The position numbers and the translations under genes were made by a program. Of a stretch of 36,189 nucleotides of DNA, positions 1 through 36,189 are shown piece by piece. Position 1 is the first letter of the stretch, and every line of letters starts with the position of its first letter. This DNA comes from Brevinematales bacterium (lineage in GTDB: Bacteria > Spirochaetota > Brevinematia > Brevinematales > GWF1-51-8), in contig JABLXV010000036.1 in the NCBI GenBank assembly GCA_013177895.1, positions 1 to 36,189 on the forward strand, read 5' to 3'. Under the pieces are notes generated by a model. The model saw only the letters and a list, made by a program, of their open reading frames with translations. It did no database searches and was not told the DNA's origin.

Positions 1-117
1 TCTGTCAGGGTCATTTGCCCTAAGAAAGCGGCCAACCTATAACCTATCTACTCCTTTTCTATCTCAATTTGATTATTCAGAATTAGAAAAGGATTTTCTC
101 ACCGGTCTTTTATCATA

Positions 118-510
118 TCATCTTTCTGGTAAGACCGTAAAGAAAGCGGTTTCGAAGAAAATGATGACCGGCGTATCCGGGAAAACATTCGCGCACGATC
201 CCGCCAACTGCATAACCACGGGTATATTGATAGGCGACATCGGAATCAGTGTTTCCAGTTTCTCCCTCACTTCCTTATTATACACACACGGATTGTCAAA
301 AATCCCCCCGCCGTTGATCACACGGATTGCAACCGTACCGATTCGTTCATTCTCATAGCCGGCGCTTTCCATGACCTGCCGGATTATATTGTCTCCTTCC
401 CGAATACCGCGATAATTCTCGATCCTCCCGTTATATATGACTACGGCGTTTTTATCCGATAGGGAGAATTTTAAACTGTTCTTGCCCGGATTGAGGATTA
501 ATGTGTTCAT
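118..510 (-). pseudogene. Truncated acetate-kinase-like protein (N-terminal part only)
   Basis: This 130-residue ORF begins at the ATG at 510, 7 nt after a GGAG ribosome site and 10 bp downstream of the acetate kinase stop. A longer in-frame start at 558 lies inside the upstream gene and has no ribosome site. It resembles the first domain of acetate kinases: NPGKNSLKF replaces the usual NxGSSSLKF, RVINGGG replaces HRVVHGG, and FFETAFFTVLP replaces FDTAFHxTxP. It then stops, so the second half of the fold, which holds most of the nucleotide site, is absent. I translated all three minus frames of bases 1-117 and none continues the family, so a simple frameshift inside the window does not explain it. 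It is probably a decayed paralogue; a short regulatory or partner protein is the alternative. Confidence 0.6.
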
Positions 511-520
511 ATGATCTCCA

Positions 521-1756
521 TTAGTTTTCGTTCTGCCGGTAAATTCGCGCCGTCTCACGGGCGATTTCCAATTCTTCGTTGGTCGCGATCACAAGAATTC
601 TGACATTACTGTTTTCCGATGAAATATCCGCGGGAAGCTGAGTCAGCGAATAATTCTTTCTTTGATCTATTTCGACCCCGAAAACATCCATACCGTTGCA
701 CGCCGCCGCGCGGACTTCAGGGATCAATTCCCCGATCGTGTCGGTAAAGACAATCGCGTCGGTTTTCCCCGTTACCGCGAGATACGCCCCGAGGCTTTTC
801 CTGATACGCCAGAGATAGACCTGAAGCGCAAGACGCTGTTTAATATCGCCGGAATCGTTCTTCAGATGATTGATTACGTCGCGAATATCGGAGGACTTCC
901 CGGAGAGGCCGAAAACTCCGCTTTTCTTATTCAGGAGATCCTCCATTTCATTGAAATCCCCGTCGGATAAAGACGTCAATTTCAGCGCGAGCGCGGGGTC
1001 GATATCCCCTGAACGCGTGCTCATTACAAGCCCCGGGAGCGGGGAATAGCCCATCGTATTATCGACCGACTTCCCGTTCACTACCGCGCAAAGGCTCGCG
1101 CCGCCGCTTCCCAGGTGACAACAGACCGCGTTCAGTTCGTTCGTCTCTATCCCCATCATTTTCGACGCTTCGCGGACTATATAGCGGTAGCTTGTCCCAT
1201 GGAAGCCGTACTTTTTAATATTCAGTTCCTTGACGATCTTCGCGGGTAACGCATATTTCGACGCATACCCGGGTATAGTCGAATGGAACGCGGTATCGAA
1301 GACCGCCACCTGTTTCAGTTCTGGGTAGTTTTTATAGCACGCCTCGATCAGATTGACTGCGGGCGGGTTATGCAGGGGCGCGAACTCCCCGGTTGCTTTG
1401 AGTTTTTCCACTGCGTTGGCATCCACGATGCAGTTTTCGGTGAACAGATCGCCGCCGTGTACGACTCGATGCCCGATGGCTTGAATCGTATTACCCGCAT
1501 CCCGGTTGATGATCCTGAGAATTTCTTCGAAAGCCGATTGATGATCCCCCATATCGGTGAAAATCGTGTCTTCCCGCCCGTTCTCGCGGTGAATGACGCG
1601 GGACGCCTGCGCTGATTTCGAACCGATTCTCTGCGCCTCGCCCGAAAGGATTTCCCTTTCCGACGGCATTTCAATCAGCCTGTATTTGAGAGACGAACTC
1701 CCGCAGTTGAATACGAGAATATTCACGCCCCTTTCATTTATTTCCGTAACTTTCAT
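521..1756 (-). CDS. ackA: Acetate/propionate kinase family protein
   Basis: The 411-residue product has the full length of acetate kinases, which interconvert acyl phosphate plus ADP with carboxylate plus ATP in the cytoplasm. Visible motifs in order are NCGSSSLKYRL near residue 18, GHRVVHGG, FDTAFHSTIPGYASKYALP, YGFHGTSYRYI, CHLGSGG, STRSGDIDPA, SGVFGLSG and, near the C terminus, TNEELEIARETAR. Several usually strict positions differ: HLGSG for HLGNG, MGYSPLPGL for MGLTPLEGL, and TIGELIPEVR for GIGENSxxVR. It may therefore prefer another acid. The ATG at 1756 follows AGGATACTCAA; the internal GTG at MNILVFN-like position lacks a spaced ribosome site. It is second in an operon with the M20 hydrolase, nine bases after that gene's TAG. 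The family call is firm, the substrate is not. Confidence 0.88.
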   Translation of the reverse strand: MKVTEINERGVNILVFNCGSSSLKYRLIEMPSEREILSGEAQRIGSKSAQASRVIHRENGREDTIFTDMGDHQSAFEEILRIINRDAGNTIQAIGHRVVHGGDLFTENCIVDANAVEKLKATGEFAPLHNPPAVNLIEACYKNYPELKQVAVFDTAFHSTIPGYASKYALPAKIVKELNIKKYGFHGTSYRYIVREASKMMGIETNELNAVCCHLGSGGASLCAVVNGKSVDNTMGYSPLPGLVMSTRSGDIDPALALKLTSLSDGDFNEMEDLLNKKSGVFGLSGKSSDIRDVINHLKNDSGDIKQRLALQVYLWRIRKSLGAYLAVTGKTDAIVFTDTIGELIPEVRAAACNGMDVFGVEIDQRKNYSLTQLPADISSENSNVRILVIATNEELEIARETARIYRQNEN

Positions 1757-1765
1757 TTGAGTATC

Positions 1766-2983
1766 CTATATTTCATCGATTGTCCATCCATAGACAGGGA
1801 CGCCGATCATCCCGTGCGCCATCACCGCGTTCCCGTATACGGAATCAGCGAGTTTTTCAATTTCCACGCTTTCGTTTACTGCATGCGCCTCTTCTTCACT
1901 TCCCGGGCCGTACCCCATCACAGGAATATCGTACTCATTGAGATATACCCCGCCGGATGTCCCCATACCGGGCTTGTCTAACAGCCATTTTCCCCGTCTG
2001 ACTATACTCCCGCCGGCGGTAATCGATTTGTATGCACGCTCTATCATCGGATGGAACGGATCGGTCATCCAGCCTGAAGAGGAGAATTGCACTTTCTCGG
2101 TACGTCCGGTATATAACGTTTGTTCCTCGCCTTTCAGGAAAATATTGACCGCGACAGACGCCGCGTTCTTAACCGCACTTGTCACACGTTTCCGTACCCA
2201 GCTTACCAGTTTTTTCGGGTTCTCATCCATCATCATCTTGCTTCTGAACCGGAGCGTCGTCCGTGAATCACCGTCGAGAATTTCCGATTCGTTTCTTTCA
2301 TACGCGTACTGTTCCCACTCCCGTGCGGTAAATCCCTCGTTCATCTCATTAGCCACAGTCTGGACGGCATCGTCTAATTCGAAGACATTACTTCCCTCGA
2401 GCGTGATATCCATTTCGAGCCATCCGTCGTGTCCGTAATAAATCGCCTGTTCGGTAGGCTCGCCTAATATCGCGAAACCGGGCTGCATCTTCAATGAAGG
2501 CAAGGTTTCGGATAGAAGGAAGCGCGTGCCGAGACTTAGCCCGTTCTCTTCGGCGACCACCGCGGCAACAATCAGGTTCCCCTTCAGGGGCAGAAGGCTC
2601 CGTTTCAGTAACGCGCCGGCATAAACCTGCGCCGCAAGCCCGCCCTTACAGTCGCTCGCGCCGCGTCCGTATATCCGCCCGGCTTTTTCCATAGCCTGAT
2701 AAGGGTCGTGATTCCATCCCTCCGCATCGCCGTCCGCAACCGTATCCATATGCGACGATAATAGAATAGAATTCTCTTTATCGGTGCCGTAGATTATACC
2801 TATCACGTTTCCGGCTCCATCGATAAAGACATTGTCATAGCCCAACAGCTTCATTTCGTTCTTCACAATTTCAGCCACATTTTCCTCATGCAGACTCGTG
2901 CTTTCTGTCGAAATCAGCCGTTTTGTAAAATCGATCAATTCCTTTTTAATCCCGTCGTTCTTTAAACGCAGCATCTGATACAT
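1766..2983 (-). CDS. M20 family metallohydrolase (YgeY/ArgE/DapE-like)
   Basis: This 405-residue enzyme is a predicted cytoplasmic di-metal amidohydrolase of peptidase family M20. The metal and catalytic motifs are readable: SSHMDTV near residue 77, IYGRGASDCKGG near residue 108 carrying the bridging Asp, VAEENG with the catalytic and ligand Glu pair, GEPTE, and a late His in EEEAHAVNE. The IYGRGASDCKGGLAAQVYA stretch resembles the YgeY subgroup linked to purine or seleno-compound degradation clusters. That subgroup call is from memory and unverified. The start ATG follows AAGGAGATAAAT. It is the first gene of the operon with the acetate kinase and lies directly behind a sigma-54 promoter, so it is expected to be made only when the divergent activator is active. 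Physiological substrate unknown. Confidence 0.85.
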   Translation of the reverse strand: MYQMLRLKNDGIKKELIDFTKRLISTESTSLHEENVAEIVKNEMKLLGYDNVFIDGAGNVIGIIYGTDKENSILLSSHMDTVADGDAEGWNHDPYQAMEKAGRIYGRGASDCKGGLAAQVYAGALLKRSLLPLKGNLIVAAVVAEENGLSLGTRFLLSETLPSLKMQPGFAILGEPTEQAIYYGHDGWLEMDITLEGSNVFELDDAVQTVANEMNEGFTAREWEQYAYERNESEILDGDSRTTLRFRSKMMMDENPKKLVSWVRKRVTSAVKNAASVAVNIFLKGEEQTLYTGRTEKVQFSSSGWMTDPFHPMIERAYKSITAGGSIVRRGKWLLDKPGMGTSGGVYLNEYDIPVMGYGPGSEEEAHAVNESVEIEKLADSVYGNAVMAHGMIGVPVYGWTIDEI

Positions 2984-3021
2984 ATTTATCTCCTTTTTTA
3001 TTCCGATTCCTTCATATATAT

Positions 3022-3038
3022 AACAATATCCGTGCCAA
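3022..3038 (-). promoter_or_regulatory. Sigma-54 (-24/-12) promoter of the hydrolase-kinase operon
   Basis: Read on the minus strand this is TTGGCACGGATATTGTT, matching the sigma-54 consensus TTGGCACG-N4-TTGCT with a single change (GT for GC at -12). The GG-N10-G spacing is correct. Transcription would start near 3011, about 28 nt before the M20 ATG. The divergent gene encodes a sigma-54 activator, which supports the call. Confidence 0.78.
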
Positions 3039-3085
3039 TAATCATTATTATTTACAGGATATATAGATATGCATTATTATATTAT

Positions 3086-3114
3086 TTGACACCGTTTAAA
3101 TATCGTTTCATAAT
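3086..3114 (+). promoter_or_regulatory. Sigma-70 promoter of the sigma-54 activator gene
   Basis: TTGACA (3086-3091), a 17-bp spacer and CATAAT (3109-3114) give a near-consensus promoter, with transcription expected near 3121 and a leader of about 30 nt to the ATG at 3150. The -10 box sits inside the left arm of the palindrome at 3104-3141. Confidence 0.7.
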
Positions 3115-3141
3115 GTAACTGTATTATTTCATTATGAAACG
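3104..3141. promoter_or_regulatory. Perfect 12+12 bp palindrome, probable activator binding site
   Basis: CGTTTCATAATG (3104-3115) and CATTATGAAACG (3130-3141) are perfect inverted repeats separated by 14 bp. The pair spans the -10 region and start point of the activator gene and lies about 70-115 bp upstream of the sigma-54 promoter elements. That is the usual place for an enhancer site of a sigma-54 activator. The site could therefore activate the operon and repress the regulator's own gene. Confidence 0.65.
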
Positions 3142-3149
3142 AGGTAATT

Positions 3150-4784
3150 ATGAAGGCCGAAGACCTGAAATTAGAGGAGATCATCCAGATCACGGAAGGT
3201 AAGATCGATTTTCACGGACGGCGGGTAGTTATCCATTCGCTGAACGCCATGCTGCAACTGAGAAGAGACCTTTCCGGGAATATCGGTGAAGACCTCGCCC
3301 GTCGTTTTCTCACAAGGTTTGGATATTTTTCCGGGCAGGCGGATGCCGCCGCTATGATACGTCTGTTTAAATGGAACAATCACGAGGAACTTCTGCGTAC
3401 CGGCCCGAAACTGCACGCCCTGATGGGGGTCGTCCAGCCAAAGATCGAACGGTTGGAGTTCGACCCTGAGACGAAATCCCTGAATATGGAAATCGTCTGG
3501 TACCATTCCGCGGAGGCGGAGGGCTATGTTCAGGAGATCGGGCCATCCGCCGATCCGGTCTGCTGGATTATGACCGGCTACATCAGCGGGCATGCGTCCT
3601 ATTGCTTGGGTATTGACGTCTATTTTATCGAGGATCAATGCTTGGCGATCGGATCCCCGGTCTGTCATATCATAGGAAAAGACGCGGCATCGTGGGGGAA
3701 TGAACTGGAACGGATCAAGCATTACTACCAGGCCGAGGATATCCATAAAAAAGTGCAAAACCTCAGCGCCGAACTGAAGAAGAAAACAATCGAACTCCAG
3801 AAACAGAAAGAAAAACTCGACCGTATCGAGAACCACGATAAGAATGTGTTTATCGAAGTTCGCAGTAAGTCGTTTCAAAAGGCGCTCGATAACGCGTACC
3901 GGGTCGCGAAGTTCGACAGTTCCGTACTGATCACCGGGGAGACCGGAACGGGAAAAGAAGTACTCGCCCGATATATCCACCGGAATTCCACCCGCGCCGC
4001 CGCGCCGTTTATCGCGATCAATTGCGCCGCGCTGCCTGAAACGCTTCTCGAAAGCGAATTATTCGGCCATAAGGCGGGGTCATTCACCGGCGCGGTCAAA
4101 AACCGTACCGGCTTATTCGAGGAGGCTAATAACGGCACTATCCTGCTGGACGAGATCGGCGATATCACCCCACGGATGCAGATGCGCCTATTACGGGTGC
4201 TGCAGGAACGGGAGATTATGCGGGTCGGGGAAAATACCACGAGGAAAATTAACGTGCGGGCGATCGCCGCGACAAACCGCGATCTTTCAAAGGATGTCGC
4301 GGACGGGAAATTCCGGGAAGACCTCTATTACCGGATACGCGTCGTCGAAATTGAACTACCCCCGTTACGCCAGCGAATGGAGGATATTATCCCCCTCGCA
4401 CGGTTCTTTATCAAGAAACTGTCTAAGAGCCTAAATCTCCCGCGTCTTAAATTGGATTCCACCAGTCTGGATTACCTCCTCAATTACTCATGGCCGGGTA
4501 ATGTCCGGGAGCTGGAAAATATCCTGGAAAGCGCCGCGATTATGGCAAACGATCAGGTGATTATGCCGGAAAATCTCCCGTTCACGGTACTTCATAGGTA
4601 CTCGCCCGGTGAAACACCGCGTAATATCTTTACTACCACCCTCAAGAATATCGAGAATGAGCATATTATGAAAGTATTGGAACACTGCGGGGGAAATAAG
4701 GCAAAAACGGCGAAAATACTCGGGATCAGTACGACAACACTTTGGCGTCATATGAAGGAGATGAGTATCGGCGATAAAGAGTGA
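3150..4784 (+). CDS. Sigma-54 activator with XylR_N-V4R sensor
   Basis: The 544-residue protein has the layout of XylR/DmpR-type regulators. Residues 1-100 look like the XylR N-terminal ligand domain. Residues 110-180 are a V4R (4-vinyl reductase) small-molecule domain ending in SPVCHIIG, with several Cys. A charged coiled-coil linker lies near 185-230. The AAA+ domain at about 235-470 has Walker A GETGTGKE (263-270), the sigma-54 contact loop as GSFTGA (310-315, Ala to Ser versus GAFTGA), Walker B ILLDEI and a conserved RxDLYYR. A Fis-type helix-turn-helix occupies the last 45 residues. GAGG precedes the ATG by five bases. It faces the M20-kinase operon, which has a sigma-54 promoter, so it most likely senses that pathway's substrate. 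The ligand is unknown; aromatic compounds are known for relatives. Confidence 0.92.
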   Translation: MKAEDLKLEEIIQITEGKIDFHGRRVVIHSLNAMLQLRRDLSGNIGEDLARRFLTRFGYFSGQADAAAMIRLFKWNNHEELLRTGPKLHALMGVVQPKIERLEFDPETKSLNMEIVWYHSAEAEGYVQEIGPSADPVCWIMTGYISGHASYCLGIDVYFIEDQCLAIGSPVCHIIGKDAASWGNELERIKHYYQAEDIHKKVQNLSAELKKKTIELQKQKEKLDRIENHDKNVFIEVRSKSFQKALDNAYRVAKFDSSVLITGETGTGKEVLARYIHRNSTRAAAPFIAINCAALPETLLESELFGHKAGSFTGAVKNRTGLFEEANNGTILLDEIGDITPRMQMRLLRVLQEREIMRVGENTTRKINVRAIAATNRDLSKDVADGKFREDLYYRIRVVEIELPPLRQRMEDIIPLARFFIKKLSKSLNLPRLKLDSTSLDYLLNYSWPGNVRELENILESAAIMANDQVIMPENLPFTVLHRYSPGETPRNIFTTTLKNIENEHIMKVLEHCGGNKAKTAKILGISTTTLWRHMKEMSIGDKE

Positions 4785-4808
4785 TAGATTCCGCCTTATT
4801 AAAAATGA

Positions 4809-4955
4809 CTATAATACTTTTATCACGGTCAGACAGATATCATCATTTACAGGTGCGTTCCCCCGGAATTTTTCAATCTCTTCCATAACAAATCCGCATA
4901 TCGTAGACGATTCCATCGATTTCAGTTTACCGGCGTTCCTGTTGATGAAATCCAT
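4809..4955 (-). pseudogene. Remnant of a PP2C/SpoIIE-type serine phosphatase C terminus
   Basis: Translating the minus strand from the ATG at 4955 to the TAG at 4809 gives 48 residues ending in NDDICLTVIKVL. This matches the terminal beta-strand signature (DDITLxVIKV) of SpoIIE/RsbU phosphatase domains, preceded by a helix of the right type (MEEIEKFRGNAP). The rest of the domain is absent: the frame is open for only about 15 further codons upstream before a TAA. I see no catalytic Asp motifs, so it is probably a gene fragment left by a deletion or by insertion of the neighbouring restriction island. Confidence 0.5.
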
Positions 4956-5188
4956 AAATGTTGTATAATGTACAACAATAATGCTACATCCATAAAATTA
5001 ATTCTTAGGCAGTAGAAAAAGATGTGACGGAATTACTCCCCTGAACAATTGGAAAAGGGATATTGACACTGTGAATTATGAAAAGTCTTAGTATTCAAAA
5101 TTAAATATTCGGAATTTACGAATTATCTTTTTCCTATGTCTCTATTAACTCACATAAATAAAACCCACAAGGATTCCTTGTAAGTTGG
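4956..5188. other. AT-rich spacer between phosphatase remnant and hsdR
   Basis: No coding region is supported here. The stretch is AT-rich and contains a small perfect inverted repeat, ACAAGGA-T-TCCTTGT (5167-5181). Together with the larger inverted repeat that follows, it marks the downstream edge of the restriction island. Confidence 0.5.
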
Positions 5189-5227
5189 ATATAGGAACTA
5201 TTACATTTTTTGCAACAGTTCCTATAT
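5189..5227. repeat. 11-bp inverted repeat just downstream of hsdR
   Basis: ATATAGGAACT (5189-5199) and AGTTCCTATAT (5217-5227) are perfect inverted repeats with a 17-nt loop, ending 5 bp past the hsdR stop. On the hsdR strand this could form a transcription-ending hairpin, but no U-run follows, so a terminator is only one option. An element end or a messenger 3' stabiliser are others. Confidence 0.5.
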
Positions 5228-5232
5228 TAAAA

Positions 5233-8200
5233 TTATACTTTATACTGACTTTTTATTTTTAGCTTTGCCCTATGATAGATTTCTTTTGCTAACGGCGGAT
5301 ACATAGCTTTATTGAAATCCGGATCACTCATAAAACGGGATACAAAATCATCATTTTCCGCCATTCGCTGAATCACTATCGCTTCAATTACGGCCTTAAT
5401 TCCCAACATAAACTTTTCTAAAGAATTTGCCTTTGCAGTCTGAATAACTCTATCATCGTTCACAGCGGTTTCAGTAATTTGATCCAATAATAGTCTTTCT
5501 TCTTCGTTAAACTCAGTTCCAAGCTTATCGTTTAATAACTGGATAATTTCAGATAATGGCGTTTGTTCATCCTTTGATTTACTTGTCCCGACCGCCGTAG
5601 GACTTTTTACCCCGGGTGTTTCTCCATTAGATAAATCTATTTTTCCGGACATCGCCATCTCAACCCGGTAGTATTCCAACTCGACATCATCCTCGGGATG
5701 CGGATTCTCTCCATTTTCTTCTAGAAAGATTTTCTTCAAGAGTTTTTTGCAATAACAATACAATATTTCCCAATCGGTATCGAAATAAGGAATAACCTGA
5801 CTAATAAACGCATAGTATTTTGTATAAGCGGTGATCTTTTCATAAAATAGTTTTCTGTGTTCTTCATCCAGCAAGTCAAACCGCTTTTTCGAAGGATCAA
5901 TGAGCTTTTCCATTTCTGCATGGTCAGAGGGTTTCTGTAAATACTTCGGTAAATAGAATATTTTAGCAAGAGCCTCTACATCTTCCCATCGATAAACCTG
6001 CATCTCATCCATTTCATGTTTCAACTGTTCGAGCAGTAAAGGATCGGACGGCTCTTCCAGTGTCGTTACATCATAATAGGGTTTGAATGCTTGATAGATA
6101 TCTTCAGTCGAATTTACAAAATCCAATACAAATGGGGGTTCCTTCCCCGAATAAATACGGTTCAAGCGGGATAATGTTTGTACAGCCTGGACATTATCTA
6201 GACGCTTATCCACGTACATGGCGCAGAGTAACGGCTGATCGAATCCGGTTTGGTACTTATTTGCAACGATCAATACCTGATAATCCGAGGATGCGAACCT
6301 ATTCGGGAGTTGGAGTTCCGAAATGGGTTTTCCGGTAACAATATCCTTATTCATTTCAGGTTCGGTATAAGGTTTACCTGTTTCTTCATCTTTAACGGTT
6401 CCGCTGAATGCGACCAGAGTACGAATATCGGTATAATGATTTTCAGCGATATACTTATCAAAGGATAGTTTATACCTGACGGCATGGAGACGCGAGCCTG
6501 TGACCACCATCGCTTTAGCCCGGCCTTGGATTTTACTCCGGACATGATCGCGGAAATGCTCGATGATGATCTCAGTCTTCTGCTCGATGTTATGAGGATG
6601 AAGGACAAGAAACTTAGTCAATTTCTTCTCGGCCTTTTTCTTCGGCATCAAGGGATTATCTTCGATGGTTTTAATTATCTTGAAATAGGTATCATACGTC
6701 GTATAACGCTGGAGAACATCGAGGATAAATCCTTCCTCAATCGCCTGCCGCATCGAATAGGTATGAAATGCGGCGGGTTTTCCGTCCGCCCCTACCCGCC
6801 CGAAAATCTCCATCGTTTTACCCTTGGGGGTAGCGGTGAACGCGAAAAAGCTCATATTCTTCTGCTTCCCGCGTGTCTCAAGGACCCTGTTCAGGCCGTC
6901 TTCCCAATCGAATTCCGCTTCATCGGTCGATATGCCCGATCCGGCTCCGAGCAGTTTTTTCAGTTCCGCGGCGCTCTCGCCGGTCTGACTGGAATGAGCC
7001 TCGTCCACAATAACCGCATAATTACGGTTTGCGATCTTCTCCTGCCAGTCCTTTGCCATAGTAATCGCCCTATCATCGGGATTGTCGATGCTATCGGCGC
7101 CGGCAATATGCAGGAGACCATTTAATATAAAGGGGAATTTTTGCAGGGTGGTGATCACAATCTGCGTGCCGTCCACCAGGGCTTGCGCGAGCTGGCGCGA
7201 ATCCTTCTCGACCGGTAGAACCACGCCCGATTTATGCTCGATTTGATAGATCGCGTCCTGAAGCTGTTTATCCAATATGCGCCGGTCGGTGATCACGATC
7301 ACACAATCGAAGATTTTTTTATCGCCCTTGCTATGCAGGCTCGACAGGCGGTGGGACAGCCAGGAGATACTATTCGTCTTACCGCTTCCCGCCGAATGCT
7401 GAATAAGATAGTTATTCCCCGACCCTTCTCCCCGCGAGGTAAGGATCAGCTTACGGACGGAATCCAGTTGATGATAACGGGGGAAAATCATCGTTTCCTT
7501 CTCGACCTTTTTATGACCGCCCTTACCGTCGTCCACCTTCTCGGTCTTTTTTTCCAGGAATATGTAACTACCCGCGATATCCAAAAAGCTGTCGCGGGCG
7601 AGGACTTCCTCCCAGAAATACGCGGTGCGATGGCCGTCCGGGTTTAACGGGTTTCCCGCGCCGCACTCGATCGCGCCGGGGTTGCTCCCCCGGTTGAACG
7701 GGAGAAACCATGTGCTATCGCCGCTTAGCCTGGTCGCCATATAGACTTCGTCGGGATCCGCCGCGAAATGAACGGGGGCGCCCTTGACGAACTGGAACAG
7801 CGGCGCGCGGGGATCGCGCGACGATTTATACTGCGCGACCGCGTCCCGCCACGTCTGGCCGGTAAACGGGTTCTTCAGCTCCACGGTGGCCACGGGTATC
7901 CCGTTCAGCGATAGAACCATATCGACCGTACTCCCGTCCCACGGATGGCACGGCACCTGGCGGGTGACATGAAGGAGGTTTTTCCCATAGCTTTCGAGGG
8001 TTTCCGGTACGAGATCATTCGCGGGCCTGAAGTACGCCAGTTCGAAGGCTTTCCCGTAGAATTTGAAGCCGTGCCGGAGGATATGCATCGTTCCCTTCAG
8101 GGCGCGTTCCTTCACGAGCGCATCGATCAGCATAGCGGGCAGTTCAGCGCCGTGGAGATTCTCCATCTCCGCCCATAGCTTCGGCTGGGTGTCCCTGATA

Positions 8201-8331
8201 AACCCGACGGCGTATCCCGGGAAGAGGGCGTGTTCCTTATCCCATTCGTCCTTCGAGCCGCTTGCCCAACCCTTTGCCGTCATCGTTTCCTGGATATACG
8301 CTTCGAACGCTTTTTCTTTCCCCGCATCCAT
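5233..8331 (-). CDS. hsdR: Type I restriction enzyme, restriction/translocase subunit HsdR
   Basis: The 1032-residue protein has the full length of HsdR. It cleaves unmodified DNA after ATP-driven translocation as part of the R2M2S complex. The endonuclease domain shows a PD-(D/E)xK core: Asp137 in STVDMVL and Glu151-Lys153 in VELKN. Superfamily-2 motor motifs follow: Walker A SAGSGKTN (313-320), IVDEAH near 444, FFAFTATPK near 500, VVTGSR, QTGFDQP and TLSRLNRI. The C-terminal 200 residues are helical, as is usual for binding the methylase core. An AGGAG ribosome site precedes the ATG at 8331. It is the last gene of hsdM-hsdS-hsdR and is separated from hsdS by a 73-bp repeat-containing gap, so it may be translated or transcribed at a different level. 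No disruption is seen. Confidence 0.97.
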   Translation of the reverse strand: MDAGKEKAFEAYIQETMTAKGWASGSKDEWDKEHALFPGYAVGFIRDTQPKLWAEMENLHGAELPAMLIDALVKERALKGTMHILRHGFKFYGKAFELAYFRPANDLVPETLESYGKNLLHVTRQVPCHPWDGSTVDMVLSLNGIPVATVELKNPFTGQTWRDAVAQYKSSRDPRAPLFQFVKGAPVHFAADPDEVYMATRLSGDSTWFLPFNRGSNPGAIECGAGNPLNPDGHRTAYFWEEVLARDSFLDIAGSYIFLEKKTEKVDDGKGGHKKVEKETMIFPRYHQLDSVRKLILTSRGEGSGNNYLIQHSAGSGKTNSISWLSHRLSSLHSKGDKKIFDCVIVITDRRILDKQLQDAIYQIEHKSGVVLPVEKDSRQLAQALVDGTQIVITTLQKFPFILNGLLHIAGADSIDNPDDRAITMAKDWQEKIANRNYAVIVDEAHSSQTGESAAELKKLLGAGSGISTDEAEFDWEDGLNRVLETRGKQKNMSFFAFTATPKGKTMEIFGRVGADGKPAAFHTYSMRQAIEEGFILDVLQRYTTYDTYFKIIKTIEDNPLMPKKKAEKKLTKFLVLHPHNIEQKTEIIIEHFRDHVRSKIQGRAKAMVVTGSRLHAVRYKLSFDKYIAENHYTDIRTLVAFSGTVKDEETGKPYTEPEMNKDIVTGKPISELQLPNRFASSDYQVLIVANKYQTGFDQPLLCAMYVDKRLDNVQAVQTLSRLNRIYSGKEPPFVLDFVNSTEDIYQAFKPYYDVTTLEEPSDPLLLEQLKHEMDEMQVYRWEDVEALAKIFYLPKYLQKPSDHAEMEKLIDPSKKRFDLLDEEHRKLFYEKITAYTKYYAFISQVIPYFDTDWEILYCYCKKLLKKIFLEENGENPHPEDDVELEYYRVEMAMSGKIDLSNGETPGVKSPTAVGTSKSKDEQTPLSEIIQLLNDKLGTEFNEEERLLLDQITETAVNDDRVIQTAKANSLEKFMLGIKAVIEAIVIQRMAENDDFVSRFMSDPDFNKAMYPPLAKEIYHRAKLKIKSQYKV

Positions 8332-8349
8332 TTGTTTTCTCCTAAAAAT

Positions 8350-8388
8350 TACAGATAAAATACAGATATTTTACAGATAAATACAGAT
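8350..8388. repeat. Four TACAGAT heptamers phased at 10-11 bp
   Basis: TACAGAT occurs at 8350, 8361, 8372 and 8382, giving periods of 11, 11 and 10 bp, with A/T-only filler. On the coding strand of hsdR these read ATCTGTA and end about 12 bp before the AGGAG ribosome site. The period equals one DNA helical turn, so a protein could bind all copies on one face. A slippage-prone tract or an RNA-level signal are alternatives. Confidence 0.7.
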
Positions 8389-8404
8389 AATTCATTTTCT
8401 CCCC

Positions 8405-9682
8405 CTACCCTCTCACGTCTATTTTCCCGGTGACCGCCGCGCCGGTCAGCGCCGAACGGTACTCCGCGAGTTTTCCGATCACCGTTTCCACCTTCCCCGA
8501 CAGCGCGTCGATCTTCGCGGTCTCGCGGTCGAGGTATTCCGCGATTGCCTGCTGTTCTTTATAAGGTGGAACGGGAAAAAGGAAATTTTTAATTGATTCT
8601 AGGTCTAAACTATCAACAGTTGCGCCAGCTTTTCTCCATATTGTTAGAAGCTGTTTTTGATGTGCATGTATAAAACTTCCATAATATAATGGAGATAATT
8701 TAATTTTTGGAATTAAAGCTTTTATATCTTGATTAATTGCCATTTCTTTTGTAATTATGCAAGCAGGAATGGAATGCTGAAGAATCCCAGATCGTAAAAC
8801 CATTAAAAGAGTATCTTTTGGAATAAGGTTTGTTGCACTTTCTTCAATTGCAATATTAGAAATATGATCTTCAGTATCTACGATATATTTACTTTTCATA
8901 TCTTTTGATGATACCCAAGAAATTTCACCATCCCAGTAATCCGGGTTTTCTGTTGAGGGAGTACCTCCACTAATAAAATTGAAGATATAACGACCTTTCT
9001 TCACCTCCCACCCCTCGGGAACATCCCCCAGCCATTCCACCCCGCTGGGCTTCATTTTCGCATTGGGGTCGAGCCCCTTGGTGACCGCGCGCGAGATGAG
9101 GGCGGAACGGTTCTCCGCGAGGAGCGCGATCAGCTCGCGGTTTTTCGCGATCAGCGCGTCGATCTTCGCCGTCTCGCGGTCGAGGTACGAGGCGATGGCC
9201 TGTTGTTCCGCGAGCGGGGGAAGGGGGAATGGTAAATTTCCCATAAACTCCCAGTTAACACGAGGCATTTTTGCGCCATAAGTGGAACCGTCAATTATAT
9301 CGATATAGGTTTTAGTTCGCAAGAGATAAGATGCATATTCGGGATAGAGATGTTTAAAAGGACGTAAAACAAATAAATCACCAATAGCTTCACCGAAACT
9401 TTTTGAAAGATAGACTTTAGCTAAATAAGGACGAAGTTTTCCAAAAAGAATATCCCCTTCTCTAAACGCGATACCTTCACCCTCATAAAAAGAATCTGTA
9501 TCAATATAATTTCCTGTCCAGCTTTCTATATTCTCAAGCGCAAGAGTATTTTCGTTCGTTTCGGTCTTATAAGAATTTAATGAAAGACAGTATTTCAATC
9601 TTTGAATATCCCACTTCTCAGGAACATCGCCGAGCCACTCTGTGCCGGACGGCTTAACCTTCGGGTACGGCTTGCGGGTCAT
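8405..9682 (-). CDS. hsdS: Type I restriction-modification specificity subunit HsdS
   Basis: The 425-residue protein recognises the bipartite target for the HsdMRS complex. It has the classic two-half design: target domain 1 (about residues 15-150), the central conserved helix region with PLAEQQAIASYLDRETAKIDAL, then target domain 2 (about 225-370) and a second copy of the conserved region, PYKEQQAIAEYLDRETAKIDAL, at the end. Each half starts with a PSGxEWLGDVPExW motif. At the DNA level the conserved parts are GC-rich, while both target domains are distinctly AT-rich, which suggests that the recognition domains were exchanged. Its ATG overlaps the hsdM stop as ATGA, implying translational coupling. 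Target sequence cannot be predicted from this. Confidence 0.95.
   Translation of the reverse strand: MTRKPYPKVKPSGTEWLGDVPEKWDIQRLKYCLSLNSYKTETNENTLALENIESWTGNYIDTDSFYEGEGIAFREGDILFGKLRPYLAKVYLSKSFGEAIGDLFVLRPFKHLYPEYASYLLRTKTYIDIIDGSTYGAKMPRVNWEFMGNLPFPLPPLAEQQAIASYLDRETAKIDALIAKNRELIALLAENRSALISRAVTKGLDPNAKMKPSGVEWLGDVPEGWEVKKGRYIFNFISGGTPSTENPDYWDGEISWVSSKDMKSKYIVDTEDHISNIAIEESATNLIPKDTLLMVLRSGILQHSIPACIITKEMAINQDIKALIPKIKLSPLYYGSFIHAHQKQLLTIWRKAGATVDSLDLESIKNFLFPVPPYKEQQAIAEYLDRETAKIDALSGKVETVIGKLAEYRSALTGAAVTGKIDVRG
8501..8557 (-). repeat. hsdS internal direct repeat, copy 2 (distal conserved region)
   Basis: This 57-bp segment encodes part of the distal conserved helix of HsdS. It is highly similar over its whole length to 9152-9208. 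Such repeats are the known substrate for recombination that swaps target domains. Confidence 0.7.
9152..9208 (-). repeat. hsdS internal direct repeat, copy 1 (central conserved region)
   Basis: Counterpart of the repeat at 8501-8557, encoding the central EQQAIASYLDRETAKIDAL helix. The two copies are in the same orientation, about 650 bp apart, and flank the second target domain. Confidence 0.7.
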
Positions 9683-11781
9683 TTCACGCCCTCCCCGCTG
9701 CCGGTGACTTCAGCGAGAAGCGCGACGATCTCCGTTTCGAGCGCGCGGATTTCCGCTTCGATCGTCTCGAGCGGGCGGGGCGGCTCGTAAACATAGAAAT
9801 GACGGTTGAACGGGAGCTCGTAGCCGACCTTTGTCTTATCCTCGTCGATCCACGCGTCGGGGACGTGGGGCAGGACCTCGCGCGCGAAGTATTCGGCGAT
9901 GTCCTCCCTGAGCGGGACGTTCTCGGTATCGCGCAGGTCGGGATCGGGTTCCGGATCGCCGCGGGAGTCGCGGCAGATTTCGGCGGTCTCGTCCTTTTCC
10001 TTCAACGCGTCGTGGACCGCTTTCTTTTCGGCGGATGTGAGAAAAACCTCTTTCTTTTTAATATATTCTTCCAGCTCTTCGATAAAGACGGCGCGTTCCT
10101 TGTAGAGCTTTCTCCCTGTTTCTTTACCGAACTCGTCAAGCATAGTCAATATCTCAAGCCGGCGTTCTTCTCCCAACGGTTCTTCGGCGATCTCGCGGAA
10201 GGCTTTCTGGTATTGGAGACGCTTGATCCGTTCGGCGTCCGCGCGGAAGTTCAGCCGGAGCGGGCGTTCGACCGTGATCTTGGAATACCCGAAGTCGGCG
10301 TTATCGAATATCTTGGAAACCGTGATCCGCTTATCGGCTTCGCCGTTTTCGAGCGCGCGGATATCCGAAAGCATCCGGGTATCGTTATGGATGAAGTCGC
10401 CGTGGATGACGGTCAGCTTGTCGATCATTTCATTTTTCTCTATTATGGGATTGCCCTGGATGATCTCGTCATGCCCGATCTGGCGGCGCTTGTTCCCGAG
10501 GCTCTTCCGCATCTTCTCGTAAAACTCCCGCCCGTCGATCAACTGAACCTTCCCTTTGCGGTGTTCCTCTTTCCGGTTGGTGATAATCCAGATATAGGTC
10601 GAAATCCCGGTATTGTAGAAGAGCTGGTCGGGCATCGCGGCCACCGCTTCGAGCCAGTCGTTTTCGATAATCCACTTCCGTATCTCGGACTCCCCGCTTC
10701 CCGCGTCGCCGGTAAAGAGCGGCGAACCGTTAAAGACGATCCCTATCCTGCTCCCCCCTTTTTCGAGCGGCTGCATCTTGGAGATCATGTGCATGAGGAA
10801 CAGAAGCGAACCGTCGTTGATACGCGGAAGCCCCGGCCCGAAACGCCCCTCGAAGCCGAGGGTTTTATGCTCGTCTTTGATCGTTTTTTCCTGCTGTTTC
10901 CACTCGACCCCGAACGGCGGATTAGCCAGCATATAATCGAATTTATCTTTCGGAAAACCGTCCTTCAGGAATGTGTCTCCTAATCGGATATTTTCCGATT
11001 CTTCTCCTTTAATCAGCATATCGGCTTTACAGATTGCATAAGCCTCGTCGTTTAAGTCCTGGCCGTAAAGGAAAGGTTTCGCGTCGGCGTTTAAAGTGCG
11101 GATATAACTTTCGGATACGGACAGCATCCCGCCGGTTCCGCACGCCGGATCGTAGATCGTCTTCACGACATGACTCTTGCTGAGATCGCCTTCGAACGCA
11201 AGAAGGAGATTGACCATCAGCTTGATGACTTCGCGCGGGGTAAAATGCTCCCCCGCTTCCTCGTTGGATAGTTCCGCCCCTATCCTGATCAGCTCCTCGA
11301 AGACATAACCCATCTGCACATTATCGATAGCTTCGGGCGATAGGTCTTTTATTGAAAACGCCTGGATTACTTTGTAAAGCAGGTTCTTTTCATTCATCTT
11401 ATCGACCTGCACCCCGAAATCGAACCGCTCGAATATCTGCCGGACATTGGAAGAAAAGGCGTTGATATAACTATTCAGGTTGGGAGCAATTTGATTGGGA
11501 TCGTTGAGAAGGTCGCGGAAGTTGAGTTTGGATACGTTATAGAACGAGACCCCGGTAATACTCCCCAATTGTGCAAGGATAATCGGTTCGGATTTCCCTT
11601 TTAACTTCTCGTACTCTTTTAATACTTCTTTCTTGGTAGATTCGAGTATGCAGTCAAACCGGCGTAACACGGTAAGCGGGAGAATTACCTTCCGGTACTC
11701 GTTACGCTTATAGGGTCCGCGCAGGAGATTGCAAATTTCCCAGATAAATTTCACCATTTCAGAATGTATAAGCGGAGACAT
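9679..11781 (-). CDS. hsdM: Type I DNA adenine methyltransferase subunit HsdM
   Basis: The 700-residue protein methylates adenine in the host target using S-adenosylmethionine. The N-terminal helical HsdM domain (about 1-150) leads into the methylase core with motif I DPACGTGG (211-218) and the N6-adenine motif IV NPPF (287-290). It is about 200 residues longer than many HsdM proteins. The extra C-terminal part contains charged helices and ends in LPFNRHFYVYEPPRP plus a coiled coil (ETIEAEIRALETEI). I recognise this extension from other long HsdM proteins, where it is thought to contact HsdS. I chose the ATG at 11781 because AGGAG lies 7 nt upstream; an in-frame ATG at 11817 has no ribosome site. 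First gene of the operon. Confidence 0.95.
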   Translation of the reverse strand: MSPLIHSEMVKFIWEICNLLRGPYKRNEYRKVILPLTVLRRFDCILESTKKEVLKEYEKLKGKSEPIILAQLGSITGVSFYNVSKLNFRDLLNDPNQIAPNLNSYINAFSSNVRQIFERFDFGVQVDKMNEKNLLYKVIQAFSIKDLSPEAIDNVQMGYVFEELIRIGAELSNEEAGEHFTPREVIKLMVNLLLAFEGDLSKSHVVKTIYDPACGTGGMLSVSESYIRTLNADAKPFLYGQDLNDEAYAICKADMLIKGEESENIRLGDTFLKDGFPKDKFDYMLANPPFGVEWKQQEKTIKDEHKTLGFEGRFGPGLPRINDGSLLFLMHMISKMQPLEKGGSRIGIVFNGSPLFTGDAGSGESEIRKWIIENDWLEAVAAMPDQLFYNTGISTYIWIITNRKEEHRKGKVQLIDGREFYEKMRKSLGNKRRQIGHDEIIQGNPIIEKNEMIDKLTVIHGDFIHNDTRMLSDIRALENGEADKRITVSKIFDNADFGYSKITVERPLRLNFRADAERIKRLQYQKAFREIAEEPLGEERRLEILTMLDEFGKETGRKLYKERAVFIEELEEYIKKKEVFLTSAEKKAVHDALKEKDETAEICRDSRGDPEPDPDLRDTENVPLREDIAEYFAREVLPHVPDAWIDEDKTKVGYELPFNRHFYVYEPPRPLETIEAEIRALETEIVALLAEVTGSGEGVK

Positions 11782-11853
11782 TTTTAGCACTCCTGATATA
11801 AAAAGATGGTACTGCATTTGAATTATTGATGTATATTTTATATCTTATTACTC

Positions 11854-11862
11854 ATTATAACA
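11854..11862 (-). promoter_or_regulatory. Extended -10 promoter, probable hsdM promoter
   Basis: On the minus strand the sequence reads TGTTATAAT, a perfect TGn-TATAAT extended -10 element, about 70 bp upstream of the hsdM start. No good -35 box lies upstream, which is tolerated by extended -10 promoters. Confidence 0.45.
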
Positions 11863-12186
11863 ATAAATATTATGAATAGATCGTTTAGATAAAAATATGC
11901 TATATTTTTTTCCGGTTTGCATATTACCTCAAATCCTATGAACATTGATTGAAAATTCTTACAAACATTAAGCAATGTTATTGCTTACAAGTGCTATCAT
12001 TATTTCATATTTACATATAGCATCTCTTTTATTTATATATAGTTATATATGCTATTATATATCGTTAACTAATGGCATATTGTTAAAAAACACCCAGAGA
12101 AATGATTAAATACTCCTGTATTTACCCTATTTAACCTGAAATATGCGAAATATTACTACAATAAATACTATTATTCAAATGTTTTT
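11863..12186. other. AT-rich intergenic region upstream of hsdM
   Basis: No coding region is supported. The stretch is very AT-rich with runs of TATATA near 12035-12062. It contains one perfect operator-like palindrome, TAAGCAAT-GTT-ATTGCTTA (11969-11987). It forms the upstream edge of the restriction island, between hsdM and a divergent coiled-coil gene. Confidence 0.5.
11969..11987. promoter_or_regulatory. 8+8 bp palindrome, possible operator
   Basis: TAAGCAAT and ATTGCTTA form a perfect inverted repeat with a 3-nt spacer, in the spacer between the divergent hsdM and coiled-coil genes. No controller-type regulator gene is present in the window, so its ligand protein is unknown. Confidence 0.4.
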
Positions 12187-12215
12187 TTAACATCAATTGC
12201 TGCTCGATGTACAAT
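12187..12215 (+). promoter_or_regulatory. Sigma-70 promoter of the coiled-coil ORF
   Basis: TTAACA (12187-12192), a 17-bp spacer and TACAAT (12210-12215) match the consensus with one change in each box. The expected start near 12222 leaves a short leader with AAGGAG at 12233. This rules out the alternative ATG at 12207, which lies within the promoter. Confidence 0.6.
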
Positions 12216-12245
12216 TGTTCTTATAAATATTATAAGGAGTTTTCT

Positions 12246-12851
12246 ATGGGAAATCAACTCAACGAAATGCAGGCGCGACTTGGCATCCTGACTAACACTG
12301 CAGAACGGGAATATAATTTCGCGGAAGAGGATGAGATTAACAAGCGGAACATCGATTCTCTCAATGATCGCCTTCAATCCCTAACCGACAAATTCAATAA
12401 TATGGTATCGAAGTATAACGTACACGTTGAGAGCAACTCGGAGGATAAAAAGCAGGTCGTCGATTTTACAGAAGAAATGCAGAAAATTCTTAAACGACAT
12501 GAGAATCGCTTTATTAAGATATTCTGTCTACCTTCGGTAGTAGGCAGGCTCTCGGGATTCTTTCTGGGTTTACAGCCTGCCTCCGCAAGGGAGAAACCGC
12601 CCAATAGACAGTCCGCACTCGAGGGCAGTAGAAGCAACAAAATCGCGGAATATTTGATGGATTTTCGATTCGATAGACTGTTAAATCTTGCAGGTGAAAA
12701 ATTAACGATGTATGAACAGAGGCTATTCGCTCTTATTAATTGTTTTAATAGCTGCGATCAGCTCCTTCTCATTAAGAAACCCCATTTCAAGCAGGACAAC
12801 CCCGAGTTTTTTCTGTTCCCCCGCGCTTTGTTTCGCCAATGCCTCATTTAA
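12246..12851 (+). CDS. Hypothetical coiled-coil protein, interrupted by a palindromic module
   Basis: The start ATG follows AAGGAG by 7 nt. I do not recognise the family. Residues 1-93 are highly charged, predicted coiled coil (for example IDSLNDRLQSLTDKFNNMV and DFTEEMQKILKRHENRF). Residues 93-122 are a Pro/Gly/Arg-rich stretch unlike the rest and are encoded by the 88-bp palindromic module at 12524-12611. Helical sequence then resumes (IAEYLMDFRFDRLLNLAGEKL). The last 43 residues are antisense to a convincing small gene at 12723-12902 and look like accidental read-out. The real protein may therefore have ended earlier, or the gene may be decaying. No transmembrane segment or signal peptide is seen. 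Confidence 0.5.
   Translation: MGNQLNEMQARLGILTNTAEREYNFAEEDEINKRNIDSLNDRLQSLTDKFNNMVSKYNVHVESNSEDKKQVVDFTEEMQKILKRHENRFIKIFCLPSVVGRLSGFFLGLQPASAREKPPNRQSALEGSRSNKIAEYLMDFRFDRLLNLAGEKLTMYEQRLFALINCFNSCDQLLLIKKPHFKQDNPEFFLFPRALFRQCLI
12524..12611. repeat. 88-bp multi-hairpin palindromic module inside a coding frame
   Basis: Outer arms CTGTCTA (12524-12530) and TAGACAG (12605-12611) are perfect inverted repeats. Inside lie CTACC-TTC-GGTAG (12528-12540), GGCAGGCT / AGCCTGCC (12543-12550 and 12574-12581) and CTCC-GCAAG-GGAG (12581-12593). The module is GC-richer than the gene around it, and the host frame stays open through it. It resembles in-frame palindromic elements such as those described in Rickettsia, though I see no target-site duplication and no second copy in the window. 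Confidence 0.55.
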
Positions 12852-12902
12852 CTGTTCCTCGGTAATCATCCCTTCCTGAATAAGATATTCTCCAAGTTTC
12901 AT
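12723..12902 (-). CDS. Stand-alone MshEN/GspE-N-like domain protein, 59 aa
   Basis: This short gene encodes a protein starting MKLGEYLIQEGMITEEQLNE and continuing KKLGVVLLEMGFLNEKELIAAI. The paired (K)LGxxLxxxGxxTEEQL pattern is the hallmark of the N-terminal domain of GspE/PilB ATPases (MshEN and relatives). Some members of that domain family bind cyclic di-GMP. Only the domain is present, with no ATPase. It has its own promoter (12939-12966) located past the terminator of the upstream mcp gene, and GGGG lies 7 nt before the ATG. A related domain is embedded in the CheA of the neighbouring operon, which hints at a shared role in the chemosensory system. Function is unproven, but coding status is well supported by the motif, promoter and length. 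Confidence 0.75.
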   Translation of the reverse strand: MKLGEYLIQEGMITEEQLNEALAKQSAGEQKKLGVVLLEMGFLNEKELIAAIKTINKSE

Positions 12903-12938
12903 AAATACCCCGTAAAAGTATTTCCCCCTACACTATTA

Positions 12939-12966
12939 AGGATAGAATGAATCTGAAAAATGTCAA
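12939..12966 (-). promoter_or_regulatory. Promoter of the 59-aa MshEN-like gene
   Basis: On the minus strand TTGACA (12966-12961), a 16-bp spacer and TATCCT (12944-12939). The start would be near 12932, about 30 nt before the ATG at 12902. Confidence 0.55.
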
Positions 12967-12992
12967 TAGCAAAGGGGTAAAAAATCAAAAAA

Positions 12993-13017
12993 GGGGCTGT
13001 CATTTTCAGACAGCCCC
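12993..13017 (-). terminator. Rho-independent terminator of the che-mcp operon
   Basis: GGGGCTGTC (12993-13001) pairs perfectly with GACAGCCCC (13009-13017) around a 7-nt loop. On the minus strand it is followed by six T. It lies 20 bp after the mcp stop. Confidence 0.92.
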
Positions 13018-13036
13018 AAAAATCTCCCCTCTGAAA

Positions 13037-14704
13037 CTAGAAATCCTTGAAATCGTCCATCGGTATCTTGTCCTCCGGGCGGATGATATCCACTCCCTCG
13101 TCCTTGTGCGATAACTGGACTGCCTTCTTCGCCTCGGCGGGATTCTCGTCCCTCTTGTGCTCGATCAGGTGTATCTTATGCTCCTGATGCTTCGCCTTCT
13201 TCGCGCGCGCTTCCGCGGCAAGGGTTTGCGCCTGTCCCGCGCCACGGACGATCGCGTTCAGTTTTTCCACTACTTCGTTGAGTACCTCCGACTGGCTCAG
13301 AAGTTCCTCGCCCGCCGCCGCAGTCTCCTCCGATGTGGACGCCGTCTGCTGGACGACCGTGTTGATCTGGCTCACCGCCTTCGTCACCTGGTTCGCGCCC
13401 TTCAGCTGCTCCTGCGACGCTTTATTGATCTCGTCCATAATCGTCTTCACTTTCTCCATCAGTTCGCCCGACGCGTTCGCGTTCTCGAGCACCTTAGCGC
13501 CCATATCTTTTCCGGTCTTCACACTGTTGATCGCGTTCTCGATCAGTTGGGCGGTCTCCTTAGCGGCGTCCGCGCTCTTCTGCGCGAGACTCTTCACCTG
13601 GTCGGCCACCACCGCGAACCCTCGTCCGGCGTCCCCGGCGCGCGCCGCCTCGACCGCCGCGTTCAGCGCGAGGATGTTCGTCTGGAACGCGATATCGTCG
13701 ATCACCTTGATCACCTTCGCGACCTTCTGGCTGTTCTGGTCGATCTCCTCGTGCGCTTCACTTAAATCCTGCATCAGTTTCACGCTGTCGGCGGCGCCTT
13801 TATACGCGCCCCCGATCATACCGCTTCCCTGCGTGATATTTTTAGTATTCGATTCGATGATGGACTGGAGCTCCTCGAGAGACGAGGTCATCTCCTCCAC
13901 CGACGACGCGAGCTCCGACGCCCCGCTCGACAGTTCCTGGCTCGACGACGATACCTGGCCCGCCGCCGATTCGAGGCTTCCCGCCGAACTGAACAGGTCG
14001 CTCGTGATGACATTAACCGGTTTGGAGATGGACGATGAAAGAACGATGCCTAGTATCAGGGCGAGGATAAATCCCCCCGCCGCAGCCGAAATAATAACGA
14101 TGTTCAATGTATCGGCTATTGAAATCGAATGATTCACTTCCTGCACCCCGTAATAATCCATTACATACTCAATGAGTTTATCTAACCGTGCGAGAGCTTC
14201 ATTGAAAACTGTTTGAATATTTCCCTTCAATGCCGCTTCTGCCAACCGGATCGAGATTTCCTGCTTATCAATATTCTGGACATAATGAAGGTCATTCACC
14301 AGCGCGAAATATTCGTTATTTACAACGGCTTCTTCTTTCAATTTTTCCATAAACGAGTCAAAAAGCTGCTTTTCTTCTTCGGTATGCGCGAGAAGGATAT
14401 AATTCGACAAAGCATAGTTATACGCCGTGCGGGCTATAGCGACATTCGTATATTGCCGTTTTATATCCTCATCGGAAATATACCCGGAAATCAGGGTACG
14501 AACCGCGACTTTGATTTCAAGCTGCCCTGTTTCGACTTGATAAAGATTTGCAATACTGGGAATACTCTTTTTCCCTAGACTAGCAATTTCATTCGATAAA
14601 GAAGAAATCCCAATCCATCCCAATGCTCCAACGCCACCTGTCAGGATTGCCACAACAATAAACCCGGTCATCAGTTTTGCCGTAAGGCTCATGTTCTTTA
14701 ACAT
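13037..14704 (-). CDS. Methyl-accepting chemotaxis protein
   Basis: This 555-residue transmembrane receptor feeds the CheA/CheW system encoded just upstream. A first membrane helix lies at about residues 12-33. A roughly 160-residue periplasmic four-helix-bundle sensor follows, then a second membrane helix near 203-228 ([18 protein letters not shown]). A HAMP-like junction follows. The cytoplasmic signalling hairpin carries the strongly conserved tip: [47 protein letters not shown]. Methylation-type Glu/Gln pairs are present around both arms. The C terminus is a charged tail without a CheR-binding NWETF-type pentapeptide. AAGGAG precedes the ATG at 14704. It is the last gene of the operon and sits 82 bp downstream of cheW; a strong terminator follows. 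Ligand unknown. Confidence 0.95.
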
Positions 14705-14786
14705 ACAACGCTCCTTTAGGAAAAGTATCCCCTCTTTCCCTATGAGCTTGACACCCCGAACTTAAAGAAACATGTCTAAAATATTT

Positions 14787-15293
14787 TTATATCGCTTTCG
14801 CCTCCTGCACGTCCAAGTGCTTTTCGTTGAACTCACGGATTTCCACCACTTCGTCGGAACCGAGGATTTTGTCCATATTCAGCATCATAATCATATGCTC
14901 GCCCACCTTCGCGATCCCGTCGAGGTACTGGCTCTTCAGGCGGAGCCCGATATCGGGAGTTTTCTCGACATCCTCCTCCTTGATACTGACCACATCCTGA
15001 ACCGCGTCCACCGACATCCCGAGGTTGAACACTTCCTTCGCGCCCATGATATCCACGATAATAAAAACGGTGCGGTCGGAATAATCCTGCTCCTGCATCC
15101 CGAACTTCGCCCTCATGTCGATGATCGGAATGATCTTCCCGCGAAGGTTAATCACCCCTTTCAGGAAATCGGACGCTTCGTGAATAGGCGTGATTTTCAC
15201 GAAACGGATGACCTCGCGGATTTTCGAGATCGGCACACCGTAGTCCTCGTCATTGATGTTAAATACCAAGTACTTGGTCGCATTGTCAGCCAT
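14787..15293 (-). CDS. cheW: Chemotaxis coupling protein CheW
   Basis: The 168-residue protein is a single CheW domain that bridges receptors to the CheA kinase. It starts KYLVFNINDEDYGVPISKI, followed by the characteristic FLKGVINLRGKIIPIIDMR core and VGLxVD-like MSVDAVQDVV. The C-terminal 20 residues (DEVVEIREFNEKHLDVQE) extend slightly beyond the fold. The start is fixed by AAGGAGG 6 nt before the ATG. It lies 15 bp after cheY in the same operon. Confidence 0.96.
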   Translation of the reverse strand: MADNATKYLVFNINDEDYGVPISKIREVIRFVKITPIHEASDFLKGVINLRGKIIPIIDMRAKFGMQEQDYSDRTVFIIVDIMGAKEVFNLGMSVDAVQDVVSIKEEDVEKTPDIGLRLKSQYLDGIAKVGEHMIMMLNMDKILGSDEVVEIREFNEKHLDVQEAKAI

Positions 15294-15308
15294 AAAAACC
15301 TCCTTGGC

Positions 15309-15674
15309 TTACTTCTTCAGGAACATCTCCACCACTTTGATGAACTTGTCCGCATCAAACGGTTTGATGATCCATCCGGTCGCCCCCTTGTTCTTCGCCT
15401 GTACCATTTTCTGTTTGTCCGATTCGGTAGTCAGCATCACAATCGGCGTGGCGGTATCGAGCTGGCGAATCTCGCCGATCAGCGTGATTCCGTCCATATT
15501 CGGCATATTGACATCGAGCACGTACAGCTCGATGGATTGATAGATACTTTTAATTTTATTCATCGCGTCCACGCCGTCCTCCGCCTCGAGAACGTCTTTA
15601 TATCCGTAAAGATCGAGCGATTTCTTAACTACGCTCCTGACCACCCCTGAATCGTCTACGATTAAAATGGACAT
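15309..15674 (-). CDS. cheY: Chemotaxis response regulator CheY
   Basis: This is a single receiver domain of 121 residues with no output domain, as in CheY, which carries the phosphoryl signal from CheA to the motor. The acidic pocket Asp7-Asp8, phospho-acceptor Asp54 in LDVNMPNMDG, switch Thr83 in MLTTES and Lys104 in IKPFD are all present. AAGGAGCGGGT precedes the ATG at 15674. It lies 19 bp after cheA. Confidence 0.95.
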   Translation of the reverse strand: MSILIVDDSGVVRSVVKKSLDLYGYKDVLEAEDGVDAMNKIKSIYQSIELYVLDVNMPNMDGITLIGEIRQLDTATPIVMLTTESDKQKMVQAKNKGATGWIIKPFDADKFIKVVEMFLKK

Positions 15675-15693
15675 ACCCGCTCCTTAATAGAGT

Positions 15694-17361
15694 TTATTCC
15701 TGACCGGCATCCTGTTTTAATTCCGCCATGCCTTTCTTGAGAAATTTATGATTATTGTTTTCTTCCTTATTTTTCGCCGCGTCGAGGAATCCCTCGATAT
15801 CCACGACAAACCCGATCGCCCCGTCGCCGAAAATAGTGCCCCCGGAGAAAATCGATAGATGGCTCAGACTCTCCCCGAGATTCTTGATCACTATTTCCTG
15901 TTTCCCGATTATCCTATCCACTAATATACCATAATTTTTATTTTCATGCGAAATAATTACCGCTAAAATTTGTGAATTTACATCCTTTACTTCGTATTCC
16001 CGCGAGAAAATAGCGGTGGAGAAGATCAACGGGATATAGTTCCCGCGGTTATACAGCATTTTACTCCCGTCATCCATTTCCTTGACCTGATCGGCCTGCG
16101 GAACCAGTATCTCGTCGACCGAGTTGAACGGGAGCACATAATTGTTCTCCGCGATCTGAATGACAAACCCCTCGATGATCGCGAGCGTTAACGGGAGCCG
16201 GATGATAAAACGGGTATACTTGCCTAGTTCCGACGTGATCTCGACTTTCCCGTGTATCTCGTCGATATTCTTCCTGACAACGTCCAGTCCTACGCCGCGC
16301 CCGGAAACTTCGGTCACCTTCTTCGCGGTGGAAAATCCCGGCAGAAAGAGGAGATTATAGATTTCCTTGTCGGTCATCTCGCGGGATTGTTCCTCGGTGA
16401 TCAGCCCGCGTTCGATACCCTTTCGCATAATGACATCCTTGTCGATCCCCGCGCCGTCGTCTTCTATAATAATCTGGATACCGTTACCGCGGTGTTCCGC
16501 CGATACGGAAATCCTGCCGACCTTATCTTTTCCGCGTCTCGTCCGCTCCTCGGGAGATTCGATACCGTGATCCACCGAGTTGCGTACCATATGTACGAGC
16601 GGGTCGTAGATCGCCTCGACCACATTCCTGTCGAGTTCCGTATCCTCGCCGTGGATATCCACTATCACGGTCTTATGAAGTTCGTTGGATGTATTCCTGA
16701 TGACGACGCGCAGCTTGTTAAAAACTTCCGTAATCGGCACCATTCCCATAGATAGTACGATGTTCTTGATATTGGTCGTGATACCCTCGAGCTGGGAAAT
16801 AATTTTTTCCACACCCGTCACGCTGTCGTCTCCCGAGGTGTCTCTGCGGGTCAGTTTCCTTTCGCTGTCGATCACCTGCCGGAGCATCGACTGGTTGATC
16901 ACCAGTTCCCCGACTATATCGATTAACGTGTTCAGGCGCTCGTTGGATACCTTCACATAGCTGACTTTCTTGGTAACCGAGGTTTGTTTGCGGATGGCGT
17001 CCTGTACATCTTCGGCAGAGACCATCTTTTCACGCACAGCGATCGTCCCGAATTTATCGTCGGTCTCGGACTGTTTCTGGAGGATGGACAGGATTTCTTC
17101 CTTCGTCAGCTTTCCCTCTTCGGCTAGTATTTCGCCGATCTTCTTCGTCTCGTATTGGGAAAGGATTCGCCGGATCAGGTCGATGTAGGAGAAAATATCC
17201 ACTTTCAGGAAACTTTCCCGCATTTTAATAATGTCGAAACTCAGGGTTTCCATGATGGAAACAAGGGTGCGGAGGAGATCGATCCCGTAGAAAATCACAT
17301 CGATCAGATCGCGCGTAATCCGTATCTTCCCGTCGCGAATCAGTACGAGAAGGTTCTCCAT
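15694..17361 (-). CDS. cheA: CheA, part 2: rest of HPt, MshEN-like, dimerisation, kinase and CheW-like domains
   Basis: This 555-residue ORF is the second part of a CheA broken by an amber codon at 17374. Its first 60 residues continue the HPt helices, starting at MENLLVLIRDGKI. Residues 74-126 form an MshEN/GspE-N-like domain (KIGEILAEEGKLTKEEI, then FGTIAVREKMVSAEDV). Dimerisation P3 runs from about 137 to 215 (LIDIVGELVINQS). The HATPase domain has N box HMVRNSVDHGIE, G1 EDDGAGID, F box LPGFSTA and G2 GRGVGLDVV. The P5 CheW-like domain fills the C terminus. The kinase core is intact. No ribosome site precedes the ATG at 17361, which lies four codons after the stop in the same frame. The true gene is therefore probably 15694-18030. 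Confidence 0.9.
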   Translation of the reverse strand: MENLLVLIRDGKIRITRDLIDVIFYGIDLLRTLVSIMETLSFDIIKMRESFLKVDIFSYIDLIRRILSQYETKKIGEILAEEGKLTKEEILSILQKQSETDDKFGTIAVREKMVSAEDVQDAIRKQTSVTKKVSYVKVSNERLNTLIDIVGELVINQSMLRQVIDSERKLTRRDTSGDDSVTGVEKIISQLEGITTNIKNIVLSMGMVPITEVFNKLRVVIRNTSNELHKTVIVDIHGEDTELDRNVVEAIYDPLVHMVRNSVDHGIESPEERTRRGKDKVGRISVSAEHRGNGIQIIIEDDGAGIDKDVIMRKGIERGLITEEQSREMTDKEIYNLLFLPGFSTAKKVTEVSGRGVGLDVVRKNIDEIHGKVEITSELGKYTRFIIRLPLTLAIIEGFVIQIAENNYVLPFNSVDEILVPQADQVKEMDDGSKMLYNRGNYIPLIFSTAIFSREYEVKDVNSQILAVIISHENKNYGILVDRIIGKQEIVIKNLGESLSHLSIFSGGTIFGDGAIGFVVDIEGFLDAAKNKEENNNHKFLKKGMAELKQDAGQE

Positions 17362-17373
17362 CTGGTGGCCGAT

Positions 17374-18030
17374 CTACTCGAAATTCTTCAGCCCGAGGAA
17401 CGCCGAGGAACCTTTGATGGTATGAAATGCGCGGAATACTTTATTGATATTTTCCTGATTGGTCTCGTCGTACTCCAGTTCGACCAGCGTAAACTGAGCG
17501 ACATCGAGATGCTCCTTGATCTCGTCGGCAAGCTGGGAGAGCATTTTCTTGTCGTCCACAATCCCGCTGAAGTAGGCCGGCCCGTAATGCTCCTCGAGGG
17601 ATATATCGTCAACGACGTTATCTTTGACAACACCCTTTTCAGTACCGCCGGTTTTCTCCTGAGCGGCGACAGCCTTTTTCTTCTCGCGGTGCAGGAGTTC
17701 CTCGATTACGGGGGAAATCTTATCGATCAATACCGCCGCGTTTTCAGGCGCGATAACGTCGGTAAATACCCGTTCGAGTATCCCGTTAGCGGTATCGATG
17801 ATTTCGAGGATTTCCTTTTCGCTGCCGATCTGCGACAGTTTCATTACCGTCCTGGCAAGCTGATTGACAAATTTCGCAATATCTTTGAATGTAGAATCCG
17901 ATGATAGTTTGGTTTGGATGGTGAGGTAGGCTTCTTTTAATTCGAGAACGGTCATTAAATCGCCGCTTTCAAAACCAGAGAGGGTTTTCTTGATTCTATC
18001 AAGAATGGAAGACGTTTCCTGCTGATTCAT
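17374..18030 (-). CDS. cheA: CheA, part 1: N-terminal extension and HPt domain up to an in-frame amber codon
   Basis: The 218-residue ORF starts at an ATG preceded by ACGGAG. About 150 residues of helical N-terminal extension of unknown role come first. Then comes the phosphotransfer domain with the phospho-acceptor His203 in AFHTIKGSSAFLGL. It stops at TAG directly after LKNFE. Reading on in the same frame gives IGHQMENLL, exactly what normally follows in HPt domains. One base separates it from a 778-residue CheA of normal domain order. TAG ends several other genes here (M20 hydrolase, hsdS, mcp, the 621-aa protein), so general amber reassignment is unlikely. Nonsense mutation, assembly error, readthrough, or two complementing fragments all remain possible. 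Confidence 0.88.
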   Translation of the reverse strand: MNQQETSSILDRIKKTLSGFESGDLMTVLELKEAYLTIQTKLSSDSTFKDIAKFVNQLARTVMKLSQIGSEKEILEIIDTANGILERVFTDVIAPENAAVLIDKISPVIEELLHREKKKAVAAQEKTGGTEKGVVKDNVVDDISLEEHYGPAYFSGIVDDKKMLSQLADEIKEHLDVAQFTLVELEYDETNQENINKVFRAFHTIKGSSAFLGLKNFE

Positions 18031-18097
18031 GAAACACTCCGTTTCTGAAATATTAGGAAAACAATCCCCTTTCTCTCTGCAAAGCTCAATTTTGGTA

Positions 18098-18115
18098 TAG
18101 ATAATACATTATCTA
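18098..18115. promoter_or_regulatory. 8+8 bp palindrome in the cheA leader
   Basis: TAGATAAT-AC-ATTATCTA is a perfect inverted repeat about 18-35 nt downstream of the predicted cheA transcription start. Its position suits a repressor operator. Confidence 0.45.
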
Positions 18116-18139
18116 ATAAATCCCCGTGAGCTTTTATTT

Positions 18140-18168
18140 ATTCTATATCGCTTCCAATACCACGTCAA
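18140..18168 (-). promoter_or_regulatory. Sigma-70 promoter of the che operon
   Basis: On the minus strand TTGACG (18168-18163), a 17-bp spacer and TAGAAT (18145-18140), each one base off consensus. Start expected near 18133, giving a leader of about 100 nt. Confidence 0.75.
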
Positions 18169-18199
18169 GTTTTATTTCTGATTTATAATTATATTTTTC

Positions 18200-18228
18200 T
18201 TGACTAAAATCTCCCTCCTTTATATTAT
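18200..18228 (+). promoter_or_regulatory. Sigma-70 promoter of the divergent MCP-like gene
   Basis: TTGACT (18200-18205), a 17-bp spacer and TATTAT (18223-18228). The start near 18235 leaves about 60 nt of leader to the ATG at 18296. It is back-to-back with the che operon promoter, 32 bp away. Confidence 0.75.
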
Positions 18229-18295
18229 TAGCGATAACCGGTTGGGAAAGGGGATTTTTAAAGAGTCGAGAGCGAATTTTACAGGATGTAAGCGG

Positions 18296-19945
18296 ATGAG
18301 CAAACGGTTTAATTATCCCAAAGAATTGAATGTACAATTCTTACTTTCCATATTTCTTTTCAGTTTTGTCTTTCTGGCCGGCGGCGGAGCTATTCTATAT
18401 TTTATATGGTCCTCGCCCTCAACCAGTTCAGTTCCCGTAGCCTTATTCATACTATTTATTTCCGCCTCCGTAGTGTATCTGATTTTCGGTATCCTTCGTG
18501 ACAGAAACGTCAACCGGAAATACCTGCTCGAATCCCGTAACCGGATGCTGACCTCGTTTTATACCGTCCACTCCGTGATGAACCTGATTATCAACCTGTT
18601 CATGCTCTTAGAAAAAGTCCGCCTGCCCGGTGAAGATTCTTTTGTCGACGTCAAGTTCGAGAAACTCAGATCGAACATCTATAAAATTAAAGAAACCCTG
18701 CTCTCATTCGCGGAATACGAGGAGATGCTGGCTCATCCCGAAACAGTCAACGAGGAACTGATTGAGAAAGGGCTGAAAGAGATTAACAGTACTTTTTACT
18801 CGATCAACGAAAACATCATTGCCGCTATGAATGATTTCGTGGAAGCCTTCTTCGGTAAACGCGAAAACATTAAGAAGAGTTCCTCCTCCATGGCGACACT
18901 GATCTATTTCCTCGCGAATATCATTCCCATTATCTCCGACCTGTCCTCCTCGTCGAACCGTTTTTCCCGCGAGGTCATCCTGCAGGTGATCGCACAATTC
19001 GAGGAGATCGCCAGTTTCAGCAACCGGATTACCGATGATATTCAGGTAACCATGTCCGACCTGATGAACGAGAATAACGAGGACAGTCTGGCGTTTATTA
19101 TCAAGCGCGCCCATTCGGTCGTCGAGGATTTCGATACGTTCTATAAGAGTATGGATTCCCTCAAGGATGTATCCAACCACTTTGTCGATACGAGCGTGGA
19201 CAAGTTAAAAAATATCTCCGATATCGCCAATTCCATCGAGGAGATCGCGGAGACTATCAAGGTGATTTCCCTAAATGTGAGTATCGAGGCGGCGAACACG
19301 GGAAATATCGGTAAGGGGTTCCAGGTATTGGCGCGCGACCTCCGGCAGTTCGCGCATACCACTATGCAATTCGCGCAGGATGTGAAAAACCGCGTGCAGG
19401 AAACCATGCTCACGACGGAGAACCTCAAGACCGGATACCTCCAGAATATGGAGTCGGTTTACCGTTACGGGGACGAGATCAAGCAGTCGATCGAGTCGTT
19501 CGAACGGATCATCATCAAATCGTTCGATAAGATCCGCGGGATAATCGATACCCTGCGCGGATTCTCCAGCCGGATCGATACGGGTATTAAGGATGTCGTG
19601 GGAAAGCTCCAGTATTACGATATTACCAGCCAGGAAGTGGAGCACCTCAGCCAGTTTATCGAGCAGATTTTCAAGATATCCAGCTCGCGTATCGACGAAT
19701 TCCAGATCGACAAGATCCTCGGCAACGATTCCCGTCTGTCGATTAAAAAGGAGATCCTCGATACGGTCAATAATATTATCACCACCAAGAACGAACGTGA
19801 AATATACGATACCTATACGAAAATTTTCGGGATGCGTTCGGAAGAGATAAATATCGATAACAAGGTAGGTGATGATTTAGGTGTCAATCTATCCGATCAG
19901 ACGGTTCCGGGCACTTCGAACGCCGACGATATCATTATTTTCTAA
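18296..19945 (+). CDS. Degenerate MCP-like membrane protein
   Basis: The 549-residue protein starts MSKRFNYPKEL; AGGA lies 9 nt upstream, while a longer ATG at 18200 overlaps the promoter. Two membrane helices near residues 13-37 and 46-66 are separated by only a short loop, so there is no periplasmic sensor domain. The rest is long coiled coil. A weakened receptor signalling tip is visible: VISLNVSIEAANTGNIGKGFQVLARDLRQFAHTT in place of [30 protein letters not shown]. The Arg of AARAG and the VADEV core are changed, and no methylation pattern is evident. It is divergent from the che operon and probably takes part in the same arrays, perhaps as an insulated or structural receptor. An alternative is a non-chemotactic scaffold. 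Confidence 0.8.
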   Translation: MSKRFNYPKELNVQFLLSIFLFSFVFLAGGGAILYFIWSSPSTSSVPVALFILFISASVVYLIFGILRDRNVNRKYLLESRNRMLTSFYTVHSVMNLIINLFMLLEKVRLPGEDSFVDVKFEKLRSNIYKIKETLLSFAEYEEMLAHPETVNEELIEKGLKEINSTFYSINENIIAAMNDFVEAFFGKRENIKKSSSSMATLIYFLANIIPIISDLSSSSNRFSREVILQVIAQFEEIASFSNRITDDIQVTMSDLMNENNEDSLAFIIKRAHSVVEDFDTFYKSMDSLKDVSNHFVDTSVDKLKNISDIANSIEEIAETIKVISLNVSIEAANTGNIGKGFQVLARDLRQFAHTTMQFAQDVKNRVQETMLTTENLKTGYLQNMESVYRYGDEIKQSIESFERIIIKSFDKIRGIIDTLRGFSSRIDTGIKDVVGKLQYYDITSQEVEHLSQFIEQIFKISSSRIDEFQIDKILGNDSRLSIKKEILDTVNNIITTKNEREIYDTYTKIFGMRSEEINIDNKVGDDLGVNLSDQTVPGTSNADDIIIF

Positions 19946-19983
19946 TCACTTCATCCCGCCGGATACGCCCTCTATAGTACAGC

Positions 19984-22083
19984 TTATTTATAATATTCCT
20001 TGAGTATCTTCTTCGCCTCGGTAAATCCCAGATCGGCGGCCTTCTGGAAATATTTCCTCGCGTCCTCTATTTGCTGGGAATTGTAATAAACCTTCCCCAG
20101 ATTGAAATAAGCCTTCGCGAAATTCGGATCCAGCCCGATCGTCTTATTAAAGTCCGCTATCGCCTCGGACTTTTTCTGTAACGCCAGATACGCGATTCCC
20201 CGGTTGAAGTAATAATCCGCGACCGATTTATTGATCGCGATGGCCTTCTGGTAATCGTCCAGCGCCGCGTCGAACTTCCCCAATTCGTAGTAAACGTTGC
20301 CGCGGTTATTATACGCCTCGGAGTAATTCGGGGCTAATTCTACCGCGATATTGTAATTCTGAAGCGCTTCGCCGTACTCCTTTTTCGACAGGTGCACATT
20401 CCCGACATTGAAATGCGCCTGCGGCAGCCCGGGCTTGATTTTCAGCGCGGCCTGGTAATCCTTCATCGCCTTATCGTTATCGCCCATCTTTTTATACGCG
20501 ATTCCCCGGTTGATATAGGCGTTGATATAACGGTCGTCCAGCTTCAGGACACTCCCGTACTGCGAGATCGCCTCGGCGTAGTTCCCGATAATAAAGTAGG
20601 TATTCCCCAGATTGTAGTACGCCTCGAGATACTTCGGATCGATGGAGATCACCTTCAGGTAATCCCCGATCGCGAGATCGTACTTCCCGGTCAGCTTATA
20701 CGCCACCCCGCGATAGAAATAAGCGTATGGATTTTCGGGGGTCTTCGCGATTACAAGCGAATAGTCCGAAATCGCATCGTCGTAACGGTTATCGATCAGG
20801 TTCAGGTTCGCGCGATAGAATACGGCGGTCACCATAGCGGGATTTTTCTGGTACGCGGCCGTATAATCCTTGATGGCGTTGGTAAAATCGCCCTTCTGCT
20901 CGAGAAGCACGCCCCGCATGAAGTAAGCGTCCGCCATATCGGGGTTCATTTCCAACGCGGCGGAATATTCGCCGATCGCTTCGCTCTCCTTTTTCTGCTT
21001 GACATAGATCGTCGCCATATCGTAATGCACCTGCGCGGTCTCCGCTCCCTTAGTGGGTTGCGCGGCCGAATTGGTAACCTTCACGGTAACCGTCAGGTTG
21101 GTCGCCGGTACCGGGACGTCCGTCACAACGGGAGTCTTTTCCTTATCGATCAGGTCGAGCACTTTCTTATAGTCGTCGAGCGCGAGCGAATTTTCCTCGA
21201 GCGCCGAATACGCTTTCGCGCGCTCCTGATACGCCTCCAGATAATCCGGGGCGATCTGTATCGCGCGGGTGTAATGCTCGATCGCCAAACGGTACTGCTC
21301 GGCCGTCATCAGCACCTTGCCGATCTTCACGTACTCCTTCGCCTCGAACGGGATAGCCGCGGCGTTCGTCTTGTTCTCCGGCGCGACAATGACCGGCTCC
21401 GTCGTCCCGTTATTCGTGATCTGCGAGATATTTCCCGTCGCGATATCCTTCGATTCGGATACGGCGTTCGTCTTTACCGATTCCTCCGCCGTCTCTAATT
21501 TGAACATTTCCACATAGGTCTTGATGATATAGGTAAACGCGTTGGTATAATTCGGATAGAGGTCGGTGGCATGATAGAAATCGGCGAGCGCCGGGTCGTA
21601 CTTTTTCCACCCGAAATAGACCAGCCCGCGGTTGAAGTACGGGAGCGCGAAATTTTTATCGGCGCCGATTGCCTGATTATAGTACTGCATCGCGTCGTTG
21701 GTCAATCCCAGCTTGACGGATGCGTTGCCCATATTATTATACGCGTAGGCGAACTTCGGATTGAGCTTGACCGCCGTCTTATAGTATTGAATTGCATCGC
21801 CGAACTTTCCGCCCGCGAGGTAGATATTCCCGATATTATAGTAGGGAGCGGGGATGCCGCCGTCGAGCCGGATAACAGCCATATAATCGTCCAACGCCTT
21901 GAGGGTGTCGCCGGATTTTTTATAGGCTATCGCGCGTTCAAAGTACAGGGACGCGTTCTCAGGGTTTTGCGCGATCGCGGCGGATAATTCGTCGATCTTA
22001 CCGCCCGTCTGCTGAGCCAATAGGAAAATAGCGGGCATACAGAGAAAGAAGATTAGGAATTTAAAGAATCTGGCGGCTTTCAT
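19984..22083 (-). CDS. Secreted tetratricopeptide-repeat protein
   Basis: The 699-residue protein begins with a signal peptide (FFKFLIFFLCMPAIFLLAQ). It then consists almost entirely of 34-residue TPR units, about 14-16 copies, recognisable by repeats such as AYYNLGNTYFIIGNYAEAI and AYNNRGNVYYELGKFDAAL. A low-complexity Thr/Asn/Glu-rich linker near residues 195-245 and a second near 325-345 separate TPR blocks. TPR arrays act as protein-binding scaffolds; location is probably periplasmic or surface. No enzymatic domain is seen. GGGGG precedes the ATG. It converges with the MCP-like gene with only 38 bp between stops. Partner unknown. Confidence 0.93.
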   Translation of the reverse strand: MKAARFFKFLIFFLCMPAIFLLAQQTGGKIDELSAAIAQNPENASLYFERAIAYKKSGDTLKALDDYMAVIRLDGGIPAPYYNIGNIYLAGGKFGDAIQYYKTAVKLNPKFAYAYNNMGNASVKLGLTNDAMQYYNQAIGADKNFALPYFNRGLVYFGWKKYDPALADFYHATDLYPNYTNAFTYIIKTYVEMFKLETAEESVKTNAVSESKDIATGNISQITNNGTTEPVIVAPENKTNAAAIPFEAKEYVKIGKVLMTAEQYRLAIEHYTRAIQIAPDYLEAYQERAKAYSALEENSLALDDYKKVLDLIDKEKTPVVTDVPVPATNLTVTVKVTNSAAQPTKGAETAQVHYDMATIYVKQKKESEAIGEYSAALEMNPDMADAYFMRGVLLEQKGDFTNAIKDYTAAYQKNPAMVTAVFYRANLNLIDNRYDDAISDYSLVIAKTPENPYAYFYRGVAYKLTGKYDLAIGDYLKVISIDPKYLEAYYNLGNTYFIIGNYAEAISQYGSVLKLDDRYINAYINRGIAYKKMGDNDKAMKDYQAALKIKPGLPQAHFNVGNVHLSKKEYGEALQNYNIAVELAPNYSEAYNNRGNVYYELGKFDAALDDYQKAIAINKSVADYYFNRGIAYLALQKKSEAIADFNKTIGLDPNFAKAYFNLGKVYYNSQQIEDARKYFQKAADLGFTEAKKILKEYYK

Positions 22084-22099
22084 TTATTTCCCCCGCAAC

Positions 22100-22108
22100 A
22101 TTATACCA
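22100..22108 (-). promoter_or_regulatory. Extended -10 promoter of the TPR gene
   Basis: On the minus strand TGGTATAAT fits TGn-TATAAT. The predicted start leaves a leader of only about 10 nt including the GGGGG site, so this is a tentative call. Confidence 0.35.
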
Positions 22109-22178
22109 TGTTTCTGCGTTTATTAAAAATATCCGCTCAATGTGGCTTGATGACTAAGCGGCAATTCTTACCATTTTC

Positions 22179-22260
22179 CGTCACTGCGAGTCCCCAAAGG
22201 GGGCGAAGCTGTCTACTAAGAATATACAGTATAATTAAATAGATTGCTCATCGCAATGAC
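22179..22260. repeat. Dispersed repeat with GTCATTGCGA ends
   Basis: The segment starts CGTCACTGCGAG and ends TCGCAATGAC, giving imperfect terminal inverted repeats. It shares the CGTCATTGCGA...GAAGC...AATCT signature, partly inverted, with copies at 33061-33118 and 34804-34861. Repeats of this general type are scattered in many genomes. Confidence 0.6.
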
Positions 22261-22282
22261 AAAAAACATTTCGTCAATATGC

Positions 22283-23293
22283 TCAATGCCCGTCGTCTTT
22301 TTTTAACCGCTGGTTCTTATACCATTCGATTGTCTTTCCCACTGCGGTATCGATGTCCGTCCGGGGCTTCCACCCCAGTATCCTTCGCGCCTTATCGATT
22401 GAAAAATGGTAATTCGTGCTGACCTGCTGGGTACGGTAACGTGTTAACGGGGGAGCTTCCCGCGAATTGAATATCTTATAGAAGGACTCCATCGACGTGC
22501 CGATAAAACGCGCGAGCCACCCGGGCACCGAAAGCCAGTGGGGTTTGACATCCAGCGCGGCGCACAGCTTTTCGGTCCACTCCCGCCATGTAATCCTCAG
22601 CCCGTCGGAGATAATAAACACCTCGCCGACCGCCTCGTCCTTCTCCATCGCGGCGATAATCGCGTCTACCAGATTCCCGACATAGACCGGGCATGTCAGC
22701 CTGCGTCCGCTGTCGACAAACGGGATGTTGCGGGAGTGCAGCGCCTCGGCCATCTTCAGGATAGTCACCGTATCGTTCTCGCCGTACACGTTCGCCGGGC
22801 GGATAACGCTCACCGGGAAGGAATGCTCCCGGTACGCATTGAGGACGCACTTCTCGCCCTCGTACTTGGTCACACAGTACGGGAAATCGGTAGGGAAGAA
22901 CGGGCCTTCCTCGTCGGTATCGACATGGTTTCCGAAGCCGTGCACCGCGACCGAACTGATGTGCACGAATTTTTTGATACCCGCGCGCATCGATTCTTCC
23001 AGCATATTCCTGACGCCCGTGATATTCGGGACGACGAATTCATCGTACCCGCCCCAGTCGGACGCCTTCCCCAGCACGTCGATGACATAATCGGCGCGTT
23101 TCAGCGCGGCGCGGATGCATTCCGTATCGGTGACCTGACAGACCACGCGTTCCGCGCCCATCGTATCGAGTATCTCCCGGTTATGGTCGCCCCGCACGAG
23201 CGCGAGCACCCGGTAACCCCGTTCGATCAGGCTCCGGCACAGGTTCGTGCCGACAAATCCGCTGGCTCCGGTCACCAGCACTGTCTTATTCAT
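22283..23293 (-). CDS. NAD(P)-dependent epimerase/dehydratase, extended SDR
   Basis: The 336-residue protein is an extended short-chain dehydrogenase/reductase. It has the dinucleotide motif TGASGFVG (8-15), a conserved Ser in HISSVAVHG, catalytic Tyr139-x3-Lys143 (YCVTK), and IRPANVYG after it. The C-terminal substrate domain includes RRILGWKPRTDIDTAVGKTIEWY, typical of the family. Such enzymes act on nucleotide sugars, sterol-like alcohols or related substrates; the particular substrate is not evident. Its ATG overlaps the hflX stop by 8 bp, making it the last gene of a four-gene operon with PSP1, the 621-aa protein and hflX. The neighbours give no metabolic clue. Confidence 0.9.
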   Translation of the reverse strand: MNKTVLVTGASGFVGTNLCRSLIERGYRVLALVRGDHNREILDTMGAERVVCQVTDTECIRAALKRADYVIDVLGKASDWGGYDEFVVPNITGVRNMLEESMRAGIKKFVHISSVAVHGFGNHVDTDEEGPFFPTDFPYCVTKYEGEKCVLNAYREHSFPVSVIRPANVYGENDTVTILKMAEALHSRNIPFVDSGRRLTCPVYVGNLVDAIIAAMEKDEAVGEVFIISDGLRITWREWTEKLCAALDVKPHWLSVPGWLARFIGTSMESFYKIFNSREAPPLTRYRTQQVSTNYHFSIDKARRILGWKPRTDIDTAVGKTIEWYKNQRLKKDDGH

Positions 23294-24395
23294 GCTCCGG
23301 TTCTCCCTGTTCTTTTATAACTTTCGTCCCTTTCATCATCTCTATCAATTTGTTTTTCAGGTCGCCGGTATATTGCCCCTCTTTCGCCGAAACAAAAATT
23401 GCTCCGGGATACCGCAGGCGGATATCCACGAGTATTTCGCGCGGCAGGAGGTCGATTTTATTCAGGCATAAAAGCGTGGGCTTATGATCCGCGCCTATTT
23501 CTTTCAGGGTCTGGTTGACCGAACGGATATGCTCGGCGAGCGCCGGGTCGGACACATCGGCGACATGCAGCAGCATGTCCGCGTAACGCGCGTCGGCGAG
23601 GGTGGATTTGAACGATTCGATCAACCCGACCGGGATATCGCGGATAAATCCGACGGTATCGGACATAAGCGCAATACTCCCGTCGCCCAGCCACACCCTG
23701 CGGGTAGTCGTATCCAATGTGGAGAAAAGTTTATCCTCGGCCAGCACGTCCGACTTAGAGATTTTATTCAGGAGGGTGGACTTGCCGGAGTTGGTATACC
23801 CGATGATGGAGACCTTGAATTCGCCCATCCGTTTTTTACGCTGGGTATCTTTCTCCCGTTCTATTTCTATCAGTTTGGTCTCGATAATATGAATCTTCTT
23901 GCGAAGGATACGGCGGTCGACTTCGAGCTTCTGTTCGCCGGGGCCCCTGAGGCCGATACCCCCGTCGGTACGCGAAAGGTTCTGGTAATGCCCGACCAGC
24001 CGCGGGAGCTGGTACTTCAACTGCGCGAGCTCGACCTGCATCTTCGCGGCGCGCGTGCGGGCATGGATCGCGAAAATATCCAGTATCAGTTCCGTCCGCG
24101 TCAGCACGCGACATTCCAGCTCTTTCTCGATATTCCGCACCTGCGCGGGGGAAAGCTCGTGATTGAACACGACCAGATCGACCTTCTCGTCGGCGTAAAA
24201 CTCGCGTATTTCCTCGATCTTGCCTTTCCCGATATAGAAACGCCCGTCGATCGCGCTTTTAGCCTGTATCAGGATATCCACCACTTCCGCGCCCGCGGTA
24301 TCCGCGAGACGTTTCAGTTCGAGCATCGATTCCTGTATATCGTTAAAATTATCCTGCGGGAGCTTCAAGCCCACCAATACCGCTTTTTCGTTCAT
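23286..24395 (-). CDS. hflX: GTPase HflX
   Basis: The 369-residue protein matches HflX, a ribosome-associated GTPase that splits stalled or idle 70S particles. The N-terminal HflX domain (about 1-185) contains FNHELSPAQVRNIEKEL and the loop GGIGLRGPGEQKLE, close to the family signature GGxGxRGPGExxLE. The G domain follows with G1 GYTNSGKST (199-207), G3 DTVGFIRDIP, G4 NKID and G5 SAKEG. Length is normal, though slightly short at the C terminus. It starts 5 bp after the preceding gene, so translation is probably coupled. Confidence 0.96.
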   Translation of the reverse strand: MNEKAVLVGLKLPQDNFNDIQESMLELKRLADTAGAEVVDILIQAKSAIDGRFYIGKGKIEEIREFYADEKVDLVVFNHELSPAQVRNIEKELECRVLTRTELILDIFAIHARTRAAKMQVELAQLKYQLPRLVGHYQNLSRTDGGIGLRGPGEQKLEVDRRILRKKIHIIETKLIEIEREKDTQRKKRMGEFKVSIIGYTNSGKSTLLNKISKSDVLAEDKLFSTLDTTTRRVWLGDGSIALMSDTVGFIRDIPVGLIESFKSTLADARYADMLLHVADVSDPALAEHIRSVNQTLKEIGADHKPTLLCLNKIDLLPREILVDIRLRYPGAIFVSAKEGQYTGDLKNKLIEMMKGTKVIKEQGEPEHE

Positions 24396-24400
24396 AAATT

Positions 24401-26266
24401 CTACTGTTTGAGGAGAACCGTCAATTCCTGAACGCCCTGGAGGATCTTCATTCCCTTCTCCAGAGATTGCAGGAATTTCACGTTCCTGAACCCGCCGATG
24501 GAACGGATGTTCCTGATATACTTCGGGGGCTTCGAGTCTATGTCTTTATATACTTTAGAAATAATCGTGTGTATGGATGAAAAATGACGGTTGAATTCCT
24601 CGAACAGGTCGCGCGCTTTCCCGTTAATAGTCACTATATGCTTCTCGACGATTTTCCGGTTTTCCGGCATCACACTATCCTTGCGGGCAAGCAGTCCCAG
24701 AAGCCGTTTTCCCTCAGTTCCTTCGGGAGACACATCGTCGGCAAATAATTGGAACCGTTCCACGAACTTATCCATCGCGTAGAACGTATCCGACGTCAGC
24801 TTATGAAAGTTCTTTTCCGAGTATACCCCGTTCAGAAGCAGGATATTGATGGTATTCTTCAGGAACTCGTTATAGTAACGTTCGAGGAACTGCATGATGG
24901 TCGCGATATGGAACGTAAAGAAAAACCCGGTGAACCCGATCTTTTCGATCTCGTCGGATAATTCGATATTATAGATACCCACCCACTTCATCTGGCCGAA
25001 TAACTGGTGGGAAAGATTTTCCAGCGTGCGCTTCTTTCGAGAGCGGATGACGTTCTTCGATACGACCTTGATGCGCTTTTCGAACGTCTCCACATATACC
25101 TTGAACAGGTCGTGACGGGTATGCACGAACGAAGGCGCGTAAAGCGGGTCGACCTTGATCATCTGGATCAGCAGGGTCAGACTCTTGGTATAAAGGAGCT
25201 CCTTGAGTATCTCGAAGAGTATTAGAAGTTCGCTCTCCAGCTTCTCCGGGGTAATCCCGTCCGCCAATCCCTGTATCGCGGTCGTCTTCGGGGCGATATT
25301 CGCCATCGGGTCGGCGCTCCCGGAATCCGGGGTATCCATCCCCATATTCTCGAACTCCTTGGATACCGCGAGGAGTTTCTTGAAGATGAATATATTATCG
25401 ATATTCAAATCGATCTGGAGTATCGCTTCTTCGAGCTTCTCCAGATGGCCGAGGATTCCCTCTCCGGGAATATCGATAAAATTCGGGGTGACCCCGGGAT
25501 GGAACGTGGGGTCGAACCGCTTGAAAAGGGCGTAAAAATCGTAATCGCACAGGTTGCGGAAGTATGACAGGTTGGTATATATCTCGTTTACTTTCTCGAC
25601 CAGGGTTTTATCGATGGAATAGACGAAAGTATAGAAACTTTTCTCCACAGTTTCGACCGCGGTACGTGGGTCTTCGAACTGGCTGACCACCATCTCTATC
25701 CCGGACGGGGAAAAGTTACTGTCCACCTCGTCGGTGTTAAGATTCGCGAGCCGTTCGAATAAGGACTCCGCCACAGCCTTGGAAACACCCGGGTTATCCC
25801 AGAATTTTTTATTATTCAGGGTCAGATCCATCATGCGCTTAATCCATACGACTTTTAAGTAGAGGTCGTGGAGTTTATGCGCGAAAAACTTGCTGATACG
25901 GCGGGTTTGCAGAAGGTATATAGGGGGTTTGATTCGCGCGATATCCTTCTCGATATTCCGGATGACTTTTTTTTTCTTGAATTGCTCGGCGTTCGAAAAA
26001 CCGAAAATGGTGAGAAAAAACAGCATGACTTTTTCCAGGAACGTCAGTTCGACGTCCAACGGGGCATGCTCTTTCTTGCGCCGCTTGGGCATATCCTGCG
26101 GTGAGGTTTGTTTAACGGGCTCCATATCCTGCTTGACCCGCGCCAAATCATCGGATAATTTCTGCTTATCGCTCGCATTCATTTCAAGTATTTTCGGGTC
26201 GAGTACGTTGTTATCGAATGCCCCGATCTTTTTGGCGTCTTTTATGGAATCCTTTTCATAGCTCAT
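24401..26266 (-). CDS. Conserved hypothetical protein, 621 aa
   Basis: I cannot assign a function. The protein is 621 residues, mainly alpha-helical and charged. A Lys/Arg patch near residue 60 (PKRRKKEH) is followed by a hydrophobic segment around 75-93 (FLEKVMLFFLTIFGF) that could sit at the membrane. The remainder has no obvious catalytic motif. It resembles long uncharacterised spirochaetal proteins (possibly the DUF5312 group; this is from memory and unverified). Its ATG overlaps the PSP1 stop as ATGA, and hflX starts 5 bp after its own stop, so it is an integral operon member. The linkage to two ribosome- or cell-development-related genes suggests a core rather than accessory role. Confidence 0.85.
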   Translation of the reverse strand: MSYEKDSIKDAKKIGAFDNNVLDPKILEMNASDKQKLSDDLARVKQDMEPVKQTSPQDMPKRRKKEHAPLDVELTFLEKVMLFFLTIFGFSNAEQFKKKKVIRNIEKDIARIKPPIYLLQTRRISKFFAHKLHDLYLKVVWIKRMMDLTLNNKKFWDNPGVSKAVAESLFERLANLNTDEVDSNFSPSGIEMVVSQFEDPRTAVETVEKSFYTFVYSIDKTLVEKVNEIYTNLSYFRNLCDYDFYALFKRFDPTFHPGVTPNFIDIPGEGILGHLEKLEEAILQIDLNIDNIFIFKKLLAVSKEFENMGMDTPDSGSADPMANIAPKTTAIQGLADGITPEKLESELLILFEILKELLYTKSLTLLIQMIKVDPLYAPSFVHTRHDLFKVYVETFEKRIKVVSKNVIRSRKKRTLENLSHQLFGQMKWVGIYNIELSDEIEKIGFTGFFFTFHIATIMQFLERYYNEFLKNTINILLLNGVYSEKNFHKLTSDTFYAMDKFVERFQLFADDVSPEGTEGKRLLGLLARKDSVMPENRKIVEKHIVTINGKARDLFEEFNRHFSSIHTIISKVYKDIDSKPPKYIRNIRSIGGFRNVKFLQSLEKGMKILQGVQELTVLLKQ

Positions 26267-27243
26267 ACAGGTTGCTGCTGCACCTCCGGTATGGGTGTTT
26301 TAAGCCGGTAATGCGCAATCCCGTTTTCATCCTTCTTCTGGAAAACTATCTCATCATGCGAAAACTTCCGCTGATGGTGATAGGTGTCCGATGCGTAAAT
26401 CTCGTCGCAGAGTATATTGACCGAAAATATCTTATATTCGAACTGTTCGTCGCGGACAAACGACCCTACCTCGGGGAAATGCTTCCGTTCCTCGATATAG
26501 AAATCGTTCTCATAAGCGAGACAGCACATCAGCCGCCCGCATAATCCGGTCAATTTGCTGGAATTGACCACAAACCCCTGATCCTTAGCCATTTTCAGGA
26601 ATATGGAGTTCATGTGACAGTTGGAACGGATACAGCAGGTGCATTCCCCGCATACGCCGTAACCGCCCTGAATCTTGGCCGCATCGCGCACGCCTATCTG
26701 GCGCATCTCGATACGGGTCCGAAAGATCGACGCGAGTTTCTTGACGAGCTGGCGGAAGTCGATGCGGTTATCGGCGGTAAAGTTAAAGATGATCTTTTTC
26801 TTCTGGAGCAGGAAGTGCACGTTGATCAGCTTCATCGGCAGGTTTAACAGCTCGATTTCCTTCTTAGCGGATTCGTAAGCCTTGATCTCTTCTTTCGAGA
26901 ATCTTTCCCGTTCCTTAATCTCCTCGTCGGTCGCCGCGCGGAGAATCTTATTGGTTTCGATCTCGATCGGCACATGCTCCTGCTTGTCCTCGAGTATGGA
27001 CGCGTCGTCGATCACGATATCGTCGATATCCGAATTACTGGCCTGCTCGGAGTGATTCCGCTTCACGGGGCCCGCAGCGTTCGGATCGAGCGACTTCACG
27101 CCGGACATCGAGTATCCCACATCCTCGCCGAACTTTGAGCTGACTACGAAATAATGCCCGGGCTGAACGTCTATTCCTTCCGGGACTATATATGGAAGAA
27201 CCATACTATCGAAGAATGTCTTCAGATATGCAACTTGGTACAA
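26263..27243 (-). CDS. PSP1 domain protein (YaaT-like)
   Basis: The product has the conserved C-terminal PSP1 domain: FNFTADNRIDFRQLVKKLA, RTRIEMRQIGVRDAAK, then the Cys-rich GVCGECTCC...NC and LTGLCGRLMCCLAYE. Bacillus YaaT, the best-known relative, works with RNase Y and phosphorelay control. An acidic, probably disordered insert lies in the N-terminal third (SNSDIDDIVIDDASILEDKQ), longer than in YaaT. I place the start at the TTG at 27243 because AAGGAG lies 6 nt upstream. The upstream in-frame GTG at 27276 lies at the predicted transcription start and lacks a leader. First gene of the PSP1-unknown-hflX-SDR operon. Confidence 0.9.
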   Translation of the reverse strand: MYQVAYLKTFFDSMVLPYIVPEGIDVQPGHYFVVSSKFGEDVGYSMSGVKSLDPNAAGPVKRNHSEQASNSDIDDIVIDDASILEDKQEHVPIEIETNKILRAATDEEIKERERFSKEEIKAYESAKKEIELLNLPMKLINVHFLLQKKKIIFNFTADNRIDFRQLVKKLASIFRTRIEMRQIGVRDAAKIQGGYGVCGECTCCIRSNCHMNSIFLKMAKDQGFVVNSSKLTGLCGRLMCCLAYENDFYIEERKHFPEVGSFVRDEQFEYKIFSVNILCDEIYASDTYHHQRKFSHDEIVFQKKDENGIAHYRLKTPIPEVQQQPV

Positions 27244-27285
27244 GAATTTCTCCTTATAAAAAACTTTCAAAAGCACACTGCATAA

Positions 27286-27313
27286 ATTATAATATAAGTC
27301 AGCGGAAAGTCAA
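27286..27313 (-). promoter_or_regulatory. Promoter of the PSP1-hflX operon
   Basis: On the minus strand TTGACT (27313-27308), a 16-bp spacer and a perfect TATAAT (27291-27286). The start near 27279 supports TTG 27243 as the first codon. Confidence 0.75.
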
Positions 27314-27454
27314 GCGGGCATTATAGTAAAATCATGGATAATTCTATAAGTTATCGCTTTTCTCCTACGGAATTAATCATCGGAATCAATATCGGCTTTC
27401 TTCGGGTTTTTTCCAGAAAAGTAACAGAAAATCCCGGCCCGGTTGTTTCATTAA

Positions 27455-27473
27455 TGCCGGCGGAAAACCGGCA
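27455..27473. repeat. Small hairpin upstream of the 27494 gene
   Basis: TGCCGG (27455-27460) and CCGGCA (27468-27473) are perfect inverted repeats with a 7-nt loop. The hairpin ends 12 bp before the CGGAGG ribosome site and may affect messenger stability or initiation. Confidence 0.4.
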
Positions 27474-27493
27474 AGCAAAAAACGGAGGATTTT

Positions 27494-28297
27494 ATGAAAA
27501 ATTGGATCGCAGTCAGCGCGATAGTCATGTTATTCGGAGCAGCGGGATTTGCTCAGATGACCGACGAGCAGCATCTGGAAAAACTTATGGAAGAAGCTAA
27601 GCAGAATATGGATAAGAAACAGGGACAGACCAATTCCCAGCAAACCGTCCCGCCGGCCGTTCAGGGAGACGGCGCAAGCAGCGTGAAAACACAGAAAACC
27701 ATCACCGTCATTACGGTAATCACGCAAACCAGCGTTGTGGAAGAGGAAGTCCAGAATAAGCCCGCCCCTAAAGAACAGGCGCCGCTGGTTAATATCCAGG
27801 GGCCGAATGTTCAGGTAAATATCCCTGAGATAAAAATTCCCCAGCCGCAGGTCAACGTAACGGTGAATAATCCCGCGCCGGAACCTTCGGTGTTCGGACC
27901 CCGCCCGATAGGGCTCGGCACGTTTATTATCGCCGAAGCGTTGGGCGTATGCGTCCCCGGTTTCGGGCTCGCGCACTTCACCCTCGGCGATACCACCGGC
28001 GGTATGGTATGTCTCGCGTTCACCGGCGTATCGGTACTGTCGTATATAGGCGCGGAAATCGCGGTCGAAACCCGCGCTCTCGATAACCCTACGGCATACT
28101 CCGCATGGCATTGGGGCAGTATCGCCCTGTTCGCCGCCGGGTATCTGATCGATATCATCGGTGCGCCCGTTTACTACTCCAGCTATAACGGCAAGGTCGC
28201 GGCTTTTGTAAAACCGCTCGATGTAGCGTCGATTTCCTATGACGCGACTCACAACGACCTTTCGATGAACGCCATCAGCTTCGGGCTGGAATTTTAA
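27494..28297 (+). CDS. Secreted, membrane-anchored hypothetical protein
   Basis: The 267-residue product begins with a signal peptide (MKNWIAVSAIVMLFGAAGFAQ). A Gln/Lys-rich coiled stretch (22-60), a Val/Thr-rich segment and a Pro/Asn-rich linker with repeated V-x-V-x-I-P strands (NVQVNIPEIKIPQPQVNVTV) follow. Two hydrophobic segments near 142-165 and 169-190, and a third near 205-222, could be membrane helices. It ends in a beta-like tail with terminal Phe. I do not recognise the family. CGGAGG precedes the ATG, and it lies 13 bp upstream of a DUF4097-like lipoprotein gene, so the two are probably co-expressed envelope proteins. Confidence 0.75.
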   Translation: MKNWIAVSAIVMLFGAAGFAQMTDEQHLEKLMEEAKQNMDKKQGQTNSQQTVPPAVQGDGASSVKTQKTITVITVITQTSVVEEEVQNKPAPKEQAPLVNIQGPNVQVNIPEIKIPQPQVNVTVNNPAPEPSVFGPRPIGLGTFIIAEALGVCVPGFGLAHFTLGDTTGGMVCLAFTGVSVLSYIGAEIAVETRALDNPTAYSAWHWGSIALFAAGYLIDIIGAPVYYSSYNGKVAAFVKPLDVASISYDATHNDLSMNAISFGLEF

Positions 28298-28310
28298 CAG
28301 GAGGAAAACA

Positions 28311-29312
28311 ATGAAGAACGCTATCATAAAACTTTCACTTTTCGCGGCTTTGGCCGTAGTTTTTACCGCCTGCGACTTCTGGGCGCCCGGTATACGGATT
28401 TATGAGGTAAAGAATTACCAGTTCTCGACGAACAACAACCAGACCTTTTCCCTCTCGATCGAGTCGGGTTCGATCACTTTCCTGAACTCTGACGACCCGT
28501 ATATTAAAGTCGTGATGACGAATTTTGTGGACGCCGGCGGGTATACCTACGGCAAGCAGCTTCTCGAGGATAACGATTTGTTCTCGATCAGCTCGAACAA
28601 CCAGAGTATCATAATCACCCAGAATAAGACCATCACCGTAGATAACTGGAACGTGTACGGGGTCGGGACTGAAATACTGGTTTATGTTCCGATAGGTGTC
28701 ACTTTCCTGACCCAGAAAATCAACTCCGAAACCGCGGCGGTATTTTACACACTGATTAACACCGCGCCTTATATCGAAATCAATACGACCACCGGCGCGG
28801 TAGAGCTCAGTTATCTCGACGCGGGCACTGTGAAGATCAACACGACGACCGGCGCGGTGAACTTCTTCAGCATCGATTGTAACTCCTTATCGATCATCAC
28901 CGTTACGGGAAGTATCGACGAGATGGGCGACGCGATCAATTCTCCTTCGGTCTACCTGGAAGTGACCACCGGGAACATCAACGTACATGCCGTTAACGTA
29001 AACAGTCTGACCGCCAAGACCACCACGGGGAACATCACCGTCGATTTCGTATCGTTCCTGATGAGCGGCAGTCATGCGTCATTGACCGGGACCACCGGTA
29101 ATATCGACGCGATATTCTCATCCGGGGCGACCTCGGCATTGAAGGTCGACGCGGCTGTTATCACCGGGGCAGTGCACTCGGATATAACTTTCGCTTCGTT
29201 AATAAAAGATACCCATAACATCGGCGCTGAGTATATCGCCCAGAACGGCGGCGGGACGAATCCCGTGACCATGCGGATGACCACCGGAGCTATCAATATC
29301 GATAACGAATAA
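28311..29312 (+). CDS. Lipoprotein with DUF4097-like beta-helix adhesin domain
   Basis: The 333-residue precursor has a lipoprotein signal peptide ending in the lipobox VFTAC (Cys21), so it is predicted to be lipid-anchored in the envelope. The mature part is made of repeating short strands with the ladder motif xINTTTGAVxL, EVTTGNINV, KTTTGNITVDF, TGTTGNIDAIF and MRMTTGAINI. This is the pattern of DUF4097/putative head-domain adhesin beta-helices. No enzymatic residues are apparent. AGGAGG precedes the ATG. A strong terminator follows the stop. Confidence 0.85.
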   Translation: MKNAIIKLSLFAALAVVFTACDFWAPGIRIYEVKNYQFSTNNNQTFSLSIESGSITFLNSDDPYIKVVMTNFVDAGGYTYGKQLLEDNDLFSISSNNQSIIITQNKTITVDNWNVYGVGTEILVYVPIGVTFLTQKINSETAAVFYTLINTAPYIEINTTTGAVELSYLDAGTVKINTTTGAVNFFSIDCNSLSIITVTGSIDEMGDAINSPSVYLEVTTGNINVHAVNVNSLTAKTTTGNITVDFVSFLMSGSHASLTGTTGNIDAIFSSGATSALKVDAAVITGAVHSDITFASLIKDTHNIGAEYIAQNGGGTNPVTMRMTTGAINIDNE

Positions 29313-29331
29313 CCGATTGAACATACAAAAA

Positions 29332-29356
29332 GCCCCGCTTGATGCGGGGCTTTTTT
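29332..29356. terminator. Bidirectional terminator between convergent genes
   Basis: GCCCCGC (29332-29338), loop TTGAT and GCGGGGC (29344-29350), with six T after it and five A before it. It serves the lipoprotein gene on the plus strand and the 169-aa gene on the minus strand. Confidence 0.93.
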
Positions 29357-29370
29357 ATTGGTAAGATGAA

Positions 29371-29880
29371 CTATTTTAACTTCTTCGCGCTGTCGATAAT
29401 CTTGTTGACTTGGTTCTTGAATTTCTTCATATCGCTCTCGAGTACGTCGACAGTCAGTGTGCTGAGCTGTTTACCGGTTTCGAACGCGCCGCAGTAAACA
29501 TAAGCCTTACCGTATTCAGCGTCGTCATAAGAACCGGAAATAGCGTAAACCTGCATCCCGTTGATGGTTTCTTCAAACTGTTCTGTAATATCAAGAGGCT
29601 TGTCACCCAAAATTTTACCGAGACGGGTTTCAAGATACTCATACTCTTCTTCAGCGGTATATTCGCCGAAACTACCCTTGTCATAATACTCAAGATAAAT
29701 AATGACTTCACTGTTGGGGGATTTTACCTCGAGATAGCTCTCGTCGCCCTTTACTTCTTCGGTGGTCCAACCGCTGGGAATATCGATAGACATATTCGCC
29801 GGCTTATACGAATAAACCTTCGCCTGAGCCGCGACTGCAACTGCCGCTACCATGAACAGTACACCCAAAATTCTTTTCAT
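29371..29880 (-). CDS. Small secreted protein, PsbP/DcrB-like
   Basis: The 169-residue precursor has a signal peptide with probable cleavage after AQA near residue 20. The mature region starts YKPANMSIDIPSGWTTEE, a pattern seen in PsbP/DcrB/YfcI-type folds where a Phe/Met-x-I-x-x-P-x-x-W segment opens the domain. One Cys and many Glu/Tyr residues occur; no catalytic motif. Probably periplasmic, function unknown. GGAGGAG precedes the ATG. The gene is bounded on both sides by strong terminators, so it is a single-gene unit. Confidence 0.8.
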   Translation of the reverse strand: MKRILGVLFMVAAVAVAAQAKVYSYKPANMSIDIPSGWTTEEVKGDESYLEVKSPNSEVIIYLEYYDKGSFGEYTAEEEYEYLETRLGKILGDKPLDITEQFEETINGMQVYAISGSYDDAEYGKAYVYCGAFETGKQLSTLTVDVLESDMKKFKNQVNKIIDSAKKLK

Positions 29881-29904
29881 ATTCTCCTCCTATAGGAAAA
29901 TGTT

Positions 29905-29930
29905 ATTTTAAGAATATTTGAACCTGTCAA
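29905..29930 (-). promoter_or_regulatory. Possible promoter of the small secreted protein gene
   Basis: On the minus strand a perfect TTGACA (29930-29925) is followed after only 14 bp by TAAAAT (29910-29905). The short spacing makes this tentative. Confidence 0.35.
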
Positions 29931-29991
29931 TATCGTATCACAATGAATAAAAAAATACAAGGTGTAACTGTAAAATATTTTTCACAAAAAA

Positions 29992-30011
29992 GGCCCCGCT
30001 AAAGCGGGGCC
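29992..30011 (-). terminator. Terminator of acpP
   Basis: GGCCCCGC (29992-29999), loop TAAA, GCGGGGCC (30004-30011), followed on the minus strand by six T. It starts about 40 bp after the acpP stop. Confidence 0.92.
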
Positions 30012-30052
30012 GATTTAGTCAATAGGGGCAAAAATACGTTTTTCGTTTCCTC

Positions 30053-30286
30053 TTATTGATGATTCTTAATGTAGGATACAGCATCGCCGACAGTGCGAAG
30101 TTTCTGTGCTTCCTCATCAGGAATGTCGATACCGAATTCTTCTTCCAGAGCCATAATCAGATCAACGATATCAAGAGAATCCGCTCCAAGGTCTTCGATA
30201 AATGCGGCCGGCTCGTTCACAGCAGACGCTTCAACACCGAGCTTGTCCACAATAATTTCTTTCACCTTATCGATAATATCAGCCAT
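30053..30286 (-). CDS. acpP: Acyl carrier protein
   Basis: The 77-residue acidic four-helix protein carries growing acyl chains in fatty-acid synthesis. The phosphopantetheine attachment site is Ser37 in the invariant [12 protein letters not shown] motif, and the downstream [13 protein letters not shown] is canonical. AAGGAGG lies 8 nt before the ATG. Unusually, no other fatty-acid gene is adjacent: it has its own consensus promoter and its own terminator, so it is a single-gene unit. Confidence 0.98.
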
Positions 30287-30335
30287 ATGAAGAACCTCCT
30301 TTTTGTTTCCTCATCATAATAAATTATATTACTAA

Positions 30336-30364
30336 ATTTTAAGTCTCATAAAAAATTCTGTCAA
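30336..30364 (-). promoter_or_regulatory. Promoter of acpP
   Basis: On the minus strand a perfect TTGACA (30364-30359), a 17-bp spacer and TAAAAT (30341-30336). The start near 30329 leaves a leader of about 40 nt. It fits the high expression expected of acpP. Confidence 0.82.
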
Positions 30365-30430
30365 GAAATCACCTTTTCATTTTTTGTTCCGATATTCTTT
30401 ACAGGATAATCTCATGACATGGAGGAGAAA

Positions 30431-31252
30431 ATGAAGCATATTTTTACCGGGGCGTCCGTTTTAGCCCTAGTATTTACCGGATTACTGAATTTATACGCCG
30501 TAGACGATTTTATTATAGACGAACCCAACTATGTCGACCCGTCGGCCTCTTCCGCGCCGTCTCAATCAGCGGAAACCACTCCGGCAGTCTCCCGTATCCC
30601 GTTCATAGGCTCCGTGCCTACCACCGATAACCTGATGCGCGGCGATTTCCTGTCGCAGTTCTCGATGTACGATAACGGGGGAGTGAATATCCGCCTCTTA
30701 GTGGGCATTTTCGGCATGCTATCCATCGGCGTATCGGAGAATTTCGACGGACTGATCGGCGCCGACAGGATCACGGTAAATATCCCTGTCGCGTATATCA
30801 AGTTCAGCCTGTACGAACAGTCGCAGTGGATGAATTTCTCGATGGGGTTCGACCATTTCGCCTACGGGCATAACGGCGCTTACTTCGACCCCAACGGGAT
30901 ATCGTCGTCTATTTACGGATTCTACGCCAATATCGGCCAGAACTATTATGTCTTCGGCGAGAAAAATATCTTCACATTCGGCATACGTATCCCGTTACTC
31001 CCCGAGGGGATGCGTGCGATGACGAATTCGACCTTCTTTTTCGGCGCGACATTGAATACCCGTTATCTCCATTTCGGGGTCACGATAGAAAATATCTACG
31101 CCGATTTTACGCGCGTCGACCGTATACTGCCCTCTTTTATCATCGCGTTCGTTCCCATCCCAAGTTTTCAGCTCGGTTTTACTTTACAATATGAGTTTTT
31201 CAGTTTATCCTTTAATAGGGTGCTTTCATTAGGATACACCGCGAAGTTCTAA
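30431..31252 (+). CDS. Predicted outer-membrane beta-barrel-type protein
   Basis: The 273-residue precursor starts MKHIFTGASVLALVF, a signal peptide with likely cleavage after LYA. The start is chosen because GGAGGAG lies just upstream; the ATG at 30419 precedes that ribosome site. An acidic, Ser-rich linker is followed by about 190 residues of alternating hydrophobic strands rich in Phe, Tyr and Gly (for example YFDPNGISSSIYGFYANIG), ending in a terminal Phe (SLGYTAKF). This suggests an 8- to 10-stranded barrel. No family assigned. The potassium transporter gene follows after 13 bp, probably in the same transcript. Confidence 0.75.
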   Translation: MKHIFTGASVLALVFTGLLNLYAVDDFIIDEPNYVDPSASSAPSQSAETTPAVSRIPFIGSVPTTDNLMRGDFLSQFSMYDNGGVNIRLLVGIFGMLSIGVSENFDGLIGADRITVNIPVAYIKFSLYEQSQWMNFSMGFDHFAYGHNGAYFDPNGISSSIYGFYANIGQNYYVFGEKNIFTFGIRIPLLPEGMRAMTNSTFFFGATLNTRYLHFGVTIENIYADFTRVDRILPSFIIAFVPIPSFQLGFTLQYEFFSLSFNRVLSLGYTAKF

Positions 31253-31265
31253 CAGGATAAACTCT

Positions 31266-32987
31266 ATGTGGTACAGGATCATCGAGGGAATCAAGCTGCT
31301 CTTTCTCACATTCGCATCGTTGTTCTTCGTGCGTTCGATTCTCAGCTTCGAGACGCGCGCCGACCTTATTTTCGCTATCGATATAGCGTTCTACACCACC
31401 GTCATCGCGATTCTGTTCCATATCCTCGCATTAGCGCGCAAGGACACCCATCATGTCTCCGCATCCGCTATGGCAAATCTCGTATGGTTCGGCTTCCTGA
31501 AATTTATCATTCCGATCAATATCTTTTTATCCGGCGACCAGCTCCTTTACCATTCCGATTTCCTGATTATCCTATCGCTCGTCTCGATATTTTTCCTCTT
31601 AGGGTACTTTTTCTCGACCTTCACGATTATTTTCCCCCGGAAGAACACCCCGAAGATCGGCTCGTTCACCCTGATCGCCTTATCGTTCGCGTCCATCATC
31701 ATGGTCGGGACAATGCTGCTCTATCTGCCGGTTTCCCGTTCCCAGCCGGATGTCCCGTTATCGCTCCTCGACGCCGTATTCACCGCGACCTCGGCGGTAT
31801 GCGTCACCGGGCTGACAATCGTCGATACCGGGACATTCTTCTCCCGTTTCGGCCAGACGGTTATTCTCGCGATGATACAGATCGGCGCGCTGGGAATTAT
31901 GACGTTCGCGGGATTTTTCTGGACCGTGATCGGCGAAAAGATGAGCCTGTATAACCGTTTCACCACTCAGAACGCGGTCAACGAACTGAACGCGAAAAGC
32001 ACGGGGCGCTTCCTCTATTCTATTATCCTCACCACGTTTATCATAGAGCTCATCGGAGCGGGGCTATTGTTCATCCGCTTCTCATCCGCCATGCCCCTCG
32101 GCGACGCGATTTACTCGTCGGTATTCCATTCCGTCTCGGCGTTCTACAACGCGGGATTCTCGCTGTTTCCAGACAGTTTAATGAAATACCGCGGCGACTG
32201 GCTGATCAACTGGACGATTATGAGCCTTATTTTCCTTGGAGGTATCGGGTTCGCGGTGATGGTCAACGTTATCCGCCGGATGCGCCAACGGGAACGCCGG
32301 CTCTCCCTGCATTCGAAAATCGTCCTGCTGGCTTCGGGTTTCCTGATTCTGTTCGGCGCGGTCGTCTTTTTCCTGCTGGAGAACGACAACATTTTTAAGG
32401 ACGCGGGTATCAACGATACGTTCCTCGGCGTGATGTTCTCGTCGGTGACGGCGCGTACCGCCGGGTTCAACACGGTCGACTTCGGCGCCGCGAAGGATGT
32501 ATCGCTCCTGTTTTTCTCCTTCTTAATGTTCATCGGTGCGTCTCCCGGCTCTACCGGCGGCGGTATCAAGACCTCGACCTTCGTCATTATCCTATACACC
32601 ATCTTCAATACCCTGCGGGAGCGCCGTTCGGTCACCCTGATGCGGCGTGAAATTACGCTCGTCACGGTACGGAAGGCTCTCACCATATTCTTTCTCTCGC
32701 TCATCTGGGTCATGTTCGTGATTGTCGTGATCTCGTCTATCGAACGTCTCCCCGACGCGACGGCGAAATTCCCGATCGCGAAGGTGATCTTCGAATGCGT
32801 ATCGGCGTTCGGCACAGTCGGCCTGTCGGCGGGCATCACGTCCAAACTCTCCGAGGCGAGCAAGATTATGATCGTGCTGACCATGTTCCTCGGGCGCGTC
32901 GGGCCGTTATCGCTCGTGTTCGCGCTGGGGCTGATCGGCAAGACGACCCGTCTGGGCTTCCCCGAGGAGAAAGTGCTGATCGGTTAA
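31266..32987 (+). CDS. Trk/Ktr-type potassium uptake channel subunit
   Basis: The 573-residue integral membrane protein is a TrkH/KtrB-type cation translocator in the inner membrane. Four selectivity-filter repeats are visible: TSAVCVTGLT, HSVSAFYNAGFS, SVTARTAGFNT and SAFGTVGLS, each with the central Gly. The intramembrane loop SPGSTGGGIKTST in the third repeat is typical. The N-terminal 100 residues add extra membrane helices compared with KtrB (usual length about 450), so it resembles the longer variants. No partner NAD/ATP-binding subunit (TrkA/KtrA) is encoded in the window. AGGA precedes the ATG by 9 nt. Confidence 0.93.
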   Translation: MWYRIIEGIKLLFLTFASLFFVRSILSFETRADLIFAIDIAFYTTVIAILFHILALARKDTHHVSASAMANLVWFGFLKFIIPINIFLSGDQLLYHSDFLIILSLVSIFFLLGYFFSTFTIIFPRKNTPKIGSFTLIALSFASIIMVGTMLLYLPVSRSQPDVPLSLLDAVFTATSAVCVTGLTIVDTGTFFSRFGQTVILAMIQIGALGIMTFAGFFWTVIGEKMSLYNRFTTQNAVNELNAKSTGRFLYSIILTTFIIELIGAGLLFIRFSSAMPLGDAIYSSVFHSVSAFYNAGFSLFPDSLMKYRGDWLINWTIMSLIFLGGIGFAVMVNVIRRMRQRERRLSLHSKIVLLASGFLILFGAVVFFLLENDNIFKDAGINDTFLGVMFSSVTARTAGFNTVDFGAAKDVSLLFFSFLMFIGASPGSTGGGIKTSTFVIILYTIFNTLRERRSVTLMRREITLVTVRKALTIFFLSLIWVMFVIVVISSIERLPDATAKFPIAKVIFECVSAFGTVGLSAGITSKLSEASKIMIVLTMFLGRVGPLSLVFALGLIGKTTRLGFPEEKVLIG

Positions 32988-33030
32988 TTTCCTCTGATAT
33001 GTTCCTTCGTCCGTCATCCCCTGCAATCAT

Positions 33031-33056
33031 CCGTCATCCCGAGCCTGTCGAGGGAT
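33031..33056 (+). repeat. Dispersed repeat B, copy 1 (CCGTCATCCCGAG type)
   Basis: A 26-bp sequence beginning CCGTCATCCCGAGCC and ending TCGAGGGAT is identical to 33164-33189. The first 10 bases also occur alone at 33011 and 33143. Confidence 0.75.
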
Positions 33057-33060
33057 ACAA

Positions 33061-33118
33061 CCGTCATTGCGATGCCACGCTACAAAACTTAGTGAAGCGC
33101 GGTAGAAGCAATCTATCA
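33061..33118 (+). repeat. Dispersed repeat A, copy 1 (CGTCATTGCGATGCC type)
   Basis: A 58-bp repeat starting CCGTCATTGCGATGCC and containing GAAGCGCGGTAGAAGCAATC. It matches 34804-34861 at most positions and is related to the element at 22179-22260. Confidence 0.75.
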
Positions 33119-33163
33119 CCTCACTCCATCATCGTATCTTAGTCCGTCATCCCATCCAATCGT

Positions 33164-33189
33164 CCGTCATCCCGAGCCTGTCGAGGGAT
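33164..33189 (+). repeat. Dispersed repeat B, copy 2
   Basis: Exact 26-bp copy of 33031-33056, followed by different sequence. The two copies are 133 bp apart in direct orientation. Confidence 0.75.
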
Positions 33190-33630
33190 GAGCACGAATA
33201 GTAAACTTGCCCTGAGGAAAACCCCATCATAGCGATATCCGCCGGGTGATGCAATCTTCAGCTATTTTTCTGCAAAGAAATTGTGAAGAATAAAAAATAT
33301 TATAATATATTAAATACGTCTCATAAATATTTGACATTTCGATTTACAGTGATTAAACTACTACAGCTCTGTCTTTTTAAGAAGAAATTAGGTAAACCTT
33401 CCTTAAATCTCTTTTTACTATCATCGCCCCCGCTAACCCTCATACTGAAAATTGGGACATTATATGATGCTCTGTAATATCTCCCAATGACTGAGACTGA
33501 TGCTTTTGTTTATATGCATAACTAAAAGCAGAGAAGTCTTCTCGATATATGGTATATAGAAGCCGAAGAGGCGAACTATTATCTCAGGCATTGATTCTAG
33601 AAGGTTAATAAAACAGTTGGATGTTAAACG
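33190..33630 (+). other. Intergenic region and long leader upstream of the flavoprotein gene
   Basis: No gene is supported; a 64-codon ORF at 33283-33477 has no ribosome site or family resemblance and spans the promoter. A promoter (33331-33359) is followed by about 270 nt of leader holding three perfect hairpins: ATTGGGA/TCCCAAT (33451-33457, 33482-33488), GCTTTT/AAAAGC (33502-33507, 33524-33529) and GAGAAG-T-CTTCTC (33531-33543). It matches no riboswitch class I know. Confidence 0.5.
33331..33359 (+). promoter_or_regulatory. Promoter upstream of the flavoprotein gene
   Basis: A perfect TTGACA (33331-33336), a 17-bp spacer and TAAACT (33354-33359), two bases off the -10 consensus. Confidence 0.5.
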
Positions 33631-34734
33631 ATGAAAACATTGAAAATCGGTGATATTGAAGTAAGACTGCCCATCATTCAAGGCGGCATGGGTATCGGTG
33701 TGTCGTTGTCCGGCCTGGCGGGCGCAGTAGCAAACGAAGGCGGTATCGGCACTATCTCCGCTGTTATGCCGGGGTTTCGCGAACCCGATATCTATAAGAA
33801 TTATCTGGAAGCAAATATCAGAGGATTACGGAAGGAAATTCAACGCGCGAAAACTCTTACTAAAGGGATATTGGCAGTAAATATCATGGTCGCATTAACC
33901 AACTATGAAGATATGGTCAGGACAGCGATAGAAGAAGGCGCTGATATCATTATATCGGGAGCGGGATTACCGTTGGGATTACCTAAATACCTGAACGGTT
34001 CGTCAAGGACTAAGTTAATCCCGATCATTTCTACCGAACGTTCGGCGGATTTGATTATCAGAAAATGGCAAAAATCTTACAATTATATTCCCGACGCGCT
34101 GATACTTGAAAGCCCGTTTTCAGGTGGGCATCAGGGCGTTAAGGCAGACGAAATCAATCAGGATACCTTTACACTGGATCAGCAATTACCTAAAGTTCTC
34201 AGCGTCGTCGATAAATATCGGCAAATGTACGGTAAACCCATTCCCGTTATAGTCGCCGGCGGAATATATACCGGTGCGGATATAAAGAAGTATATGGATA
34301 TGGGCGCATCGGGGGCGCAACTCGGGTCAAGGTTTATTACAACCGACGAATGCGATGCCGATATCGAGTTTAAAAACCAATATCTGAACTGCAACAATAA
34401 AAACGATATTATTGTAATAAAAAGCCCGGTCGGATTACCCCTGAGAATCATCAAAAACAAATTTATCACTGAAGTATTAAAGGGTAAACGGAAACCGAAA
34501 GCATGCCCGTATAAATGCCTGCACACTTGCGATTATAAGGAAGTTTCTTTTTGTATTTCTATGGCATTAATGAATGCGCAAAGAGGAAACATCAACGAAG
34601 GGATTCTTTGCAGCGGAACCAACGGGTACAGGAATGATGAAATTATACCGGTTTCCGAACTGATATCCCGCATCAAGAGCGAGTACAATTTCAATCCGTT
34701 GAAGAAACTGAAACTCCAGCCCGCTGTGATCTAG
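33631..34734 (+). CDS. Nitronate monooxygenase-family FMN protein
   Basis: The 367-residue protein is an FMN-dependent TIM-barrel flavoprotein of the nitronate monooxygenase / 2-nitropropane dioxygenase family, which also contains the enoyl-ACP reductase FabK. Visible signatures are LPIIQGGMGIGVS at the N terminus, NEGGIGTISAV, ILAVNIMVAL, ADIIISGAGLP, the GGHQG loop with the conserved His, PVIVAGGIYTGADI and MGASGAQLGSRFI. A C-terminal Cys cluster (CPYKCLHTC plus a further Cys in VSFC) marks a subgroup of unknown substrate. The ATG at 33631 has only a weak GGA upstream. It sits alone between repeat-rich spacers. Substrate not assigned. Confidence 0.9.
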   Translation: MKTLKIGDIEVRLPIIQGGMGIGVSLSGLAGAVANEGGIGTISAVMPGFREPDIYKNYLEANIRGLRKEIQRAKTLTKGILAVNIMVALTNYEDMVRTAIEEGADIIISGAGLPLGLPKYLNGSSRTKLIPIISTERSADLIIRKWQKSYNYIPDALILESPFSGGHQGVKADEINQDTFTLDQQLPKVLSVVDKYRQMYGKPIPVIVAGGIYTGADIKKYMDMGASGAQLGSRFITTDECDADIEFKNQYLNCNNKNDIIVIKSPVGLPLRIIKNKFITEVLKGKRKPKACPYKCLHTCDYKEVSFCISMALMNAQRGNINEGILCSGTNGYRNDEIIPVSELISRIKSEYNFNPLKKLKLQPAVI

Positions 34735-34771
34735 CGTTTCCGTAACCCTGTTTGCGCGAATGGGAAATCCC

Positions 34772-34801
34772 GCCACAGAGACTCAGAGTACACAGAGGAA
34801 A
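34772..34801 (+). repeat. Dispersed repeat C, copy 1 (GCCACAGAGACTCAGAG type)
   Basis: About 30 bp beginning GCCACAGAGACTCAGAG, with one mismatch to 34954-34983. Confidence 0.75.
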
Positions 34802-34803
34802 TC

Positions 34804-34861
34804 CCGTCATTGCGATGCCGCGATACAAAGATTATTGAAGCGCGGTAGAAGCAATCTATAA
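34804..34861 (+). repeat. Dispersed repeat A, copy 2
   Basis: Second copy of the 58-bp repeat at 33061-33118, in the same orientation on the other side of the flavoprotein gene. Confidence 0.75.
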
Positions 34862-34953
34862 TCTAACACATCTTATATTATCATTACCGTGTCATCCCCT
34901 CGATGACCGGAGTGCAATTTATTATCCTATTTTCACACGGATGAGAGAATCTA

Positions 34954-34983
34954 GCCACAGAGACTCAGAGAACACAGAGGAAA
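34954..34983 (+). repeat. Dispersed repeat C, copy 2
   Basis: Second copy of the repeat at 34772-34801. It is followed by CGCGAATGGACACGAATG and GTGCGCGAATGGGC, near-repeats of a further short unit also present at 34752-34765. The rest of the 34735-35057 spacer shows no gene. Confidence 0.7.
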
Positions 34984-35057
34984 GGCAAGTTTAACCGCGA
35001 ATGGACACGAATGTGCGCGAATGGGCATAATATATTTACGGGATTTCTGCGTAGGGG

Positions 35058-35086
35058 TTGACATAAAACTGGGTTAAAGGTACAAT
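35058..35086 (+). promoter_or_regulatory. Promoter of the protein kinase gene
   Basis: A perfect TTGACA (35058-35063), a 17-bp spacer and TACAAT (35081-35086). The start near 35093 leaves a leader of under 20 nt to the ATG at 35111. Confidence 0.8.
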
Positions 35087-35110
35087 ACTTGTATAAAACG
35101 TGAGGAAATT

Positions 35111-36157
35111 ATGGATAATATAAAAGCTAAAAATCTATTTAAAGAAATTGAAGGGAAAGAGATTAATGGAATGATAATAAAAGAACTAATTGACCACGGA
35201 AAATCAGCAGCAGTGTTTCTTGGGGAAAAAGGCGAAAAAAAGTATGCAATAAAAATATTTGATAATGAATTAGTAGAAAGATATGGAGTTGAAATTCAGA
35301 AAAAAAGAATTGAACAAGAGCTATCTCTAAAAAATCATGGAATTATAAATCTTGTTAGTATTATAGATGGTGGTGAATATAACATCGCTAATATTGATTA
35401 TTGCTATATTATTATGGAATATGTAAAAGGGAAAAACCTAAAACAGTATATCAAAGAGCAACAAAGTGATATTGAATTAAGTATTATATTAGAAATTGTA
35501 AATTCTCTTATCATCACAAGCGAAGCCTTATTATCAAGAGAATTACCAATTGCTCATAGAGATATAAAACCTGAAAACATAATGATAACTAAAGATAATA
35601 AAGTTATTCTTATGGATTTAGGTGTGATTAAAATTATTGGAAGCCCTCATTTTACGAATGAAGACGAAAAAATATTTATCGGGACATTGCGATACGCTCC
35701 CCCAGAATTTCTTTTAGGGGAAGAGTCTGATAGTATAGAAGGATGGAGATCTGTAAATATTTATCAGATTGGTACCGTATTACATGATTTAATTACTCGG
35801 AAAGACATATTTGATGGATGTGATCCTTATGCTAAACTAGTTTTAGCAATTAAAGAAGATCAGGTACTGGTTCGGAATGATAATTATCCTTATGAATTAT
35901 TACAACTCACAAGAAACATGTTAATTAAACAATGGAAAAAACGGTTAGAAATAAGTTCTATTGAAAGAATAAAAAAGACCTTAATAACTATTGCTCAAAC
36001 ATCAAATGAATTAAACACAAATATACATCCTGATTATTTTGAAGAAATAAAACATTTAACATTGTATTGGCCCCAATTAATCAAGCAATTTTTAAGCCTA
36101 ATTTTTCCTGATTCTCACGGTAACAAACCGGGGATTGATATCCCAATCGTTCTATAA
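35111..36157 (+). CDS. Serine/threonine protein kinase (Hanks type), AT-rich
   Basis: The 348-residue protein is a eukaryotic-like Ser/Thr kinase. The ATP-binding Lys48 is in YAIKIF, the catalytic loop is HRDIKPEN (149-156), the metal-binding motif is DLG (169-171) in place of DFG, and the activation segment ends GTLRYAPPE (191-199). The glycine-rich loop is weak (DHGKSAAVFLG). The kinase domain ends near 290; the last 55 residues form a short tail without a membrane helix or known sensor domain, so it is cytosolic. Codon use is strongly AT-biased, unlike the rest of the window, and the flanking spacer is full of repeats, which points to horizontal acquisition. GAGGAAATT precedes the ATG. Substrates unknown; a role in defence is possible but unsupported by neighbours seen here. 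Confidence 0.9.
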   Translation: MDNIKAKNLFKEIEGKEINGMIIKELIDHGKSAAVFLGEKGEKKYAIKIFDNELVERYGVEIQKKRIEQELSLKNHGIINLVSIIDGGEYNIANIDYCYIIMEYVKGKNLKQYIKEQQSDIELSIILEIVNSLIITSEALLSRELPIAHRDIKPENIMITKDNKVILMDLGVIKIIGSPHFTNEDEKIFIGTLRYAPPEFLLGEESDSIEGWRSVNIYQIGTVLHDLITRKDIFDGCDPYAKLVLAIKEDQVLVRNDNYPYELLQLTRNMLIKQWKKRLEISSIERIKKTLITIAQTSNELNTNIHPDYFEEIKHLTLYWPQLIKQFLSLIFPDSHGNKPGIDIPIVL

Positions 36158-36189
36158 TCCAATGATGATTATAGTTCACAATAAAGTAT

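Follow-up and report, generated by a model that had tools for sequence, protein, structure and literature searches.

The question raised by this locus is whether a single in-frame TAG codon inside the HPt domain of a spirochaetal cheA gene reflects an unusual way of decoding or dividing the chemotaxis kinase, or a simple lesion of the gene or of its assembled sequence. The window, the whole stretch of 36,189 nucleotides analysed here, is contig C36 (1-36189) of a draft genome of 3.6 Mb in 112 contigs, about 95% complete, whose nearest named relatives are the metagenome-assembled spirochaetes Spirochaetes bacterium GWF1_49_6 and a Brevinematales bacterium. Our findings indicate that, in a cheA otherwise normal and under constraint, the TAG is very probably an isolated and recent lesion of one codon, either a genuine nonsense mutation or a consensus error, with no programmed function.

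The cheA frame and its in-frame TAG

Translation of the minus strand from 18030 to 15694 gave, as an earlier note on this DNA had described, a cheA frame of 778 codons, which is followed by a terminal TAA; its sole internal stop is the TAG at 17376-17374, which follows ...AFLGLKNFE and precedes IGHQMENLL... in the HPt (P1) domain. The ATG of the upstream piece has a GGAG at about -11, and this piece contains the phospho-acceptor histidine motif HTIKGSS and matches the Pfam Hpt profile only over its first half (positions 2-46 of 84), in agreement with the note's placement of the stop inside the HPt. In the downstream piece, Pfam recognizes H-kinase_dim, HATPase_c and CheW. Across both pieces, P1 with its phospho-histidine motif, P3, the P4 ATPase and the CheW-like P5 follow one another in CheA order, and, when the TAG is read through, the protein matches solved structures of CheA in P1 as well as in P3-P5; what the TAG takes from this gene is the uninterrupted single frame of a CheA. 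Since both flanking pieces share one frame and jointly give a nearly full-length match to a relative at 94% identity, a chance effect is excluded. The note had also located the break between HPt helices, which is right as to the domain but not clearly so as to a position in a loop: homology with E. coli CheA (VLQETTHLMENLL) would put the TAG at the start of the HQMENLL helix, after the phospho-histidine helix (HTIKGSSAFLGL), the helix boundaries presumably being those of known CheA P1 structures.

Between P1 and P3 the protein also has an MshEN-like stretch, of the c-di-GMP-binding type by sequence (16960-17150, minus strand; NF053729 above cut-off), and MshEN-CheA fusions have been mentioned previously (PMC5013675). 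The neighbouring cheY, cheW and mcp genes, already regarded as intact in the note, do have open frames and the corresponding Pfam domains (Table 1). The same-genus genome G002 has a counterpart of the divergent MCP-like gene, in which the frame is broken (L063:9563-11280, minus strand). Elsewhere in the window, an acetate-kinase-like remnant of 146 codons (118-558, minus strand), with a C-terminal part that is missing or decayed near the contig end, adjoins a full acetate kinase gene, and a type I restriction-modification locus with hsdR-, hsdS- and hsdM-like genes occupies positions 5233-11817 (minus strand).

Table 1. Features of the cheA locus and other interrupted genes of the same assembly (window positions, unless a contig and locus are given).
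Feature	Position	Strand	Description
cheA, upstream piece	17377..18030	-	218 codons; N-terminal region and first half of P1 (HPt); translation, Pfam
In-frame TAG	17374..17376	-	Glu codon (GAA or GAG) here in 3/3 same-genus relatives
First ATG after TAG	17359..17361	-	12 nt downstream; possible reinitiation codon, 555-aa P1-less kinase
cheA, downstream piece	15694..17373	-	Rest of P1, MshEN-like region, P3 dimerisation, P4 ATPase, P5 CheW-like, end TAA
cheY	15309..15674	-	Intact; Pfam Response_reg
cheW	14787..15293	-	Intact; Pfam CheW
Methyl-accepting chemotaxis protein	13037..14704	-	Intact; Pfam MCPsignal and 4HB_MCP_1
Divergent MCP-like protein	18200..19945	+	Intact in window; Pfam MCPsignal
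Second cheA	C55, L114:13123-15383	-	1-nt deletion at start of P5; intact in G001 and G003
flhA	C79, L158:13020-15125	+	1-nt deletion; neighbouring flagellar genes open
ribBA	C29, L176:9073-10294	-	7-nt tandem duplication between DHBP synthase and GTP cyclohydrolase II domains
PAS/histidine kinase	C23, L170:16138-18950	-	1-nt deletion; 938 codons in G001

Relatives and the age of the stop

The comparison of cheA among related genomes, which the earlier note had proposed, revealed that the stop is not conserved. The gene is open at this site in all three same-genus genomes, G002 (94% identity to the window cheA), G001 (82%) and G003 (75%), which carry the Glu codons GAA, GAG and GAA, respectively, and the frame is open too in the more distant G005 and G008. 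Therefore, the TAG is peculiar to the window genome; it differs by one base from the GAG of G001 and by two from the GAA that G002, the nearest relative, carries. A split CheA conserved across the phylum was considered and rejected, as no stop lies inside the aligned cheA of the four closest distant relatives (G039, G024, G042 and G018), and the internal stops reported in other distant relatives were found on re-examination to be located at the C terminus or away from the P1 site.

Many substitutions elsewhere in cheA would have made it a simple pseudogene, as the note pointed out, and the outcome was the opposite, the remaining gene being under strong constraint, with a dN/dS between the window and G002 of 0.092 for the whole gene, 0.159 before the TAG and 0.069 after it. 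When changes were polarised with G001 and G003, a simple parsimony count based on few changes, the window branch showed 11 nonsynonymous and 28 synonymous changes and the G002 branch 12 and 23; hence no nonsynonymous excess and no relaxation were seen on the window's own branch. Release from constraint over a tenth of that branch would predict about 23 nonsynonymous changes, and 11 or fewer would then have a probability of about 0.005, so that by this simple Poisson estimate on few polarised changes it is unlikely that cheA spent more than about 5-10% of the branch without constraint. An old or degraded pseudogene was rejected on these grounds (one lesion only, dN/dS of 0.09 and no nonsynonymous excess on the window branch), and the absence of relaxation implies that the TAG is either recent or absent from the organism.

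Decoding or restarting at the stop

A frame that continues perfectly beyond the stop and remains constrained is what would be seen if programmed readthrough or amber suppression yielded a full-length CheA, a reading that we consider very improbable. Constraint 3' of the TAG is unusable as evidence for it, because the recency of the lesion accounts for that constraint equally well, and the TAG is absent from all same-genus relatives. The gene for release factor 1 is present and open in the assembly, a single PF01409 match was found there, with no second, pylS-like synthetase, and the search for an amber suppressor tRNA suggested by the note yielded none with anticodon CUA among the 45 tRNA genes detected in this assembly, about 95% complete. 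Since the Ile-GAT and Ala-TGC tRNAs, usually present, are likewise missing from the set and the assembly is incomplete to that extent, a suppressor tRNA could have escaped detection. Two tRNA-Cys genes, both with anticodon GCA and 71 and 73 nt long, were identified (C1:67450-67520 and C3:2545-2617). TAG serves as an ordinary stop, which the note had stated for at least four other genes: it terminates 6 of the 23 genes considered likely in the window and, in sampled stretches of the genome, 84 of 322 long ORFs. The RNA around and after the TAG is no more folded than shuffled sequences (z = 1.19 and 0.45, respectively), and synonymous divergence near it resembles that of the rest of cheA, with no unusual conservation. 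Thus, neither conservation of the stop, nor decoding machinery or loss of RF1, nor structured or unusually conserved RNA was found for the window cheA, and amber recoding was rejected on the basis of RF1, the tRNA list, the lack of a second pylS-like gene and the open frames of the relatives.

The kinase could also function in two parts, if translation reinitiated 12 nt past the TAG and the resulting P1-less kinase had a partner in trans, either the N-terminal piece or another CheA. An ATG is available at that distance, and naturally split CheAs exist, as in Rhodobacter sphaeroides, where whole domains of CheA3 and CheA4 are divided between two genes and the proteins work together (PMC3591291). 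The window resembles that system in that the phospho-acceptor and catalytic domains end up in separate open frames, but it differs in that the TAG cuts P1 instead of falling between domains, nothing suggests that a restart has been selected, and the relatives are fused, with none of the same genus split. Neither a division between whole domains nor a start signal for each piece, as in split CheAs, was found here. No Shine-Dalgarno precedes this ATG (preceding sequence TTTCGAGTAGATCGGCCACCAG), whereas AGGAG precedes the starts of the neighbouring cheY and cheW, and its Met is kept in the fused relatives, which indicates that it did not arise for restarting. A P1-less kinase would be possible only through inefficient reinitiation, and a functional split kinase of this kind seems to us hardly credible. 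The same must be said of a lineage that recently split its CheA inside the HPt, with pieces that reassemble or with low-level readthrough giving full-length kinase, although such an HPt-split CheA, if true, would be a natural split chemotaxis kinase of a new type. Even taken together, readthrough and a working split kinase are decidedly improbable. Therefore, from the four options listed in the earlier note, the comparison with relatives leaves the nonsense mutation and the assembly error, whereas readthrough is disfavoured (unconserved stop, RF1, no suppressor tRNA, no structure) and so are reassembling fragments (fused relatives, restart without a ribosome-binding site).

If the TAG is genuine, translation would end after 218 codons, within P1, and the product would be devoid of the P3-P5 domains. 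Little or none of the downstream kinase piece would presumably be produced, given that the sole nearby restart ATG has no Shine-Dalgarno, and the array encoded by cheA, cheY, cheW and mcp may then be silent, or without a phospho-acceptor of its own.

Nonsense mutation or consensus error

In order to place this lesion among others, sampled stretches of the window genome were compared with stretches of G001, G002 and G003, covering 173 distinct genes and 187 kb. Clear breaks occurred in five of the 173 genes, namely the window cheA, the C55 cheA, the C79 flhA, the C29 ribBA and the C23 histidine kinase (Table 1), and consisted of three 1-nt deletions, one 7-nt tandem duplication and the one TAG. 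Two of the five broken genes are among 120 genes from stretches picked regardless of function, and the other lesions are at loci targeted on purpose; as the sample was partly aimed at motility loci, no enrichment in motility genes is claimed. In about 162 kb of G001 there was no clear break, except for matches resembling antisense shadow frames. In G003 flhA is broken, at a place different from that in the window genome, which together with the broken MCP-like gene of G002 shows that other drafts of the genus contain such lesions too.

A genuine nonsense mutation that arose recently in the sampled strain and left a null or near-null cheA, tolerated thanks to other chemosensory systems, has in our view about an even chance of being the explanation. 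The change is a base substitution, not an indel, the remaining cheA is constrained, the CheA of C13 has an open frame of 737 codons, and the pattern is consistent with the ordinary loss of one of three arrays. Nevertheless, redundancy is not obvious, given that flhA and the second cheA are also broken, the latter in a cluster of the canonical type with cheW, a CheX-like gene and a response regulator (as judged from sequence), and a similar lesion in the single ribBA locus suggests that the assembly may be error-prone. General motility decay was considered on account of flhA and two of three cheA genes and was rejected, as fliG, the sampled flagellar rod/hook gene domains and 16 of 16 MCP signalling domains are open.

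A consensus or assembly error, as could arise in a metagenome-assembled genome if, for example, coverage was low or strains were mixed, is a serious possibility to which we assign a probability short of even. Five isolated lesions in 173 genes, against no clear lesion in G001, point to it, and so does the identity of the genes: flhA, ribBA and GTP cyclohydrolase II are each single copy in the window genome, and breaks in the only flhA and the only GTP cyclohydrolase II gene fit a consensus error or a very recent mutation. Moreover, assembly artefacts tied to coverage, platform and assembler account for many of the internal stops and frameshifts seen in public genomes, and false pseudogenes of this kind are documented (PMC11017572). 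On the other hand, the deletions lie outside long homopolymers, and real pseudogenes can reach such a density of lesions. Taking both sides into account, we lean slightly toward mutation over consensus error.

The window cheA has the properties of the single-lesion and spurious pseudogenes of draft genomes (PMC11017572): an internal stop in an otherwise intact and constrained gene, intact close relatives, and further isolated disruptions of reading frames elsewhere in the assembly, with nothing specific that sets it apart from them. It is an already known kind of lesion, not a new way of reading genes, and it matters little in itself. As this locus illustrates, where close relatives have the gene intact, a perfectly continued frame with constraint on both sides of a stop is no evidence for readthrough, since a lesion of recent date gives the same picture. 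If the lesions in the two cheA genes and in flhA are real, loss of chemotaxis and motility may be under way in this spirochaete population.
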